Positions 1 to 64,000 of a stretch of 64,000 bases of DNA are shown piece after piece (the first letter of the stretch is position 1; each line of letters starts with the position of its first letter). This stretch comes from Halobellus captivus (lineage in GTDB: Archaea; Halobacteriota; Halobacteria; Halobacteriales; Haloferacaceae): positions 1 through 64,000 of the forward strand of contig NZ_RDQE01000004.1 in NCBI RefSeq assembly GCF_003697845.1, in the 5' to 3' direction. A program made the translations under genes and the position numbers. The notes beneath the pieces were generated by a model. That model had not been told where the DNA came from, did no database searches, and saw nothing but the letters and a program-made list of their open reading frames with translations.

Positions 1-2
1 TC

Positions 3-344
3 CCGCCGCACGACCGGATCCAGCCCATCCTGCAGTTCGACGAGCGCGACGTGTGGGACGCGTTCTGGCAGGTCGTCGTCCCCGAGACGGTCGAGGAGTT
101 CCCCGAGGAGGGGTACGTCCCCGAATCGGCCGAGGACCTCCCCGAGGGCGTCTCCCAGGAGGACGTGCCGATCTCGCCGAAGTACTTCGCCGGGTTCCGC
201 TCGCTCGGCAGCGAAGTGAGCACGGAGAAGACCACCGGCGAGCCGGCCTGGCTCCAGGACCTCGAGAACACCACCGAGCGCGCCGGCCGCGCCCAGGACA
301 AAGAAGACCTCATGGAGCGGCTGCGCGACCTCGGCTACATGTAA
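3..344 (+). CDS. Phosphoadenosine phosphosulfate reductase-family protein, C-terminal part
   Basis: The reading frame is open from the window edge and ends at TAA, so only the last 113 residues are visible. The segment RIQPILQFDERDVWDAFW resembles the region of PAPS reductase/CysD-type N-type ATP pyrophosphatases that precedes the C-terminus. The tail RSLGSEVST...ERAGRAQDKE...LGYM matches the CysD-like 'RxLG ... ER.GR..D.....E....GY' ending. Family members reduce PAPS/APS or form part of ATP sulfurylase, and haloarchaeal homologues are annotated in either way. The P-loop half lies upstream, so the exact reaction cannot be decided here. It marks the core-genome flank of the glycan island. Confidence 0.72.
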   Translation, partial: PPHDRIQPILQFDERDVWDAFWQVVVPETVEEFPEEGYVPESAEDLPEGVSQEDVPISPKYFAGFRSLGSEVSTEKTTGEPAWLQDLENTTERAGRAQDKEDLMERLRDLGYM

Positions 345-457
345 TCGTCGGCACCGAGCCGGAACGATCTCGGCGCGCCGAAGCCGTTAGATCCGCTATC
401 CTCGGCGGAGTGCATCCGGGATCACGATAGAGCCCTGTAGACGCCGTCGTTCCGCGA

Positions 458-1573
458 TCACAGCACCGAGAGCGGGGATCCACGCCGACGGATCAGTTCG
501 GGGTTCTTTCGAACCGCCTCGCCGATCGATCCGGTGGCGTCGACTCGATCGACGATATCGACGATGAGCGCCGTCAGATTACACTTATCGGAGAGAAACT
601 CGGTTCGTTTTCGCTCCCAGACCTCGTCCGTGTCCGATCGGGTGAGCAACTCCTCCGCGGTCGAGACGACCGGGTCGAACTCGGCGAAGTTGTAGACCAG
701 ACCGGCGCGTTCCAACTGCTTGAAGTTCCCCATGTCCCCGTCGCCGACGAAGGAGTTGGAGCGTATCGCGGGGGTTCCGAGAAGGGCGGCCTCGGTGATC
801 ATCGTCTGGGTGTCCGCGATCAGGAGCTCGGCCTCGGCGAGTGCCTCGTGTATCAGCGCCGGATGTGCGTCGTAGGCTCGTGCGGCGCTCCCGTCGAAGT
901 CGAGGACGCCCGTCTCGTCGGAGATGAACACCGTCGCATGCTCGGAGATCCGATCGATAAGCTCCCGCTTCTGTTCGGACGTGAAGCCGCGGCGGCCGAC
1001 GTCGTGGTGGCCGTTGAACGCGTTGAACCGGATCAACACGAACGGGTCGTTTCCGACGTCCAGCTCCGCCCGGATCGTCCCCGTGCTCGTGTAGACGTCC
1101 GGATGGAGGTACGCGGTCTCTTTGAACCCGTCGAACGTGTAATGTTTCTTCCCCAGGTCCCGCGTGAACGACTCGGGCGTCAGGAGTGCTTCGACAAACG
1201 GGGAGACCGACAACGCGACGTACTGTATCGCTATCGGCTCCGAGTCGGTCACTAGGACGGTAGGCGTCATCGATACCGTCCCGGCGAACGCCGAGTAGAC
1301 CCCCATTCCGAACACGAGGTCGAGGTCCTCCTTTCGAACGATCCGATGGATGTTCCGGAGGTGCTTCGGGAGCTTGAAGAACAGGTTCCGCTTCGCGTTG
1401 TCCACGTTCGCGTACACGTAGTGATCGATGCCGAAGTACTCCAGGAGATCGAGCGCGCAACCGTCGTCACGCGCGAACACGACGACGTCGTGGCCGTTCT
1501 CCTCGAGTTCGGTGATCGCGTTTCGGTACAGGTGGACGTGTGCGGGAGTGTTGGTGAATATGCCGACGCGCAT
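458..1573 (-). CDS. DUF354 family GT-B-like protein
   Basis: A 371-residue protein starting MRVGIFTNTPAHVHLYRNAI, the typical N-terminal Rossmann strand and 'H' loop of DUF354 proteins. These proteins share the GT-B fold with UDP-GlcNAc 2-epimerases and nucleotide-sugar glycosyltransferases. The second domain contains ADTQTMITEAALLGTPAIR (about residues 253-271), which is equivalent to the nucleotide-binding 'D.....EA...G.P.I' helix of that fold. There is no signal peptide or membrane segment, so it should be cytosolic. DUF354 genes are common in archaeal polysaccharide clusters, but the reaction is not established. It is transcribed alone, away from the beta-helix genes, from a TATA-like element about 32 bp upstream, consistent with a short or absent leader. 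A role as glycosyltransferase or epimerase is inference. Confidence 0.85.
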   Translation of the reverse strand: MRVGIFTNTPAHVHLYRNAITELEENGHDVVVFARDDGCALDLLEYFGIDHYVYANVDNAKRNLFFKLPKHLRNIHRIVRKEDLDLVFGMGVYSAFAGTVSMTPTVLVTDSEPIAIQYVALSVSPFVEALLTPESFTRDLGKKHYTFDGFKETAYLHPDVYTSTGTIRAELDVGNDPFVLIRFNAFNGHHDVGRRGFTSEQKRELIDRISEHATVFISDETGVLDFDGSAARAYDAHPALIHEALAEAELLIADTQTMITEAALLGTPAIRSNSFVGDGDMGNFKQLERAGLVYNFAEFDPVVSTAEELLTRSDTDEVWERKRTEFLSDKCNLTALIVDIVDRVDATGSIGEAVRKNPELIRRRGSPLSVL

Positions 1574-1889
1574 CAGTTCGAGATAGCTTGGACGGTCGAG
1601 GGTATAGTTACGGAGAATCTACCGCGAACGGACCGACCCGTCGGGCGACCGGGTCATGGCTCTCGTCGGCCGTGTGCCGTCGTTCGCACGAAAGACTGCT
1701 CGTCGTTCCGGTCACGGGACGAGTCACGTTCTCGGCCCCGTATCGCTGCGAGTCGGCACCGATCTCGATCGTTCGGGGCGAGGTTAACGCCTGCGTATCG
1801 GTCGGATCGGATGGCTCACACGGCGGTCGCCCGCTCCATTCACGTATATGGACGTGCTAACTAAACTCGTCACGCACTGCTAGAGAGTA
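1574..1889. other. Divergent intergenic region
   Basis: About 316 bases separate the minus-strand DUF354 gene from the plus-strand beta-helix lipoprotein gene. Apart from the minus-strand TATA-like box at 1601-1610 and a weak A/T stretch near 1856-1864 (CTAACTAAAC, about 28 bases before the ATG at 1890) that may be the plus-strand promoter, I see no gene or RNA here. The overlapping short frames have no recognisable protein features. Confidence 0.5.
1601..1610 (-). promoter_or_regulatory. TATA-like promoter of the DUF354 gene
   Basis: On the minus strand this reads TAACTATACC, centred about 32 bases before the ATG at 1573. That is the spacing expected for a haloarchaeal TATA box serving a leaderless or near-leaderless transcript. 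Confidence 0.5.
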
Positions 1890-3524
1890 ATGGATCGCCG
1901 AGCGCTGTTGGGTTCGCTAGCGGCGGGGTTCGGTGGATCGCTCGCCGGCTGTGGCGGACGAGCGGAGGACCGGGAACCGGAGGATCGACCGAACGGAACG
2001 AAACCGAACGGCCCCAAGTCCTCCGACCCTCCAAGATCCGAGTCCACCGAAGCCGAGCCTCGGACCGAGTGGGAGCGGCTCCAGGAGGAGTTCGGGTTCG
2101 AGGAACGTCTCGACGCGGTAGAGGATCTCGGATGGGATCCCGAGGGAGAACGCCGCATCGATCCCTGGCTCGTCAGGAGCTTCGAACGCGACGCACTGAT
2201 CGAAGTCCCGCCGGGACGGTACAAGATCGCCGGATCGATCTCGGTCGAGGAGCTGTCGAACTGGGGACTGGTCGGCCTCGGAGAGGAACGGACGGACGTG
2301 AAGTTCGTCACGACCGAAGGCTCCAGAACCGCGTTCAGGATAGAGGAACGGGGGGCCGACCTGCTCTTCGAGAACTTCTCCTTCGATCTGGGAGAGGAGT
2401 TCGACCGAAGCATGGGAATGACGCTGTTCATCGACGACAACCTCCGGATCCACAACGTCGAGAAGGCCGGTGCGAACCCGACGACCGATCCGAACGGCGT
2501 GAGCGCACTCCTCTTGAGCGTCGTAAACCCGGAGGGTCGGGCCGTCGTCGACACGTTCGTCCGAAAGGGGCCACAAGTGTTCGAACCGTATCCCGACAAC
2601 GAACTCTGTATCTACACCGGTCTCGCACACGAGGGAACCATCACGTATCGAGATCTCGACATACGGAACGCCGGGGAGAACGGCATCTACGCGTCGAAGT
2701 GTCCCGGCGACGTCCACGTCGAGGGTGGATTCTACAAGAACAATCGAAACGACGGCGTCCGTATATCGGGAGAGGGGTCCTACGTAAAGGGCGCGACCGT
2801 CGTCATCGATTCGGACGACTTCCATCCCGACAACCGGGGCGTGAAGGAGAACATGCGTGGAATTCGGATGCAATCCGGAAAACACGGATACTCGGGCGGA
2901 CTGATCGAGGACACGGAACTCGAGCTCCGATCGACGTTCATAACACAGGCGCTCGTACAGATCGCTCACAACCAGGGCAGTATGACGATGCGGGACTCCA
3001 CCCTGCGAAACTGGACCGACTCCCCCTCGTTCCGGGCGACGGCTCCCTCGAGTTACGTTGATAGACCTTGGAACGTGGTGTTGGAGGACGTGCAGTTCTC
3101 GGAGTACGGACGGAGGGAGTCGGCCGTCAAGATCATGGGGCGACCGGACTCCACGCTTCGGAACGTTTCCATCGTTTCGGAGAGGGATTTCGGGGCACGT
3201 CGAGGGTTGGACGTCGTTGACTGCGGCGGGACCGTCTTCGAGGACGTGACCGTTCGAACCAACGGTGTCCCGCTGCGTATCGAACGGCCATCGGTCTCGC
3301 TCGAGGACTACTCGATCGAGTTCAGAGGAGGCAACGAGTTCAGCATGAACAACGAACTGGCCGTCGAGGAGACGTCCCGTTTCGACATCGGTGAGATGAC
3401 CAGTCTCGATCTCACCGACGATCGAACCGTGTTCCCGTTTCGAGACGTCGACGACGACGTGGCCGCGGTGCTGGTCACGAGCGTGGACGACGACACCGTT
3501 CGATTCGGAGATCTCCTCGGATGA
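1890..3524 (+). CDS. Exported lipoprotein with right-handed beta-helix (pectate-lyase-like) fold
   Basis: A 544-residue protein. The N-terminus MDRRALLGSLAAGF...LAGCGG combines an RR pair with a lipobox (LAGC), so it is probably a Tat lipoprotein anchored on the cell surface after Cys21. A spacer rich in D, E, P and N follows, then a region beginning IEVPPGRYKIAGSISV (about residues 109-124). This is the classic entry into single-stranded right-handed beta-helix proteins of the pectate lyase/polysaccharide lyase superfamily. Short repeated strands continue with GENGIYA, NDGVRISGEG and LIEDTELEL motifs. It is clearly paralogous to the central part of the next gene (3833-7075): both have DPEG.A.VD..-RGP, GxITYRxLxIxNA and a shared HPD-containing stretch. 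It probably binds or cleaves an acidic polysaccharide outside the cell; substrate and catalytic residues are not identifiable. Confidence 0.8.
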   Translation: MDRRALLGSLAAGFGGSLAGCGGRAEDREPEDRPNGTKPNGPKSSDPPRSESTEAEPRTEWERLQEEFGFEERLDAVEDLGWDPEGERRIDPWLVRSFERDALIEVPPGRYKIAGSISVEELSNWGLVGLGEERTDVKFVTTEGSRTAFRIEERGADLLFENFSFDLGEEFDRSMGMTLFIDDNLRIHNVEKAGANPTTDPNGVSALLLSVVNPEGRAVVDTFVRKGPQVFEPYPDNELCIYTGLAHEGTITYRDLDIRNAGENGIYASKCPGDVHVEGGFYKNNRNDGVRISGEGSYVKGATVVIDSDDFHPDNRGVKENMRGIRMQSGKHGYSGGLIEDTELELRSTFITQALVQIAHNQGSMTMRDSTLRNWTDSPSFRATAPSSYVDRPWNVVLEDVQFSEYGRRESAVKIMGRPDSTLRNVSIVSERDFGARRGLDVVDCGGTVFEDVTVRTNGVPLRIERPSVSLEDYSIEFRGGNEFSMNNELAVEETSRFDIGEMTSLDLTDDRTVFPFRDVDDDVAAVLVTSVDDDTVRFGDLLG

Positions 3525-3663
3525 GGACGCCGTTCGTCTCGGCGCGCGTCGAGCGAACCACCCGTGTTCGTTCGTCATCTACGGCCCGTGACCATTCCGT
3601 CCCATGACGCGATCTCCTGACAACGAGTCGCTACCGAGTGGTGCATGAGGGAAGTCGAACTCG

Positions 3664-3680
3664 GTTAATACTCCCTTAAC
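3664..3680. promoter_or_regulatory. Inverted repeat GTTAA-N7-TTAAC
   Basis: The arms are GTTAA (3664-3668) and TTAAC (3676-3680), with a 7-base spacer. A closely related inverted repeat lies 108 bases downstream (arm 1 at 3789), directly before the start of the beta-helix gene. It is a candidate operator. The rest of the 3525-3832 gap holds no gene I can support. Confidence 0.4.
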
Positions 3681-3788
3681 TCACTCTAATCGGACCGTAC
3701 AGTCGATTCGTTCTCGGTTCATCGATCGCTGAAAGTCAGTCTGAAACAACTGAATTCGCATGAAATTCACGGACTACTGGATGATTAT

Positions 3789-3820
3789 GTTAAGAAATAC
3801 TTAACGTAATTAATATATAA
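3789..3820 (+). promoter_or_regulatory. Inverted repeat GTTAAG-N5-CTTAAC followed by a TATA-like stretch
   Basis: A perfect 6-base inverted repeat (3789-3794 and 3800-3805) sits immediately upstream of TAATATATAA (3811-3820), which ends 12 bases before the ATG at 3833. The palindrome is where a transcription factor would overlap the BRE/TATA region. With the similar arms at 3664-3680 it suggests specific control of the large beta-helix gene. If the TATA is functional, transcription may begin slightly inside the annotated frame or from an upstream TATA. Confidence 0.45.
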
Positions 3821-3832
3821 ATAACGGTTGCG

Positions 3833-6800
3833 ATGGATTCGAAATCGGATCACGGAGAACGCGAGAACAGCTCCGAACGGCCGAAAAACGGGGGAGCCGT
3901 CCTCCTCGATCGGCGGAAGTACCTTCGACTCGGCGCAGTGGCCGTCGGGGCCGTCGGAACTGGGACCGGTACGGCCCTCGCCTCGTCAACCGGATCTGCG
4001 GAGCGCAACGGCATCGAGTTCGGGAGGGTGTTGAACGCGGACGAGGACCTCGGGATCGCCGACGGCGATCGGGTTGATGAGGTCCTCGGCGGCGTCGCGA
4101 ACGAGGGAGACGCGCTCGTACGGTTCCCACCCGGTGAGTACCTCGTGGGCGACTCGGTGCGGCTCCGCGCCGATGATTTCGGGATCGAGAGCACGACGGG
4201 GGACCGCGAGGACGTCGTGTTCAAGCCGGTGTCCGGGACCGATCCGATCATGTTTGAGCCCGACCGCGACCAGTCGGGCTTCTACGTCGGATCCGTAACG
4301 CTCGACCGCCGCGACGAATGGGACAGCTCAATGACGTTAATGCGCGGGATCTTTTCCGATAAGGTCTACGTAACGGACCTCCTCGTCAACGGATGGGCGC
4401 CACACGGCGGTGAACAGCTGCTCATCTTCAGCATCACCGATCCTGAGGGCTCCGCGCTCGTCGACGGGGTGACCCGCAGAGGACCGAGCCAGTTCCCGGA
4501 GTATCCGAGCACGACGCTCACGATCTTCAACGGCCCCTCGTCCAAGGGGAGCATCACGTATCGGAACCTCGAGATCCACAACGCCACCGAGTCCGGGATC
4601 TACGCGGGAAAGTCGTATGGACCCATCCGCGTAGAGGACAGCTACTTCAAGAACTGTTCGCACTCGGCGGTCCGCGTTACCGGAGAGGACTCGTGGATCA
4701 AGAACACGACCGTCGTCATGGATCTCGACGATCTCCATCCCGACGCCGAGGTCAAAGACCCGAAGGGTATCCAACTGAACCGCGGTATCTGGGTTCAGAG
4801 CGGGGACCACGAACACAACGGACCGCTCATTGAGAACTGCGACATCAGGATAAATAGCGCCGAGAATGGTATCGCTGGAATCATGAACAACGACGACTCC
4901 GGCGGGATGACCGTCCGAAACACGCGCGTCGAATGCAATCAGGACGGTATTTATCCGGTGTTGATCCAGGCCGAAGCGACAGAGAAGGCCGGGACCCCGT
5001 ACGAATCGGTCCTCGACGACGTCTCGGTTACCGGCTCCGGAAGTGGACGGCCGGCCATCGAGATCCGGGAACGCGACGGGACGACGGTGAAAAACAGCTG
5101 TATTCGGATGCCCAACACGGACGGGATCCGGTTCGAAGGGACTTCTGACGCGACCCTCCAGGACACGAACGTGAACGTTGGCGGACGGGCGACGATGTTC
5201 GAGAGCGCGGACGTCACGACGACCAATCTCACCTCGGACGAGAGCTGTCCCGCACCGGCTCTCGACTCCTGGCGGGACGACGGCTCGGATTCGACGGAAG
5301 AGACGGATACGAGCGACGAATCCGATTCCGCCGAGGAGGACTCCACAGAGGAGGACTCCACCGACGGTTCCGGATCCGAACCCGTGACGAGCGGGAACCG
5401 GGTCGTGATCGCGCAGACGCGGGAGGGCGAGGTGGTTCGGTACGATCTGACTGCGAGCGAGGGACTCGAGAGCGGGGAGTACGCGACCGAGGAGCCGGAG
5501 GGTGATACCGCCTCCGGACGTACCGGGAGGCTCCGTGGCGTCGACGACTTCCACGTCGACGGCCATCTCACGGCGTTCTCCGGCAGCAACCTCGACTACG
5601 CGACGGTCTACTTCGCGGACGACGGCGTCGAGTTGGAGGTCGACAACTACGTACTCCAGAATCCCGAGGACCTCCGGGAGGCGGACCCTACCGTCCTCGG
5701 CGAGAACGTCCTCACCGTCGAGTCCGACGACGATACGGCGATCGACTACGAGTTCTCGGCGTCGGGCGACGTGGTGCCCGGAGCCACCGGCGACGGGGCC
5801 ACTATCGAGGACGAGGTTGCGAGCGGCTCGACGACGGACCGCTCGGCGTTCCACTTCACCGGCTCGCTCGACGAGGTCGCCGTCACCGACCCCGACACGG
5901 TCACCGTCACAGTCAACGGCGCCGTCCTCGACGGCGACGACCTCTCTACGCTCGGCGGAACGAGCGAGGATCAGGAGACCAGCGGGAATCGGGTCGTGAT
6001 CGCGCAGACGCGGGAGGGCGAGGTGGTTCGGTACGATCTGACTGCGAGCGAGGGACTCGAGAGCGGGGAGTACGCGACCGAGGAGCCGGAGGGTGATACC
6101 GCCTCCGGACGTACCGGGAGGCTCCGTGGCGTCGACGACTTCCACGTCGACGGCCATCTCACGGCGTTCTCCGGCAGCAACCTCGACTACGCGACGGTCT
6201 ACTTCGCGGACGACGGCGTCGAGTTGGAGGTCGACAACTACGTACTCCAGAATCCCGAGGACCTCCGGGAGGCGGACCCTACCGTTCTCGGCGAGAACGT
6301 CCTCACCGTCGAATCCGATGACGACCACGCGAGCGGGTTCGAGTTCTCGGCCTCGGGTGACGTGGTGCCCGGAGTCACCGGCGACGGGGCCACTATCGAG
6401 GACGGGGTAGCGAGCGGCTCGACGACGGACCGCTCGGCGTTCCACTTCACCGGCTCGCTCGACGAGATCGCCGTCACCGACCCCGACACGGTCACCGTCA
6501 CCGTCAACGGCGCCGTCCTCGACGGCGACGACCTCGCCACGCTCGGCGAGGAGGACGACCTCCCGAACACGCTGAGCGTCGTCGGAAACGGCGACGCAAC
6601 CAGCTACGAGTTCACGGTCTCCGGGGAGATAGCCGCCGGGAGCAGTTCGACCGACGACGTCGAGGACAACGTGTCCGACTCGAGCGCCGAGGGAGCGATC
6701 GAGGACGGGACGCACGTGTACGGCTTCTCCGGCGTGGTTACCAGCCTCACGGTTACCGGCGGCGTCGAGGTGTACCGCAACGGCGAACTGATCGGGAACA

Positions 6801-7075
6801 CCGACGGTTCGGAGGAGCTCAATCTCATGGAGTTCGACGGCTCGAAGAGCAACGAGGTCTGTTCGTATCAGTTCTCGGCGTCCGGGGAGGTCTCGAAGAG
6901 CGACGAGCACTCCACTCAGGGGGCCGGAAAGTGGGACTCGCTGGAATCGAAGGCCGACGAGGACTCCGTCGTCGGCATCGTACACAGGGGGGTGGACGCG
7001 TACTGGTTCACCGGATCCATCGACGAGCTCGAACTCCGCGGATCCGCGGTCGCGACGTTCCGGACCATCGAGTGA
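3833..7075 (+). CDS. Tat-exported beta-helix protein with six tandem C-terminal beta modules
   Basis: A 1080-residue protein. Residues 27-55 carry a Tat signal (DRRKYLRLGAVAVGAVGTGTG then ALAS). A right-handed beta-helix domain follows (about 60-480), paralogous to the preceding gene and opening with VRFPPGEYLVGDSVRL. An acidic S/T/D/E linker comes next (about 483-515). The remainder (about 519-1080) consists of modules of roughly 90-100 residues, each with a 'YxFSxSG' strand and an 'xxxFxGxLDxVxV' strand: VVRYDLTASEG, IDYEFSASGDV, TSYEFTVSGEI, CSYQFSASGEV and so on. The first four modules form two copies of a 197-residue unit. The catalytic or carbohydrate-binding half is the beta-helix; the modules are probably stalk or binding domains. 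No membrane anchor is visible, so it is secreted or wall-associated by binding. Substrate unknown. Confidence 0.85.
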   Translation: MDSKSDHGERENSSERPKNGGAVLLDRRKYLRLGAVAVGAVGTGTGTALASSTGSAERNGIEFGRVLNADEDLGIADGDRVDEVLGGVANEGDALVRFPPGEYLVGDSVRLRADDFGIESTTGDREDVVFKPVSGTDPIMFEPDRDQSGFYVGSVTLDRRDEWDSSMTLMRGIFSDKVYVTDLLVNGWAPHGGEQLLIFSITDPEGSALVDGVTRRGPSQFPEYPSTTLTIFNGPSSKGSITYRNLEIHNATESGIYAGKSYGPIRVEDSYFKNCSHSAVRVTGEDSWIKNTTVVMDLDDLHPDAEVKDPKGIQLNRGIWVQSGDHEHNGPLIENCDIRINSAENGIAGIMNNDDSGGMTVRNTRVECNQDGIYPVLIQAEATEKAGTPYESVLDDVSVTGSGSGRPAIEIRERDGTTVKNSCIRMPNTDGIRFEGTSDATLQDTNVNVGGRATMFESADVTTTNLTSDESCPAPALDSWRDDGSDSTEETDTSDESDSAEEDSTEEDSTDGSGSEPVTSGNRVVIAQTREGEVVRYDLTASEGLESGEYATEEPEGDTASGRTGRLRGVDDFHVDGHLTAFSGSNLDYATVYFADDGVELEVDNYVLQNPEDLREADPTVLGENVLTVESDDDTAIDYEFSASGDVVPGATGDGATIEDEVASGSTTDRSAFHFTGSLDEVAVTDPDTVTVTVNGAVLDGDDLSTLGGTSEDQETSGNRVVIAQTREGEVVRYDLTASEGLESGEYATEEPEGDTASGRTGRLRGVDDFHVDGHLTAFSGSNLDYATVYFADDGVELEVDNYVLQNPEDLREADPTVLGENVLTVESDDDHASGFEFSASGDVVPGVTGDGATIEDGVASGSTTDRSAFHFTGSLDEIAVTDPDTVTVTVNGAVLDGDDLATLGEEDDLPNTLSVVGNGDATSYEFTVSGEIAAGSSSTDDVEDNVSDSSAEGAIEDGTHVYGFSGVVTSLTVTGGVEVYRNGELIGNTDGSEELNLMEFDGSKSNEVCSYQFSASGEVSKSDEHSTQGAGKWDSLESKADEDSVVGIVHRGVDAYWFTGSIDELELRGSAVATFRTIE
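5387..6548 (+). repeat. 591-bp tandem duplication inside the beta-helix gene
   Basis: Copy 1 starts at 5387 and copy 2 at 5978, a period of 591 bases (197 codons). Long stretches are identical at the nucleotide level, including third codon positions. Differences cluster where the protein reads DDTAIDYEF versus DDHASGFEF. The identity of silent sites indicates a recent duplication or ongoing gene conversion. Each copy encodes two related beta modules, so the whole C-terminus appears to have grown by duplication. Confidence 0.95.
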
Positions 7076-7285
7076 GGGCCCCAATCCCTCGTCGATCTCT
7101 GGACGAGGACGTAGCGCTCGATCGTCCGAGGGCTCACACCGGTGAAACCACGCCCGTGGTCGGTCTTACGCCGAGGTTTACCTCCCCGGCCGATCGAGAT
7201 GCGGGCGGGTAACGAAGTTCCCGCGCCGGTTGGGTCGGTTCGAACGTCGTCTCCGGGCATCGGGGACGCTCCGCGTTCGAAGCCA

Positions 7286-8182
7286 ATGGAACCATCCACC
7301 GAACACGCCGATCCGACGCGGACCACGGTCCCCGACGGATACGAGTTCGCGCTGTGTCTGACGCACGACGTCGACAGGCCGTACAAGACGTACCAGGCAC
7401 CCTACGCCGCACTCTCCGGGGACCCGCTGTACCATCTCTCATCGCTTCGACCGAGCGTCGAGCCGTATTGGCAGTTCGAGGAGATCATGCGACTCGAGTC
7501 GGAGCTCGGCGTTCGGTCAGCGTTCTACTTTCTCAACGAACCGAGCCTGTTCGAGAGCCAGCCCCTACGGGAATGGGTACGGCCGGCGAATCTCCTAGAA
7601 CACGCGGGAAGATACGATCCCACCGACGCCGAGATCGCATCGATCATCCGTCGACTCGACGAGGGCGGGTGGGAGGTGGGACTCCACGGGTCGTTCCACT
7701 CCGCGACCGATCGGGACAGGCTTGCCGAGGAGAAGGGAACACTCGAATCGATCCTGGAACGCGAGATCAACGGCGGTCGACAACACCACCTCAAACTCTC
7801 CGACGAGACGTGGGAGTATCATCGAGACATCGGGTTACGATACGACTCCAGCCTCGGCTCCAGTTCCTCCGTGGGGTTCTCGCACGGGTACGACCTCCTT
7901 CGTCCGTTCGGCGATGAATTCGTAGTGTTCCCGCTTACCGCGATGGAGGTAGCGCTACCGGATCCGAGTGAGGACATGGACGTGGCCCGCTCGGTCTGTG
8001 CGAACCTCGTCGATGAGGCCGCTTCCGCCGGTGCCGTCATGACGGTGCTGTGGCATCCGCGGTACTTCAACGAACGCGAGTTCCCCGGATACCGCGACCT
8101 GTATCGATGGGTGATCGAATATACGCTTGATTCCGGTGGATGGGTCGGAGCGCCAAACGAACTCTTGGACGCCACCGATTGA
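7286..8182 (+). CDS. Polysaccharide deacetylase-like protein (CE4/NodB-type fold)
   Basis: From the ATG at 7286 this gives 298 residues; an upstream in-frame start at 7142 would add a proline/arginine-rich extension unlike the family, so I prefer 7286. FALCLTHDVD is the first CE4 motif with the catalytic base and metal Asp. GWEVGLHGSFHS supplies the H-x3-H-type metal ligands, and AVMTVLWHPRYF near the C-terminus contains the late His motif. Enzymes of this family remove N- or O-acetyl groups from GlcNAc-type polymers or from lipid-linked sugars. There is no signal peptide, so it probably acts in the cytoplasm on a precursor. The stop codon TGA lies inside the conserved end of an IS1341-type remnant (8178-8187), so the original C-terminus may have been altered. 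Confidence 0.82.
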   Translation: MEPSTEHADPTRTTVPDGYEFALCLTHDVDRPYKTYQAPYAALSGDPLYHLSSLRPSVEPYWQFEEIMRLESELGVRSAFYFLNEPSLFESQPLREWVRPANLLEHAGRYDPTDAEIASIIRRLDEGGWEVGLHGSFHSATDRDRLAEEKGTLESILEREINGGRQHHLKLSDETWEYHRDIGLRYDSSLGSSSSVGFSHGYDLLRPFGDEFVVFPLTAMEVALPDPSEDMDVARSVCANLVDEAASAGAVMTVLWHPRYFNEREFPGYRDLYRWVIEYTLDSGGWVGAPNELLDATD

Positions 8183-8275
8183 CGTCCTTCCACGCTGAAG
8201 GGTGAGGCGTTCCCCTGGACTTTCCGTGAAGTCCCTCGGGGCTTGTAATCGAGGTGTTCGGCCTCGTCAGCCTGT
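8180..8275 (-). mobile_element. Right-end remnant of an IS1341/IS605-type (TnpB) element, reRNA-like
   Basis: On the minus strand the segment reads toward a terminal hairpin CCTCACCCTTCAGCGTGGAAGG (arms within 8186-8207) followed by ACGTCAAT. Nearly the same arrangement (CCTC-CGC-TTCAGC-hairpin-ACGTCAAT) occurs at 36052-36082. Such ends, a GC hairpin with a TTCAG-type loop followed by GTCAA, are what I recall of haloarchaeal IS1341-type right ends. There the transposon supplies the scaffold of the TnpB guide RNA. No TnpB frame is left beside it. The boundary toward 8275 is approximate. Confidence 0.5.
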
Positions 8276-8675
8276 AGACGTTCGGTTCGAAGCGATCTCG
8301 TACGTCGGATCCTCCTTCGTGTCGTCCGAGAGCCTCCGTCCGCTCGGAGCGAGGCAAGCGAACGAGTAGATGGGGTAATCACCCTGCTCGTTTTCATGCC
8401 GACCGGTCTTTCCGGGCAATGGGCGTTCTCGGGTATCGGGTGTATAACGATGTGGAGAGTCCCTGTACCCGACGTAGGGATGGTCGCCGACAGAAACGGA
8501 GAACCATTCGAGTTCAGATGAGATATCCTACGACGACCGCGGTCGAACGGACGTATTCGGTGGCGATAACACGTCCTGGGAACGTGAATTCCTCCGGGAA
8601 ACTGGTCACGGGTTCCGGCAGACTCGAGGGGTGGACGAGAATGTACAGCGGCGCACATAGAACGGTGAGCAGGCG
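8276..8675. other. Non-coding or decayed region downstream of the IS remnant
   Basis: I find no convincing gene. The minus-strand frames here encode basic, arginine-rich sequence and may include scrambled remains of the IS element, but no RuvC or zinc-ribbon motif of TnpB is visible. A TATA-like TGTATAACGA occurs at 8441-8450, about 230 bases before the next gene. Confidence 0.35.
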
Positions 8676-9491
8676 ATGATTACGAAGGCCCAGGTATATG
8701 CGAACACCGCGAATTACTTCTTCCGCTCGAAACTGCGACAGTCCGAGTTTCCGATACCCGTTGGTGAGGACGTTGGCCCTGTGAGGGAGGATCAGCTTGA
8801 TGCAGTCCTGTCACAGTACGATGACGAAGTCGTGTTCGTCCATGTCGGACTGAGCGATATCAAGACTGCATTCCAAACGGATCCCTACCACTTCTTGTTG
8901 AGTAAGCTCGACAGTCATTTCGAAAGCGTTCTGGCCCCCGGATTCACCCCTTCATTCAGGTCCTCCGGTATTTATCACAAGGAGTACTCGAAACCGGAAT
9001 ACGGAACGTTTTCACGTCTGTTCTTGAACGATGCGAACTATCGGACGGACGATGCGATCCACTCTATTCTCGTTCGTGGTGACTACCGGTTCTCCCAATA
9101 CGACCATCACGACAGTTTCGGGGAAGACGGCTGTTGGAGTAAACTCGACGAGGAGAACGTTCTCTACATGAACATCGGGACGCCGTGGATCGTTAGTACA
9201 CAGCATCATTACATCGAACACAAAGCCGACGTTCCGTATCTCGAACGTAGCGCACATGAGGGAGTGATCTATTACGACGAAACGGATTCGGCGACGGTTA
9301 CACAGTACAACTATCGATACGACGACCCAAGTAAGCGGAGTGCGAGAAAGATCGCTGGCTATCTCAGAGATCAGGACGTTCTATCCTCATATCGTTTGAA
9401 CGGACTAAAAATACGGTTCTTCAGGGCAGGCGACTTACGACGTTCGCTCATGCACAGGATCGAGTCGAACCCATACTACCTCATCACGTGA
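8676..9491 (+). CDS. AAC(3)-family (aminoglycoside N3-acetyltransferase-like) acyltransferase
   Basis: A 271-residue protein. VVFVHVGLSDIK (about residues 47-58), the LxxxF-x-x-VLAPGFTPSF strand and GIYHKEYSKPEYGTFSRLFL match the AAC(3)/FrbF acetyl-CoA-dependent family, in which the cofactor loop follows 'HxSLxxxG'. The corresponding His is present (H51). Later HHDSFGEDGCWSKL and NIGTPWIVSTQHHYIEH carry the family's substrate-side His residues. In glycan clusters these enzymes are more likely to acylate an amino sugar than an antibiotic; that is inference. It overlaps the next gene, whose ATG at 9491 shares the last base of this stop (TGATG), so the two are translationally coupled. Base composition of this pair is visibly richer in A/T than both flanks, suggesting a separate origin. 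Confidence 0.75.
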   Translation: MITKAQVYANTANYFFRSKLRQSEFPIPVGEDVGPVREDQLDAVLSQYDDEVVFVHVGLSDIKTAFQTDPYHFLLSKLDSHFESVLAPGFTPSFRSSGIYHKEYSKPEYGTFSRLFLNDANYRTDDAIHSILVRGDYRFSQYDHHDSFGEDGCWSKLDEENVLYMNIGTPWIVSTQHHYIEHKADVPYLERSAHEGVIYYDETDSATVTQYNYRYDDPSKRSARKIAGYLRDQDVLSSYRLNGLKIRFFRAGDLRRSLMHRIESNPYYLIT

Positions 9492-10714
9492 TGGCTGAAC
9501 CAACCGTAAAACCGACCGAAGGTAGCGTTACCGAGCAACTGCTTGAAAATACGCTTCGGTACGCTCTGGAGCGTGAGTACAGGGGGTACGACTACTGTGA
9601 CGGGTTAAGCAGTCGAATACTCCAAACACTCCCTATCGAAAACAAGTGGGTGAATATCGGATTTCAGGAGGTAGCAAAGCGGTCACCTATCAACATTCGA
9701 GCACCCCTGCTGATCCCGAAGCGACGGAGCTTCAAGGGGTCCGGACTGTTCGTTATGGCCAACGTGACGGCGTACGAACTGACTGGACGGAAACTGTACC
9801 TCGATCAGGCGGAGATGCTCGTTAACTGGTTACTTGAAACGAGACGTGAGCAACCGTTCGGATGGGGACATAACCACGACATTCAAACGCTCAACACCAC
9901 CGTTGAGCGCAACACACCCAGTATCGTCTCGGTCACGTACATCACGCTAGGGATATTGGAGTTCGCAAAACACCGCGATACTGAGGCGTACGCATTGATC
10001 AAAGAACACGTGCCGGACCTACTGTTTGATACGCTCGAATACAGCGAGTGTCGCGCCGGTGCTCGCATCAAATACAAATCGACCCAGCAAGACGGTGTCT
10101 ATACGATCAATGCGAACGCTCTCGGCGCGCGGCTGTTGATGGAACTGTATCACGAATTCGAAAACGTGACGTACCGCGACCGGGCCGAGTTGATTCTGGA
10201 TTACGTGGTCTCCCAGCAGACGTCGATCGGCGGATGGAAATACACCGATCCTCCATCCGCGTCGCACCTCTCAATGGATAGCCATCACAACGGTTTCATT
10301 ATCGAATCGTTACTCCGATACGGAGAGTTGACTGACTCACGGCGATACGAGTCGGCGCTCACCGAAGCCCTCTCGTTTTATAAAAAAACGTTGTTTCAAT
10401 CAGATGGCACTCCGAACTGGGACGAGAAGCGGCAATATCCACGAGACATCCATGCTGCCGCACAGGGGATCATCACGTGTAGCTGCGCCGGTGACGTCGA
10501 ATTCGCGAGCAAAATATTGGACTGGTCGCTTGGTACCCTATATGCCGGCAACGGACAGTTTCACTATCGAAAACAGCGATATTATACGAAGGAGTTCACG
10601 CTGATGCGATGGTGTCAGGCGTGGATGTCGTATGCGCTCTCGATCTACGCTCGCGAGAAGTATGTCTCGACGCAGGTGGACGTACGCACAGAGACGGGAG
10701 ACGGAGATTCGTGA
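9491..10714 (+). CDS. Alpha/alpha-toroid (six-hairpin-like) protein of a glycan cluster
   Basis: About 407 residues. I chose ATG 9491, which overlaps the upstream stop; GTG 9488 is possible. The sequence is a series of paired amphipathic helices with turns such as RRSFKGSGLFVMANV, EMLVNWLLETR, GWGHNHD, GVYTINANALGARLLMELY, SQQTSIGGWKYTDP, SMDSHHNGFIIESLLRYGEL and DIHAAAQGIITCSC. This 'G-W-x-Y ... H-x-x-G-F-x-x-x-x-L' pattern is typical of the (alpha/alpha) toroid shared by six-hairpin glycosidases, GlcNAc 2-epimerase-like proteins and prenyltransferases. No signal peptide is seen. Possible roles are glycoside hydrolase, lyase or epimerase on a lipid-linked glycan. It is paired with the AAC(3)-like gene and shares its lower GC. 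Confidence 0.6.
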   Translation: MAEPTVKPTEGSVTEQLLENTLRYALEREYRGYDYCDGLSSRILQTLPIENKWVNIGFQEVAKRSPINIRAPLLIPKRRSFKGSGLFVMANVTAYELTGRKLYLDQAEMLVNWLLETRREQPFGWGHNHDIQTLNTTVERNTPSIVSVTYITLGILEFAKHRDTEAYALIKEHVPDLLFDTLEYSECRAGARIKYKSTQQDGVYTINANALGARLLMELYHEFENVTYRDRAELILDYVVSQQTSIGGWKYTDPPSASHLSMDSHHNGFIIESLLRYGELTDSRRYESALTEALSFYKKTLFQSDGTPNWDEKRQYPRDIHAAAQGIITCSCAGDVEFASKILDWSLGTLYAGNGQFHYRKQRYYTKEFTLMRWCQAWMSYALSIYAREKYVSTQVDVRTETGDGDS

Positions 10715-10716
10715 GT

Positions 10717-11814
10717 TCAATCGTGGGCAATTGACTCGGAGTCGAGGAACGACACGACGCCATCGACCACCCGCTCCGCCGCGTGACCGCCGCCGTACAG
10801 CGGCGGCTTCTCCGGAAGCTCGTCCGTCCGTCGGAGCGCTCGGCGGATCTCCCCGCTGTCGGCCCCGACGAGTTCGTTCCAGCCGGCCTCGACCGTCTCG
10901 ACCCACTCCGTCTCGTCGCGGAGGGTGATACATCGGGTGTCGAGGTAGAACGCCTCCTTTTGGACCCCGCCGGAGTCGGTCGCAACGCGCTCGGCGCCCG
11001 CCAGTAGACCGAGGAAGTCCACGTATCCGACCGGATCGGTAAGCGTCAGCGCGGCGATCGTCCGTTCGAGGAGGTCGTGACGTTCCAGCGCGTTCTTCGT
11101 GCGAGGATGTAACGGAACGACGATCCGACGTGGCGACGACGCCAACCCCTCGACGATGGCGGCCAGCCGCTCGGGGTCGTCCGTGTTGGCCTGCCGGTGG
11201 ACCGTTGCGAGGACGTATTCGCCGCGATCGAGATCGAGGTCGTCCAGCACCGTCGCCTCCGCGACTGCACGGTCCCGGACTCGAAGGACGGCATCGTACA
11301 TGACGTCGCCGGTGACCGTCACGCCGTCGGTGATCCCTTCCCCGGCCAGCGTCCCGACCGCTCGCTCGGAGGGGACGAAAAGCAGGTCGGAGCAGCGGTC
11401 CGTGAGCACCCGGTTCACCTCCTCCGGCATCGACCAGTTGCCGCTTCGGAGTCCCGCCTCGACGTGCCCGACCGGGACGTCCCGTTTCGCGGCGACGAGG
11501 GCGCCGGCGAGCGTCGAGTTGGTGTCGCCGTACACCAAGACCAGATCAGGGTCCTCCGACTCGACGACCGCGTCGAGCTCCCGGAGCATCGCGGCGGTCT
11601 GGACGGCGTGGTTCGCCGATCCCACGCCGAGGTTGTACTCGGGTTCAGGGATGTCGAGTTCCTCGAAGAACACGTCCGACATCCCGAAGTCGTAGTGCTG
11701 TCCGGTGTGGACGAGCACCTCCCGAGCTCGCTCGCGAAGCAGCCGTGACACCGGAAAGGCCTTGACGAACTGCGGTCGCGCGCCGACGACGGACAGCACC
11801 GTCGGTTCGTTCAT
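10717..11814 (-). CDS. wecB: UDP-N-acetylglucosamine 2-epimerase (non-hydrolysing)
   Basis: 365 residues, the usual length for WecB/MnaA. It interconverts UDP-GlcNAc and UDP-ManNAc (or the equivalent 2-epimerisation of a diacetamido-uronic nucleotide sugar, as in WbpI). Family catalytic residues are all present: D97 in GDTNST, E119 in HVEAGLRS, E131/E132 in PEEVNR, H206 in TVHRQANT, and TDSGGVQKEA for UDP binding. The start VLSVVGARPQFVK is canonical. It converges on the toroid gene, with only 2 bases between stops, and is transcribed away from the flippase. The island has the WbpA-B-E-D set (17.7-21.8 kb), so this enzyme may be the fifth, WbpI-like step. A second, residue-deficient paralogue is at 43995-45152. 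Confidence 0.93.
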   Translation of the reverse strand: MNEPTVLSVVGARPQFVKAFPVSRLLRERAREVLVHTGQHYDFGMSDVFFEELDIPEPEYNLGVGSANHAVQTAAMLRELDAVVESEDPDLVLVYGDTNSTLAGALVAAKRDVPVGHVEAGLRSGNWSMPEEVNRVLTDRCSDLLFVPSERAVGTLAGEGITDGVTVTGDVMYDAVLRVRDRAVAEATVLDDLDLDRGEYVLATVHRQANTDDPERLAAIVEGLASSPRRIVVPLHPRTKNALERHDLLERTIAALTLTDPVGYVDFLGLLAGAERVATDSGGVQKEAFYLDTRCITLRDETEWVETVEAGWNELVGADSGEIRRALRRTDELPEKPPLYGGGHAAERVVDGVVSFLDSESIAHD

Positions 11815-12272
11815 CGGATTCCCCGGACGTCGTCCGGCCGACGTGGTTCCATGGCTCTCGAAGCGATACCCGGATCGTTCGGCGACCGGCGGAGTCGCAC
11901 GGGGGACGACGAGTTGCGTGTTCCGTCTCGCATCGATCGTGGGATCGGTCGCTCCCGAGGTAGTTCATCGGCGGCTAACGGGCCCGGTGTCGCGGTCGGC
12001 CCCGCCTCCGCGGCGGCTGGTGCAGTCGATTCCGCGGTTCGGGACGGGTCCTACGGGCGGTCCGCGTTCGGGGGACGATCCGTGGGGGTGGCCCGTCCTC
12101 GTGCGGTTCGCCCGGTATCGGGACGGTTTCCGGTCGGCTCTTCGGCCCGACCGCGTTAGGAGTGACATTACATTGTGCCGATCTCTGGTCACAACGAGTC
12201 AATGGAACGAACGACGCCGTCGCGCGCCTCATCCGCGAACACCCGATCCGCGTCCGGCCGTCACTTCGCTCG
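11815..12272. other. Divergent intergenic region before the flippase
   Basis: No gene that I can support. The plus-strand flippase frame is open back to 12162, but its upstream part is basic and unlike the family, so I assign this stretch as non-coding. A TATA-like ACATTACATTG lies at about 12168-12178. Confidence 0.4.
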
Positions 12273-13784
12273 ATGAGTCCGCTGGATAAGCTGCGGGCGC
12301 TCGTCGAACGACTGATCCCCGGCGGGGGGACGGCGGAACGCACCGTCAAGAGCGCGGCCTGGCTGGCGAGCCAGAACGTGGTCGGACGAGGACTCCAGCT
12401 GGCGTTTCTCGCCATACTTGCCAGGGTCATCGGTCCCGGCGAGCTCGGTCTCGTGGGTATCGGGCTGTTGACCCTGAACGCGACGAAGAAGTTCACGACG
12501 ATAGGCCTCAACCACGCGCTCATTCAGAAGGTGGAAGACGACATCGACAGTCACCTCAACACGACGTGGATGCTGGAGATCGGGCGGGGATTGCTGATAT
12601 CGTCCGTCCTCCTTCTCGTCGCGCCGTTCGTCGCCGGATCGTTCTTCGGCGAACCGCGAGCGATCCGGTTGATACAGGTCCTCGGGCTCTCGCCGCTCCT
12701 ACTCGGGTTCCGGAACCCCGGGATCGTGTACTTCCAGAAGGACCTCGAGTTCCATAAACAGTTCGTTTACAAGATCGGCGGGGACACCGCTCAGTTCGTC
12801 GTGGGGGTCGGGTACGCGATGATCCACCCGACGGCGTGGGCGTTCGTCTTCGCGTTCGTCGCCGCCGACGTGATGAAGCTCGTCATCTCGTACACCATCC
12901 ACGGCTACCGGCCGTATCCGTCGTTCGACGTCGACGTCGCCAAGGAGCTCATCGACTACGGGAAGTGGCTCACCGGCTCGTCGATACTGTACTTCCTCTA
13001 CAGCGAGGGCGACGACGTCTTCGTCGGCTGGTTCCTCACGCCGACGGCGCTCGCGTACTACCAGTACACCTACCGGTTCTCCAACGCCCCGGCGACGGAG
13101 CTGACGCAGGTGATAAACAGCGTGATGTTCCCCGCGTTCTCGAAGCTCCAGTCGGACGAGGAGGAGTTGCGCAACGCCTTCGGAAAGACGCTCCGGATGG
13201 CCTCCCTCGTCGCCTTCCCGTCGGCGATCGGGATCGCCGCCGTCGCTCCCGAGTTCATCCTCACCGTCTTCGGCGAGGAGTGGCTACCCGCCGTGCCCGC
13301 CATGCAGGTCCTCGCGTTCTACGGATTGATGCGCGCGATCGCGAAGACGTTCGGTCCCGTGTGGGAGGCGATCGGTCGTCCCGACTACGTCACGAAGATG
13401 TCCGCGCTGCGCGTCGTCCTCATCGCCATATTCATCTATCCGATGACCGACGCGTTCGGCATCGTCGGGACCGCACTCACCGTGACGGGAATCTTCGTGT
13501 TCCCGATGCTCCCGCTCGACGTCTACATCACGTCGCGCGCCATCGACATACCCATGCGGTCCATCGCTTACGAGTTCGTCTACCCCTTCCTCGCGAGCGT
13601 GCCCATGGGACTCGTCGTCTGGTATCTGGGACGGGTCTCGCCGTTCGGGTCGCTGGTGAGCCTGATCCTCCTCGTGGCCGTCGGCACCGTCGTCTTCAGC
13701 GTCAACGTCCTGTTACTCCAGCAGGTAAGCGAGTGGAACGTGACGACCAACTTCCGGCGCATCTACCGGAACCTCGCGGCGTGA
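12273..13784 (+). CDS. Wzx-like polysaccharide/oligosaccharide flippase
   Basis: 503 residues from ATG 12273. After an amphipathic N-terminus the protein has about 12-14 hydrophobic segments. The pattern AWLASQNVVGRGLQLAFLAILARVIGPGELGLVGI is the signature opening of polysaccharide-transport (PST/MOP superfamily) flippases, and FLYSEGDDVFVGWFL and PVWEAIGRPDY are family motifs. MOP-type flippases move lipid-linked glycans across the cytoplasmic membrane; haloarchaeal relatives include Agl15. It is followed 49 bases later by the beta-propeller gene and probably exports the repeat unit made by this island. Substrate specificity cannot be read from the sequence. Confidence 0.9.
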   Translation: MSPLDKLRALVERLIPGGGTAERTVKSAAWLASQNVVGRGLQLAFLAILARVIGPGELGLVGIGLLTLNATKKFTTIGLNHALIQKVEDDIDSHLNTTWMLEIGRGLLISSVLLLVAPFVAGSFFGEPRAIRLIQVLGLSPLLLGFRNPGIVYFQKDLEFHKQFVYKIGGDTAQFVVGVGYAMIHPTAWAFVFAFVAADVMKLVISYTIHGYRPYPSFDVDVAKELIDYGKWLTGSSILYFLYSEGDDVFVGWFLTPTALAYYQYTYRFSNAPATELTQVINSVMFPAFSKLQSDEEELRNAFGKTLRMASLVAFPSAIGIAAVAPEFILTVFGEEWLPAVPAMQVLAFYGLMRAIAKTFGPVWEAIGRPDYVTKMSALRVVLIAIFIYPMTDAFGIVGTALTVTGIFVFPMLPLDVYITSRAIDIPMRSIAYEFVYPFLASVPMGLVVWYLGRVSPFGSLVSLILLVAVGTVVFSVNVLLLQQVSEWNVTTNFRRIYRNLAA

Positions 13785-13833
13785 CTCCCGTTAACAGCAA
13801 CGTTACAATGTCTTCCCCGGCGCACCCTCCGCC

Positions 13834-14994
13834 ATGTCGCTTCAGGCCGACGGACGGCTCCAACTCGACCACGAGTGTATCGACGACGACCCGCCGGCCG
13901 CCCGCATGGGCTTCTGTCTCACCACGGACCTCACGGGTAACGGTCGTCCGGACGTGATCGTCGGCGCCGTGGGCCGGAAGCTCCCCGTGACCCTCCCTAT
14001 CCTGAGAAAGCGAATCAACCTCGGGAAGCTCTTCGGCACCCGCGAGCTCATCGACCGGCTCGAGTACAACGTCTTCTGGTACGAGAACCCCGGCTGGGAA
14101 CGTCACGACGTCGCGCGATCCCCCGAGCTGTCGGTCGGAGCCGCCCTCGGCGACATCGACGGCGACGGCCGGGTCGAGCTCGTGACCGGACAGAACGTCA
14201 ACCGACACGAGCTCTACTGGTTCGAGCAGGCGGCCGACCCGCGGGACCGCTGGACGCGCCGGCTCATCACCGACGACTTCGAGAAGTACCACGACGTGGC
14301 GGTGGCCGACGTGGACGACGACGGCGACCCGGAGGTGCTCGCGCTCTCACAGGAGAGCGAGGTCGTCTTCTACTACGACGTTCCGCAGGACCCGCGGCTG
14401 GAGTCGTGGCCGGTCTCGAACAGACACGTCGTCGCCGAGGACCTGAACGTCGAGGGCGTCCAGGTCCTCGACGTCGACGGGGACGGCCGAACCGAGATCG
14501 TCGCCGGGACGAACGTGTTCCACCGGAACGACGACGGATCGTGGGACCGCGAGGTCGTCGCGGAGGGATGGGAGTGGACGCGGGTCGTCGCCGCGGACGT
14601 CGACGGCGACGGCGACCCGGAACTCGTCGTCACCGAGGGCGACCTCCCCTACCAGGGCGACCGACGCGGGCGGCTCGGCGTCTTCGATCCGCCGGAGTGG
14701 GACCTCACGGTCCTCCACGAGGACCTGTCCAATCCCCACTCCCTCCAGGTGGCCGACCTGGACGACGACGGCGACCTCGAGGTCTTCGTCGCCGAGATGG
14801 GACTGGAGGAGGGACACGATCCGCGGCAGTTCGTGTTCCGGAACCGCGGCGACGGGACGTTCGGCTCGGAGCTGGTCGGCAGCGGCGTTCCGACCCACGA
14901 GGCCAAACTGGTCGACCTCGACGACGACGGACGGCTCGACGTCGTGGGGAAGGGGTACGCCCATCGGACCGTCGACGTCTGGTACCGGTCGTGA
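13834..14994 (+). CDS. FG-GAP/VCBS-type seven-bladed beta-propeller protein
   Basis: 386 residues. Six or more acidic calcium-loop motifs recur at roughly even spacing: DIDGDGRVE, DVDDDGDPE, DVDGDGRTE, DVDGDGDPE, DLDDDGDLE and DLDDDGRLD. Each is followed by a hydrophobic strand, as in FG-GAP/VCBS repeats of integrin-alpha-like propellers. No Sec or Tat signal, lipobox or membrane segment is visible, so unless exported by another route it is cytoplasmic, unusual for this fold. A TATA-like ACGTTACAATG (about 13800) is placed for a near-leaderless start. It sits just downstream of the flippase gene. Partner and function are unknown. Confidence 0.82.
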   Translation: MSLQADGRLQLDHECIDDDPPAARMGFCLTTDLTGNGRPDVIVGAVGRKLPVTLPILRKRINLGKLFGTRELIDRLEYNVFWYENPGWERHDVARSPELSVGAALGDIDGDGRVELVTGQNVNRHELYWFEQAADPRDRWTRRLITDDFEKYHDVAVADVDDDGDPEVLALSQESEVVFYYDVPQDPRLESWPVSNRHVVAEDLNVEGVQVLDVDGDGRTEIVAGTNVFHRNDDGSWDREVVAEGWEWTRVVAADVDGDGDPELVVTEGDLPYQGDRRGRLGVFDPPEWDLTVLHEDLSNPHSLQVADLDDDGDLEVFVAEMGLEEGHDPRQFVFRNRGDGTFGSELVGSGVPTHEAKLVDLDDDGRLDVVGKGYAHRTVDVWYRS

Positions 14995-15027
14995 CCGACC
15001 CCCTTCGGAGTCGTTCCGATCCGTCAC

Positions 15028-15069
15028 GTCGTCGCTTCGACCCTCCCCGCCGTCGCTCCGATCCCTCCC
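15028..15069. repeat. Degenerate 21-bp tandem repeat between convergent genes
   Basis: Two adjacent 21-base units, GTCGTCGCTTCGACCCTCCC-C and GCCGTCGCTCCGATCCCTCC-C, with weaker partial copies on both sides (15010-15027 and from 15070). They lie between the stop codons of two convergent genes. Similar short tandem repeats occur at two other convergent junctions in the window. Confidence 0.6.
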
Positions 15070-15119
15070 GTCGTCTTCCGCGATATCGGGGAACGCGCTG
15101 CGGGTCCGACGGGAGCCGG

Positions 15120-15371
15120 TCACTCCTCGGGGTCGTCGGGCGTCGGAGCGGAGCCGTCGACCGCCTCGACGCCCGGCATCGTCGCGACCTCCTCCCGGGT
15201 TCCGACGTATCGTCCGGTCGAGACGGACTCCTCGAACGCCTCGATGCTCTCGTACTCGCTGACGGTCAGGACGCGCCCGTCCTCGACGAGAAACACGATC
15301 TCGGTGGACCCGTCCGGAAGCACGTACTCGTCCCCTTTCACCGGGTCCTCTCGGCTCGGCTCTCGACTCAT
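15120..15371 (-). CDS. Small acidic protein of unknown function
   Basis: I take the ATG at 15371 (83 residues, MSREPSREDPVKGDEYV...); the longer frame to 15575 adds a basic, low-complexity leader that looks non-coding. The core VLPDGSTEIVFLVEDGRVLTVSEY is a two- or three-stranded beta segment, followed by an amphipathic helix and an acidic tail. I do not recognise a domain. Small haloarchaeal proteins of this layout are conserved, but none has a function I can name. It converges on the beta-propeller gene and diverges from the membrane-hydrolase gene at 15574. Confidence 0.55.
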   Translation of the reverse strand: MSREPSREDPVKGDEYVLPDGSTEIVFLVEDGRVLTVSEYESIEAFEESVSTGRYVGTREEVATMPGVEAVDGSAPTPDDPEE

Positions 15372-15573
15372 ACCGCCCCTTCGAGCGGGGGCCATTTCAA
15401 TAGTCGCGCCGGAACCCGGTACCGAGCGGCTCCGGTGGGCCGTTCCGTCCGGTGTGGTCACGGTCGGCACGGCGGGGATACCGCGGTCTCCTCCTCCCGC
15501 CGTCGGCGGGATCGTGCCGGGACGCCGAGCGGTCGAACGAGCGGGTCCCTCGTCACGAGGGCGGACTAGATCC

Positions 15574-16128
15574 ATGTGGCCCTGGGGACACCTCGCGCTC
15601 GCCTATCTGCTCTACTCGCCGCTGTACCGCTTGCGGTACCGAGCTCCCCCGACGTGGCCTGGCCTGGGGCTGCTCGTCGTGGGGTCTCAAGCGCCGGACC
15701 TCATCGACAAGCCGCTCGCGTGGACGCTCAACGTGCTCCCGACCGGTCGATCGCTCGGTCACTCGGTCCTCCTCGGGACGGCCATCGTCGCGGTCGTCGT
15801 CGTCGTGCTTCGGCGGCTCGACCTGCCCGGATGGCCGTTCGCGTTCGGGTACTACACACACCTCCTCGGCGACTCGATCCGACCCGTCCTCGACGGACGG
15901 TTCCACGACCTGGCGTTCCTCCTGTGGCCGGTGGTGTCGCAGGCGCCGCCGGCCGAACCGAAGACCGGGATCCTCCGGTATCTCCTGGACGCTCGACTGG
16001 AGGGATCGGTGGTCGTCGACCTCGGCCTCGCGGGCGTCGCGCTCGCGCTGTGGCTACTCGAGGGGGCACCCGGGGTCCGGGGGCTCTGGAACGCGGTACG
16101 CGGACGGCTCGTCCCGACGACGGAATAG
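15574..16128 (+). CDS. YdjM/LexA-binding-type membrane metal-dependent hydrolase
   Basis: 184 residues from ATG 15574. MWPWGHLALAYLLYSPLYR, GSQAPDLIDKPLAW, GRSLGHSVLLG and GYYTHLLGDSIRP give the His/Asp series (H-x3-Y, PDxxD, GHS, HxxxD) of the YdjM (DUF457-like) family of inner-membrane putative hydrolases. About four transmembrane helices are evident. The biochemical reaction of the family is not settled. It stands upstream of the first sulfatase-like gene with a 64-base gap and may share its transcript. A role in lipid or surface metabolism is inference. Confidence 0.75.
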   Translation: MWPWGHLALAYLLYSPLYRLRYRAPPTWPGLGLLVVGSQAPDLIDKPLAWTLNVLPTGRSLGHSVLLGTAIVAVVVVVLRRLDLPGWPFAFGYYTHLLGDSIRPVLDGRFHDLAFLLWPVVSQAPPAEPKTGILRYLLDARLEGSVVVDLGLAGVALALWLLEGAPGVRGLWNAVRGRLVPTTE

Positions 16129-16192
16129 CGCCTCCGCCCCGGAGACCCGTTAGACGGTGCATACTCATGTGGAGTCTTATCGGACGTATCCC

Positions 16193-17629
16193 ATGAGCGA
16201 GGATCGTAGCGAGGACCGTCCCAACGTCGTCTGGATAACGCTCGAGAGCGTCCGAGCCGCGAACGCGTCCGTGTGCGGATACGACCGGGAGACGACGCCG
16301 AACCTGAGCCGGATCGCGGAGCGGCCGGACGGGGTCTCCTTTCCGAACTGCTTCTCGCAGTCGATGTGGACGCCGGCGTCGAGCGCCTCGATCCTCACGG
16401 GGACGTACCTCTCCGAACACCGCGTCGGATACGACGGGAAGGCGGAGGAACCGCTCCCCGAGGACGTCGCCACGCTCCCGGGACTCCTCCGCGAGCAGGG
16501 ATACCGAACGGCGTGTCTCACGCCGAGCTCGTACCTCAGCGAAGCCACGGGGCTCGACAGGGGATTCGAGAGACATCACCTCTTCCTGCTCCGAAAGGCG
16601 TTTCACGACGCCGAGACTCGCCGTGGAGCGCTCCGATACCTCCTCCGCTCCCGAAGCTACGGTCCGGGGTTCTCCCTCAACGTGCGAAAACACAACCAGA
16701 CGTACGTCATGCAGGAGACGCTGAAACCGTGGCTGGACTCGCTTTCGTCGGACGACCCGCCCTTCTTCCTCTACACGCACTGTCCGAACCCGCACCTCCC
16801 GTACACGCCCCCGCGAAAGTGGATCGAACGCTTCACCGACGACATCGCGTACTCGGCGCGCGAGGCGCTGGAGCTGTCGCTGGAGACGTACGACAGCAGG
16901 GACCGGATGATCCAACGGATCGCCGACGGCTGCCCGTTCACGTCGGACGAGTGGGACGCGCTCCGGGCGATGTACGACGCCGAGATCGCGTACGCGGACG
17001 AGTTCGTCGGCACCCTGTTCGACCACGTGCGGAAGCTCGACGCGGGAAAGACACTGTTCGTCGTCACTGCCGACCACGGTGACCTGTTCGGCGAGCAGGG
17101 GATCCTCGGCCACAACCTGGTCCTCCACGACCACCTGACGAACGTACCCATGGTCGTCTCGGGGCTCGACGGGATCGCCGGGGCGCGCGACTCGGTCGTC
17201 CAGCACGTCGACGTGACCCGCACCGTCGCGGAGCGGCTCGGGGTGAGCCACGAGCAGTTCAGCGGCGTCGACCTCCGGGAGACCGCGCCGGACTACGCCC
17301 TCAGCCAGCGGGGCGTCCCCCACTTCGACGAGTACCTGGAGGCGGACCCGGAGTTCGACGTCTCCCGGTACCACGAGACCCCGGTGACGGCGCTCCGCAC
17401 GGACGAGTTCAAGTATCTGAAGGGCTCGGACCGCACGGAGCTGTTCGAGCTGCCGGACGAGGAGACCGACGTCGGCGACGAACGACCGGCGGTCCGCGAC
17501 CGGCTCGACGGGCGACTCGAGGACGCGTTCCACGGGATGACCGTCCGCGACGGGACCCACGAGAACAACGGGACGGCGGAGTACTCGGCGGCCATGGAAC
17601 AGCAGCTCGCCGATCTGGGTTACCTGTGA
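16193..17629 (+). CDS. Sulfatase-superfamily protein with Thr at the nucleophile position
   Basis: 478 residues from ATG 16193, chosen because RPNVVWITLES then begins near the N-terminus as in the family. Alkaline-phosphatase-superfamily hallmarks are present: a metal-loop strand VVWITLESVRA, the active-site helix MWTPASSASILTG, FFLYTHCPNPHLPY and the second metal site VTADHGDLFGEQG. The nucleophile position that is Cys/Ser in formylglycine sulfatases is Thr (T60), and the following Arg is Ser. The first metal Asp is replaced by Glu (ITLES). Thr at this position is seen in LtaS-type phosphoglycerol transferases, so the enzyme may be a phospho- or sulfo-transferase rather than a classical sulfatase. 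The C-terminus ends LADLGYL, common in haloarchaeal relatives. No signal peptide. Confidence 0.82.
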   Translation: MSEDRSEDRPNVVWITLESVRAANASVCGYDRETTPNLSRIAERPDGVSFPNCFSQSMWTPASSASILTGTYLSEHRVGYDGKAEEPLPEDVATLPGLLREQGYRTACLTPSSYLSEATGLDRGFERHHLFLLRKAFHDAETRRGALRYLLRSRSYGPGFSLNVRKHNQTYVMQETLKPWLDSLSSDDPPFFLYTHCPNPHLPYTPPRKWIERFTDDIAYSAREALELSLETYDSRDRMIQRIADGCPFTSDEWDALRAMYDAEIAYADEFVGTLFDHVRKLDAGKTLFVVTADHGDLFGEQGILGHNLVLHDHLTNVPMVVSGLDGIAGARDSVVQHVDVTRTVAERLGVSHEQFSGVDLRETAPDYALSQRGVPHFDEYLEADPEFDVSRYHETPVTALRTDEFKYLKGSDRTELFELPDEETDVGDERPAVRDRLDGRLEDAFHGMTVRDGTHENNGTAEYSAAMEQQLADLGYL

Positions 17630-17664
17630 CGGCGGACGAACGGGGTCGGGTCCGGTTCCGATGC

Positions 17665-17721
17665 CCGTCCCGCTAGCGGTGAACCGTCCCGGTGGCGGGG
17701 AACCGTCCCGCTAGCGGAGAC
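17665..17721. repeat. 19-bp tandem repeat, three copies, between convergent genes
   Basis: Units start at 17665, 17684 and 17703 (consensus CCGTCCCGCTAGCGGTGAA). The first and third contain the palindrome CCGCTAGCGG. The array fills most of the 99-base gap between the convergent stops of the sulfatase-like and dehydrogenase genes. It might act as a transcription boundary or be a slippage-generated minisatellite. Confidence 0.85.
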
Positions 17722-17728
17722 TCCCTCG

Positions 17729-19111
17729 TTACCGGCGTCCGGAGCCGATGGTGTACGTCCGATGGCCGGTATCGCCGACCGAGTCCCGCCCGTCGACGAC
17801 GAGGACGTCGTCGAACCCGTCCCACTCGATCGCGTCGAACTCCTCGTGCGGGGTGACGACGACGACCGCGTCGGGGTCCGTTCGAACCAACTCGGACACG
17901 TCGACGGGCTCCGCGCCGAACGACGCGATCGCGTCGTGGTCGAGCAGCGGATCCGATGCGAGGGTCTCCGCGCCGCGGTGATTCAACTCGGCGATGAGCG
18001 GCCCCGCAGGGGTCGCTCGCGACTCCTCGACGCCCGGTCGGTACGTGACGCCGAGGACGAGGACGCGCGCGCGGTCCATCGGCGTGTCGCGTTCGCCGAG
18101 CTCCCGCTCGACGATCCGCGCGGTGAACGCCGGCATCGAGTCGTTCACCTCCCGGGCCATCCGGAGAAGCGGGGTCGGCTCCGTCACGCGGCTCATCACG
18201 AAGTACGGATACCACGGGATACAGTGGCCGCCGACCCCCGGTCCGGGGTCGTGGATGTCACAGAACGGCTGGGTGTTCGCCGTCTCGATGGCCTCCCTGA
18301 CGTCGATCGCGAGGTCGTCGGCCAGCGTCCCGAGCTCGTTCGCGAGGGCGATGTTGACGTCGCGGTAGAGGCCCTCGAACAGCTTCACGGCCTCGGCCGT
18401 CCTCGCGTCCGAGGCGCGGATGACCTCGTTGTCCGTGACGTATCCGTAGACGATCTCGGCGATTCGGGCGCTCTCGGCGTCGACACCGCCGACTACCTTC
18501 GGGTACGCGCCCGTGATGTCCTCGATGGCCCGGCCGCTCGACGTGCGCTCCGGACAGAACGCGACGCCGAACTCGTCGGCGTCGAGCCCGCTCCGCTCGA
18601 CGAGCGTCGGCACGACCCGGTCACGGCACGTTCCCGGGGGAACGGTGCACTCGACGAACACGACGTCGCCGGGCGAGAGCCCGTCGGCGACGGATTCGAC
18701 CACCGCGTCGACGACCGACAGGTCCGGCTCCTTCGCGTCGGTGACGGGAGTCGGGACGATGACGACGTGGACGCTCGCCGCGTCCGCCGCGGCCCGCGCG
18801 TCGCTCGTCGCGCGGAGCTTCCCGTCCTCGACGAGGCGGGTAGTCAGTCCCGGGAGCTCGGGCTCGCGGTCCACGTGGCAGTCGCCCCCGTTGAGCGACT
18901 CGACGACCGACTCGTCGACGTCGACGCCGATCACGTCGCCGACGCGGGCCGCGTAGACCGCCGCCAGCGGGAGCCCCATCTTCCCGAGCCCGTACACCGC
19001 GACCGAGGCGTCCCGTCCCTCGATAGCGTCCCGGACCTCGTCGTCCGGGCCGGCGCCGTACAGCGGCGTCGACGCTCCGACCTCGGCCATCCCTCCGGCG
19101 CGTCGAGTCAT
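17729..19111 (-). CDS. Nucleotide-sugar 6-dehydrogenase (WbpA/WecC-like)
   Basis: 460 residues. VAVYGLGKMGLPLA is the Rossmann NAD-binding loop. VIVPTPVTDAKEPDLS and VECTVPPGTC belong to the UDP-sugar dehydrogenase core, GGHCIPWYPYF carries the catalytic Cys, and the C-terminal domain includes LGVTYRPGVEESR. Such enzymes oxidise C6 of UDP-GlcNAc or UDP-ManNAc twice to the uronic acid. It is the last gene of a tightly overlapping minus-strand operon (ATGA overlap with the upstream oxidoreductase). Because WbpB-, WbpE- and WbpD-like genes precede it, UDP-GlcNAc is the likely substrate (WbpA role). UDP-ManNAc dehydrogenase (WecC) is the alternative. A second start eight codons in is possible. 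Confidence 0.88.
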   Translation of the reverse strand: MTRRAGGMAEVGASTPLYGAGPDDEVRDAIEGRDASVAVYGLGKMGLPLAAVYAARVGDVIGVDVDESVVESLNGGDCHVDREPELPGLTTRLVEDGKLRATSDARAAADAASVHVVIVPTPVTDAKEPDLSVVDAVVESVADGLSPGDVVFVECTVPPGTCRDRVVPTLVERSGLDADEFGVAFCPERTSSGRAIEDITGAYPKVVGGVDAESARIAEIVYGYVTDNEVIRASDARTAEAVKLFEGLYRDVNIALANELGTLADDLAIDVREAIETANTQPFCDIHDPGPGVGGHCIPWYPYFVMSRVTEPTPLLRMAREVNDSMPAFTARIVERELGERDTPMDRARVLVLGVTYRPGVEESRATPAGPLIAELNHRGAETLASDPLLDHDAIASFGAEPVDVSELVRTDPDAVVVVTPHEEFDAIEWDGFDDVLVVDGRDSVGDTGHRTYTIGSGRR

Positions 19112-20109
19112 CGGTTCACCCCGGAGGTGACTCGACCGTCGAGGTCGGATCGGACGCCGTCGTTCCCCCGTGCACGCTCGCGGACGGCGTCGGCCAGCTC
19201 TATCGCGCGGATCCCGTCGGCTCCCGTGACGCGCGGGACGGTCCCGTTCGCGACGGCCTCGACGAACGACTGGAGCTCGAAGCGGAGCGGCTCCCCCGAC
19301 TGTATCATCGGCCGTTCGGTGATCCCCTCGTGTTGGTAGCGGACGTTCCCCTCGACTTTCATGTACTCGGGCCGGGACTGACGGTGGATCTCCAGGTCCT
19401 GCATGAGATAGTCGAGCTCGATGTAGCAGCTCTCCGCGGTGATCGTGAGATCGCGAACCTTCTTCTGGGTCACGCGGCTCGCGGTGAGGCTGGCTTCGGT
19501 GCCGTCGTCGAACCGGAGCTGTGCGTTCGCGTGCTGTCCGTCCTCGGTACAGAGCGCGTTGATCTCGACGACCTCCCCGGGGACCAACGAGCGAACCACG
19601 TCGAGGTCGTGGATCATCAGGTCGTGGACGACGTCGTCGTCGATCGACCGCTCCGCGTCGGTCGGCGGACCGAGCCGCCTGGCGTCGATCGCGATCGGCG
19701 AGACGTCCTCCACGATCCGTGACAGCTCCGCGACCGCGGGGCTGAAGCGCTCGATGTGACCGACCTGAACGGTCACGTCGGCCTCGTCGGCCCGACGAAT
19801 GAGTTCACGGCCCACTTCGGGCGAGTCCACGAACGGCTTCTCGACGAGGACGTGGACGCCGGCGTCGATGCACGTGCCGGCGACGTCCGCGTGGTACTGC
19901 GTCGGAACCGCGACGGACGCCGCGTCCACGCGGGCGATCAGTTCGTCCACGGCGTACGGCGTCGTCCCGACGTCGGCCGCGACCGTCTCGGCCCGGTCGA
20001 GGTCGGCGTCGGCGATCCCGACGAGACGGGCACCGGGTAGCTCCGAGTAGACGCGGGCGTGGTTCGCGCCCATCGAGCCGACGCCGATCACGCCGACGTC
20101 GACGGTCAT
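19108..20109 (-). CDS. Gfo/Idh/MocA oxidoreductase (WbpB-like 3-dehydrogenase)
   Basis: 333 residues from the ATG at 20109, which overlaps the stop of the aminotransferase gene (ATGA). VGVIGVGSMGANHARVY is the N-terminal NAD(P) Rossmann motif, and HVLVEKPFVDS holds the EKP catalytic motif. VGHIERFSPAV and VVHDLMIHDLDVVRSLV fit the C-terminal substrate domain. In the UDP-Man(2NAc3NAc)A pathway, WbpB oxidises C3 of UDP-GlcNAcA in partnership with the aminotransferase WbpE. The immediately adjacent aminotransferase and acetyltransferase make this the best assignment, but Gfo/Idh proteins have many substrates. Confidence 0.85.
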   Translation of the reverse strand: MTVDVGVIGVGSMGANHARVYSELPGARLVGIADADLDRAETVAADVGTTPYAVDELIARVDAASVAVPTQYHADVAGTCIDAGVHVLVEKPFVDSPEVGRELIRRADEADVTVQVGHIERFSPAVAELSRIVEDVSPIAIDARRLGPPTDAERSIDDDVVHDLMIHDLDVVRSLVPGEVVEINALCTEDGQHANAQLRFDDGTEASLTASRVTQKKVRDLTITAESCYIELDYLMQDLEIHRQSRPEYMKVEGNVRYQHEGITERPMIQSGEPLRFELQSFVEAVANGTVPRVTGADGIRAIELADAVRERARGNDGVRSDLDGRVTSGVNR

Positions 20110-21185
20110 ACGATCGCCCCCGCGGTGGCCTCGGCGATCCTGTCGAGGTCCGACTCGTCGAGCTCCGGGTGGACGGGAAGCGAGAGGACCTCCTCGGCGC
20201 ACGCCTCCGCGACCGGATACGACCCCGATACGTCGTCGTACGCCGGCTGCCGGTGTATCGGGATCGGGTAGTAGACGCCCGTCCCCACGCCCCGGTTCGA
20301 GAGGTGCTCCCGGAGCGCGTCGCGGTCCGACACCCGGACCGTGTACTGGTGGTAGGCGTGTTCGTACCCCTCGGGTTCGACCGGCGTCGTGACGTCGGGA
20401 ACGTCGGCGAGACGCTCGGTCAGGCCGGCGGCGTTCCGCCGTCTCGCCCGAACGAACGCCGGAAGCCGTTCGAGCTGTGCGCGCCCGATCGCCGCGGCGA
20501 GGTTCGTCATCCGGAAGTTGTGTCCGACCGACCCGTGTTCGTAGCCGCTCGTCCGACCGTGGTCGACGAACCGGCGCGCTCGCTCGGCGACCGCGTCGTC
20601 GTCCGTGAGTATCATGCCGCCCTCGCCGGTGGTCATGTTCTTCGTCGGGTAAAACGAGAAGCACGCGGCGTCGCCGAAGCTCCCGACGCGTCGTCCGTCG
20701 TAGGACGCGCCGTGTGCCTGTGCCGCGTCCTCGAGGAGCCGGAAGTCGTACTCGTCGGCCAGTTCGGAGAGTCGTTCGACGTCCGCGGGGAGCCCGTACA
20801 GGTGGACGGCGACGACGGCGTCCACGCGGTCGCCGTCGCGGAGTCTCGCCTCCAGCGCGTCCGGATCGACGTTATACGTTCGGGGGTCGACGTCGACGAA
20901 GTCCACCTCCGCGCCGGCCAGTCGCACCGCGTTCGCCGTGGCGATGAAGCTGAACGGCGTCGTGAGGACCCGGTCGCCCGGGCCGACGCCGAGTCCGACG
21001 AGGGCGGCGTGGAGCGCGGTCGTCCCGTTCGTGGTGGCGACCCCGATATCGGCCCCGCAGTAGTCCGCGAACGAGGCCTCGAACTCGTCGACGACCTCGC
21101 CTTCGGCCAGCATTCCGGAGTCCAGGACCGCCTCGACGCGACGCTTCTCCTCGGCTCCGATCGTGGGATCCGCGATGGATATCAT
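20106..21185 (-). CDS. DegT/DnrJ/EryC1 sugar aminotransferase (WbpE-like)
   Basis: 359 residues, normal family length. ATTNGTTALHAALVGLGVGPGD, VVAVHLYGLPAD, LLEDAAQAHGASYDGRRVG and FSFYPTKNMTTGEGG, with the PLP-binding Lys in TKN, are diagnostic. PLP-dependent enzymes of this group transaminate keto-nucleotide sugars. Between a WbpB-like oxidoreductase (overlapping by 4 bases) and a WbpD-like acetyltransferase (4-base gap) it should introduce the 3-amino group with glutamate as donor. The four-gene set is translated as a coupled unit. The start at 21185 follows directly on the acetyltransferase stop. Confidence 0.92.
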   Translation of the reverse strand: MISIADPTIGAEEKRRVEAVLDSGMLAEGEVVDEFEASFADYCGADIGVATTNGTTALHAALVGLGVGPGDRVLTTPFSFIATANAVRLAGAEVDFVDVDPRTYNVDPDALEARLRDGDRVDAVVAVHLYGLPADVERLSELADEYDFRLLEDAAQAHGASYDGRRVGSFGDAACFSFYPTKNMTTGEGGMILTDDDAVAERARRFVDHGRTSGYEHGSVGHNFRMTNLAAAIGRAQLERLPAFVRARRRNAAGLTERLADVPDVTTPVEPEGYEHAYHQYTVRVSDRDALREHLSNRGVGTGVYYPIPIHRQPAYDDVSGSYPVAEACAEEVLSLPVHPELDESDLDRIAEATAGAIV

Positions 21186-21189
21186 CGGA

Positions 21190-21756
21190 TCACCGGATCC
21201 GGTTTCCGCCGGTCAGTTCCTCGGGGAGGGGCTCGATGCTCGCCGGGCAGCCGACGGCCAGCGTCTCCGGCGGGACGTCCCTCGTGACGACGGCCCCGGC
21301 CGCGACGAACGCGCCGCGACCGATCGTCACGTCGGGAAGGACGGTCGCGTTCGCCCCGATCGAGACGTGGTCCTCCACGGTCGGTCCGTTCAGCTCCGAC
21401 TCCGTTCGGACCGGGGTCGGGTCGTTCGTCAACACCGCGCCGGGACCGACGAAGACGTCGTCGCCGATCGTCGTGTGGGAGGGAACGTACACGCGGCTCT
21501 GGAGGCTGACGCCGGAGCCGACGGCCGTGTGGCCGTCGATGACCGTCTTGGTTCCGACGAGCACGTCGTCACCGATCTCCGTCTCCTCACGAACGAGGAC
21601 GTCGTGACCCGTCCGAAACCGGTCACCGATCACGACGTCGTGGTATAGTATCGTCCCGGATCGAACCGTCGCGTCGTCGCCGATGACCGGATCGGCTCCG
21701 TCGCCGTTTCCGAGCGTCACGTCCGCGGCGATCTCCGCGTCGCCCGACACGGTCAT
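21190..21756 (-). CDS. Left-handed beta-helix N-acetyltransferase (WbpD-like)
   Basis: 188 residues made almost entirely of hexapeptide repeats ([LIV]-G-x-x-x-x): VIGDDATV, VVIGDRFRTG, TEIGDDVLVG, TTIGDDVFVG, HVSIGANATVLPDVTIG. The C-terminal AAGAVVTRDVPPETLAVGCPA loop is typical of acetyl-CoA-dependent sugar O/N-acetyltransferases. In the operon it is the first of the four coupled genes and would acetylate the 3-amino group produced by the aminotransferase. Its length and repeat number fit WbpD/WlbB. A loop with PTPVRTESELNGPTV interrupts the helix, as in relatives. Confidence 0.9.
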   Translation of the reverse strand: MTVSGDAEIAADVTLGNGDGADPVIGDDATVRSGTILYHDVVIGDRFRTGHDVLVREETEIGDDVLVGTKTVIDGHTAVGSGVSLQSRVYVPSHTTIGDDVFVGPGAVLTNDPTPVRTESELNGPTVEDHVSIGANATVLPDVTIGRGAFVAAGAVVTRDVPPETLAVGCPASIEPLPEELTGGNRIR

Positions 21757-21894
21757 GGACGCTCCTCCGCGTCGGCTGCTGGTTGACTGTCCATTTCGTC
21801 GACTGGTACCGACCAGCGACGTTTCGTTATGCCCCGGAAAAACCCGCGTAGTAGCGACCTAACCGGACGACGGCTCGAACCGCCGTCCCGTTCG

Positions 21895-23106
21895 TCACTC
21901 CGTGGGCGGTTCGGTCCCGATGTCTTCGGTTTCGTTCGCCTCGACGTCCCCGGTTTCCCCCGTCGACGCCGACTCCTCGTCCTCGACGAGCGCCGAGAGC
22001 GGGTTGTCATCGATCTCCAGCGGCAGGTCCACACGAGCGCGCCTCCGGACCGACTCCCACGAGGCGAACGGCAGTTCGGCGGCGTACAGCGACCGCTCGC
22101 CGCTGATGACGGGATCCCGGTCCTCCCGTAGCGCGTCGACGACCTCCTCGATGGCCCGTTCGACGAACGACGTGAGCGTGAGGGCGTTTCCGTCGCCGAC
22201 CGGTGCGCGTTCCGCGAGTTTCGCCAGCCCGAGCCGGAGCTTGCCCGGAGTCGGTCCGTGGACGTTCTCGCTGACGTCCACGGTCGTCCATCCCCCGCCG
22301 TCGGTTCGATACCTGAGCGGCGGCCCGTCCTCCACGCCGATCTCGATCGCGCCGTCCGCGCCCCGAAGCCGCATGTAACACCCGGTGAAGTCGCTCCCGG
22401 TTCCCGGCTGCTCGCCGGTGGTGGCCAGGCCGTTGACGCCGCTCTCGGTGCGCCACTGCGCGAGGCCCTGGCTCTCGTTTCGCGTGCCGAACCACTCGTT
22501 CTCCTCGCTGAAGTCGGCACCCGCCAGTACCCACTCCACGGGCGACCAGTCGGCGAAGTAGCCGGACAGGTCGAACTGGTGAGTACCGGCGTCGTAGAGG
22601 TTCACCTCGCCGAACTCGATCCGCCGTAGCTCTCCCACGGTCCCGTCGTCGAGGAGGGACTTCGCCCGCGTGAACGGCGCTCCGAAGCGCCGCTGGTGGT
22701 TGATCGTGAGCTGGACGTCCGCCCGTTCACAGGCCTCGACCATCCGTCGGCAGTCGCCCCACGTCGTCGCCATCGGCTTCTCGCAGTGGACCGCGATGGG
22801 GACCCCGCTCTCGGCGCAGTCGACGACGATGTCGGCGTGGATCGCCGGGGGGACACAGACGCTCACGACGTCGGGTTCCGCCCCCGCCAGCATCTCCTCG
22901 TAGTCCTCGTAGACGTGTCTCGACGGGATGTCGAACGTCTGCGCGAACGCCTCGGCGTTCTCCCGGACGATGTCGGCGCAGGCGACCAGCTCGACGCCGT
23001 CGAGTCGCCGATACCCCGGCGCGTGACGGTACGCCATCGCGTAGCCGGTCCGGTCGCGTTCGTCCGGGTCAGCTCCGGTTCCGATGATCGCGGCTCGCAG
23101 TGCCAT
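21895..23106 (-). CDS. Second Gfo/Idh/MocA family oxidoreductase
   Basis: 403 residues. The Rossmann start is atypical (AIIGTGADPDERDRTGYAMAY, an insertion in the glycine loop). VVSVCVPPAIHADIV and PIAVHCEKPMATTW give the dinucleotide fold and EKP motif; INHQRRFGAPF is in the substrate domain. The last 45 residues are an acidic tail rich in E, D, S and T. It is 138 bases upstream of the acetyltransferase gene on the same strand, so probably in the same transcription unit. It could act on another nucleotide sugar or on a free sugar-like substrate. No specific reaction can be assigned. Confidence 0.82.
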   Translation of the reverse strand: MALRAAIIGTGADPDERDRTGYAMAYRHAPGYRRLDGVELVACADIVRENAEAFAQTFDIPSRHVYEDYEEMLAGAEPDVVSVCVPPAIHADIVVDCAESGVPIAVHCEKPMATTWGDCRRMVEACERADVQLTINHQRRFGAPFTRAKSLLDDGTVGELRRIEFGEVNLYDAGTHQFDLSGYFADWSPVEWVLAGADFSEENEWFGTRNESQGLAQWRTESGVNGLATTGEQPGTGSDFTGCYMRLRGADGAIEIGVEDGPPLRYRTDGGGWTTVDVSENVHGPTPGKLRLGLAKLAERAPVGDGNALTLTSFVERAIEEVVDALREDRDPVISGERSLYAAELPFASWESVRRRARVDLPLEIDDNPLSALVEDEESASTGETGDVEANETEDIGTEPPTE

Positions 23107-23288
23107 TACCGAACCGTGCCGGCGACACGGGCATCACTATGCGTCCGTTAATCGCGTCGGTCCGATCCCGGTGCCGGTTTCGGTCGATCGGTTCGGGGGG
23201 ATATTCGTCGGTTAACTCCGCGATACACCGGTAAACCCGGCCATACCTTTGTGATCGCCAAGCGTCCTCACCGCAAGGGTACGTCTCA

Positions 23289-24656
23289 ATGGTTTTCAAC
23301 CCCGATCGGAGCGTGCGAGTCCAGGTGGCCGGCGGGCCCGACGGTTCCGAGCGTGACGGGACTTCCGCGGACGCGTCGAGCGTCTCGCGCCGGTCGTTCG
23401 TCCGGATCGGCGGGACCGCCGCCGGAGTCCCGCTCCTCGCGGGTGTGGCGGGCGGGGAGTCGGACGCGTCGGGAGCGGCGACGGACGCGTCCGACACGGA
23501 GGCGGACGCCGCAGAGCAGTGGACGGTCGTCGCGCTCCCGGACACGCAGTACTTCGTGGTAAACGATCGGTGGTATCGCTTCGTGCTCGACCAGATCGAC
23601 TGGATCGTCGAGAACGCGGACGCGGAGAACGTCGTCTTCGTCACACACGAGGGCGATATCGTCAACGAGGGCAACGAACCGACGCAGTGGGTGTGGATGG
23701 ACGTCGCGCTGTCGGCGCTGGACGGGGTGGTCCCCTACAGCACGCTTCCCGGGAACCACGACTACGCCGAGACCGGGGTCCGACGGTCCGGTCTGGACAA
23801 GTACACGGCGTACTTCGGCGCGTCGCGGTTCGCCGACTACGAGTGGTTCGGCGGGACCGGGCCGGGCGACGAGGAGGCGAATTCGTACCAACTGTTCTCC
23901 GCGGGCGGGTACGACTTCCTCCACCTCGCACTGGAGTGGGAACCCCGCGACGTGACGCTCCAGTGGGCACAGAGCGTCCTCAACCGGCATCCCGAGCGTC
24001 CGACCCTGCTCACGACACACTCGTACCTCACGGACGGCGACGCCGAGCGGGACACGAGGGGAGACGAAGAGGAAGTGGGCGAACTGAACCCCGGACGAAC
24101 ACGCTACGTCCAGGAGGCGGACGGCGACGGGAACCACGGTGAGGCGGTCTGGCGGAAGCTCGTCGAGCCGAACGCCCAGGTGTTCATGGTGCTCGGCGGT
24201 CACTATCACGAGAACGACGGCGAGTACCACCAGACGTCCGAGAATCGGGACGGACTGCCCGTCCACGAGATGCTCGCCAACTATCAGGACAGATACGGGA
24301 CCGGGTTCGGCCGGCTGCGACTTCTCACGTTCGTGCCCGACGGCGGCGAGGACGCTCCCGATCGCGTTCAGGTACATACGTACTCGCCTCACCTGGAAGA
24401 GTACGAGGCCGACGACGACAGCCACTTCTCCTTCGACCTCGACTTCGAGGACCGGTTCTCGACGTCCCTGCCGTCCCGGTCGCCCGGAGACGTCGACGAC
24501 GACGGCGACGTGGACGACGACGACGTCGAACTCGTCCAACGGCACCTCGCCGACGGGGACGTCGAGATCGACCGGGAAGCTGCGGACGCCGATCGTGACG
24601 GAGAGATCGACATCACGGACGTGGTGGAGATCGCGAACGAGCGGGGGTCGAGATGA
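23289..24656 (+). CDS. Tat-exported metallophosphoesterase with C-terminal dockerin domain
   Basis: 455 residues. SRRSFVRIGGTAAGVPLL (33-50) is a Tat signal, with the twin Arg unusually far in, after a 32-residue n-region. The catalytic domain shows the calcineurin-type set: LPDTQYF (D85), THEGDIV, LPGNHDY, TTHSYL and LGGHYHEND. From about residue 399 the tail contains two calcium-loop repeats, DVDDDGDVDDDDVELVQRHL and DADRDGEIDITDVVEIANE, spaced as in type I dockerins (DxDxDGxxxxxDxxxxxxxL). The next gene encodes a cohesin-like domain and overlaps this stop by four bases (ATGA). So the enzyme is probably docked onto that membrane-anchored partner outside the cell. The phosphoester substrate is unknown. 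Confidence 0.87.
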   Translation: MVFNPDRSVRVQVAGGPDGSERDGTSADASSVSRRSFVRIGGTAAGVPLLAGVAGGESDASGAATDASDTEADAAEQWTVVALPDTQYFVVNDRWYRFVLDQIDWIVENADAENVVFVTHEGDIVNEGNEPTQWVWMDVALSALDGVVPYSTLPGNHDYAETGVRRSGLDKYTAYFGASRFADYEWFGGTGPGDEEANSYQLFSAGGYDFLHLALEWEPRDVTLQWAQSVLNRHPERPTLLTTHSYLTDGDAERDTRGDEEEVGELNPGRTRYVQEADGDGNHGEAVWRKLVEPNAQVFMVLGGHYHENDGEYHQTSENRDGLPVHEMLANYQDRYGTGFGRLRLLTFVPDGGEDAPDRVQVHTYSPHLEEYEADDDSHFSFDLDFEDRFSTSLPSRSPGDVDDDGDVDDDDVELVQRHLADGDVEIDREAADADRDGEIDITDVVEIANERGSR

Positions 24657-25273
24657 CCCGGCCCGTCGGGTCAGCGGGACGGCGGTCGGCGGTGACGGCC
24701 GCCGTCACGGTCGCGCTCCTCGTCGGCGCGATCGCCTCGAGCGCCGGCGTCGTCGCCGCCGCCGACGCGTCGATCTCGATCACGGGTGCCGACGGCGGAA
24801 CCTCGCTCGAGGGCACCGACGGCGACAGGTTCGACCTGACGGTCGCCGCGAACGCGACGAACGTGTCCGCCTACCAGGCCTCGCTCGCCTTCGATCCCGA
24901 GGTCGTGGAGGTCGTCTCGGTGTCGGGGACGGACGACTTCGACGATCCGGTGGTGAACGTCGACGAGGAGAACGGCCGGGTCGCGTTCAACCAGTACCGT
25001 TCGTCGACCGTCGTCGACCCGCAGCTCGCGACGCTGACCGTCGAGATAGTCGGGAGCGGCGGGAACTGGACGTCCCTCTCGTTCGTGAAGCCCGAGACGA
25101 AACTCTCCGACGACGTGGCTCGGGAGCGGGGGATACGTCGGTTCGACGGCCTCACGGTCACCGCGGTGTCGGAAGCACCGACGACCGAAGCGGTCGCGCC
25201 GGGGTTCGGGGTGACGACCGCCCTCGCCGCGGGCGTGACGCTCTACGGGTACCTGTACTGGAGACGGGAATAG
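24653..25273 (+). CDS. Membrane-anchored cohesin-domain protein
   Basis: 206 residues. A Sec-type signal occupies 1-37 (TAAVTVALLVGAIASSAGVVAA). Residues about 40-170 form one cohesin-like beta-sandwich: ISITGADGG...LEGTDGDRFDLTVAANATNVSAYQASLAFDP, with VVEVVSVSG, GRVAFNQY and LATLTVEIVG strands. The hallmarks are a 'F-x-L-x-V ... NVSAYQASL-x-F-DP' pattern and the 'L-x-x-L-x-F-x-V' strand near the end. A C-terminal hydrophobic helix (about 182-203) followed by WRRE anchors it in the membrane. Its ATG overlaps the stop of the dockerin-bearing phosphoesterase, so the two proteins are made together. Cohesins bind dockerins through a calcium-dependent interface. That this pair interacts is inference from gene arrangement. 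Confidence 0.78.
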   Translation: MTRPVGSAGRRSAVTAAVTVALLVGAIASSAGVVAAADASISITGADGGTSLEGTDGDRFDLTVAANATNVSAYQASLAFDPEVVEVVSVSGTDDFDDPVVNVDEENGRVAFNQYRSSTVVDPQLATLTVEIVGSGGNWTSLSFVKPETKLSDDVARERGIRRFDGLTVTAVSEAPTTEAVAPGFGVTTALAAGVTLYGYLYWRRE

Positions 25274-25358
25274 GGCTCGACCGCGGTTGGCATCGGGAGG
25301 GGAGAGGATACGTCTCTTGACGGACACGTCGTCTCGGCGTCCGGCCTCGTCTCGTCGC

Positions 25359-26486
25359 TCACGTCCCGTCGGTCGCGTCGGAGAGCGACTCGATGCCGTC
25401 GACGACCTCCCGATCGATCCCGTCGGCGTGCCACTCGGAGCTCCGCGGGATCGCCGCGCGGTAGGTGTCGACGTCCGCGAACAGCTCCCGGAAGACCGCC
25501 TCCTCGGCTGCGATCACCTCCTCCAGCCGTTCGGTGAAGGACGGACCGGGACACAGCGCGTCGTACGCACGGAAGTACTCCTCGAGGAGCTCGTTCCACT
25601 CGTAGTAGCTGATCGCGTTGACCGCGTCGACGATCCGGTCCGTCGACGCCTCCTCGATCGCCACGTGATCGCTTCTCGGTGCCGCCCCGAGAACCACGAC
25701 GTTGTCCACGGTTGACTCCGCGACGTGGTCGGCGCGGGGGAACACCTCTCCGACCTTCGTGAAGCTCCGATCGTTCCCGGTCAGGTACTTCCGGTTGAGG
25801 AAGTCGACCCCGGTGTGGAGGAGACTGGCGTTCGAGTCCACGTTCAGTTCGATGAACTGGCTCACCTCGTCTCGGATGCGGTCCCGAACGTCGTCGTGTC
25901 GGACGTCGAGTTCGGGGAACGACCGGAGGTTGTACGGCTGGAGGTTCACCGACAACGGATATCCGAGGGCGGTCCCGTCCGCCCCGACCCAGAGTCGGTC
26001 GTCGGAGAGGTAGCCGGATCCCTCGTGCAACAGCGAGAGGAGCGTGTTCGTCTTTCCCCCACCGCGCCAGGCGGGGAACACGGTCGTCTCGCCGTTCAAC
26101 TCGACGCCGGATCCGTGAACGAGCGCGTAGCCGTCCTTCACGAGCGCCTCCCTGATCCGGAACTCGACGGGATAGGTGGCGAAGAACGGCTCCCAGTCGG
26201 GCGAGACGTAGACGTGTTCCCATCCCGGATCGACGGCCATGTACTTCGACCCGTTCCGGACGACGAACCGGTCGCCCGTCCACCCGTAGTGCTCCCCGGG
26301 ATCGCCGAGGACTGTCTCCGATTCGACGTCCTCGGTCGTCCGTTCGATCACTACGTCCGGCTCGCGGTCCGGGTCGTCGACCTCGAAGTGGTCGAACATC
26401 GTGTAGAACTGCCCGGTCGAGCGCCCGCCGTCGCCGCGCACCTCAAGCAGTACCGCTCCGAAGAAGTCGTAGTGTCGGCGTTTCAT
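25359..26486 (-). CDS. HPr kinase/phosphorylase-like P-loop protein
   Basis: 375 residues. GYALVHGSGVELNGETTVFPAWRGGGKTNTLL (about 119-150) matches the HPrK-type layout: a His-containing strand, a beta-hairpin, then a Walker A. Here the loop is A-W-R-G-G-G-K-T rather than G-x-x-G-x-G-K-S. GYLSDDRLWV (about 158-167) is the Walker B-like Asp pair. The N-terminal 100 residues and the C-terminal helical region are unassigned. HPrK-like ATPases without PTS partners occur in peptide and glycan biosynthesis clusters; the role here is unknown. No export signal. It converges on the cohesin gene and has its own promoter region to the right (26487-26775). Confidence 0.62.
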   Translation of the reverse strand: MKRRHYDFFGAVLLEVRGDGGRSTGQFYTMFDHFEVDDPDREPDVVIERTTEDVESETVLGDPGEHYGWTGDRFVVRNGSKYMAVDPGWEHVYVSPDWEPFFATYPVEFRIREALVKDGYALVHGSGVELNGETTVFPAWRGGGKTNTLLSLLHEGSGYLSDDRLWVGADGTALGYPLSVNLQPYNLRSFPELDVRHDDVRDRIRDEVSQFIELNVDSNASLLHTGVDFLNRKYLTGNDRSFTKVGEVFPRADHVAESTVDNVVVLGAAPRSDHVAIEEASTDRIVDAVNAISYYEWNELLEEYFRAYDALCPGPSFTERLEEVIAAEEAVFRELFADVDTYRAAIPRSSEWHADGIDREVVDGIESLSDATDGT

Positions 26487-26775
26487 CTGGCCGTATCGTC
26501 AGGCGAGTGAGTCAGAACTCGATACGTCGACCGATGTCCTAGGGGGGATGTGACGAGAGAAACCATACACGGAACTCGTCGGCCGTCCCTCGCATTGTTA
26601 TATATAGCATATCGGACGCCTATCGATCGGTGGGTTCCTCTCGACGCCCGCGAGAGGGGACTTCCGAGGTGGGATGACGGAGCCTCGAACCGTTTGGAGT
26701 TCATAACTAAAGCCCTCTCCGTCCGTGTGCCACCTATCGTGGGACACAGCAACCGACGCGGACACGACGTGACCG
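26487..26775. other. Divergent intergenic region with A/T-rich core
   Basis: A very A/T-rich run (TGTTATATATAGCATATC, about 26596-26613) and a smaller one (TTCATAACTAAAG, about 26699) break the high-GC background. They are candidate promoters for the flanking divergent genes, although the distance to either start is longer than for a leaderless transcript. No gene seen. Confidence 0.4.
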
Positions 26776-27513
26776 ATGCCCGAGCTTAGCGTCATCGTCC
26801 CCACCCTCAAGCCGAGGGACGAGATCGAGTCAGTCACGCGGCTCGAATCGGGATCGTTCGACGACGACGACTACGAGGTGCTCGTTCAGCGCGAGGACTC
26901 CGCGACGAAGGCCCGAAACGCCGGGATCCGGCGGGCGAGCGCGGAGAAGCTCGTCTTCCTCGACGACGACTCGCTGCCGACCGACGGCTACCTCGAACGG
27001 GTCTCGGACCTGCTGGACTGCGAGTCCGTGGTGACCGGCAGGATCGTCCATCCCCGCGACGACGTCATCAAACGGTTCACCACCCACTACGACCAGGGGC
27101 CCGAACCTCGCTACGTCACTCGTTTCTGGGGCTGTAACGCGGCCTGTCGGAGGGAGGTGTTCGAGGAGGTCGGGATGTGGGACGAGAACATCACGTGGGG
27201 ACACGAGGAGAAGGAGCTCGCCGACCGGATGCTCACCCGGCATCCGATATACTACGACCCCGAGCTGACCGTGGTCCACCCGTACGCCGACTCGGTTCGA
27301 GACTACTGGCGTAAACAGTACAAACTGGAGCTGCAGACCCCGTATCTCTGGGAGAAGGAGGGTGTGCCGCGGTCACAGCAGTACTTCCGGACGCTCCAGA
27401 TAGTGGCGAATCCGATGAACTACGTGGGGTTCTCGCCGAAACACGCCGTGGTCAGGGCGGGATCGAACCTGATGCAGTTCGCGGGCCGCGTGGTCGGCAT
27501 GCGACGGAGATGA
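26776..27513 (+). CDS. Family 2 glycosyltransferase
   Basis: 245 residues. ELSVIVPTLKPRDEIESV is the GT-A opening. KARNAGIRRASAEKLVFLDDDSLP contains the DxD-like DDD metal motif (about 58-60), and RFWGCNAACRREVFEEVGMWDENITWGHEEKELADRM is the acceptor-site 'ED/EE' region (HEEKE). No membrane segments, so it acts on a lipid-linked acceptor from the cytoplasm. It is short for the family but contains every core element. Sugar specificity is not deducible. A second GT2 follows 66 bases later on the same strand. Confidence 0.88.
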   Translation: MPELSVIVPTLKPRDEIESVTRLESGSFDDDDYEVLVQREDSATKARNAGIRRASAEKLVFLDDDSLPTDGYLERVSDLLDCESVVTGRIVHPRDDVIKRFTTHYDQGPEPRYVTRFWGCNAACRREVFEEVGMWDENITWGHEEKELADRMLTRHPIYYDPELTVVHPYADSVRDYWRKQYKLELQTPYLWEKEGVPRSQQYFRTLQIVANPMNYVGFSPKHAVVRAGSNLMQFAGRVVGMRRR

Positions 27514-27579
27514 GACGGTTCGGACACCGGCGGGGTACTCCGTCGCTAACGAAGTATCGTATCGTCGTTGATTCGACCG

Positions 27580-28503
27580 ATGGCTGACGAACACACGGTC
27601 AGCGTCGTCCTCCCGACGTACGGCCGGCCGGCGTACTTCGAGGACGCGGTCGAGAGCGTTGCGACACAGACGTACCCGGCGGTCGAGTTGGTGGTCGTCG
27701 ACGACTGCTCCCCGGAGCCGGTGGCGCCGCTCCTGGAGGACATCGACACCGACGGTATCGACGTCACGCTCGTTCGGCACGGGGAGAACCGCGGTGCGGC
27801 CGCCGCCCGAAACACGGGTATCGACGCCGCACGCGGACGATACGTCGCGTTCATCGACGACGACGACGTCTGGCTGGAGTCCAAGCTCGAACGCCAGGTC
27901 GCGACGATGACCTCGTCGGGACCGAACGTCCGTGCCGTCTACACCGGACAGCGCTACGTCGACGACGGGAGGACGACGAACGTTCGCACGCCGACCACGA
28001 GCGGGAACGTCACCGAGGCGATGCTCCGCGGCGCGTCCCTCAATCCCTTCTCGTGTATGCTGGTGGACGCGAGCGTTATCGATGCGGCTGGGGACCTCGA
28101 CGTCCGCCTTCCGAGCTGGCAGGACCGGGAGTGGTACTTCCGGCTGTCGCTCCACTGCGAGTTCGCGGCCGTGCCCGAGCCGCTCGTCGTGAGACGGATG
28201 GGCCACGAACAGATCAGCGGCGACTACGAGACGAAACGTGACGTCTCCTACCCGTTGCTGTTGAACGAGCACCTCGACCTCGCGCGCGAATACGGATGCG
28301 AGGACGCGTTTCGTGCCACCCTCCTGCGGTCGCTGGCGGGTTCCGCCATGGGAAGCGGACGGTACCGCGACGCGGTCCGTCACACGCTCGTGGCGGTCCG
28401 CTACCGACCGACGTACGGACTGGCGTGGATGACGATGGCGGCGGCGATCGGCGGCCCGGTGACGCACGGGCTCGCAAAGCGTGTGAACCGTTCGGTACGG
28501 TAG
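27580..28503 (+). CDS. Family 2 glycosyltransferase
   Basis: 307 residues from ATG 27580; a TTG at 27568 would add four residues and is less likely. HTVSVVLPTYGRPAYFEDAVESV, VVVDDCSPEP, GAAAARNTGIDAARGRYVAFIDDDDVW with the DDDD metal motif, and SWQDREWYFRLSLHCEF form a complete GT2 (GT-A) core. The C-terminal region is helical, with weakly hydrophobic segments. It is co-directional with the preceding GT2, so the two probably add successive sugars to the same glycan. Confidence 0.9.
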   Translation: MADEHTVSVVLPTYGRPAYFEDAVESVATQTYPAVELVVVDDCSPEPVAPLLEDIDTDGIDVTLVRHGENRGAAAARNTGIDAARGRYVAFIDDDDVWLESKLERQVATMTSSGPNVRAVYTGQRYVDDGRTTNVRTPTTSGNVTEAMLRGASLNPFSCMLVDASVIDAAGDLDVRLPSWQDREWYFRLSLHCEFAAVPEPLVVRRMGHEQISGDYETKRDVSYPLLLNEHLDLAREYGCEDAFRATLLRSLAGSAMGSGRYRDAVRHTLVAVRYRPTYGLAWMTMAAAIGGPVTHGLAKRVNRSVR

Positions 28504-28540
28504 GCGAGAAACGTCGCGAACGTGGCACGTCGTCGATCCC

Positions 28541-28603
28541 TCCACGAGACGCGGCGACTCTTCCACGAGACGCGACGATCCCTCCACGAACGGCGCGACC
28601 GCG
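28541..28603. repeat. 21-bp tandem repeat, about three copies, between convergent genes
   Basis: Units begin at 28541, 28562 and 28583, each opening TCCACGAGACGCG or TCCACGAACGGCG. The array lies between the stop of the GT2 gene (28503) and the stop of the sulfatase-like gene (28604). It resembles the 19-21 bp arrays at 15028 and 17665 in unit length and location, not in sequence. Confidence 0.7.
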
Positions 28604-29809
28604 TCACACTTCGAGGTCTCGAACCGCCGTGGCGACCCGTTCCCGCTCCGCGTCCGTCGCGTCGCGCCGCCGGACGATCGAGCGCCCGATCTCGTACAAG
28701 GGGTGTTCCTCCCGGCGGTGCCACTGCCCGTTCTCCCGGATCGAGACCGATTCGCCCCCGGTGGTCCGTTGATACCGCCAGTTCGATCCTCTCGCGATCC
28801 GCATCCCGGCGTTGTTCCGAGTGGTCACGTACGGCCGCTCGACCGTCGGTCGGTCCCCGACGGCGAGGCCGGTGAGGAGCTCCGGTATCGCCTCGAGGGA
28901 AACGGGGCGGTCGACGCGTTCGGCGGGAACGTTCCCGACGACGAGCGGAACGTTGATCACCGACTCGTGGAGGTATCCGTGCCCGTATCGACCGTCCTCC
29001 CCGAACAACTCCCCGTGGTCGGCGTGGACGCAGACGGCGGTGTCGTCACCCACGTCGTCGAGGAGGGTCGCGACGAAGTCGTCGGTGTACTCGACGGTCC
29101 TGTCGTACGCCGAGAGGAGCTGCTTCCGGAACAGCGGGCTCGTTCGGTCGTTCGCGCCGCCGAAGAGCCACGCGTTCGCCGCGTACGTCAGCGGCCAGAA
29201 CCGGAGGTACTCCTTCGGCGGGATGTACGGCATGTGGACGTCGACGAGGAACACCCAGAGGAAGTACGGCTCCTCGGCCGACCGTATCCACCGCTCGATG
29301 TCGTCGTAAAAGGACTCCCACGACATGAACATCTCCTGTCCCTCCCACCAGTCGAGAAGCCTGATCGCGGTCCCTCGAACGGCGCCACCGTCCCCGTTCC
29401 CGTCGACGTCGAACCGGTTCGACGTGGTGTCGTCCATGAAGTCCTCGAAGTGATCGAACCCCTTGTCGAAGCCGAACGACCGGGACGTCCACGGGTTCGC
29501 CGTAAACGCTCCCGTCTCGTATCCCATCCGCCCGAACCGCTCGGCGATCGTGTCGCGAGCGCGGAGCTGTCTCCGGATCGTCTCCCGGCGGTCGACGCCC
29601 GGACGGTCGAACGGATAGTCGCCCGTCATGAACGTGGTCGACGAGCCGCGCGTCGAGCCGTCCGGGGCGATGGCGTTGTGGAAACGGAGTCCGTCCTCCG
29701 CGAGTTCGTCGATCGTCGGCGTGAGGCCGCCGTCGTGTCCGAGGTGGCCGCATCGATCGGCGCGAAGGCTGTCGATCGTGACGAGCACGACGTTCCGTGG
29801 ATCTCCCAT
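28604..29809 (-). CDS. Second sulfatase-superfamily protein, Thr at the nucleophile position
   Basis: 401 residues from ATG 29809 (a GTG four codons earlier is the alternative). NVVLVTIDSLRADRCG keeps the canonical metal Asp (D13). The active-site segment is DGSTRGSSTTFMTG, and aligning it on the terminal TG puts Thr (T53) where sulfatases have the formylglycine Cys/Ser. FLVDVHMPYIPP and VHADHGELFGEDGRYGHG provide the remaining ligands. As for the enzyme at 16193, this predicts either a phosphotransferase-type chemistry or an unmodified Thr nucleophile. No export signal. It is divergent from the small RHH-type gene at 30011. Confidence 0.82.
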   Translation of the reverse strand: MGDPRNVVLVTIDSLRADRCGHLGHDGGLTPTIDELAEDGLRFHNAIAPDGSTRGSSTTFMTGDYPFDRPGVDRRETIRRQLRARDTIAERFGRMGYETGAFTANPWTSRSFGFDKGFDHFEDFMDDTTSNRFDVDGNGDGGAVRGTAIRLLDWWEGQEMFMSWESFYDDIERWIRSAEEPYFLWVFLVDVHMPYIPPKEYLRFWPLTYAANAWLFGGANDRTSPLFRKQLLSAYDRTVEYTDDFVATLLDDVGDDTAVCVHADHGELFGEDGRYGHGYLHESVINVPLVVGNVPAERVDRPVSLEAIPELLTGLAVGDRPTVERPYVTTRNNAGMRIARGSNWRYQRTTGGESVSIRENGQWHRREEHPLYEIGRSIVRRRDATDAERERVATAVRDLEV

Positions 29810-29836
29810 CTTACCCGTCACTACCGTCGTCCGAAC

Positions 29837-29846
29837 CTTGTTATAC
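29837..29846 (-). promoter_or_regulatory. TATA-like promoter of the second sulfatase-like gene
   Basis: Minus-strand GTATAACAAG lies 28-37 bases before the ATG at 29809, matching the TATAACAA elements seen at 42197 and 42557. The spacing supports the ATG at 29809 as a leaderless start. Confidence 0.55.
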
Positions 29847-30010
29847 GCGTCCTACCTCGAACGGCAGGATCGGAGGCTCGTTCTGAGGGTTTCGCCACCA
29901 CTCGTAAGGATGGGCGACCGTCCGCGAGGGGAGTCCGGCACGGAACCGTTCGTTAGCGACGAGTTACTGAAGTCGGTCACGCACGGTAGGTCTTCTCGGG
30001 AAGTCTCACG

Positions 30011-30232
30011 ATGAACACCGAAACCGAAGCGCGGACCGTCAGGATCCCGGAGCACCTCCACGAGCGCACCGAGCGGCGGATCGCCGGGACGACGTTCGAA
30101 TCGGTCGACGGGTACGTCCAGTTCGTCCTCGAGGAGGTGTTGGCCGCCGACGCGGACGACGGCTCGTACGACGACGTGGACGACGACGACGTCCAGGCGC
30201 GGCTTCGCTCGCTCGGCTATCTGGACGCGTGA
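30011..30232 (+). CDS. Small ribbon-helix-helix-like protein with a sulfatase-type tail
   Basis: 73 residues. RTVRIPEHLHERTERRIAGTTFESVDGYVQFVLEEVL has the strand-helix-helix pattern of CopG/RHH proteins. The remainder is acidic and ends ARLRSLGYLDA, strikingly like the 'LxxLGYL' C-terminus of many haloarchaeal sulfatases, such as the one at 16193-17629. It is encoded divergently from the second sulfatase-like gene, which lacks that tail. A regulator of the divergent promoter or a companion subunit are both possible. Such small proteins beside sulfatase genes seem to recur in haloarchaea, but I cannot confirm it here. Confidence 0.72.
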   Translation: MNTETEARTVRIPEHLHERTERRIAGTTFESVDGYVQFVLEEVLAADADDGSYDDVDDDDVQARLRSLGYLDA

Positions 30233-30234
30233 GT

Positions 30235-31353
30235 TCACGTCTCGGAGCGATTCACCGACGGCTCGGCGTCCGAGGGCGGCGAGCCGGCGAACGAGTAGTA
30301 CAGGGCAACCAGTTCCTCGGTCACGCCGTCCCACGAGTGTGACCGTTCGACCCGTCGTCTGCTCTCTCTCGCCATCGACTCCACGCTATCGGGGTCCTCG
30401 AGGAGCGTTCGGATCGCGTCCGTGAGCGCGTCCGCGTCCCCGGGCTCGACGAGCACGCCGTTTCGGTCGTCGACGACGCTCGGGATCCCGCCCACGGCGG
30501 TCGAGACGATCGCGTTGCCGGCGGCCATCGCCTCCAGGATCGCGATCGGTACACCCTCGGCGTACGTCGGGAGGACGTACACCGACGACTCGGCGAGGAT
30601 CCCGCGTTTCCGCTCCTCCGAGACGAAGCCGACATACTCCACGCCGGGCCGTGCGTCGGCGAGGTCGGCGGCGAGATGCGACTCCGGACCCTTTCCGGCG
30701 ATGACGGCCTCGACCGGGCCGTTCTCGGCGAGCCGATCGATCGCCGAGACGAGCTCTTCGATCCCCTTGCGCTCGACGTGGTTCGACACGAACGACAGCC
30801 GTATGGGCGACGTCGAGAACGACGACTCGTACTCGGAGACGTCGACGGCGTTGTGGAGCACGGTCACCTTCCGCGGGTCCACCCGCCGGCCGATCAGTTC
30901 GGCCCAGCCGTCCGAAAGCGCCACGACGACGTCGCTCGCGTCGAAGACCGCGTTCTGTAGCGCTCGGACGATCCGCGAATCGGTCTCGAGGAACTCGTCG
31001 AAGGACGACCCGTGGACGTGGAGGACGACCGGACGACGCCACACGAACGCCGCGAAGAACACGTACCACGACGACTGGTAAAAGGAGTGCCAGTGGGAGG
31101 TGTGAACGTGGACGACGTCGGGCGGACGACGGAACGGAAACAGAAACATCTGCCGGAGCGCGACGAGCACGGCGAGACCGAACCGAGCGGTCCCGCTCCC
31201 CGCCGGCACGGCCACGCTGTAGACGCGTGTCCGAACGTGGTCCGGGAGGTGTCGACGCTGTTCGTCGATGTACCGGTTCACGCCGCCGCCGCCGGGGCGC
31301 GACGGACCGACGACGAGTACCTCGACGCCGGCCTCGGTACCCGTCGAGCTCAT
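30235..31353 (-). CDS. Family 4 glycosyltransferase
   Basis: 372 residues of GT-B fold. VLVVGPSRPGGGGVNRYIDEQ is the acceptor-side glycine loop and PDVVHVHTSHWHSFYQS the N-domain. The C-domain has RLSFVSNHVERKGIEELV, VIAGKGPE and the EX7E-type motif YAEGVPIAILEAMAAGNAIVSTAVGG, where the two Glu are those of EGVPIAILE. Retaining GT-B enzymes of this kind use nucleotide-activated sugars. Its start overlaps the stop of the upstream membrane protein (ATGA), so it is coupled to it. It converges with the small RHH gene, with 2 bases between stops. Confidence 0.92.
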   Translation of the reverse strand: MSSTGTEAGVEVLVVGPSRPGGGGVNRYIDEQRRHLPDHVRTRVYSVAVPAGSGTARFGLAVLVALRQMFLFPFRRPPDVVHVHTSHWHSFYQSSWYVFFAAFVWRRPVVLHVHGSSFDEFLETDSRIVRALQNAVFDASDVVVALSDGWAELIGRRVDPRKVTVLHNAVDVSEYESSFSTSPIRLSFVSNHVERKGIEELVSAIDRLAENGPVEAVIAGKGPESHLAADLADARPGVEYVGFVSEERKRGILAESSVYVLPTYAEGVPIAILEAMAAGNAIVSTAVGGIPSVVDDRNGVLVEPGDADALTDAIRTLLEDPDSVESMARESRRRVERSHSWDGVTEELVALYYSFAGSPPSDAEPSVNRSET

Positions 31354-33263
31354 GCCGTCACCCCTCCACGATCGACTTCCGAACCGGCCGAACGGACCGG
31401 TTCCGCCGGCTCGAGTTGCGCCGGGGTGAACGTCGGGCCGTCGGCGTACTCGACGTAGTGGACGTCGACCTCCCCGTTGCTCATGACGCGGCTCACGCCG
31501 GTCGTCCGGTCGACGTCCCTGAAGTCCGCCGCGTCGTAGCGAACGCCGCGAAACGCGACCAGTTCCTTCCGTTCCGCGTGTTCGGTCTGGATGTAGTAGT
31601 AGAAGTCCGCCGTCGGGAAGTCGTTACCTCGGAAGCGACGCAACTCCCCGGGGAGCGCCTCCGGTGGCGTCTTCCAGGAGAGACGCGGATCGAGGTAGAC
31701 GCCCATCGCTTTCGCGTACCGACGGGGACCGCCGCGACCGGACGACAGCGCTGCACCCTCCGCACGGTACTCGATCGCAGTCACGTGTCCCTCGTACTGC
31801 TGTTCGGAGACGTGTTGGGTCGGTTGTGCGATGTACGGCGACGGAAAGATCACGAGCATCGAGAGCGTTACACCGATCACCAGCGCGACGATGCCGACCA
31901 CCTTGAGGGAGACCTCCAATCCCGGGGAGAGGCGTTCAACGCCCTCGATACCCTTCGTCAGCCCGATCGGTGCGAGGGTCCCGACGAGTATCATTCCGAA
32001 CCCTATGTGTCGGAAGAAGTACTCGTTGATGGGGCCGATGAAGGTGACGAGCGCGAAGGCGCCGAGCGCGATCCCCGACACCGAAAACGCCGTGGTGACC
32101 GTGCTGCTCCCGTCCTCGAAGTACGTCGACCGGAGGTTCGCCAACACGACCGCCGCGGCAACGAGAACGTAGAACACCTTCACCAGGAACAGTTTGACGA
32201 ATATCTCGGTGACGCTGAGCCCCACGGACTCGGCCGACTCCGTCCGTTGCGTGATGTCCTCTCCAGCCTGTGCGGCACCGGTGATCCATCCGTTCAACGC
32301 CTCGACGATGTTCGAGGAGTGACGAACCGCGGCGTCCTGCTGTCCGTTCCACACGGCGAAGGCGACCACCAGGAACAGGAACTGTCCGTAAAGCGGAGGC
32401 GACCGAGCGAGCAGCATCTCCGGAAACATCCGCCGTCCGACCCACTGGGTCGCCACTATCGCTCCCAAGACGATGAGGAGGTCGGTCGCCGCCAGCGGGT
32501 GATAGAGGACGACCGCGATCGCCCCGACGCCGAAGCCGAGGTCGGTCGACGACAGCCGTCCGGGGAGCGTCGAGTCCGCCGTCTCGGCGGTGAGGTGTTT
32601 GATCACCACGTACAACAGGACCGGCGCGAAGAACGTCGTCAACGAGAACGTGTGGAAATGCGGATGGAGGCTTATCTGGTTCAGCGGCAAGAACAGGAGA
32701 ATCGAGACCGCCGCCACCGCGACTGCGCGTCGATCCGGTACTATCGTCCGAACGCAGAGGGTACCGAACACGACGAAGAGGACCATCATCGAGAACACGA
32801 CGAACAGCATCGCCCGCTCCAGGGGGATCCCCGAGAGCACGGCCAGAAACCCGCTGTACGCGTAGGACCCGGGATACACGATCTCGGAGAAGGCCAAGTC
32901 GTCCGCGACCAGCCTTCGTGCCGCCCCCAGGTGACGGAGCGAGTCGCTGAGTCCGTAGAAGAAGTATCCGCGCACGAGCGGGAGCGCGACGATCGCGAGC
33001 ACGGACAGGCCACTCAGCGCGAGACTGCCGGCCCACTGGATCCAGGAAGCGGCGAAGGCCAGCGTGAGGACTCCCACCGACAGTGCGACGCCGATCCCGA
33101 TCCAGAAGAGCGGCGGCGTGGCGGCGTAGATGGATATCTCGGTGCCGGTCGCCGGGGCGGAGTTCGCGGCTGAAACGGCGATCAGGAAGCCGAGGACCCC
33201 GATCAGGAGTCCGACCGGCGCGACGTTTCGAGCCGCGTACGTCGACGACAGTCCCGGGGACAT
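31350..33263 (-). CDS. Multispanning membrane protein of the glycan operon (polymerase or GT-C candidate)
   Basis: 637 residues with about 12-13 transmembrane helices in the first 480. A C-terminal soluble domain of about 150 residues begins after IAQPTQHVSEQQ and contains VTAIEYRAEGAALSSGRGG and YYYIQTEHAERKELVAF. The overall layout, with loops such as RGYFFYGLSDSLRHLGAARRLV and FFRHIGFGMILVGT, fits membrane glycosyltransferases or polymerases (GT-C/Wzy-like), where the external loop acts on a lipid-linked sugar. I see no definitive motif. It overlaps the GT4 gene downstream and the DUF1616 gene upstream, so the three form one operon. Confidence 0.65.
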   Translation of the reverse strand: MSPGLSSTYAARNVAPVGLLIGVLGFLIAVSAANSAPATGTEISIYAATPPLFWIGIGVALSVGVLTLAFAASWIQWAGSLALSGLSVLAIVALPLVRGYFFYGLSDSLRHLGAARRLVADDLAFSEIVYPGSYAYSGFLAVLSGIPLERAMLFVVFSMMVLFVVFGTLCVRTIVPDRRAVAVAAVSILLFLPLNQISLHPHFHTFSLTTFFAPVLLYVVIKHLTAETADSTLPGRLSSTDLGFGVGAIAVVLYHPLAATDLLIVLGAIVATQWVGRRMFPEMLLARSPPLYGQFLFLVVAFAVWNGQQDAAVRHSSNIVEALNGWITGAAQAGEDITQRTESAESVGLSVTEIFVKLFLVKVFYVLVAAAVVLANLRSTYFEDGSSTVTTAFSVSGIALGAFALVTFIGPINEYFFRHIGFGMILVGTLAPIGLTKGIEGVERLSPGLEVSLKVVGIVALVIGVTLSMLVIFPSPYIAQPTQHVSEQQYEGHVTAIEYRAEGAALSSGRGGPRRYAKAMGVYLDPRLSWKTPPEALPGELRRFRGNDFPTADFYYYIQTEHAERKELVAFRGVRYDAADFRDVDRTTGVSRVMSNGEVDVHYVEYADGPTFTPAQLEPAEPVRSAGSEVDRGGVTA

Positions 33264-34471
33264 CAGCCCGCCCTCCGGTCGATGACGCCGGACGTCGACG
33301 GTTCGCCGAGGACGCCGTCGGACGTCGACGGTTCGCCGTGGATCGCGGTCGAGGGGCGAGACGTCACGACGCCCCCGGCGATCGACGCCCTCGCGCCGTT
33401 CGTGACTGCCGGTTCCGGATCGGACCGTTGCTCGGGAGTCGGAACGCTCGACGACGGAGTCACGGCGTTCGTTTCCTCAGAGGTGTCACTCGAGCCGACC
33501 CACAGCGTGAGGCTCCGGTAGGCGTTGTCGACCGTCGGTTCCGCGGGCGCGTCGTCGAGGTAGACGAGATAGGCGAGTCGGACTCGGTCGCCGGACATCG
33601 TCGAGGTGACGCTATGGGCCCTGTCCCACGGTTGGCCGGGGGAAACGGTCCGTTCGAACCGATCGAGCCTCGTGTCCTCGATGACGCTTCCGTCCGTATC
33701 CACGCGCTGGAGTTGGACGAAGACCTGGTACTCGACCTCGCGGGATTCGCGGTTCTCGAGCCGAAGGACGAGGTCCGCCGACTCGTCCTCCCCGAGCCGA
33801 TCGGGGTATCCGTCGGCGACGAGCTCCCCCTCATCGTTCTCGGTCAGCAGGGTAGCCGTGGTGTATTCGGAACTCTCCGGCGGCAGCGCTATCGAGACCG
33901 AGAGGTACGCCGCGGCGAGGAGAAGCGCGGCGACGACGGCGAGGTTCAGCAATTGCTCGTCTCGCGTCGGTGCCGAGCTCCGATCGACCACGTCCCTCGC
34001 CAACCGAGCGAACGGTGCCGGGGCGGCGAGGTCGGTCGGCGAGAGCGCGAACCGGCCGACGGCGAGCAGCGTCGACAGGAGCGTCGTGACCGACACGAGG
34101 ACGACCGCCGTTCCGGTGTCGTACCCGCCGGACCCGAACGCGACGACGTAGCCGTACAGCGGCGCCAGGCAGACGCTGAATCCGACGCCCATCGCGATCC
34201 GTTCGATCGGACCGAGCGAGGAGAGGTTCGACTCCCGGTGCTCCGACGCCATCGGCGTCGGCGTTTCGTTCCACCCCGGCTGCCGCCCCGGAAAGACCGC
34301 GAGCGTGAGGGCGTACCCGGGAAGGAACGACAGCGCCACGACGGCCAACAACAGCCGAAGCGTGGATCCCGACGGGAGCCACAGAACGACGATACTGACC
34401 AGTAGAACCGCGGGAACCGGCCAGAGAAGGGAGAACAGTTTCGGATACGAACGGGAGCGAGTGACCGTCAT
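33263..34471 (-). CDS. DUF1616 family membrane protein
   Basis: 402 residues. Three or four N-terminal helices include VVALSFLPGYALTLAVFPG and GPIERIAMGVGFSVCLAPLYGYVV, the signature of archaeal DUF1616 proteins (IERIxxGxGxSLxxxPLxG). After another helix (NLAVVAALLLAAAYLSVSIA) an extracytoplasmic domain follows, with LVLRLENRESREVEYQVFVQLQRVD, like an immunoglobulin-type fold. The C-terminal 80 residues are low complexity with a repeated GEPSTSxGV. DUF1616 proteins accompany S-layer and N-glycosylation genes but have no proved activity. It is the first gene of the operon; stop and next ATG share one base. Confidence 0.82.
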   Translation of the reverse strand: MTVTRSRSYPKLFSLLWPVPAVLLVSIVVLWLPSGSTLRLLLAVVALSFLPGYALTLAVFPGRQPGWNETPTPMASEHRESNLSSLGPIERIAMGVGFSVCLAPLYGYVVAFGSGGYDTGTAVVLVSVTTLLSTLLAVGRFALSPTDLAAPAPFARLARDVVDRSSAPTRDEQLLNLAVVAALLLAAAYLSVSIALPPESSEYTTATLLTENDEGELVADGYPDRLGEDESADLVLRLENRESREVEYQVFVQLQRVDTDGSVIEDTRLDRFERTVSPGQPWDRAHSVTSTMSGDRVRLAYLVYLDDAPAEPTVDNAYRSLTLWVGSSDTSEETNAVTPSSSVPTPEQRSDPEPAVTNGARASIAGGVVTSRPSTAIHGEPSTSDGVLGEPSTSGVIDRRAG

Positions 34472-34716
34472 TACTTTGCTCGAACTCGACGTCGCCAGGT
34501 CATTGTTATTGCACGGCTAATCTCGTTCAGGGGACCGAACCCGGATCACGTCCGCCGGGGGGGCCACTATCGCCGTGGAGCGGGCGAAACGCCTCGTCGG
34601 CGAACCTCGAGGAGCCGTCCACCGAGGCCGGCTCGAGCTACCCGTAGTTCTCCGAGGCCGTCACTCGGACGGGAGTGTCCTGAGTAAGCCGTTCGCTACG
34701 GGATACCGTTGGGTGT

Positions 34717-34726
34717 GATTAACAAA
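34717..34726 (+). promoter_or_regulatory. TATA-like promoter of the small ORF/phnM transcript
   Basis: GATTAACAAA, centred about 32 bases before the ATG at 34753. With this spacing transcription would start close to 34750, making the 31-codon frame at 34753, not phnM, the first translated frame. The rest of the 34472-34752 gap holds no gene I can support; a minus-strand A/T patch near 34505 may serve the DUF1616 gene. Confidence 0.45.
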
Positions 34727-34752
34727 GACACCCTGCCGGTATAGGGTCCGTT

Positions 34753-34848
34753 ATGCCAAGTCCCTCGACCGACCATCCCCTCCGTGACGCCGTCGTCTCC
34801 AGTCCGGACATCGATCCGTCCACCGATGGAACGCATTCGGGACGATGA
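34753..34848 (+). CDS. 31-residue leader ORF overlapping phnM
   Basis: ATG at 34753 and stop TGA at 34846-34848, overlapping the phnM ATG at 34845 (ATGA). It encodes MPSPSTDHPLRDAVVSSPDI plus eleven residues, with no recognisable domain. Two observations support translation: a TATA-like element about 32 bases upstream places its ATG at the 5' end of the transcript, and its stop is coupled to the next start. It may be a regulatory leader peptide, a small protein, or only a translational relay for phnM. Confidence 0.45.
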   Translation: MPSPSTDHPLRDAVVSSPDIDPSTDGTHSGR

Positions 34849-36056
34849 CCGGTATCACCGAGATCCGACACGGTCGGGTCGTCACCCCGACGGAGGTCAT
34901 CGACGACGGGCGGGTGGTCATCACCGGAAGCCGGATAGCGGACGTGAGCGGAACGGGAGGCGGAGCGTTACCCCGATCGGAGGCCGTCGACGCCGACGGC
35001 CGACTGGTCATGCCCGGCCTCGTCGACCTCCACGGTGACGACGTCGAGCAGCACCTCCATCCCCGTTCGGGCGCGCAGGTCGACACCAGCATGGCCCTCT
35101 CGATGGCGGACCGTGTGAACGTCCTGACCGGCGTGACGACGAAGTTCCACGCCGTCGCGTTCGAGAACTCGCCGGACGACGACCGGACGATCTCCGAGGC
35201 CACCGAGCTCGTCCACGAGATCGCGAACGCGACGTACCTGCTCTCCGACAACCGCGTCCACGCCCGCTGTGAACTGGTCGAGGAGAGCGTGAGGTCGGTC
35301 GAGGAGCTGTCGGAGGACGTGGACGTCGACCTCGTCTCGGTGATGCATCACGTGCCCGGCGACGGCCAGTACGATCGCGACGCGTTCGAGCGACACTACG
35401 TCGAGGACCGTAACTGGCCCACCGAGCGCGTCGCGGAGGCGATCTCCGAACGGCGGTCGCTCTCACCGACGGACCGCCGTTCGCTGTCCGAGCGGGTGGC
35501 GGACGTGGCGGCGGCCGCCGACGCTCCGCTGGCTTCACACGACGACGAGACGGCACGCGACATCGATCGACTGCTCGATCACGGGGCGTCGATCTCCGAG
35601 TATCCGCTCACGCGTGAGGCCGCACGGCACGCGAGCGATCGGGGGATGACCACCGTCATGGGGGCACCGAACGTCCTCAGGGGCGGGAGCCTCTGGGACA
35701 ACCTCTCGGCGCGCGCGGCGATCGACGACGGGATCGTCGACGTCCTGTGTTCCGACTACCATCCGCCGTCGCTGCTCGCGGCACCGTTCGTCGACACCGG
35801 CGAGCCGCTTCCGACCCGAACGAACCGGGTCACCCGAAACCCCGCCGACGCGGTCGGCATGCACGACCGGGGCCGGATCGAGGTCGGCGCACGTGCGGAC
35901 CTCCTCGTCGTCGATCCGGACCCGGTCCCGACGGTCGAACGCGTCTTCGTCGACGGGGTGGAAGTCCTCAAGAGCGGTGGCGATCCGCGTGGTCGCAGTC
36001 CCGAACGACGGCCGAGACTGGGGAATCCGACCGCGGGCCCATCGTTTCTCCATTGA
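34845..36056 (+). CDS. phnM: PhnM-like alpha-D-ribose 1-methylphosphonate 5-triphosphate diphosphatase
   Basis: 403 residues of amidohydrolase-superfamily sequence. Diagnostic PhnM motifs are LVMPGLVDLHGDDVEQHLHPR (metal site near residues 61-63), GVTTKFHAV, MHHVPGDGQYD, ASHDDETARD, VMGAPNVLRGGS and CSDYHPPSLLAAP. PhnM removes pyrophosphate from the ribosyl-phosphonate triphosphate intermediate of the C-P lyase pathway. No phnG-L, phnJ or phosphonate transporter is in the window. It therefore works with remote genes, or has been recruited for a related nucleotide or sugar triphosphate. Its last residues and stop codon coincide with an IS1341-type right end (ATTGACGTCC), so the C-terminus may be rewritten. 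Translation is probably coupled to a 31-codon leader ORF. Confidence 0.85.
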   Translation: MTGITEIRHGRVVTPTEVIDDGRVVITGSRIADVSGTGGGALPRSEAVDADGRLVMPGLVDLHGDDVEQHLHPRSGAQVDTSMALSMADRVNVLTGVTTKFHAVAFENSPDDDRTISEATELVHEIANATYLLSDNRVHARCELVEESVRSVEELSEDVDVDLVSVMHHVPGDGQYDRDAFERHYVEDRNWPTERVAEAISERRSLSPTDRRSLSERVADVAAAADAPLASHDDETARDIDRLLDHGASISEYPLTREAARHASDRGMTTVMGAPNVLRGGSLWDNLSARAAIDDGIVDVLCSDYHPPSLLAAPFVDTGEPLPTRTNRVTRNPADAVGMHDRGRIEVGARADLLVVDPDPVPTVERVFVDGVEVLKSGGDPRGRSPERRPRLGNPTAGPSFLH

Positions 36057-36110
36057 CGTCCCTCCCGTGCTGAAGCGCGAGGCTTTCTCCTCGATTCTCC
36101 AGTAAAAAGG
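36052..36110 (-). mobile_element. Second right-end remnant of an IS1341/IS605-type element
   Basis: On the minus strand the terminal hairpin reads CCTCGCGCTTCAGCACGGGA then GGGACGTCAAT (hairpin 36061-36082), matching the 8178-8208 remnant. On the plus strand both sites start with ATTGACGTCCYTCC, and in both the TGA is the stop codon of the preceding gene. A run GAGAAAGCCTCG upstream of the hairpin extends the similarity weakly. No TnpB or TnpA coding sequence is present. Confidence 0.5.
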
Positions 36111-36393
36111 GGACCCGTACCACGACCGAGATCGACCCTTCGGGGTCAGGGATGGCCGATCTCACCCGTGATACGGATGAACGGTAGGGGCCCAGGGTAT
36201 ATATTTAAAAACCATGAAACACGTTGATCCACGGGCGATCGGGCCGCGTTGACCGTCGGGCAGACAGCTTCGAGACACGGGATCGGCTCGACCCGTGAGC
36301 CGATCACGGCCGGCCTCGATACGTTCCGGACCTGTCCGATCGAACATCGACGCCCTTTTTGATTAGCTCGACGAAAATCGTTTATAACATTAT
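36111..36393. other. Non-coding region between the IS remnant and the HalOD1 gene
   Basis: Contains an A/T-rich element GGTATATATTTAAAAACC (about 36197-36213) and a T-run before GATTAGC (about 36355-36368). The promoter-like CGTTTATAACATTAT (from 36379) sits right before the ATG at 36394; the same CGTTTATAACA occurs at 40293. No reading frame here resembles a protein. Confidence 0.4.
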
Positions 36394-36696
36394 ATGAGTT
36401 CGTTTGCCTCGGACGATGATTCCGAAATCAAAACTCTCGATGGAACGGTCGTTAACAGGACTCAAAGAGAGCCTGATACGTCCGTAACGGTGAGCATCGT
36501 CCGGACCGTTGCGGAGGAGAAAGGCGTCGTTCCCGCCGAGCTACCGGTGTTGAGCGACGTGGTCGATCCGGAGGCGCTGGACGACCTGGTCACCGACGTC
36601 GATCGCGACGACCGAACCGGCGTCCGGGTCTCGTTCCAGTACTGTGGGTACACCGTCATCGTCACGGCGGACTCCGTTACGCTGCTGTCCGACTGA
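36394..36696 (+). CDS. Stand-alone HalOD1 output-domain protein
   Basis: 100 residues: TSVTVSIVRTVAEEKGVVPAELPVLSDVVDPEALDDLV then RTGVRVSFQYCGYTVIVTADSVTLL. This is the halobacterial output domain 1 (HalOD1): an N-terminal helix with VA.....P..LP.L...VDP.AL, then a three-stranded 'V.F.Y.G..V.V....V.V' end. HalOD1 often ends histidine-kinase or response-regulator chains, and single-domain versions are abundant in haloarchaea. It has its own promoter-like element and no co-transcribed neighbour. Three more copies are in this window (45112, 49479, 51380). Signal and partner unknown. Confidence 0.85.
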   Translation: MSSFASDDDSEIKTLDGTVVNRTQREPDTSVTVSIVRTVAEEKGVVPAELPVLSDVVDPEALDDLVTDVDRDDRTGVRVSFQYCGYTVIVTADSVTLLSD

Positions 36697-36967
36697 CTCC
36701 TCGGCCGGACGAGGCCCTCCGACCGTCCGTCGATGGAACGTCCCTTCGACGGAGCGTGCCGGCGGGGAGGCGTAGGCGGTACCTAACGAGGCGATCGATC
36801 GCGCTCGACGAACCGTCCGTTCGTACGTTTTCGGAAAGGTTCACCATTACAATATCCGTCACCTGCCTGCCGACGGTTATGAACCAAGCAGGCCGTAGAA
36901 CGTATACTGATCGGAAGGTCGGCAGCCGGGATCGCGGTCGCGGATCGGCGGAGTCGCCCACGCGACC

Positions 36968-38146
36968 ATGAGTTCGTTCGATCAGGCCGTCGTCCTCGCA
37001 GCCGGCGAGGGGAGGCGAGTCCGTCCGCTCACTCGATACCAACCGAAGCCGATGCTCCGCGTCGCCGGCCGTCCGATACTCGAGTATCCCCTCGACGCGC
37101 TCGCGTCGATCGGCATCGAGGAGGTCGTCCTCGTGGTCGGCCACCGACGGAGACGGATCCAGAACCACTTCGAGAACGGGTACGGCGGGATCGACTTCAC
37201 GTACGTCACCCAGGAGACACGGCTCGGCAGTGGACACGCCCTCCAGACGGTCGAGGACTACGTGGACGGCGAGTTCCTCGTGGTGAACGGCGACAACGTC
37301 ATCGACGAAACGATGGTGGCGGAGGTCGCCCGGCGATACGCGCGGTCGGACGCCGTCGCCTGTATCGCGGTCGCCTCGTCGACCAGCGCCTCGGAGTACG
37401 GGACGGTCGGCGTCAGCGACGGTCTCGTCGACCGGATCGACGAGGGGGACGACGGCGCGTCCTCGCGGATCAACGCCGGCGTGTACGCGTTCGCTCCGAC
37501 GATCTTCGACGCGCTAGAACGGACGCAGTTCGAGGACGGCGAACGACCACTCACCGGCGCGATAGCGGAACTCGACGGAAAGGTCATCGCCGAGACGCCG
37601 AACGGCGTCTGGTTCGACTCGTCGTACCCGTGGGACCTGCTCACGACGAACGAGACCCTGCTCTACTCGTACCCGGAACTCGTCGACGTCGACGAGCGGG
37701 TCGCGGGATCCGCACGGATCCACGACTCGGCCGTGATCGGCGAGAACGTCCGGATCGGCGCGGACTGTAAGGTCTCGGCCGGCGCGGTCGTCCGTGGGGG
37801 GACCTGCCTGCTGTCGAGCACCATCGTCGACGAAAACGCGGTACTGGAGGGCTCGATCGTCGGCCCCGACGCTCGGGTCGGGGCGAACACGCTCCTCAGG
37901 GACAGCATCGTCGGCGGCGGAGCGACGATCGGCGACGGGACCGTCTCCCCCGGTCGGTCGGCCACGGTCGTGCTCGAGGGAACGGAGTACGCCGATCGCC
38001 GACTCGGCGGCGTCGTCGCGGACCGGGCGACGGTCGGCGCGAACGTCACGATCACGCCGGGATGCCGGATCGGACCCCGGAGCAGAGTCGGTTCCGGAGT
38101 CACGCTCGGCCGCGACGTAGCCGAGGACGCGGAGGTGATCGGCTGA
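36968..38146 (+). CDS. glmU: Bifunctional-type sugar-phosphate nucleotidyltransferase (GlmU-like)
   Basis: 392 residues. AVVLAAGEGRRVRPLTRYQPKPML is the nucleotidyltransferase signature, VNGDNVID holds the metal Asp, and a left-handed beta-helix follows (ARIHDSAVIGENVRIGADCKVSAGAVVRGG to the C-terminus). Such archaeal proteins make UDP-GlcNAc from GlcN-1-P (acetyl transfer plus uridylyl transfer) or act as NDP-sugar pyrophosphorylases. Direct coupling to glmS (stop and next ATG share one base, TGATG) argues strongly for the hexosamine pathway. It should supply the UDP-GlcNAc used by the 2-epimerase and by the WbpA-like dehydrogenase. Confidence 0.88.
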   Translation: MSSFDQAVVLAAGEGRRVRPLTRYQPKPMLRVAGRPILEYPLDALASIGIEEVVLVVGHRRRRIQNHFENGYGGIDFTYVTQETRLGSGHALQTVEDYVDGEFLVVNGDNVIDETMVAEVARRYARSDAVACIAVASSTSASEYGTVGVSDGLVDRIDEGDDGASSRINAGVYAFAPTIFDALERTQFEDGERPLTGAIAELDGKVIAETPNGVWFDSSYPWDLLTTNETLLYSYPELVDVDERVAGSARIHDSAVIGENVRIGADCKVSAGAVVRGGTCLLSSTIVDENAVLEGSIVGPDARVGANTLLRDSIVGGGATIGDGTVSPGRSATVVLEGTEYADRRLGGVVADRATVGANVTITPGCRIGPRSRVGSGVTLGRDVAEDAEVIG

Positions 38147-39957
38147 TGTGCGGGATCACCGCGCGCGTCGGCAGCGGCGACGCGGTCGACGAGCTCCTCT
38201 CGGGGCTCCGGAACCTCGAGTACCGGGGATACGACTCCGCGGGCATCGCGACGGTCAACGCCGACGGCCTCGACGTGATGAAGCGCGAGGGCGAGATAGA
38301 CGTCCTCTGCGGATCGGTACGCGGCTCGTCGATCCGCGGTCGGACGGGGATCGGACACACCCGGTGGTCGACGCACGGCCCCCCGACGGACGCGAACGCG
38401 CATCCACACACCGACTGTCTCGAACGGGTCGCGGTGGTCCACAACGGGATCATCGACAACTACGCCGAGCTCAAGGAGGAGCTCTCGACGCACGAGTTCA
38501 CGAGCGATACGGACACCGAGGTCGTTCCCCACCTCATCGAGGAGTTCCTCTCCGCCGGCTATCCGCCCGAAAAGGCGTTCCGGATGGCGATAGACCGCCT
38601 CTCGGGGAGCTACGCGATCGCCGCGGTGTTCGAGGGAACCGACGCCGTGTTCGGAACGCGGAGCGGTTCCCCGCTGGTTCTCGGGCGGTCCCCCGAGCGC
38701 TACTACCTCGCCAGCGACGTGCCGGCGTTCCTCGAGTACACCGACGAGGTCGTCTACCTCCAGGACGGGGACGTCGTGGCGATCCGCCCCGAGGGGTACG
38801 CGATCACGGACGCCGAGGGGACGACCGTGGAGCGTTCGGTGGAGACCGTCGACTGGGACCCCGACGACGCCGGAAAGGGAGGGTACGACCACTACATGTT
38901 GAAGGAGATCTACGAGCAACCCACGGCCCTTCGACAGACCATCCGCGGCCGAACCGACCCGTTGAAACAACGCGTGGACCTGGAGGAGCTCCCTCCGGGA
39001 ACGTTCTCGGGGATCGAGTCGGTTCACCTCGTCGCCATGGGTACCTCGTATCACGCGGCGATGTACGCCCAGTCGCTGCTCACGGACCGCGGTATCAACG
39101 CACAGGCGTACCTCTCCGGCGAATACGGCTCGAACCCGCCGCCGGTCGACGACCGGACGCTGGTCGTCGCCGTCTCCCAGAGCGGCGAGACCGCGGACAC
39201 CCTCTCGGCCATCCGCGCCATCCAGGGCACCGGAGCTCGCACGCTCGCGCTGACGAACGTCGTCGGGTCGACCGTCACCCGGGAGTGTGAGAACACGGTG
39301 TACATCCGTGCCGGTCCCGAGATCGGCGTCGCCGCGACCAAGTCGTTCTCCTCGCAGGTCGCGACCCTGATCCTCCTGTGTGAACGTCTGAGTCACGCGA
39401 CGAACGGGGCGACTCCCCGATCGACGAGCGACCTGTTCGACTCGTTGGCGGTCCTCCCGGACGACGTCCAGCAGATCCTCGACGAGTCGGAGGCGCAGGC
39501 GGTCGCCTCGGCGTATCACGACTGTGAGTCGTACTTCTTCCTGGGGCGGGGCGTCGGTCACGCCGTCGCGCTCGAAGGGGCGCTGAAGTTCAAGGAGATA
39601 ACCTACGATCACGCGGAGGGGTTCTCCGCGGCCGAACTCAAGCACGGTCCGCTGGCCCTCGTCACGGAGGACACGCCGGTGTTCGCCGTCTTCACGGGGC
39701 GGGACGACACCAAGACCGTACACAACGTCAAGGAGGTCCGCGCCCGCAACGCGCCCGTGGTCGCGGTCACCGACGGGAACCACACGGGGGCGACCGAATA
39801 CGCCGACCACGTGCTTTCCATCCCGGACACCCACCGGGACGTCGCCGGGATCCTCGCCAACGTCCAGCTCCAGCTGGTGTCGTACCTCGCCGCGGACATG
39901 CTTTCTCGGTCCATCGACAAACCTCGGAACCTCGCGAAGAGCGTCACCGTGGAGTGA
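38146..39957 (+). CDS. glmS: Glutamine-fructose-6-phosphate aminotransferase (isomerising)
   Basis: 603 residues from ATG 38146, which places Cys2 directly after the initiator Met (MCGITARVG), the N-terminal nucleophile of class II glutamine amidotransferases. RGYDSAGIA, HTRWSTHGPPTDANAHPH and NGIIDNY complete the glutaminase domain. The two SIS domains carry AMGTSYHAAMYA, VAVSQSGETADTL, RGVGHAVALEGALKFKE and a C-terminal AKSVTVE. It converts fructose-6-P and glutamine to glucosamine-6-P. An upstream in-frame start at 38062 is excluded because it would bury the catalytic Cys. Coupled to glmU. Confidence 0.97.
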   Translation: MCGITARVGSGDAVDELLSGLRNLEYRGYDSAGIATVNADGLDVMKREGEIDVLCGSVRGSSIRGRTGIGHTRWSTHGPPTDANAHPHTDCLERVAVVHNGIIDNYAELKEELSTHEFTSDTDTEVVPHLIEEFLSAGYPPEKAFRMAIDRLSGSYAIAAVFEGTDAVFGTRSGSPLVLGRSPERYYLASDVPAFLEYTDEVVYLQDGDVVAIRPEGYAITDAEGTTVERSVETVDWDPDDAGKGGYDHYMLKEIYEQPTALRQTIRGRTDPLKQRVDLEELPPGTFSGIESVHLVAMGTSYHAAMYAQSLLTDRGINAQAYLSGEYGSNPPPVDDRTLVVAVSQSGETADTLSAIRAIQGTGARTLALTNVVGSTVTRECENTVYIRAGPEIGVAATKSFSSQVATLILLCERLSHATNGATPRSTSDLFDSLAVLPDDVQQILDESEAQAVASAYHDCESYFFLGRGVGHAVALEGALKFKEITYDHAEGFSAAELKHGPLALVTEDTPVFAVFTGRDDTKTVHNVKEVRARNAPVVAVTDGNHTGATEYADHVLSIPDTHRDVAGILANVQLQLVSYLAADMLSRSIDKPRNLAKSVTVE

Positions 39958-40593
39958 GCGGGGTCGGCGTCGACACTCGCACGCTTCCCGTTCTCACCAC
40001 GGCGGTGGACGTCGGTCCCGGAGCCCGAACTCCTGAGCCGCGACGACGCCGATCCCGAGACGCGGCGGGCGAAAACCCGCCGTGGCTTGGTCCCGGGGGC
40101 GACGGAACGCTCGCTCCGTTCCCCGCGGTCGACGTCGTGGTGAGACCGAACCGTCGCACTCCACCGACCGACATCGGGCGCGTCCCGCTCTGATGGTCCA
40201 TGAACGCCCGGTTATCGGTGAACCGAGATCGGCGTCGAGCGTCCCGTGTTCGGCTCGACCACCGTCCTCGGGCAACGTATACGCAATAAATCCGTTTATA
40301 ACAGTATGACTTGACGGAACATGAGTCAATAATTATATATGTATTGGATTATATAACGTATTCTCCGGTCGACGCGGCCGACCGAGCGAGCGACGGGCGG
40401 CGGTAACCCCGACCGTGGTCGTTCTCTCGGGCGGAATCGACGGGACCCCGTCCAGTATGCTTACCTTACCGTCGTAATCGCAAGACCGTGGCGGTCCACT
40501 TGTCGCTTTCCGTGGGATCGTGGCCCGTTATCCAGATGCCGATAACGGGATCGAAACGGGATTACGTTCATTATATCTAATAGGATAGCCGTG
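39958..40593. other. Long non-coding region with hairpins and an A/T-rich end
   Basis: No gene found in 636 bases. Hairpins at 40063-40082 (CGGCGGG/CCCGCCG, loop CGAAAA) and 40104-40122 (GGAACG/CGTTCC, loop CTCGCTC) are followed by a promoter-like CGTTTATAACAGTATGA at 40293-40309 and a very A/T-rich run (about 40310-40370). A further hairpin (GGAGCCCGAACTCC) lies near 40019-40032. This could be a small structured RNA or an IS1341-type remnant on the minus strand. Nothing decisive is visible. Confidence 0.4.
40063..40122. ncRNA. Candidate structured RNA region (two adjacent stem-loops)
   Basis: Two perfect GC-rich stem-loops of 7 and 6 base pairs, 21 bases apart, inside the longest gene-free stretch of the window. 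The first could also act as the terminator of glmS, 106 bases downstream of its stop, but no T-run follows. Low confidence. Confidence 0.22.
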
Positions 40594-41214
40594 ATGGTGA
40601 ATGGCATGAGCGCAGGAAAGGGGTCATTCGGTGGGAGCTCATCCGTCGCCGATTCGGATACGGCATCGGAGACGGACATGTCTAATTTAGAAGACATCGG
40701 GAAGCAGCCGCGGTCGAACGGCTCGGTACTAACGAAGGGCGAGATCTTCGATCTACTGAAGAACAGCCGTCGTCGGAAGATCCTCGAGTACCTTCGCGAA
40801 CACGACGGGTCCGCGAAGCTCGACGAGCTCGCGGAGCACATCGCCGCGGACGAGAACGACATCACCGTCCAGCAGCTCTCGTCCGACCAGCGGAAACGGG
40901 TGTACATCGGGCTCTACCAGTGTCACCTTCCGAAGATGGACACCCTCGGCGTCGTCGAGTACGACAAGAACCGTGGCACCGTCGAGCTACAGGACTCCGT
41001 ATCGTCGCTCGTCCCGTACATGGAGGGGACCGACGACGGGAACGAAAGCGAGGAGCGGTCCTGGATGATCCCGGCCGTTGCCACGGGGGTCCTCGTTCCG
41101 GTGGGGCTCGGGACGTTGGGAGTCGGCGCGCTGTCGACGATCCCCCCTGCGGGATGGACGCTACTCAGCGTCGTCGGGATCGTGCTCATCGTGTTCATCC
41201 AACAGTTCACGTGA
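40594..41214 (+). CDS. DUF7344 winged-helix protein with two C-terminal membrane segments
   Basis: 206 residues from ATG 40594 (GTG 40591 and ATG 40606 are alternatives). After a flexible 45-residue N-terminus comes LTKGEIFDLLKNSRRRKILEYLREHDGSAKLDELAEHIAAD, then KRVYIGLYQCHLPKMDTLGVVEYDKNRGTVEL. This is the DUF7344 winged helix-turn-helix common in haloarchaea. Two hydrophobic helices (MIPAVATGVLVPVGLGTLGVG and TLLSVVGIVLIVFI) anchor it in the membrane with the HTH inside. A TATA-like TTATATCT (40571) fits a near-leaderless start. A one-component membrane regulator is the likely role, its target unknown. A paralogue follows at 41437-41958. Confidence 0.82.
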   Translation: MVNGMSAGKGSFGGSSSVADSDTASETDMSNLEDIGKQPRSNGSVLTKGEIFDLLKNSRRRKILEYLREHDGSAKLDELAEHIAADENDITVQQLSSDQRKRVYIGLYQCHLPKMDTLGVVEYDKNRGTVELQDSVSSLVPYMEGTDDGNESEERSWMIPAVATGVLVPVGLGTLGVGALSTIPPAGWTLLSVVGIVLIVFIQQFT

Positions 41215-41436
41215 TCGGTCACGCGGGACCAACGCGTCCGGGTTCACGGTTCGCAGCCGCCGAACCTCCTCCGATGAACTCCGATGAAGCGAACGGCGAC
41301 AACGCCGCCGCGGGGCGCAGTTCCGTGGCGCGTTCGAATCGAGCCGCGTTCCCACGAAAGTCGTGAAAGAGGAAGAGACGTGGGTGAGAAAGGGCCATGA
41401 GGGAGAAGAGACCGTGAGGGAGCAGGACCGAGGCGT

Positions 41437-41958
41437 TCAGTCCGAAACGATCCGTTCCAGGAAGTCGTATTCGTGCTCCCGTATCTCCGTCTCGTAGTAT
41501 TGGAACATCGCGAGGAGCAGTAGCACGACGACGAACGGAAGCGTCGTCACGGACGGAGCGAACCCGCTCAACTGGGCGAGCGAGAGCCCGAGACCCGTCA
41601 CCGCGAGCAGCGCGTAGTACAGCGACCACTGCCTGCTCGGTTCGATCTCTACGTTCAGGACGCGGGCGATGTCCGTGACCCGGTTGGTCAACACGACGGA
41701 CTTGTCGTCGCTGTCGTACCGTACCACTCCGACCTTCTCGAGTTTGGGTACGTGCGTCTGATACAGCGAGATGTAGAGGCGCTTGACCACGTCGTCGGTG
41801 ATCGGGTCGACCTTCTCCGCGCCCGCGGTGTCACGTGCGAGGTCGCGGAGGTCGGCCTCCCCGCCCCGACGGTGTAGGTGATACAGTATCTGCCGACGTC
41901 GCGAGCTACTCAGCACCTCGAATACTTCGTCTTTGGTGAGTTTTTCCGTCTCGTTCAT
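41437..41958 (-). CDS. Second DUF7344 winged-helix membrane protein
   Basis: 173 residues from ATG 41958 (MNETEKLTKDEVFEVLSSSR); the longer frame would need a TTG start at 42024. LTKDEVFEVLSSSRRRQILYHLHRRGGEADLRDLARDTA and KRLYISLYQTHVPKLEKVGVVRYDSDDKSVVLT are the same DUF7344 domain as the preceding gene. They are followed by two helices (LYYALLAVTGLGLSLAQLSG, TTLPFVVVLLLLAMFQYY) and a charged tail. It converges on its paralogue. Having two of these side by side with PadR, TrmB and HalOD1 genes makes this the regulatory part of the island. Confidence 0.83.
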   Translation of the reverse strand: MNETEKLTKDEVFEVLSSSRRRQILYHLHRRGGEADLRDLARDTAGAEKVDPITDDVVKRLYISLYQTHVPKLEKVGVVRYDSDDKSVVLTNRVTDIARVLNVEIEPSRQWSLYYALLAVTGLGLSLAQLSGFAPSVTTLPFVVVLLLLAMFQYYETEIREHEYDFLERIVSD

Positions 41959-42196
41959 AACTCCACTGTCATCCTTGGATGACCGTTCAGCCTCGTCATC
42001 ACACAAGCACGCTCGGTCGTTCAACGGTTATCCTTCATTCAATTTGTTATCACGTCCATATCGATCGATATTGACTCCCTTGTCGCCTCAGTTGGACGTG
42101 ATCGCGGCGCGAACGGGGACGCCCCGTCCGTCCTGCTCGGCGATGTTCCGCCTCGATCGGCGGGACGCAAAGACCTGTCGTACGGGCGGTTTAGCT

Positions 42197-42208
42197 CTGT
42201 ATAACAAA
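42197..42208 (+). promoter_or_regulatory. Promoter/operator CTGTATAACAAA upstream of padR
   Basis: TATA-like, about 34 bases before the ATG at 42235. The identical 12-mer recurs at 42557-42568 immediately downstream of the gene, with similar following bases. This could be two basal promoters, or a site recognised by the PadR protein in between. Confidence 0.5.
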
Positions 42209-42234
42209 ACTCCGATCGCCCCTTGTCGGAACAA

Positions 42235-42519
42235 ATGACAGACCGGCTCTTCGAGCTAACCAGCTTCCAGCGTGACCTGCTGTACGTGATCGCCGGCAAA
42301 ACGAACCCGTCGGGCCAGGAGATAAAACAGGAGCTCCAACGGGATATGGGCGAGATCACCCATGGCCGGCTGTACCCGAACCTGGACACGTTGGTGAAAC
42401 TGAACTACGTCGAGAAGGGGCAGAGCGACCGTCGGACCAACTACTACAGCTCCACTGAGAGGACGATGGAGAGCCTCAGAACGCGTCGGGAGTGGGAAGA
42501 CCGCCACGTGAACCTGTGA
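42235..42519 (+). CDS. PadR-family transcriptional regulator
   Basis: 94 residues from ATG 42235; a TTG four codons earlier is unlikely because of the TATA spacing. LTSFQRDLLYVIAGKTNPSGQEIKQELQRDMGEITHGRLYPNLDTLVKLNYVEKG is a complete PadR winged helix (helix-turn-helix with the 'G.LYP.L..L...G.V' recognition/wing motif), followed by QSDRRTNYYSST. PadR proteins usually repress their own or neighbouring genes. It is short and lacks the C-terminal dimerisation helix of larger members, like many haloarchaeal PadR proteins. The downstream neighbour, across a long leader, is the GT2 gene at 42832. Confidence 0.92.
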   Translation: MTDRLFELTSFQRDLLYVIAGKTNPSGQEIKQELQRDMGEITHGRLYPNLDTLVKLNYVEKGQSDRRTNYYSSTERTMESLRTRREWEDRHVNL

Positions 42520-42831
42520 AACCCGGCGGTAGGTGGGGGGAAACGAGCGTGAGGCACTGTATAACAAAGCCCGATTCTGCCGTGTCTCACAGACACGATC
42601 CCCGTTCGGTCGCGTTCGTTCCCGGTCGAGTGGGGTCACAACAAAGGACCGTAACATGAACGCAACACGAACTCGACGAGCTCGGTTCCGGATCCTCCCC
42701 TCCCGACGGGGCGAGTGGTGGCGAGTACGTGTCGATCGTCACGCTCGCGACGTCGGTCGTGGCGTGCGCTACGGGGTCTCCGTGGCTCGGGGGTCCGTCG
42801 ATCCGACACGAACCGGAGGTGCCGGGTAACC
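42520..42831 (+). promoter_or_regulatory. Long leader of the GT2 gene: promoter copy at 42557 and Shine-Dalgarno at 42815
   Basis: CTGTATAACAAA (42557-42568) is the only strong TATA-like site before the GT2 gene, 264 bases from its ATG. GGAGGTG at 42815-42821 is a clear ribosome-binding site 10 bases before the ATG at 42832 and fixes that start. A transcript beginning near 42588 would therefore have an unusually long 5' leader for a haloarchaeon. A short frame from 42655 (MNATRTRRARF...) is basic and probably not a gene. Confidence 0.45.
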
Positions 42832-43995
42832 ATGTACGACGGCCACAGCGTCGGCGTCGTGGTCCCGGCGTACAACGAGGAAGGCCACGTCGGGGACGTG
42901 ATCGAGACGATCCCGGCGTACGTCGACCGCGTGTACGTCGTCGACGACGCGTCGACCGACGACACGTGGACGGAGATCCGTGAACACGCCCGTCGGCTCA
43001 ACGACCCGTCCGTCGGTTCGAGGTCCGAGGACGTCGAACCGATCGGACCGGAGGCCGGCGGGTTCATCGTCGAGGCCGAGGTCGGAACCGACGGCGGGGT
43101 TACACCCGGGATAATGCCGATCCAACACGAAACCAACAGAGGTGCGGGAGCGGCGGTGAAGACCGGCTACGCCCACGCGCTCGCGGACGACATCGACGTG
43201 GTCGCCGTGATGGACGGCGACGGACAGATGGACCCGGACCACCTCGAGCGGATCATCGATCCGGTGGTCGCCGGCGACGTGACGTACGCGAAGGGGAACC
43301 GGCTGCGGTCCGGGCGGGACTACGAGCAGATGTCCCGGTGGCGACTGTTCGGAAACGGGCTCCTCACGTTCCTGACGCGCATCTCGAGCGGGTATTGGGA
43401 CCTCTCCGACCCGCAGAACGGGTTTACCGCGATATCCAACGAGGGGTTACGGGCGATCCGGTTCGACCGCCTCTACGACCAGTACGGGTTCCTCAACCAC
43501 ATGCTGCTCGCGCTCAACGTCAATCGGGAGCCGATCGCCGACGTCTCCCATCCGGCGAAGTACGCGGACGAGACGAGCGGCATCCAGTACTCGACGTTCG
43601 TGCCGACGCTGTCGATACTGCTCGCACGGAACTTCCTCGAGCGACTCGTGCGCTCGTATCTCATCCGACGGTTTCACCCGCTCATCGTCTGTTACGTTCT
43701 GGGCACTCTCACCCTGATAACGGGAGTGGTCGGCGGGTTGTACGCGGTGTCGACGCCCGCCGTCGACGGGTTCTTGGGGGGAATGGCGTCGATCACGGTC
43801 GGGGTGCTCGGCGGGCTGCTGTTGACGCTCGGTGCGTGGTTCGACGTTTCCGAGAACGAGGGATTGGTGCGGGACGTCGAACGCCCGGTCACCGATCCCT
43901 CGGACGCCGGCCAGCGGAGTCGGACGCTCCCCGGCTCGATACCCGACCCGATCCGGGACGGCGGGACGGTCGAACGAACGGACCTCGAACGCTGA
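42832..43995 (+). CDS. Polyprenyl-phosphate-type family 2 glycosyltransferase with membrane anchor
   Basis: 387 residues. SVGVVVPAYNEEGHVGDVIETIP, VYVVDDASTDDT, GAGAAVKTGYAHAL and VVAVMDGDGQMDPDHLERII give the dolichol-phosphate mannosyltransferase/AglJ-like GT-A core with DGDGQ metal motif. A loop of about 45 residues is inserted between the second strand and the GAG motif. Two transmembrane helices follow (PLIVCYVLGTLTLITGVVGGLY, MASITVGVLGGLLLTLGAWF) and a hydrophilic tail. Such enzymes load a sugar on a polyprenyl phosphate, the first step of glycan assembly. A Shine-Dalgarno supports the start, and its stop shares a base with the next ATG (TGATG). Confidence 0.9.
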   Translation: MYDGHSVGVVVPAYNEEGHVGDVIETIPAYVDRVYVVDDASTDDTWTEIREHARRLNDPSVGSRSEDVEPIGPEAGGFIVEAEVGTDGGVTPGIMPIQHETNRGAGAAVKTGYAHALADDIDVVAVMDGDGQMDPDHLERIIDPVVAGDVTYAKGNRLRSGRDYEQMSRWRLFGNGLLTFLTRISSGYWDLSDPQNGFTAISNEGLRAIRFDRLYDQYGFLNHMLLALNVNREPIADVSHPAKYADETSGIQYSTFVPTLSILLARNFLERLVRSYLIRRFHPLIVCYVLGTLTLITGVVGGLYAVSTPAVDGFLGGMASITVGVLGGLLLTLGAWFDVSENEGLVRDVERPVTDPSDAGQRSRTLPGSIPDPIRDGGTVERTDLER

Positions 43996-45152
43996 TGACC
44001 GACGTCGCCATCGTTCTCGGAACCCGACCCGAGGTGATCAGGCTCGCACCGGTGATCAGGGCGTGTCGTCGAAGCGGCGTGGAGCACGCCGTGATCCACA
44101 CGGGCCAACGGTATCCCGAGACACACGACATCGCGTTCTTCGATCGACTCGATCTTCCGGAACCGGAGTACACGCTCGGGGTCGGATCGGCGCCGCAGGG
44201 GGAGCAAACGGGCGAGATGCTGATCGGTCTCGAGGAGGTGCTCCGGGAGGTCTCGCCCGGGGTCGTCCTGGTCCAGGGGGACACGAACAGCGCCCTCGCG
44301 GGCGCGATCGCCGCCGGTAAACTGGACACGAAGCTGGGACACGTCGAGGCCGGAATTCGGAGTTTCGACCGAACGACGCCCGAAGAGATGAACCGGATAG
44401 TCGCGGATCACGCCTCGGATCTCCTCTTTCCGCCGACGGAACGGGAGGAGAACTACCTCGTACGCCAAGGGGTCTCACGGCTTCGGATCACGATCACCGG
44501 GAACACGGTCGTCGACGCCACCCGCCACCACCGCGACATCGCACGGAAGGAGAGTACGGTACTCGAGGACCTCGGACTCGAAGGCCGCGAGTACTTCCTG
44601 ATGACCACACAGAGGGGGGCGACCGTCGACGACCCGGCTCGGTTCGAGCGACTCGTCTCGGGCATCGGACGGGCCGGGGTCGAGCACGACCGCGACGTGA
44701 TCTATCCGATCCATCCGCGTGCACGGGAGCGACTCGAGACGTTCGGGATCGAACTGCCGGACCGGATCCGACGGATCGAACCACGGGACTACTTGGACCT
44801 CCTTCGGCTGGAGGCCGCCGCGGAGGTGATCCTCACGGACTCCGCCGACGTCCAGGAGCGGGCGTGTATCCTCGGCGTCCCCTGTGTAACGACGTGCGGG
44901 GACGCCGACCGGCCGGAGACGATCGAGGTCGGAGCGAACAGGCACGGTTCGTGTGACCCGGAGCGGATCGTCCGGAGCGTCGCGGAGATGGTCGATCGCT
45001 CCGGGAACTGGCGGAACCCGTTCGGCGACGGTGACGCCGCCGAACGGATCCTCGCGGAGCTCCCCGTCGAATCGACGACGGACGACCTCGATCCGTGGGC
45101 ACGGGACGGCGTCACTCTGGAACCGTCGCCCGGACGGTCTCGTCCCCGGTGA
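43995..45152 (+). CDS. WecB-like epimerase paralogue lacking the catalytic His
   Basis: 385 residues of the UDP-GlcNAc 2-epimerase fold: VAIVLGTRPEVIRLAPV, VIHTGQRYPE, VQGDTNSALAG (D96), LGHVEAGIRSF (E118) and PEEMNR. The position of the conserved His in 'TxHRxEN' is Gln (Q206 in TTQRGATVDDP). The UDP-site motif TDSGGVQEEA has become TDSADVQERA. The enzyme at 10717-11814 keeps both motifs at the same residue numbers. So this copy may be an inactive or regulatory paralogue, or use a different acid/base or substrate. It is coupled to the membrane GT2 and overlaps the convergent HalOD1 gene by 41 bases. Confidence 0.85.
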   Translation: MTDVAIVLGTRPEVIRLAPVIRACRRSGVEHAVIHTGQRYPETHDIAFFDRLDLPEPEYTLGVGSAPQGEQTGEMLIGLEEVLREVSPGVVLVQGDTNSALAGAIAAGKLDTKLGHVEAGIRSFDRTTPEEMNRIVADHASDLLFPPTEREENYLVRQGVSRLRITITGNTVVDATRHHRDIARKESTVLEDLGLEGREYFLMTTQRGATVDDPARFERLVSGIGRAGVEHDRDVIYPIHPRARERLETFGIELPDRIRRIEPRDYLDLLRLEAAAEVILTDSADVQERACILGVPCVTTCGDADRPETIEVGANRHGSCDPERIVRSVAEMVDRSGNWRNPFGDGDAAERILAELPVESTTDDLDPWARDGVTLEPSPGRSRPR

Positions 45153-45366
45153 TCGTTACGAAACAACCGGCCATCCGGAAGGAGACGGACAGGTCGATGT
45201 CGTCGGATCCCCACGCCTGATCGACGAGTCTCGACAGGGACTCGACGTCCACGACGTCCTGGAGCCGGTCGTCGATCGCTCTCGGGTCGACGTCGCGTTC
45301 GTCGGCTATCGTCGTAACGATCCGCCAGCAGATGTCGTCGGCCATGTCCGATCCCATTGTGTCCAT
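45112..45366 (-). CDS. Stand-alone HalOD1 output-domain protein
   Basis: 84 residues if started at ATG 45366; ATG 45357 and 45345 are alternatives and the frame is open to 45441. ADDICWRIVTTIADERDVDPRAIDDRLQDVVDVESLSRLV and DIDLSVSFRMAGCFVTITGDETVRATV follow the HalOD1 pattern. Its 3' end overlaps the convergent epimerase paralogue gene by 41 bases, a real antisense overlap because both proteins have family-typical C-termini. It is 168 bases upstream of no co-directional gene and probably stands alone. Confidence 0.78.
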   Translation of the reverse strand: MDTMGSDMADDICWRIVTTIADERDVDPRAIDDRLQDVVDVESLSRLVDQAWGSDDIDLSVSFRMAGCFVTITGDETVRATVPE

Positions 45367-45609
45367 CCTTTCGAAACGGGTACAGGGGTATCGGGGCTCC
45401 GTCAACGTGGGTAGCATGTCATTCGACCCGGTACTACACACGTAGCGTCACGCCGAACGGCGGGCGATCCCCGCGAACGTCGATCCCGGTGGCCAAACCG
45501 GCTCCGAAGCGTATTCGGTACCGACTCGACCGCGGCGTCCGGGTCGGTTCCGGACGCCGATCCCGATCCTCGATCGGTTCACACCGACCGATCGGGAGAC
45601 CGGTTCGGC

Positions 45610-48114
45610 TTACTCGTCCGGGTCGATCCCGCCGAACACGGCCGAGAAGAGCTTCCGCTCGCTCGTTCGGAGGTGTCTGTTGAACGTCGGCTGTGTGATC
45701 CCCATCGCGCCGGCGACCTCCTCGCCCGTGCTCGTCCGTGGCCACTCGAAGTACCCCGCCAAGTACGCGGTCCGTACCGCCTCGTACTGTCTGTCGGTGA
45801 GCCGATCGGCGACGGTCGCCGACCCGAACGACCGCTCCTCGACCGTTTCCCCGTCCCGCCGCGAGCGCAGTTCGACCGCGTCGTACCGTTCGTCGAGCGC
45901 CTCCACGAACGACCTGACGCTGACCGACCGCGGGAGCGTCACCGTGGCGTCGATGTCGGTCGCCGTCGCGACGAGGGAATCGACGTTCGCTCCGTGGGTC
46001 GCCAACCGATCGGCCACGGTCCGGCCGGCGACGGAGAGCTCCGTCCGACGGGCCGTCCCGCCGTCGAGCCGACGGACCGATTCGACGCCGTGGACCGTCG
46101 AGGACGCCGATTCGAGGTCGACGGCGGCGTCGACGTACACCAACGAGCGGTCGCCCTCCTGCGGTACCGTCCCGTCGATCCGGATCGGTTCCCCGAGCGC
46201 GTCGGCGAGACGGACGAGGAGCGCGTCCGGGGCGTCGACGTGTAACTCGAGTTCGACGAACGACTCGCTTCGAAGCGAACGCCTCGTCTCGATGCTGTTG
46301 ATGGCGTCGGCGATCGTGTCTCCGAGCTCCGCGAGCAGCTCGCCGAACTCCCCGTCGAAGGTCCCGACCCGATCGGCGTACAGCGTGAGTACCCCGTAGT
46401 CGAGGTCCTCGTACGACAGGGGGATGGCCATGACCGACCGGTAGCCGCATACGAGGGCGTGCTCCCGCCACGCGGCCTCGCGGAGCCGCTCCGAGACGTC
46501 GGTGACGACGACGGTCTCGGCGGCATCGAGTGCGCGACGGGTCGGCTCGTTCCGGAACGCCGACGGATCGGTCGAGGGTTGGGTGCTCTCGAAGTCGAGC
46601 GTGTCGAGGTAGCCCCCGTCGTCGCCCGCGTCGGAGACGAGGTCGAGACCCCCGCCGGTGAGATACGTCTCACCGAACCAGGCGAACCGAACCGGGTCCG
46701 CGTCGACCAACAGCGCACAGACGGCGTCGCCCACCTCCTGGAGGGTGTCGGCGTCGACGAGGGCCCCGTTCACGCGACGGATCAGGTCGTTGAGTTCGTG
46801 GAGCCGTTTGAGGGTCCGGTTCCGTTCGGTCAGGGCCTCGCTCTGTCTCGACAGCTCCGTCTCGCGGGTGACGCGTCCGAGCGCCGCGACCGCGTTGGCC
46901 GCCACCAGTTCCACCGACTCCCGGACGTTGTTCACGTTCTTCCACCCCGGGATCTCGGCGTAGAGGAGTCCGTGCTCGTCGAGGCTCGCGTACAGCGTTC
47001 GGACCGTCGACACCGTCCCGTCGTCGGACCGCTCCACGACCCGACCGCTCGGGTGTGTTTCGTCGTGGACGTCCGATCGTGCGGGCGAGGAGACGTCCGT
47101 GGGGACCGTCACGCCGTCCTCCCCGGTCAGGAACTCCTCCCAAACGGTGCTTCCGGGCCCGCGGGGTCCCGGGAGTTCCCCGGAGGCGACGACCGGCTCG
47201 AGGACTGACTCCACCTCGTCGAACGAGTACGCGACGACGGTCGCGTCCGGCCACACCGTCGTGGTGACGTCGAGCACCGTCTCGTAGACGGTTCGTTCCG
47301 TGTCGGCCCGGAGGAATCGCCGAGCCGACAGGTTCAGCTCGCGGAGGATCCGTTCGCTCCGACGCCGTTCGGACAGGTCCCGTATCACGCCGACACGTCG
47401 TTTCCGGCCGCTCCCGAACTCCACCGTCGAGAAGTGCGTCTCGATCGGAAGTTCATCGCCGTCCGCCGTACGGATCGTGGACTCGATCATGCCGACGTCC
47501 GAGCCGTCACCGCGAAGTCGATCGATGATCTCGTCCGCCATCTCGATCGTTTCGGACCCGGCAAGCATGGACGCGTGTGACCCGACGAGCTCCTCGCGAT
47601 CGTAGCCGGTTATCGTCGTGATCGCGTCGTTCACCGAAGTGATGACGAACGCCTCGTCGAGCGTGTACACGCCGTCGTCCAGCGTTTCGAGGATGCGGCC
47701 CGATCGGCGGAGTTCGCGTCGCATCGCGACGCGCTCCCCGACGTCCCGCATCGCCAGCGCGACGGCATCCCCGATCGGGGCCACACGGACCTCGATCGGT
47801 TCGTCCCGGTCGAGAGGCGTCTCGAACTCCACGACCTCGCCCGTTCGAAACGACTTCTCGACCGCGGCGTCGATGTCGATCCCCGTCGAGCCCACGACCC
47901 GGCTCACCTCGCGTCCGCCCGGTTCATCGTCGAGACCGAGCAGGTCGACGGCGGTCCGGTTCCAGGCGGTCACGGTCGAGGCGACGTCCACGACGAGGAG
48001 TCCGGTGGACACCTGATCGAGGAGTTCGGCGATCCGACGGAACGTATCGGTCCCCGTAGGTTCGAAACCGGTCCCCGTTGAGCCGTCCTTCTCGGCAGAT
48101 CCCTCGTTAGACAC
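45610..48114 (-). CDS. Bat-like multi-sensor regulator (PAS-PAS-GAF-GAF-HTH_10)
   Basis: 834 residues with no membrane segment. Two PAS domains cover about 30-260 (TGLLVVDVASTVTAWNRTAVDLLG; GVYTLDEAFVITSVNDAITTITGYDREELVG), followed by SERRRSERILREL. GAF-type regions lie at about 265-440 and 450-620 (RVNGALVDADTLQEVGDAVCALL ... YRSVMAIPLSYEDLDYGVLTLYA). A bacterio-opsin-activator-type domain spans about 630-770, and the C-terminal HTH_10 contains LTDRQYEAVRTAYLAGYFEWPR...GEEVAGAMGITQPTFNRHLR. The HTH_10 is the DNA-binding domain of Bat and of many haloarchaeal regulators. It is the divergent neighbour of the terpene-synthase-like gene across an A/T-rich region, hence a candidate regulator of it. 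Confidence 0.92.
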   Translation of the reverse strand: MSNEGSAEKDGSTGTGFEPTGTDTFRRIAELLDQVSTGLLVVDVASTVTAWNRTAVDLLGLDDEPGGREVSRVVGSTGIDIDAAVEKSFRTGEVVEFETPLDRDEPIEVRVAPIGDAVALAMRDVGERVAMRRELRRSGRILETLDDGVYTLDEAFVITSVNDAITTITGYDREELVGSHASMLAGSETIEMADEIIDRLRGDGSDVGMIESTIRTADGDELPIETHFSTVEFGSGRKRRVGVIRDLSERRRSERILRELNLSARRFLRADTERTVYETVLDVTTTVWPDATVVAYSFDEVESVLEPVVASGELPGPRGPGSTVWEEFLTGEDGVTVPTDVSSPARSDVHDETHPSGRVVERSDDGTVSTVRTLYASLDEHGLLYAEIPGWKNVNNVRESVELVAANAVAALGRVTRETELSRQSEALTERNRTLKRLHELNDLIRRVNGALVDADTLQEVGDAVCALLVDADPVRFAWFGETYLTGGGLDLVSDAGDDGGYLDTLDFESTQPSTDPSAFRNEPTRRALDAAETVVVTDVSERLREAAWREHALVCGYRSVMAIPLSYEDLDYGVLTLYADRVGTFDGEFGELLAELGDTIADAINSIETRRSLRSESFVELELHVDAPDALLVRLADALGEPIRIDGTVPQEGDRSLVYVDAAVDLESASSTVHGVESVRRLDGGTARRTELSVAGRTVADRLATHGANVDSLVATATDIDATVTLPRSVSVRSFVEALDERYDAVELRSRRDGETVEERSFGSATVADRLTDRQYEAVRTAYLAGYFEWPRTSTGEEVAGAMGITQPTFNRHLRTSERKLFSAVFGGIDPDE

Positions 48115-48370
48115 ACCGAATAAAGCACAGTGTCGCTGATAAATGCTACAGTATACTCACAAAATTATATATACGACTGATAGGAAGGACTACGAGCAGC
48201 AATAAATATATGATAAAATATACTTATTCTGTAAAAGTCTTGTTTGGGCCTTATTAAGCGGTTTTAGAGAATTTCCCGTATATTCTATATTTTACTAGAA
48301 ATATTATGAAAGTCACGAGATCTTGCTTTAATTAATCTATTGAAATTAGAACAAAACAATTAAGTCAGTT
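48115..48370. promoter_or_regulatory. Exceptionally A/T-rich divergent promoter region
   Basis: 256 bases of mostly A/T (for example ATAAATATATGATAAAATAT near 48202-48222 and TATATTCTATATTTTACTAG near 48271-48296) between the Bat-like regulator and the terpene-synthase-like gene. Nothing else in the window is this A/T-rich. It contains several possible TATA boxes on both strands and no gene. Confidence 0.55.
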
Positions 48371-49426
48371 ATGGAAGTGTTAACGGGTATGGTACACGAG
48401 AGTCAGGGAGACATCACGACACGAGTGTCCAACGGGACGTGGGGTCGGGACGGGTACAGACGGACCATCGACGCCGTCGACCTTCCACCGACGGTACGGA
48501 CGTTCGCGAGTCGATACGATCGGATCCTCGGTGAACGGGACGTGTTCCTCTGGAAATGGATCCATAACCTCTTCGACGAGTTCACGCTCTCGTCGATCGA
48601 CGACGACGCGAGGAGTGACGTGTACGAACTGAAGACGCTACTGACGATATACGTCACGGTGCTCGACGACCTCGCGGAGGTGAGCGACGAGCGGGCGACG
48701 TTCGAGGTCGGACGGCGGATCCCGTTTCGATCGACGACGGGCGCGGACGGGTCGGCGGAGTCCGACGGCGACCACGGGGCGACGCGATCGGACGTCGATC
48801 ACGACGTCCTCGATTTCCTCGCCGACCTCTGGAGCGAGATCGAGACGACGATCGAGGACGCCCCACGGTACGCCGAGTTCGTGGACGTCTTCGAGTACGA
48901 CCTCCGCCAGACGTGTAACGCGATGGAGTACTCCCGGCTCCTGAACCACAACGTGTCGATGGCGAACCGAACCGAGGCCGAACGGTACGACGCCTACAAC
49001 ATGACGGTGTTCCCCTACGCGTGTCTCGATCTCATGTACTCCCCGTCGTTCGACCGCGAGGAGTTCGGCGTGCTCCGGAGCCTCCTCTGTGAGATCCAGC
49101 AGATGGCCCGGATCGGCAACTGGATCACGACGTGGGAACGGGAACTCTCGGAGGGGGACGTCAGTTCGGGCGTCGTCGTCTGCGCGCTTCGCCGCGGCGT
49201 GATCTCGCCGGAGGAGATGGACGATCCCGACGAAGAGACCGTCGCGGAGCTGGTCGATCGGATCGAATCGAACGGGATCGAATCGGAGTTCATCCGTGAG
49301 TGGGAGATCCGGAACCGAACCGTTCGAAAGCGGGCGGCCGAGATCCGTAGCGTCGACGGGGAGGCCGTCGTCGACGGCATCCGCACGGTCATGAACCATC
49401 ACCTCGCGAGCGAGGGCAACAAGTGA
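48371..49426 (+). CDS. Class I terpene-synthase/isoprenoid-enzyme-like protein
   Basis: 351 residues (ATG 48371; ATG 48389 is an alternative), predominantly helical, no signal or membrane segment. Two metal-binding motifs of class I terpenoid synthases are visible with normal spacing. The Asp-rich DDLAE lies at 99-103 within LLTIYVTVLDDLAEVSDERA. An NSE-like N-x3-T-x3-E (N250, T254, E258) lies in MARIGNWITTWERELSEGDVSSG. The helix between them (MEYSRLLNHNVSMANRTEAERYDAY) would hold the effector region. The canonical second NSE residue (D) is W, so activity is not certain. These enzymes ionise isoprenyl diphosphates. Its product, if any, is unknown; the divergent sensor-regulator suggests tight control. 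Confidence 0.62.
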   Translation: MEVLTGMVHESQGDITTRVSNGTWGRDGYRRTIDAVDLPPTVRTFASRYDRILGERDVFLWKWIHNLFDEFTLSSIDDDARSDVYELKTLLTIYVTVLDDLAEVSDERATFEVGRRIPFRSTTGADGSAESDGDHGATRSDVDHDVLDFLADLWSEIETTIEDAPRYAEFVDVFEYDLRQTCNAMEYSRLLNHNVSMANRTEAERYDAYNMTVFPYACLDLMYSPSFDREEFGVLRSLLCEIQQMARIGNWITTWERELSEGDVSSGVVVCALRRGVISPEEMDDPDEETVAELVDRIESNGIESEFIREWEIRNRTVRKRAAEIRSVDGEAVVDGIRTVMNHHLASEGNK

Positions 49427-49478
49427 ACCGCTTCCGCCGGGTCTACGTCCCCGCTGCGGACGGGACTCGTGGCGACCG

Positions 49479-49772
49479 CTAGTTCGGATCGGTGACGACC
49501 ACGCCGCCGTCCCCGAAGACCGTGATTCGGCACCCCTCGAAGGAGAACGTGATCTCGGTGTCGGTCCCGCCGCTCTCGACGAGCCGTTCGAGCGCGTCGG
49601 TATCGACCACGCCGTACAGCGGATCGAGCCGCGTTGGCTCCGTGCCGGTCACCGTCGAGACGGCCTCGACGATCGCGACACAGACGGACGTGTCCTCCGC
49701 GCGCTCGAACACCGTCGTGTGACCGCTCGAGTTCTCCCGTTGACCGTCCGTGTTTATCGACGTATGCTCCAT
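49479..49772 (-). CDS. Stand-alone HalOD1 output-domain protein
   Basis: 97 residues. DTSVCVAIVEAVSTVTGTEPTRLDPLYGVVDTDALERLVES and TEITFSFEGCRITVFGDGGVVVT fit HalOD1 closely: helix, 'L.PLY.VVD.DAL', then beta strands with the conserved G-C. The N-terminus is a variable linker with FERAEDTS. It converges on the terpene-synthase-like gene. A TATA-like GGATATACAG on the minus strand near 49814-49823 is a plausible promoter. Confidence 0.87.
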   Translation of the reverse strand: MEHTSINTDGQRENSSGHTTVFERAEDTSVCVAIVEAVSTVTGTEPTRLDPLYGVVDTDALERLVESGGTDTEITFSFEGCRITVFGDGGVVVTDPN

Positions 49773-49910
49773 TCGACTCTTGGATTGGATTCGCGATCCG
49801 AGGTGTTAAATCTGTATATCCGCCGCGGAAATGTAGGGTGAATGAACCCTCCGTTCCGCGGACCGACGGGCGAGCAGGTCCGGACACGTCGGCCGATCGA
49901 TCCCCACCGC

Positions 49911-50672
49911 TCAATCGTCCCCCGGACCCTCCGTCGTTCCGGCGGACGTCGAGTTCTCGTGCGTCTCGGCGAAGCGACGCTCCGCCTCCTCGCGGTCCTC
50001 GGGATAGCCGACGTCGATCCGCCAGCCGTCCAGTCCGATGGCGTCGATGGTCCGTCCCGACTCGATGAGCAGGTCGATCGCGTCGGAGAGTTCGTACTCG
50101 CCCCGATCGGACGGCTCGACGAGCCGAGTTGCATGGAATATCGCGGGCGTGAACGTGTAGAACCCGGTCATGACGAGGTTCGAGGGGGGATCGTCCGGCT
50201 TCTCGATCACGTCAGTTATCTCGCCGTACTCGTTCGTGACGCACACCCCGTATCTGGACGCCTCCTCGTACGGGACTTCCTCGACGAGGAACGCGGCGTC
50301 GACGCGACCCTCGCGCTGTCGGCTGACGACGTCCTCGAGGTTCGCCTCGAACACGTTGTCCCCGAGCATCAACATGAACTCCCCGTCGATCCGCGCTTCG
50401 ACCGTGTTGAGCGCGTGCGCCAGACCGAGTCGCTCCTCCTGTGTCGTGTACGTGATCGGGATCCCCCGGAACTCATCGCCGTAGTGTTCGATGACGTCGT
50501 CCGCCCGGTAACCGACCACGACGATGAGCTCCTCGGCATCGAGCGCGGCGAGCCGTTCGAAGCAGTGTGTGAGGATGGGTCGTCCGTCGACCTCGACGAG
50601 ACCCTTCGGCTTCTCCTCGGTGAGCGGTCGGAGACGGGTCCCCTCGCCGGCCGCGAGTACGACGGCTTGCAT
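49911..50672 (-). CDS. NDP-sugar pyrophosphorylase (AglF-like UTP-glucose-1-phosphate uridylyltransferase family)
   Basis: 253 residues from ATG 50672. MQAVVLAAGEGTRLRPLTEEKPKGLVEV is the nucleotide-binding signature. LMLGDNVFEANLEDVV has the metal Asp, YGVCVTNEYGEITDVIEKPDDPPSNLVMTGFYTF the sugar-binding region, and GWRIDVGYPEDREEAERRF the C-terminal end. There is no acyltransferase beta-helix, unlike GlmU. The length is close to that of Haloferax AglF, which makes UDP-glucose for N-glycosylation. The sugar here cannot be assigned. Confidence 0.9.
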   Translation of the reverse strand: MQAVVLAAGEGTRLRPLTEEKPKGLVEVDGRPILTHCFERLAALDAEELIVVVGYRADDVIEHYGDEFRGIPITYTTQEERLGLAHALNTVEARIDGEFMLMLGDNVFEANLEDVVSRQREGRVDAAFLVEEVPYEEASRYGVCVTNEYGEITDVIEKPDDPPSNLVMTGFYTFTPAIFHATRLVEPSDRGEYELSDAIDLLIESGRTIDAIGLDGWRIDVGYPEDREEAERRFAETHENSTSAGTTEGPGDD

Positions 50673-50790
50673 CGTCCGTCCGTGGACCGATGGAGGGTTT
50701 GTTATACGCTCGTTACCGCCGTTCGCCGTGGCGACTTCGTCGCTCCCGTCCGGACGGATCCAGAGGCCGTGGAGACGCCGAACGTTCACT

Positions 50791-50939
50791 CGATTAATCA
50801 CAAAACTACTATCACGATGTACGCCGTCCCTCCGATCCCGGCACGTGCCTCGGAACTTGTGTCCCAACCACAACCCGACGTGTGCCGGGCCTGGCCACGT
50901 TTCGTGGCCGGGTTTCCGCAGCACGGAGGCTCCTACAGT
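50791..50939 (+). promoter_or_regulatory. TrmB leader with promoter, hairpin and Shine-Dalgarno
   Basis: TATA-like CGATTAATCA (50791-50800), then a perfect stem-loop GGCCACG-TTT-CGTGGCC (50893-50909) and GGAGG (50925-50929) ten bases before ATG 50940. An in-frame ATG at 50817 would give a longer protein with a basic extension; the Shine-Dalgarno and protein alignment favour 50940. A long structured leader is unusual for haloarchaea. Confidence 0.4.
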
Positions 50940-51278
50940 ATGAGCACGGACCCCCTCGATACACCTCGATCGGCAGCCGTCGAGGAGCTCGAACACCTCG
51001 GCCTCAGTGCGTACGCGGCCCGGACGTTCGTCGCGCTGGTGAGCCTCGGGACCGGCACGGCCAAGGACGTGAGCGAGGTCTCGGACGTCCCTCGAACCGG
51101 AGTCCACGACGCGATCGACGAACTCCATGACGATGGCCTGGTCGACGTCCGACACTCCTCACCCAGGACGTTCCGGGCGATCTCGGCGGAGACCGCCACT
51201 CGGAAGTTCGAACAGGACCACCGGGTCTCGATCCTGGCAACCGCACTGGCGAGACGAACAGTCTCGTCGTCGGACTGA
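50940..51278 (+). CDS. TrmB-family transcriptional regulator, HTH domain only
   Basis: 112 residues from ATG 50940. AAVEELEHLGLSAYAARTFVALVSLGTGTAKDVSEVSDVPRTGVHDAIDELHDDGLVDVRHSSPRTFRAI is the TrmB winged helix (the 'L.GLS.YE......L...G..TA.E..' pattern). It lacks the C-terminal sugar-binding domain of full TrmB proteins; an RKFEQDHRVSILATALA helix may dimerise. TrmB relatives often sense sugars and control transport or glycan genes. Neighbours are the pyrophosphorylase and another HalOD1 gene. Confidence 0.88.
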   Translation: MSTDPLDTPRSAAVEELEHLGLSAYAARTFVALVSLGTGTAKDVSEVSDVPRTGVHDAIDELHDDGLVDVRHSSPRTFRAISAETATRKFEQDHRVSILATALARRTVSSSD

Positions 51279-51379
51279 AAGCGATCTTCACGTGGCAGTT
51301 GGACCGATGATCCGACCGCGTGAGGAGCAAGACCGGACCACCGACATGAACTCTACGCCCAACTCCGACGGACTAGGAC

Positions 51380-51700
51380 ATGACTGACGAGTCGAACCGA
51401 TCGTCGAACGACGACGGATCCGAGACGACGGGCGTCGTTCACGCCCGGTACGACTGGTCGTCGACGACCCCGTCGGAAGCCGTCATCGAGACGGTCTCGA
51501 TCGCGGTCGATCGCGACCCGGCGACGTTCGGATCCCTGTACGAGGCCATCGACACCGACTCGTTGAACACGATCTTTCGACCGGACGGCCCGAAATCGAT
51601 CGGGGACGATACGGTCGTGTCGTTCGTCTTCGTCGAGCGGCAGATCAGCGTTCACGGCAGCGGCGACGTCTTCGTGGGGCCGAACGCCCCGGACGGATAG
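51380..51700 (+). CDS. Stand-alone HalOD1 output-domain protein
   Basis: 106 residues. TTPSEAVIETVSIAVDRDPATFGSLYEAIDTDSLNTIF and DDTVVSFVFVERQISVHGSGDVFV follow the HalOD1 layout. The strand motif has VERQ where the usual copies have an F.Y.G/F.G.C turn. It follows the TrmB gene by 101 bases on the same strand and may be co-transcribed. It is the fourth single-domain HalOD1 in about 15 kb. Confidence 0.8.
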   Translation: MTDESNRSSNDDGSETTGVVHARYDWSSTTPSEAVIETVSIAVDRDPATFGSLYEAIDTDSLNTIFRPDGPKSIGDDTVVSFVFVERQISVHGSGDVFVGPNAPDG

Positions 51701-51775
51701 CGGCGGAACGCGCCGACCGCGACGGCGACCCCTCCGGCAGCGACCCTTTTAATGCCGCCCCGCGAACGGACGGAC

Positions 51776-52390
51776 GTGAGCGACGAGAGCACGGACGCCG
51801 CGAGCGACCGATCGAACGACGAGGACAACCGGACGGGTTCGAGCGGGAGGTACGGGACGCGTGCCGACGGGCTCGAACGCCACCGGACCGACGGCGTTCG
51901 GAACTCGCTGTGGTCCTGGCCCGAGGCGAAGTCGCCGCTCGTCGTCGTGCGCAACTACGTCGTGATCGTCCTCGCGCGGATCTCGCCGAGCCTCCGGCTC
52001 AAGAACCGGCTCCTCTCGTGGATCGGCGTGACGGTCGGCGCGGGCGTCTCCTGGGGACTCGAGTCGACGCCTGACGTGTTCTGGCCCGAGCGGATCACCG
52101 TCGGGAACGACGCGATCGTCGGTTACGACGCCACGCTGTTGTGCCACGAGTTCCTCCAGGACGAGTACCGGCTCGGCGACGTGGTGATCGAGGACCGCGC
52201 GATGATCGGGGCGGGCGCTGTCGTTCTCCCGGGGGTCACGGTCGGCGAGGAGGCGCGCGTCGCCGCCAACTCGCTCGTGACGGAGGACGTCGCGCCACGG
52301 ACGACGGTGGCGGGCGTTCCCGCCGAAGTCGTCTCCCGAGTCGCCGACGAGGAGGCGGACGTTGCTGACGAGGGGGCGGGGGAGGAGTAA
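51776..52390 (+). CDS. Hexapeptide-repeat O-acyltransferase
   Basis: I prefer GTG 51776 (204 residues) to ATG 51752, because the TATA-like CTTTTAATG (51745-51753) then lies about 27 bases upstream of a leaderless start. The N-terminal 40 residues are an acidic linker. ITVGNDAIVGYDATLLCHEF, VVIEDRAMIGAGAVVLPGVTVGEEARVAANSLV and TTVAGVPAEVV are left-handed beta-helix hexapeptide turns of maltose-acetyltransferase-type enzymes (His of LLCHEF is the catalytic base). The acceptor may be a sugar or lipid headgroup. Acidic C-terminal tail. Confidence 0.85.
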   Translation: MSDESTDAASDRSNDEDNRTGSSGRYGTRADGLERHRTDGVRNSLWSWPEAKSPLVVVRNYVVIVLARISPSLRLKNRLLSWIGVTVGAGVSWGLESTPDVFWPERITVGNDAIVGYDATLLCHEFLQDEYRLGDVVIEDRAMIGAGAVVLPGVTVGEEARVAANSLVTEDVAPRTTVAGVPAEVVSRVADEEADVADEGAGEE

Positions 52391-52401
52391 GGGGCGGCCG
52401 G

Positions 52402-52725
52402 TCAGTTCCCGTCGGTCCCGTCAGCTCCGTCGGCGCCGTCCGCGTCGACCCCGTCACCGGAACCGTCGCTCTCGGCTTCCGCCTCGACGATGTGCGCCTC
52501 GGTGCTCACGGCGTCGAGGTCCACGCCGACCTCCTCGGCGACGGCGTCGAGGACCGCCCGCTGTTCCGTCATCTCGTTTTCGAGCGCCTGAACGCGCTCA
52601 GAGGTGTCGAGAACCGTCGTCTGCGTCTCCTCGACCTCGGTCCGGAGTTCGTTGATCTTCTGGTACGTGCGCTCCGCCTTGTCGGCGAGCGTCTGGATCT
52701 TTTTCGCCGTGTCGCCGAATCCCAT
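52402..52725 (-). CDS. DUF5798 family coiled-coil protein
   Basis: 107 residues from ATG 52725. MGFGDTAKKIQTLADKAERTYQKINELR opens the family, and a long helix with heptad spacing follows (VEETQTTVLDTSERVQALENEMTEQRAVLDAVAEEVGVD). The end is a low-complexity D/G/A tail. Known only as a conserved haloarchaeal protein with a predicted coiled coil; function unknown. It is convergent with the acyltransferase and divergent from surE, marking the return to core genes. Confidence 0.85.
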   Translation of the reverse strand: MGFGDTAKKIQTLADKAERTYQKINELRTEVEETQTTVLDTSERVQALENEMTEQRAVLDAVAEEVGVDLDAVSTEAHIVEAEAESDGSGDGVDADGADGADGTDGN

Positions 52726-52853
52726 ATCGGTCCCTCGCGCCCGCGACACCTGTGTTTTTCCGTTTGGTCCCGGACCGTGCGTCGTCGGGTCGGCGCGGAC
52801 GACGACACGCCGCACGACGGTGGACTTTTGTCCGAACCCGGCGAGGGATCGGT

Positions 52854-53639
52854 GTGAGCGCAGACCGGATCCTGTTGACGAACGACGACGGCATCGACGC
52901 CGTCGGCCTGCGAGCCGTTCACGACGCGCTCGCCGACGAGTACGACGTCGTGACGGTGGCACCGACCGACGACCGCTCGTCCGTCGGCCGGACGCTGTCG
53001 GACGACGTGACGGTCTCGGACCACGAGCTCGGCTACGCGGTCGACGGCACGCCGGTCGACTGCGTCGTCGCGGGATTGGACGAGCTCGTCCCCGACGCCG
53101 ACCTGGTCCTCGCCGGCTGTAACGAGGGCGCGAACCTCGGATCGTACGTCCTCGGACGTTCAGGGACGGTCTCGGCGGCCGTCGAGGCCGCGTTCTTCGG
53201 CGTTCCCGCGGTGGCGGTCTCCATGTACGTTCCCGGCGGCGACGACTGGTGGAAGACCGACCTGGAGCCCGCCCAGTTCGAACACGCCGCCCGCGCGACG
53301 CGATACCTCGTCGACAACGCGTTCGAGGCGGGAGTCTTCGAGGAGATCGACTATCTGAACGTGAACGCGCCGATCGCCGCCGGCGACTCCGCTCCCATGC
53401 GGGTGACGCATCCTTCGGACTGGTACGGCATGACCGCCGAACACGACGGAAACGGCGGCGTCACCTTCGACGATCCGATCTGGGGTCGAATGACCGAGAC
53501 GGACGTTCCCGACCCGGTCGGCACCGACCGGCGAGCCGTGGTCGACGGCGAGGTGTCGGTCTCGCCGCTCACGGTTCCGCACGGCGTCGCGTCGAACGGC
53601 GCGCTCGACGGGCTCGCGGAGCGGTACGGGGACCAGTGA
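52854..53639 (+). CDS. surE: 5'/3'-nucleotidase SurE
   Basis: 261 residues from GTG 52854. ADRILLTNDDGIDAVGLRAVHDAL carries the double-Asp metal site (NDDG) of SurE; VVTVAPTDDRSSVGRTLS and GTPVDCVVAGLDEL the substrate loop; LVLAGCNEGANLGSYVLGRSGTVSAAVEAA the conserved Asn (the usual SGxNxGxN motif reads AGCNEGANLG). SurE hydrolyses nucleoside monophosphates with divalent metal. The GTG start sits about 25 bases after a TATA-like ACTTTTGTCC (52824-52833), the normal leaderless arrangement. Confidence 0.93.
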   Translation: MSADRILLTNDDGIDAVGLRAVHDALADEYDVVTVAPTDDRSSVGRTLSDDVTVSDHELGYAVDGTPVDCVVAGLDELVPDADLVLAGCNEGANLGSYVLGRSGTVSAAVEAAFFGVPAVAVSMYVPGGDDWWKTDLEPAQFEHAARATRYLVDNAFEAGVFEEIDYLNVNAPIAAGDSAPMRVTHPSDWYGMTAEHDGNGGVTFDDPIWGRMTETDVPDPVGTDRRAVVDGEVSVSPLTVPHGVASNGALDGLAERYGDQ

Positions 53640-53705
53640 CCCGGGAGGGTAACTCCGGATCGAGCGTCGCTCGCCGCGGTTTCGAGCGTCACTCGTCGCC
53701 GATCG

Positions 53706-54362
53706 TTACTCGCCGCCGTTGCTGACGGTCACCTGCGCCTCGCTGATGACGCGGTCGCCCATCTCGTAGCCGGGCTCGTACACCTCGTGGACGGTACCGC
53801 CGGGCTGGTCGCTGTCGACCCGGAGCATGACCTGGTGACGCGCGGGGTCCACCTCCTCGCCCGGCTCCGGCTCGATCGGCTCGACGCCCTCGTCGGCGAG
53901 CACCTCGTCGAACTTCTCGAGCGTCGACTCCACGCCGGGACGAATGTCGCTGCCCGCCTCCTGTTCGAGCGCCCGCTTGAGGTCGTTTCGAACCGGCGCG
54001 ATCCGTTCGACGAGCGATTCGGACGCCCGCTCGCGGATCTCCTCCTGCTTGCGTTTGGCCCGTTGCTTGTAGTTGCTGAAGTCGGCGCGGACGCGCGCGA
54101 GCTTGCTCGTCAACTCGTCGACCTCCTCGCGGCGCTCGTCGAGTTCCGACTCGAGGTCGGCCACCTCCTCGGCGAGCGCCTCGTCGTGCTCGGCGACGCG
54201 ATCGGCGAGCGCGTGCTCGTCCGAGTCGGCGTCCCCCGTGCCCCCGTCGCCGTTTCGGGCGGCCGCATCCGCGTCGGCCGCGTCGTCGGCGACTTCGGCG
54301 TCCTCGGCGGTCGCGTCGGGTTCCCTCGTCGATCCGACCTCGACGGCGTCGTCGTCGCTCAT
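53706..54362 (-). CDS. grpE: GrpE nucleotide-exchange factor
   Basis: 218 residues. An acidic, disordered first 60 residues is followed by a coiled coil (EHDEALAEEVADLESELDERREEVDELTSKLARVRADFSNYKQR) and the GrpE core: RVRADFSNYKQRAKRKQEE, SLVERIAPVRNDLKRALEQ, VLADEGVEPIEPEPGEEVDPARHQVML and VHEVYEPGYEMGDRVISEAQVTV. GrpE releases ADP from DnaK. A minus-strand CTTATACACG (54384-54393) is its TATA-like promoter. dnaK is not in the window; the gene ending at 63965 has an acidic tail but is too short to name. Confidence 0.96.
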   Translation of the reverse strand: MSDDDAVEVGSTREPDATAEDAEVADDAADADAAARNGDGGTGDADSDEHALADRVAEHDEALAEEVADLESELDERREEVDELTSKLARVRADFSNYKQRAKRKQEEIRERASESLVERIAPVRNDLKRALEQEAGSDIRPGVESTLEKFDEVLADEGVEPIEPEPGEEVDPARHQVMLRVDSDQPGGTVHEVYEPGYEMGDRVISEAQVTVSNGGE

Positions 54363-54507
54363 GTTCGATCGAAGGCCGTGGGCGTGTATAAGCGTTGTAG
54401 AACGCGATCGGAGGAGCGTTCGTGTGTCACGGATCGACCGATCGTGCCCGCCCGCGCTCGTAGACGATCTGCCGGGTTACTTATCCCGCCACGGCGTATC
54501 GCCGTCG

Positions 54508-56364
54508 ATGACCGCACCGAACCGGAACACGCTGTGGGCGCGGGCGATCGTGGGCGAGCTCGTCGCCGCGGGCGTGGACGCCGTCGTCGTCTCGCCCGGC
54601 AGTCGCTCGACGCCGCTGACGATGGCCGCCGCGCGCCACGAGGACCTCCACCTGTTCTCCCAGCTCGACGAGCGCTCGGCCGCCTACTTCGCGCTCGGAC
54701 GTGCCCGTCGGACCGGCCGCGTGACGCCGCTGATCTGTACCTCCGGCACCGCCGCCGCCAACTACCACCCCGCGGTGATGGAGGCGGACAACGCCCGGGT
54801 GCCGCTGCTCGCGCTCACCGCGGACCGCCCGCCAGAACTCCGCGACTCCGGGGCCAACCAGACCGCCGACCAGGAGAAGCTGTACGGCGACGCGGTCCGT
54901 CTCTACAAGGACCTGCCGGAGCCGGCGGCGGCCGACCGCGCGCTCCGATCGCTCCGGACGACGGTCGATCGCGCGGTGGCGGCCGCGGAAGGCGCGGACG
55001 CCGGCCCCGTCCACCTCAACGTCCCGTTCGCGAAGCCGCTCGAACCGACGCCGGTCGAGGGGGACGTGCCCGACGGCCTCGACCCGAGCGCGACGAACGG
55101 TCGGGACGGCCCCTACGTCGACGTGACGCCCGGCTCGCCGGAGCCCGAGGAGACGGCGCTTCGCGAACTCGCGAAGGCACTCTCCGCGGACCGCGGGCTG
55201 ATCGTCGCCGGCCCCGCCGATCCGCCGGGACTCGATCCCGAGGCGGTGACGGCGCTCTCACACGCCACCGGCTACCCCGTGCTCGCCGACCCGCTCTCGG
55301 GGCTCCGGTTCGGCGGTCACACCCGGGTCGCGCCCGTGATCGGCGCGTACGACGCGTACCTCTCGACGGCGGTCGCGGGCGCCGGATCGGCCGACGGGTC
55401 GGCCGACGACTGGACCGACCCCGAGGTCGTCCTCCGGCTCGGCGCGTCGCCCACCTCGAAGCGTCTGCGGAAGTACCTCGCCGGGACCGGCGCGGACCAG
55501 TACGCGGTCGATCCCGCCGGGCGGTGGCGCGAGGCGGAGTTCGCCGCGACCGACCTCGTCGTCGCCGAACCGAATCGGCTCTGTGCCCGGCTCTCCCGGC
55601 TCGTCTCCGGCGGCGGGGGCGACCCCGAGTGGCGCGAGCAGTGGGAGACGGCCGACCGGGTCACCCGCGAGCACCATCGCGGCGATCGGGACGTCGGCGG
55701 GAGCAGTGCCGGACAAACCGGATTCCACGAGGGCGACGTGCTCCGCGTCGTCGCCGAGGAGTCCCCGGACCCGTCGACGCTCTTCGTCTCCAACTCGATG
55801 CCCGTCCGCGACCTCGACCGGTTCGTCCCGCCGTCGACGACGAACCTCACGGCCCTCGGTAACCGCGGCGTCTCCGGGATCGACGGTATCATCTCCAGCG
55901 CCCTCGGCGCGGGCTCGGCCACGACCGACGACCTCACGCTCGTCGTCGGCGACCTCGCGCTGTATCACGACACGAACGGCCTGCTCGCGATCGACCGGTG
56001 TGGCGTCGATGTCACGGTCGTGCTCGTCAACAACGACGGCGGCGGTATCTTCCACGCGCTCCCGATCGAGTCGTTCGACCCGCCCTTCACGAGCGAGTTC
56101 AAGACCCCGCACGGGCTCGCCTTCGAGCCGGTCGCCGACCTCCACGGGCTCGAGTACGCCCGGATCGACGCGCGGCCGGCATCCGAGACGACGGATCCGG
56201 CGGACGCGCTCGCGGAGGCCTACGGACGCGCCCGCGACGCGGACGGCTCACACCTGATCGAGGTGCGGACCGACGCCGAGTCGAGCCACCGGACCCGCGA
56301 GCGATTGGCGGCGACGGTCGAGCGCGCGGTTCACGGGGAGCGCGTACGATCCGCGGACGACTGA
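54508..56364 (+). CDS. menD: 2-succinyl-5-enolpyruvyl-6-hydroxy-3-cyclohexene-1-carboxylate synthase (MenD)
   Basis: 618 residues from ATG 54508, slightly long for MenD. NTLWARAIVGELVAAGVDAVVVSPGSRSTPLT is diagnostic for MenD; LICTSGTAAANYHPAVMEA and LTADRPPELRDSGANQTADQEKLYG belong to the N-terminal ThDP-binding domain. FVSNSMPVRDLDRFV, GNRGVSGIDGIISSALG and GDLALYHDTNGLLAI...NNDGGGIFHALP carry the diphosphate/Mg site of the C-terminal domain. It condenses isochorismate with 2-oxoglutarate in menaquinone biosynthesis. A TATA-like GTTACTTATC (54476-54485) lies 28 bases upstream. No other men gene is in the window. Confidence 0.97.
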   Translation: MTAPNRNTLWARAIVGELVAAGVDAVVVSPGSRSTPLTMAAARHEDLHLFSQLDERSAAYFALGRARRTGRVTPLICTSGTAAANYHPAVMEADNARVPLLALTADRPPELRDSGANQTADQEKLYGDAVRLYKDLPEPAAADRALRSLRTTVDRAVAAAEGADAGPVHLNVPFAKPLEPTPVEGDVPDGLDPSATNGRDGPYVDVTPGSPEPEETALRELAKALSADRGLIVAGPADPPGLDPEAVTALSHATGYPVLADPLSGLRFGGHTRVAPVIGAYDAYLSTAVAGAGSADGSADDWTDPEVVLRLGASPTSKRLRKYLAGTGADQYAVDPAGRWREAEFAATDLVVAEPNRLCARLSRLVSGGGGDPEWREQWETADRVTREHHRGDRDVGGSSAGQTGFHEGDVLRVVAEESPDPSTLFVSNSMPVRDLDRFVPPSTTNLTALGNRGVSGIDGIISSALGAGSATTDDLTLVVGDLALYHDTNGLLAIDRCGVDVTVVLVNNDGGGIFHALPIESFDPPFTSEFKTPHGLAFEPVADLHGLEYARIDARPASETTDPADALAEAYGRARDADGSHLIEVRTDAESSHRTRERLAATVERAVHGERVRSADD

Positions 56365-56424
56365 CGAGTCGTCGCCGTCCGCCCGGTGCGAACGTTATTA
56401 GTCGCCGACCCGCCTACTCCGACC

Positions 56425-57249
56425 GTGCAGGTCGTCGGATACGAGACGGGTGCCAGCGGTGACGGGGACGACGGGGAGGCGACCGGGAGCGACGCGGTCG
56501 GCGGCGGTCCTGCCCCGGTCGGCGGCGGGTTCTACGTCGCCGACGGCGGCGAGGTCGAGTACGTCGCGGCCGACCCCGGCAGCGAGCTCTCCTTCGGGCT
56601 CGGCGACCGGCGGTGTGCCGGGACGGTCCACGAGGGGAGCCACGTCGCCTGCGACGCCGACGCCGCGCCCTACTGCGAGGCCCACTCGGACGTCTGGGTG
56701 TGCGCCCGTTGTACGGGGACGTGTCTCAAGGACGAGATGGACTGCCACGAGGAGCACGCGATGTACCTCGCGGCGTTCGCACCGGACACGTTCAAGGTGG
56801 GCGTCACCCGGCTGTGGCGGCTCGGGACGCGGCTCCGCGAGCAGGGGGCCGACCGTGCGGCTCACGTCCGAACGTTTCCCGACGGCCGGGTCGCCCGCGA
56901 GGTCGAGGCCGAACTCGCGAGCGGCGGGGGGCTCGTCGACCGCGTTCGGGTGCCGACGAAGGTCGACGGGTTCGGGCGGGAGGTGGACGCCGGGGCGTGG
57001 GAGGAACTGGTCGACCGCTTCGAGCCGATCGAGCGGTTCGACTTCGACTACGGGCTCGACCTGACCGACCGGCCGGTCGCGGAGACGATGGCGGCCGGGA
57101 CGGTTCGGGGCTGGAAGGGACGGGTACTGGTGCTCGACCGGAACGGGTCGACGTACGCGGTCGACGCCCGCGAGCTGGTCGGCCACGAACTGACCGAGGA
57201 GGTGCCCGACCGCGACCTGCAGTCGAGCCTGGGAGCGTTCGGCGGGTAG
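56425..57249 (+). CDS. DUF2797 family Cys/His-rich protein
   Basis: 274 residues from GTG 56425, placed by a TATA-like CGTTATTAG (about 56393-56401) about 27 bases upstream. QVVGYETGASG opens the protein and a glycine-rich strand follows. CAGTVHEGSHVACDADAAPYCEAHSDVWVCARCTGTCLKDEMDCHEEHAMYLAAFAPDTFKVGVT holds Cys/His pairs likely to bind zinc, then LGVT-type strands RTFPDGRVAREVEAELA. It is a conserved archaeal and bacterial family (DUF2797) whose function I cannot name. It follows menD by 60 bases. Confidence 0.88.
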   Translation: MQVVGYETGASGDGDDGEATGSDAVGGGPAPVGGGFYVADGGEVEYVAADPGSELSFGLGDRRCAGTVHEGSHVACDADAAPYCEAHSDVWVCARCTGTCLKDEMDCHEEHAMYLAAFAPDTFKVGVTRLWRLGTRLREQGADRAAHVRTFPDGRVAREVEAELASGGGLVDRVRVPTKVDGFGREVDAGAWEELVDRFEPIERFDFDYGLDLTDRPVAETMAAGTVRGWKGRVLVLDRNGSTYAVDARELVGHELTEEVPDRDLQSSLGAFGG

Positions 57250-57496
57250 GTGAGCAGGTGTGGCAGGGGTGTGGTACGGTCCGAATCTCGAACGTCGCTC
57301 CGGCCGGCACCGCGCCTCATTCCTCCCCAGCCTCGGCGGACGCGCCGGCGCGGGCACGGCCGCGCCGGCCCGCCACCTCCCTCGCGGGCTCCTCGCGCCC
57401 CGTCGGGGCGCTCGGAGGCGCGCCGACCGTGCGAGATGCGCTCGAAGCGGGCACCTTGGCGAGCGAGCGACGACATCGAGAGCGACGACGTGACCG
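57250..57496. other. Intergenic region between convergent genes
   Basis: About 247 bases of high-GC sequence between the DUF2797 stop and the end of the ABC permease gene. Several short frames cross it but none looks like a protein. No clear promoter, RNA or repeat. Confidence 0.4.
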
Positions 57497-58543
57497 TCAC
57501 GTCCCGATCCCGTTGACGGTTATGAACCGCCGGACGGCAAGGTACGCGACGGCGGCGAGGGCGGCGTAGACGACGACCGTCAGCGTCGTCGCCGGGTCGG
57601 CGCTGTCGATCGCGAGCCGCGCGACCGCGTTCGTCGGGCCGCCCGCCACCGCGGTCGCGCCGCCGAAGAGCACGAGGACGGCGACCGAGTAGAGGAACTG
57701 CGCGGCCCGACGGTCGGGCGCGGCGGCCGCGATCGCCGCGGCGACCCCGACGACCAGCGTCGTCAGCGCGGTCATCAACGCGAGGATCGTCGGGACGTTG
57801 GCGACGGGCGTTCCGTTGAGTTCGAGCAGTACCAGCCAGAGCAGGGCCTGTCCGGGCGCGATCGCGACCGCCGCGAGCGCCTTGCCGTCGACGATCTCGC
57901 CGATCGTCACGGGCGCGACCCGCAGGAGCTCGAGCGTCCCCCGATCGACCTCCTCCGTTATCGAGTCGACGACGAGCGACCCCGAGATGAACACGGGCAG
58001 GAACACCAACACCGGGATCAACACCGTGTACGTGAACGTGAAGTACGGGCTGGTGCCGGTCGAGTCGGGCAGGGGAAGCGGGGACCGGGTCAGCGAGTCT
58101 GCACGCTCGACGCGCTCGGTTCGCTCGTAGGCCCGGAGGAGATTCCGTAGCTGGACGACGATCACCGTGGTCTCGACGGTGGCGTCGGGCGCGGTCACAG
58201 CCACCGATATCCCGCCCCCGTCGTCGCGCGTCGCCATCGCGACGGCGTCGGCGGCGTTGCGGTCGAAGGCGGCCCGGGCCGCGGACGGGTCCTCGTAGCG
58301 CGTCACCGACGCGCCGGGCACCTCCGCGGCCGCACGTTCGAGCCCCTCGACCGCGTCGCCGGCGGCCGCCACCTCGATCTCCGCGCCGTCGAGCGCGCCG
58401 GGGTCGTACATCGAGACGAGCCCGACGACGAGAAAGGAGGAGAACGCCGCGATGAACAGCTGGATCGCGATCGCGAGCAGGATCGTCTTCTCCGCGCGGA
58501 GCCCCGCGATCTCCCGCCGTGCCACGGTGAGTCGGCTACCCAT
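57497..58543 (-). CDS. ABC-2 type transporter permease (NatB-like)
   Basis: 348 residues. The N-terminus VARREIAGLRAEKTILLAIAIQLFIAAFSSFLV is the typical first helix of export permeases. A large extracytoplasmic loop follows, then VLIPVLVFLPVFISGSLVVDSITEEVDRGTLELLRVAPVTIGEIVDGKALA, the ABC-2 'E..RGTLE.L...P.....I..GK' coupling-helix motif, and five more helices. With the upstream ATPase (60620-61666) and the fusion protein (58536-60623) it makes a NatAB-like exporter; substrate unknown. Its start overlaps the fusion gene's stop by 8 bases, so it is the third gene of an operon. Confidence 0.88.
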   Translation of the reverse strand: MGSRLTVARREIAGLRAEKTILLAIAIQLFIAAFSSFLVVGLVSMYDPGALDGAEIEVAAAGDAVEGLERAAAEVPGASVTRYEDPSAARAAFDRNAADAVAMATRDDGGGISVAVTAPDATVETTVIVVQLRNLLRAYERTERVERADSLTRSPLPLPDSTGTSPYFTFTYTVLIPVLVFLPVFISGSLVVDSITEEVDRGTLELLRVAPVTIGEIVDGKALAAVAIAPGQALLWLVLLELNGTPVANVPTILALMTALTTLVVGVAAAIAAAAPDRRAAQFLYSVAVLVLFGGATAVAGGPTNAVARLAIDSADPATTLTVVVYAALAAVAYLAVRRFITVNGIGT

Positions 58544-60623
58544 GGAGGCTCACCACCCCGAAGTTGTACGCGGCGTGAAGCAGCGTCGCGGCCGCGAGCG
58601 CGAGGACGTACTTCGTCCGATCCCGGCTCGCGCCGACCGCCGACAGCGACGCGGTGACCCCGTGGAGCGCGAGCGGTGCGAGGAAGAGCCCGACGAGGAC
58701 GGGCGGCGGGAGGTCGGAGAGGCCGGCGACGGAGCCGAAGGCGGCCCGGCCGACGTACAGCTCCGTGAGCCCGACCGCCTGGACGACGGCGGTCGCCTTC
58801 TCCGCGAGGAAGAAGCCGGTCCCGGAGGCGAGCCCGACGGCGACGGCGACCCGGTCGGTCCGGGCGAACACGCCCCGCTCGAACCCGGCGTAGAGGTGGA
58901 CGCTCTTGGCGACCTCCTCGACGAACGCGATGACGACGAGCAGGACGGGGATCGAGACGGTGACGGGCAGCGCGAAGAGGACCGCGACCGCGAGCAGCTC
59001 CGCGACGAAGACGAAGGGGATCGTACACGCGGCCAGGAACGCGACCGCGACGAGCCCCCGAACCCGCCCCGGGATCCGGGCCGCGATCCCCGTCGGCGGC
59101 GACTCGCGGACGCCATCGCCGACCGCCGAGAGCCGGACCGCGAGGGCGTCGAGGAACTTGCGGGTCACCGGCTTCTGGGTGAACAGGTCCTCCTCGCGGT
59201 ACACGCCGAGCCCGAGCCCGAAGCAGAGAGCCGCGGTGGCCGCGGTCGGTCCCGTCGCGAACAGGAACTCGCCGACGGACACCGACTCGTTCTGGAGGTC
59301 GAAGACGACGAGCGTGAGCGGCGAGATCAACGCGACGGGCGTCACGTTCGTGAATATCGCCGGGACGAACGCGTAGGAGGTGAGGAGGACGCTCACCGCG
59401 ACCGTGACGAAGGTGAGCTCCTTGAACGACCGCGCGAACACCGCGCCGACGAAGGTGGCGCCGAGGAACGTCGCCGCGATGGGCAACACCGCGAGCACGG
59501 AGATCGCTCCGCCGCCGACGACGAGCGCGATCAGGGAGGTGACCGCGACCGCGACCGCGACGTACGGGAGCGTCTTGCCCGCGACGATCTCCGTCGGCGA
59601 CAGCGGCGTGACGAGGAGCGGCTCGCCCCGCCGGTTGGTCCGCTCGTCGAGGACCGAGGAGCCGTACGCCTGCGTGAGGAAGTTCATCGGCACGAGGAAC
59701 GCGAACGCCAACACGAGCGACGCGAACGGGAAGGGCGGCGTGATCGACCCGGGAGACCCGGTCAAGTCCGCGCCGAACGCGCCGCCGCCGATCGAGGGGA
59801 CGGCGAGTCCGCCCGACCCGTCATCGGTGCCGAAGGGCCACCAGCCGTCGTTGCCATCGTCGTCGGTGTTACCGCCGCTGTCACCGCTGTCAGCGTTGCC
59901 ATCGCCGGCGACGTCACCGCCGCCGTCATCCCCATCACTCCCGCCATCACCGGATCCGCTTCCGTCCACGGTATCGGCGTCCGAGGAACCACCGCCGCCG
60001 TCATCGCCTCCGTCGGATCCGGTGTCGTCGGTTCCGCCGCCGTCTCCACCGTCGTCAGTCCCCGAGGTCCCGCCGAACGCTTCCCCGTCGTCGAGCGTCG
60101 AGCCGCGGCTCACGTACCGGAGCGTGACGGTCACCGGGAAGGCCGCGGTCCCGTTCGGCTCCGCCGCCATCAGCCGCTCGTTGTGGGCCTCGACCGCCTC
60201 CTCGAACGACGCGGCGGCCGCCTCCCCCTTCCGTGTGTCGACCGCGCGAACGACCACGCCGACCGGTTCGCTCCCGCCGTCGGCTCGGACCTCCCGAACG
60301 AGTAGGTCCGCCGTCGATCCGAGCGTCGCCTCCTCGGCCGGCACGGCGGTCAGGGCGGGTTCGGCCTCGACCGCGTCCGCGTACGGCGAGCCCGGATCGA
60401 CGCCCACCCGATAGACGTCCCGGTCCACGTCGAGTCCGACGGCACCGGTGGCCGCGCCCACGCCGAGGACGCCGCCCGCGACGACCAGGAGCGCGAGCGC
60501 GGTCAGAAGCGTGCGTCGGTCGACGCCGCCCGTCGCCCGCGATGCCTCCCACCTGGCGACCCGAAGAACGCGTCGGGATCGACGGGTGACCTCCCGGGCC
60601 CGACGGCTCGTACGGTCGATCAC
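58536..60623 (-). CDS. ABC-2 permease fused to a PrsW/CPBP-type intramembrane protease
   Basis: 695 residues in two parts. N-terminal half: one helix (about 38-63), an extracytoplasmic domain, an unusual Gly/Asp/Ser-rich linker (about 183-260), then six helices with VLDERTNRRGEPLLVTPLSPTEIVAGKTLPY, the ABC-2 permease coupling motif. C-terminal half (about 490-695): PrsW-like domain with EEVAK (E569/E570/K573), F-x3-E (F604/E608), H654 and HAAYN (H683/N687), the four motifs of the PrsW/CPBP protease superfamily. PrsW-type enzymes cleave within membranes and are usually separate proteins. The fusion predicts that cleavage and export are linked. It is in an operon with the ATPase (ATGA) and the second permease. 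Confidence 0.88.
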   Translation of the reverse strand: MIDRTSRRAREVTRRSRRVLRVARWEASRATGGVDRRTLLTALALLVVAGGVLGVGAATGAVGLDVDRDVYRVGVDPGSPYADAVEAEPALTAVPAEEATLGSTADLLVREVRADGGSEPVGVVVRAVDTRKGEAAAASFEEAVEAHNERLMAAEPNGTAAFPVTVTLRYVSRGSTLDDGEAFGGTSGTDDGGDGGGTDDTGSDGGDDGGGGSSDADTVDGSGSGDGGSDGDDGGGDVAGDGNADSGDSGGNTDDDGNDGWWPFGTDDGSGGLAVPSIGGGAFGADLTGSPGSITPPFPFASLVLAFAFLVPMNFLTQAYGSSVLDERTNRRGEPLLVTPLSPTEIVAGKTLPYVAVAVAVTSLIALVVGGGAISVLAVLPIAATFLGATFVGAVFARSFKELTFVTVAVSVLLTSYAFVPAIFTNVTPVALISPLTLVVFDLQNESVSVGEFLFATGPTAATAALCFGLGLGVYREEDLFTQKPVTRKFLDALAVRLSAVGDGVRESPPTGIAARIPGRVRGLVAVAFLAACTIPFVFVAELLAVAVLFALPVTVSIPVLLVVIAFVEEVAKSVHLYAGFERGVFARTDRVAVAVGLASGTGFFLAEKATAVVQAVGLTELYVGRAAFGSVAGLSDLPPPVLVGLFLAPLALHGVTASLSAVGASRDRTKYVLALAAATLLHAAYNFGVVSLHG

Positions 60624-61666
60624 TCGGCTCCCTCGCTCGTCGCCGTCTCCGCCCGTTTCTCACGGTCTCCGTCGCGATTCCAGCCTTCGGACGTGTCTCC
60701 GTCCGCGTCGGGACCGGACCCGCCTCCCCGCCGACGCCCCGGCATCGGTCGCCCCACGAGGTCGAGGAACACGTCCTCGAGGCTCGGTTCCCGGGTGCGG
60801 ATGTCGACGACGGTTCCGCCGGCGTCGGACGCCGCCGTCCGCACCCGATCGACCGCGTCCATCGACGGGACGACCGTGCGGTAGCGGTCGCCGACCTCCT
60901 CGGCGGTTCCGATGTCGGCTGCCTCGGCGTCACCGACGTCGATTTCGGCTTCGTTCGCGCCGGCCTCCGGTTCCACGTCGGTGTACACGTGGTACGTCGT
61001 CTCGCCGTGTCGCTCGCGGATCTCGTCGACGGTGCCGCGGGCGACGATCCGTCCCTCGTTCATGATGACGACGCGGTCACAGACCGATTCGACGTGATAC
61101 AGGTTGTGCGCGGAGAACACGACGGTCTTGCCCGCCGCCCGCAACTCGCGAGTGAACTCCAGGACGGAGTTCGTCGTCACCGGGTCGAGCCCGGAGGCGG
61201 GCTCGTCGTACACCAACACGTCGGGGTCGTTCACCAGCGAGCGCGCGATGGCGACCTTCCGTTTCATCCCCTTCGAGACGTCCCCGAGCCGGCGGTCGCG
61301 GTGGTCGAGGTCCAGTCGGTCGAGCGCTCGATCGATCCGCTCGTCGGCGACGGATCGAGGGACTTCGTAGAGGTCGGCGAAGAAGCGGAGGTAGGAGGTC
61401 GCCGTCATCTCCTCGTACAGCGGCGACTCCTCGGGGAGAAAGCCGAGGTGGTGCCGCATCGCCGGCTCGGTGGAGTCGTATCCCGCGACGCGCGCCTCGC
61501 CGGCGGTGGGCTCGATCAGCCCAGCGAGGGTCTTCAGCGTCGTCGTCTTGCCCGCGCCGTTCGGACCCACGATCCCGAACACCTCGCCCTCCTCGACCGC
61601 GAAGGTGCTGTCGACGACGGCCGAGAAGTCGCCGTACGTCTTCTCGAGGCCCGCGACCTCTATCAT
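60620..61666 (-). CDS. ABC transporter ATP-binding protein (NatA-like)
   Basis: 348 residues. VFGIVGPNGAGKTTTLKTLAG is Walker A; GFLPEESPLYEEMTATSYL the Q-loop region; DVSKGMKRKVAIARSLVNDPDVLVYDEPASGLDP the signature (here VSKGMKRK), Walker B and D-loop; VVFSAHNLYHVESV the H-loop. A C-terminal domain of about 130 residues with a D/E-rich linker follows, as in NatA-type exporters with a regulatory tail. It energises the two permeases below it in the operon (60623 and 58543). A palindromic TATA-like site lies at 61689-61699. Confidence 0.95.
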   Translation of the reverse strand: MIEVAGLEKTYGDFSAVVDSTFAVEEGEVFGIVGPNGAGKTTTLKTLAGLIEPTAGEARVAGYDSTEPAMRHHLGFLPEESPLYEEMTATSYLRFFADLYEVPRSVADERIDRALDRLDLDHRDRRLGDVSKGMKRKVAIARSLVNDPDVLVYDEPASGLDPVTTNSVLEFTRELRAAGKTVVFSAHNLYHVESVCDRVVIMNEGRIVARGTVDEIRERHGETTYHVYTDVEPEAGANEAEIDVGDAEAADIGTAEEVGDRYRTVVPSMDAVDRVRTAASDAGGTVVDIRTREPSLEDVFLDLVGRPMPGRRRGGGSGPDADGDTSEGWNRDGDREKRAETATSEGAE

Positions 61667-61688
61667 GGGCTCGGGTCCGGCGGGGGCC

Positions 61689-61699
61689 GGGTTAAACCC
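61689..61699 (-). promoter_or_regulatory. Promoter GGGTTTAACCC of the ABC operon
   Basis: A palindromic 11-mer with a central TTTAA core, 23-33 bases before the ATG at 61666, i.e. in TATA-box position for a leaderless transcript. The palindrome could additionally be an operator. Confidence 0.45.
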
Positions 61700-61769
61700 A
61701 CGCCCGCGGGTATCAACCGCGAGAACGTCCCGGCAGCTCTCCGACCGGGTACTGCTCTCGGTCGTCCGA

Positions 61770-62834
61770 TCAGTCGTCCGCCCAGGCGTCGCCGTGTGCC
61801 CGGTAGCCGTCGAACTCGCCGCGGTCGATCTCCCGTTCGATCTCGCGTTTCGTCTCGCGGTCCAACTCTAGGAGGTGACACAGCGGGTGACCCGGTGCGG
61901 CGACCGGGTTCTCGAGCGCGCCGAGGATCAGTCCGTCGAAGGGCGCGCGAACGACGCGCTCCTCGGTCTTGAAGTGGTTCGTCACGGTACAGATCGGGTC
62001 GTCCTCGTGGACGAGCGGGTACGGCCCCCACTCCATGTCGACGAGACCGCCCGTGTCCGCCCGGATCCAGCGTTTGGTGGTGTCGGCGGCCGTCGACTCG
62101 TACCACCCCGGCCAGTGGACCGGCTCGTTCGGGAGCACGCCGTACTCGGCGAGCACGCTCTCGACGCCCTCCAGCGCCTTCTCGATCAGGACCGGCTGGA
62201 ACCGGTGGGCGCGTCCCATCTCGACGGTGACGGTCGGGATGCCGTCCGCGGTCGCGACCGACCGGAGCGACCCCGCGTCGCCCGTGCCGTAGAGGACCAC
62301 GTTGGTCGCGAACGCGCGGGCGAGTCGCTCGACGCCCGGGTCCTCGAGGTCGGCGCGGGCGTGATAGATCGTCGTTCGATTCCGGGTCGACGTGTGGAAA
62401 TCGAGCCCGAGGTCACACGGGGCGACGAACCGGCGGTAGATCTCGTTGGCCATCCGTTCCGTCGTGTTCGATCCCGCCCGGCCGGGGAACGACCGGTTCA
62501 TGTCCTGGTCGTAGATCGGCGTGTATCGCTGTTGGGCCTCGAACGCGGGGACGTTACACGCGTGGAGACAGACCAGCGTTCCGTGAAGCTCGCTCGGGTC
62601 GTACCGGTCGGCGACCTCCTGAACGACCTTGACGCCGTTGAGCTCGTCGCCGTGGATCCCGGCGCTGAAGAAGACGTTCGGGCCGCCCCCTTCCCCGTTG
62701 ATCACGGTGATCGGCACCCGGATCGGGTCGCCGAGGTAGCTCTCGCCGACCTCGTAGCGAACGTGTCGTTTCTCCCCGGGCGCGACCTCGGCGTCGTAGC
62801 GGAACGGCTCCGGTTCGCGAGACGGTTCGCTCAT
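61770..62834 (-). CDS. Succinylglutamate desuccinylase/aspartoacylase-family metallopeptidase-like protein
   Basis: 354 residues. VFFSAGIHGDELNGVKVVQEV holds the zinc-ligand H-x-x-E (GIHGDE); CLHACNVPAFEAQQRYTPIYDQDMNRSFPG the substrate Arg region (D-x-N-R-x-F); DLGLDFHTSTRNRT the third zinc ligand (DFH), and TVEMGRAHRF the catalytic Glu (VTVEMG). The C-terminal domain is a beta barrel. Family members deacylate amino acids or conjugates; haloarchaeal paralogues are numerous and their substrates not established. Single gene, divergent from the membrane protein at 62936. Confidence 0.92.
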   Translation of the reverse strand: MSEPSREPEPFRYDAEVAPGEKRHVRYEVGESYLGDPIRVPITVINGEGGGPNVFFSAGIHGDELNGVKVVQEVADRYDPSELHGTLVCLHACNVPAFEAQQRYTPIYDQDMNRSFPGRAGSNTTERMANEIYRRFVAPCDLGLDFHTSTRNRTTIYHARADLEDPGVERLARAFATNVVLYGTGDAGSLRSVATADGIPTVTVEMGRAHRFQPVLIEKALEGVESVLAEYGVLPNEPVHWPGWYESTAADTTKRWIRADTGGLVDMEWGPYPLVHEDDPICTVTNHFKTEERVVRAPFDGLILGALENPVAAPGHPLCHLLELDRETKREIEREIDRGEFDGYRAHGDAWADD

Positions 62835-62935
62835 GCGGGCCCGTCACGCGACGGCGGTAAAACCCCTCGGCCGATGACTGCTCGGGCGAGCGATCGGCGG
62901 TACCCTTACGGTACCCCTTCGAGAACGGATGCCGT

Positions 62936-63964
62936 ATGACCGAGGGAGACGGGAAATCCGGGGGTTCCGGGGTCGACCGCGATCCCGTGACCGAGGACGA
63001 CCCCGTGGCCGATCCCGCGGTCGCTCCCGACCCCGCAGCGGGTCCCGAGACTGATGACGTTCCCGAGACCGATGGCGATCCCGCGGCAGACATCGACCCC
63101 GCAGTCGCCGCCACCGCCCGCGAGGAGCTGCGGACGACGTTCACCTACCAGGTCGAGCGGCTCCGCGAGATCGACACCAAGGCCATCGAGATCCTCAAGG
63201 CCAACCTCGTGCTCATCGGGATCGTCGTCACCGGCGGCTCGATCGTCGTCCAGACCGAGTTCGACCTCGGCGGGTTCCTCAACCCATTCACGCTGGCCGG
63301 CGGGGTCCTCCTCCTCGTCTCCACGGGACTGGCGGCAGTCACGTACACCGCCTCGGACCTCCGCGGCGGGTTGGACATCGCCGACGTCGACGCCGTGATC
63401 GCGGCCGAAGGGGCGGGTCCCGGTGGCGACACGAGCGACCGCGACCCCGGATTCGACGAGCGACTGCTCCGCAGCTACGCCGAGTGGATCGACTACAACG
63501 CCCGAGTGACCGCGGTCAACGACCTGCTCGCGACGGTGACCGTCCTCCTGGTCTTCCTCGCTTTCGTCTACGTCGTCGCCGGCGTCGCGGTCGGGGCGGC
63601 CGGGCTCTCGGCGGCGGCATCGTGGCTCTCGTTCGCCGCCCTGACGGTCGTCGGCGGCTGGTTCACCTGGCTAGCCGCGCACATGGGCCACCTCGGTCCG
63701 GAGACGAGACATTCGGCGGCGTCCTTCGAGGGCGTCCAGCTCTCGAAGGGAGCCGACCGGACGGAGGCGTGGACGTCGCTCCGGGCGATGCTCGGAAGCG
63801 CACCGTCGGCGGAATCGTCGCCGGTGGAGACATCCGTGGTGGAGTCACCTGGATCGAGCGACGAAAACGAAGGTGAGGAGGGCGGAGGCGGGGAGAACGG
63901 AGGAGAGAGCGGAGGCGGGAAGGACGGCGCGGAGAGCGGAGACGCGGAACGCCGCGAGAGGTAG
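62936..63964 (+). CDS. Haloarchaeal membrane protein with four helices
   Basis: 342 residues. An acidic N-terminal 55 residues is followed by AREELRTTFTYQVERLREIDTKAIEILKANLVLIGIVVTGGSIVV. Helices lie at about 89-108, 119-140, 196-218 and 220-245. The C-terminal 90 residues are acidic and low complexity. The 'ID-x-KA...LL' pattern before the first helix recalls SLATT/PycTM-type membrane effectors, but the similarity is weak. I do not recognise a domain with confidence. It has a repeated CGGTACCCTT in the 40 bases before its start. Confidence 0.7.
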   Translation: MTEGDGKSGGSGVDRDPVTEDDPVADPAVAPDPAAGPETDDVPETDGDPAADIDPAVAATAREELRTTFTYQVERLREIDTKAIEILKANLVLIGIVVTGGSIVVQTEFDLGGFLNPFTLAGGVLLLVSTGLAAVTYTASDLRGGLDIADVDAVIAAEGAGPGGDTSDRDPGFDERLLRSYAEWIDYNARVTAVNDLLATVTVLLVFLAFVYVVAGVAVGAAGLSAAASWLSFAALTVVGGWFTWLAAHMGHLGPETRHSAASFEGVQLSKGADRTEAWTSLRAMLGSAPSAESSPVETSVVESPGSSDENEGEEGGGGENGGESGGGKDGAESGDAERRER

Positions 63965-64000
63965 CTACTCCTCCTCTTCCTCCGCTTCGACCGGTCCTCG
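63965..64000 (-). CDS. C-terminal end of a minus-strand gene running off the window
   Basis: Stop TAG at 63967-63965; the visible codons read RGPVEAEEEEE. Such a glutamate tail is normal for haloarchaeal proteins. Too short to name. Confidence 0.4.
   Translation of the reverse strand, partial: RGPVEAEEEEE

Follow-up and report, generated by a model that had tools for sequence, protein, structure and literature searches.

The window is a stretch of 64,000 nt of Halobellus captivus (contig NZ_RDQE01000004.1, positions 1 to 64,000), and all coordinates below are window positions. Two overlapping genes on the forward strand encode an enzyme with a dockerin tail and a cohesin protein, and a kinase-like gene follows on the reverse strand. 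Among named genomes, those of Halorubrum rubrum YC87 and of Halorubrum sp. 48-1-W are the window's closest relatives. The features are as follows.

23289..24656, + strand: calcineurin-like metallophosphoesterase of 455 aa, predicted to be Tat-exported, with a C-terminal dockerin (open reading frame; PF00149 and PF00404 above cut-off)
23382..23456, + strand: twin-arginine signal region, SRRSFVR followed by a hydrophobic stretch (sequence)
23520..24470, + strand: phosphoesterase core with the metal-site motifs DTQ, HEGD, GNHD, TTHSY and GHYH (alignment of 27 homologs)
24483..24638, + strand: type I dockerin, residues 399-450 (PF00404; alignment of 19 loci)
24489..24524, + strand: calcium loop 1, DVDDDGDVDDDD, residues 401-412 (canonical EF-hand loop)
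24585..24620, + strand: calcium loop 2, DADRDGEIDITD, residues 433-444 (canonical EF-hand loop; 19-locus alignment)
24653..24656, + strand: ATGA stop-start overlap (enzyme stop TGA at 24654-24656, cohesin-gene ATG from 24653)
24653..25273, + strand: cohesin surface anchor protein of 206 aa, with a signal peptide, one cohesin, a short spacer and a C-terminal sorting signal (open reading frame; PF00963)
24752..25168, + strand: cohesin domain, residues 34-172 (AlphaFold2 pLDDT 96.0, pTM 0.88)
25199..25270, + strand: PGFG, hydrophobic helix and WRRE, an archaeosortase A-type sorting signal, residues 183-206 (sequence)
25359..26486, - strand: HprK-related kinase-like protein with a GGGKT P-loop (weak TIGR04355 and TIGR04352 matches)

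The enzyme matched PF00149 (Metallophos) with 34.6 bits (cut-off 21.5). With the dockerin match, the RR signal and the conserved metal motifs, this bore out the first-pass annotation, which had proposed a Tat-exported metallophosphoesterase ending in a dockerin. The enzyme core without its dockerin was searched in family, class and named genomes, giving 105 distinct homologs, 28 with a dockerin and 77 without; homologs were present in 17 of the 167 family genomes. D8, H43, D46, H80, D81, H167 and G227 were invariant in the 27-homolog alignment of the core. The first metal-site motif is DTQ instead of DxH. Many homologs carry a DNRLRE domain between the catalytic domain and the dockerin, and it is missing from the enzyme in the window species and its two closest relatives. 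The family is also common in planctomycetes, acidobacteria and others (L142-L204), often within very large proteins, and no dockerin was found on these relatives in the loci examined.

The Pfam TAT_signal match of the window enzyme was weak (E 0.21), and the RR motif was present in all 28 dockerin-bearing homologs. None of the 28 had a lipobox cysteine. A C-terminal membrane helix was absent from them as well, the maximum hydropathy of the C-tail being low. Dockerin-bearing enzymes therefore have no other obvious hold on the cell.

The dockerin scored 31.6 bits against PF00404 (Dockerin_1, cut-off 22.9) and 35.2 bits in the genome search. Positions 1, 3, 5, 6, 9 and 12 of loop 1 were invariant across the 19 loci, as were the calcium ligands, and a sequence search with the dockerin also retrieved solved clostridial dockerins. 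The two EF-hand repeats read from the DNA at the outset were thus correct, with both loops canonical. Chance EF-hand-like acidic repeats were ruled out by the curated cut-off passed and by conservation of the whole locus. For the predicted dockerin fold in residues 399-452, the profile gave a positive answer, and the fold itself was visible solely in a model of homolog L078, where a read-through chain had the three-helix layout with moderate confidence. Compared with each other, the two calcium loops are not alike at repeat positions 10-11 and 17-18. These differences suggest that the dockerin would bind in a single orientation, unlike the dual mode of clostridial dockerins.

A genome-wide profile search found two Pfam dockerins in this genome, on the window phosphoesterase and on a PKD-repeat protein on contig C23. 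The second protein (L098:8079-10178, G000:C23) has PKD and Ig-like repeats and a C-terminal dockerin, and also a cohesin-like stretch scored by no model.

The cohesin matched PF00963 with 30.2 bits (cut-off 24.1) over residues 53-138. Among 17 orthologs of the cohesin protein, 13 matched PF00963 at E 0.1 or better. The AlphaFold2 model contained the nine-strand jelly-roll fold. Foldseek returned only cohesin modules or cohesin-dockerin complexes among its best 50 PDB matches, one of them the Archaeoglobus fulgidus cohesin 2xdh (TMq 0.76). The profile and structure checks, which had been set beforehand, thus agreed on the identity and fold of the cohesin. The dN/dS values were 0.48-0.65 for the cohesin and 0.20-0.25 for the dockerin, placing the cohesin under weaker constraint.

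The C-terminus of the cohesin protein had been described as a membrane anchor with WRRE. The anchor stood, and it is better described as PGFG, a helix and basic residues in the layout of a sorting signal. A PGF motif, a hydrophobic helix and a basic end are the layout of archaeosortase A substrates (PMC8875312), and the window protein has all three. The PGF-CTERM model TIGR04126 did not match the window protein and matched 5 of the 17 orthologs. An archaeosortase A is encoded in the same genome (TIGR04125, 342.7 bits; cut-off 75). PGF was present in most cohesin-protein C-termini of relatives, and four orthologs (L064, L066, L077 and L078) had a terminal helix without PGF. Most relatives' cohesin proteins consist of a signal peptide, one cohesin, a long Thr/Asp/Gly-rich linker, a hydrophobic helix and a basic end, with a CARDB or a PGF-pre-PGF domain in the linker of some. 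The window species and its two closest relatives lack this linker, and their PGF signal comes nearly straight after the cohesin. In the cohesin anchor genes of L071 and L075, the frame is lost in or before the repetitive linker and the anchor is missing; they are either pseudogenes or the product of misassembly in low-complexity DNA.

The ATGA overlap had been read with the right coordinates and reading frames, and it is likely to couple translation of the two genes. A 4-nt overlap was found in 16 of 19 loci examined, the remaining three starts lying 0, 2 and 6 nt past the stop. A cohesin gene lay directly downstream on the same strand for all 28 dockerin-bearing homologs, and directly downstream for none of the 77 dockerin-less ones. 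The 77 include 14 homologs with less than 1 kb of downstream sequence; without those the comparison is 28 with 63, still with no exception. The pair was conserved across genera and families. Because it is kept in 28 distinct loci, it is not due to chance, and it is no isolated example. The same 28 loci ruled out an assembly artefact.

In a 46-homolog tree, dockerin and cohesin gene changed state jointly each time, with at least 3 changes on well-supported branches and 5 on the best tree. These joint changes are the honest count, as the Fisher value of the 28/77 table ignores relatedness; the sign test alone on them gave 0.25. In one genome two sister paralogs differed accordingly, L077 having both the dockerin and the cohesin gene and L079 neither. 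Co-divergence was r 0.77 for dockerin and cohesin and r 0.86 for enzyme and cohesin. The dockerin-cohesin partial correlation was only 0.25 after enzyme distance was removed, indicating that co-divergence was mostly shared history.

The genes around the pair encode a UDP-sugar dehydrogenase, two Gfo/Idh oxidoreductases, a DegT aminotransferase close to PseC, a hexapeptide acyltransferase, glycosyltransferases and a sulfatase, and the earlier view of a glycan island with a sulfatase was supported. The kinase-like protein scored 21.7 bits against TIGR04355 and 16.0 bits against TIGR04352, far under the cut-off of 200 bits, and had no Pfam match. With such scores it would be a distant relative of HprK-related kinases at best, and no member. 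Its gene was found in 16 of 16 family genomes with the pair versus 2 of 151 without. In most loci it adjoins the pair, as a rule immediately upstream and in the same orientation; the window clade has it downstream, in convergent orientation. In H. rubrum (L062) the gene is shortened, and the C-terminal part alone remains an open frame. A kinase inside the cell and a phosphoesterase outside suggest that the two control a phosphate group of a surface or secreted glycan.

The pair was compared with known cohesin-dockerin systems. Clostridial cellulosomes (6kgf, 1g1k, 2vn5) share both module families with the window pair, in profile and in fold, and likewise combine a dockerin-tailed enzyme with a cell-bound cohesin. 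In contrast to them, the window pair has one enzyme and one cohesin, with no scaffoldin and no cellulase, and combines an ArtA-type anchor with overlapping genes, whereas the clostridial anchor is of the SLH or sortase type. A cellulosome proper was ruled out, as neither the gene nor the genome has more than a single cohesin. Several dockerin-bearing polysaccharide-degrading enzymes were not found in this genome, its two dockerin proteins being the phosphoesterase and the PKD-repeat protein.

OlpA and OlpC of Clostridium are cell-surface anchoring scaffoldins with SLH-type attachment, and their genes are not known to form a fixed pair with an adjacent enzyme gene. As a single cohesin binds an enzyme dockerin directly in these proteins (3ul4, 4dh2), they are the closest functional analogue, with about 15% identity. 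The non-cellulosomal cohesin of A. fulgidus is archaeal and has the same fold as the window cohesin at about 17% identity. It has been called enigmatic, whereas the window pair is conserved as neighboring genes in many genera. The cohesin-dockerin proteins of ANME archaea (PMC9012536, PMC5244752) also form archaeal surface assemblies, and some of these genomes contain archaeosortases and PGF signals. Unlike the window enzyme, they are solute-binding and S-layer proteins. According to PMC9012536, no ANME protein has more than five cohesins, and large scaffoldins were absent from the archaeal cases described before. The two ANME papers contain no description of an overlapping enzyme-anchor gene pair.

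The best-supported reading of these sequences is that the dockerin would stand in for a membrane anchor, the enzyme being captured by a membrane-bound or lipid-anchored cohesin. We consider it probable that the dockerin retains a soluble enzyme on an ArtA-anchored cohesin, where the enzyme targets a phosphate ester at the surface, probably one carried by a glycan. This would be the cellulosome principle in a form with one enzyme and one socket. The Tat route would export the phosphoesterase in folded form, with no anchor of its own. The cohesin protein would be exported separately and then held at the membrane, and archaeosortase A would most likely cut and lipid-link it at the PGF signal. The calcium-binding dockerin at the enzyme's C-terminus would dock onto the single cohesin encoded downstream, keeping the enzyme under or in the S-layer. 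There the enzyme would cleave a phosphate ester, the likeliest carrier being a glycan at the surface or outside the cell; the HprK-related kinase may influence the phosphorylation state of this glycan as well. In a fused-chain model of the L078 pair, with the stop codon read through to join enzyme tail and cohesin, pTM was 0.61 and the relative domain placement was unset.

The substrate is where another explanation fares best. Docking could be real while the enzyme is a phosphodiesterase or phosphatase whose targets in the medium are nucleotides, nucleic acids or lipids, so that anchoring serves phosphate scavenging. By profile, the nearest relative of solved structure is a plant diphosphonucleotide phosphatase, a weak match (E 0.0013), and the phosphoesterase family has no assigned substrate. 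The glycan island around the window pair, a glycosyltransferase gene conserved in 8 of 28 loci and the DNRLRE domain of many homologs all speak against this reading, circumstantially, and we regard it as unlikely, though a serious competitor.

The dockerin might instead be a free calcium- or substrate-binding tail, with the cohesin protein binding something else and the adjacency being purely regulatory. Cohesin homologs were found in 68 of 391 class genomes and dockerins in 172, and many haloarchaeal genomes with dockerins had no detectable cohesin; other roles of haloarchaeal dockerins are therefore possible. Dockerins of haloarchaeal glycan-degrading enzymes have indeed been described as substrate binding (PMC10963439, PMC13260240). 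However, the 28/28 versus 0/77 coupling of dockerin and cohesin gene arose within one enzyme family, the two were gained or lost jointly on the tree, and specific mutual binding of archaeal cohesins and dockerins has been reported, as cited in PMC9012536. A free tail is accordingly improbable here. It is slightly more improbable still that the anchor is shared in a small surface network, with the PKD-repeat protein competing for it: Pfam does find just two dockerins and a single cohesin in the genome, but the second dockerin is unlike the window dockerin in sequence, its gene is on another contig, and anchors elsewhere adjoin their own dockerin gene.

For the docked, surface-acting phosphoesterase, the modules, the fold and the docking principle are known. 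New with respect to the literature searched are the conserved haloarchaeal pair of an enzyme-dockerin and an archaeosortase-type cohesin anchor, and the linked kinase gene. In that literature, which did not include the review of non-cellulosomal cohesins by Peer et al. 2009 (PMC3035643), there was no joint treatment of cohesins and dockerins for haloarchaea and no report of a dockerin on a metallophosphoesterase. The conserved pair points to an unreported, conserved way of keeping enzymes on the cell surface. Lists of non-cellulosomal cohesins and dockerins go back years, and no clear purpose has emerged for them. With enzyme and anchor genes that are always neighbors and mostly overlap, this purpose becomes directly testable in genetically tractable haloarchaea, and the homologs with neither a dockerin nor a cohesin gene are a built-in natural control. 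The pair is also a candidate protein-protein clamp for high salt.

Putative docking loci of other kinds were also present in haloarchaea. At 23 further loci (L087-L096, L226-L238), a non-phosphoesterase dockerin protein was followed by a cohesin anchor on the same strand. The order was without exception among the non-phosphoesterase cohesin loci at which both were detected (23 of 23). The upstream protein was often a subtilase-cohesin-dockerin. These loci form another class of docking pair, and chains could arise in it through the cohesin that the enzyme itself carries. Three genomes, all from a single genus, encode polycohesin proteins: G300, G196 (L223, L224) and G401 (L225). In the largest protein (2089 residues, L221:7164-13430, in G300), the profile finds 14 cohesins, and 10 of them are also separate Pfam matches. 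Its C-terminus came close to PGF-CTERM (23.4 bits; cut-off 24.5), and it lies amid many genes for dockerin-bearing subtilases (L221-L222, G300:C1:74001-114000). Judged by its domains and neighbors, it is a putative haloarchaeal scaffoldin for proteases.

More tentatively, and with somewhat less than even chances, the kinase, the dockerin-clamped phosphoesterase and the ArtA-anchored socket may form a three-gene haloarchaeal module for surface phosphate editing, within a wider use of docking from single pairs to 14-cohesin protease scaffolds. If so, an HprK-related kinase in the cytoplasm and a phosphoesterase outside the cell would jointly set the phosphorylation of a surface glycan.

The phosphoesterase of L069 (Halorubrum sp. 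CSM-61, G140) clustered with that of G011, another genus of the family, next to Haloarcula, and stood apart from the other Halorubrum copies. This grouping suggests that the whole L069 unit may have been acquired by horizontal transfer.
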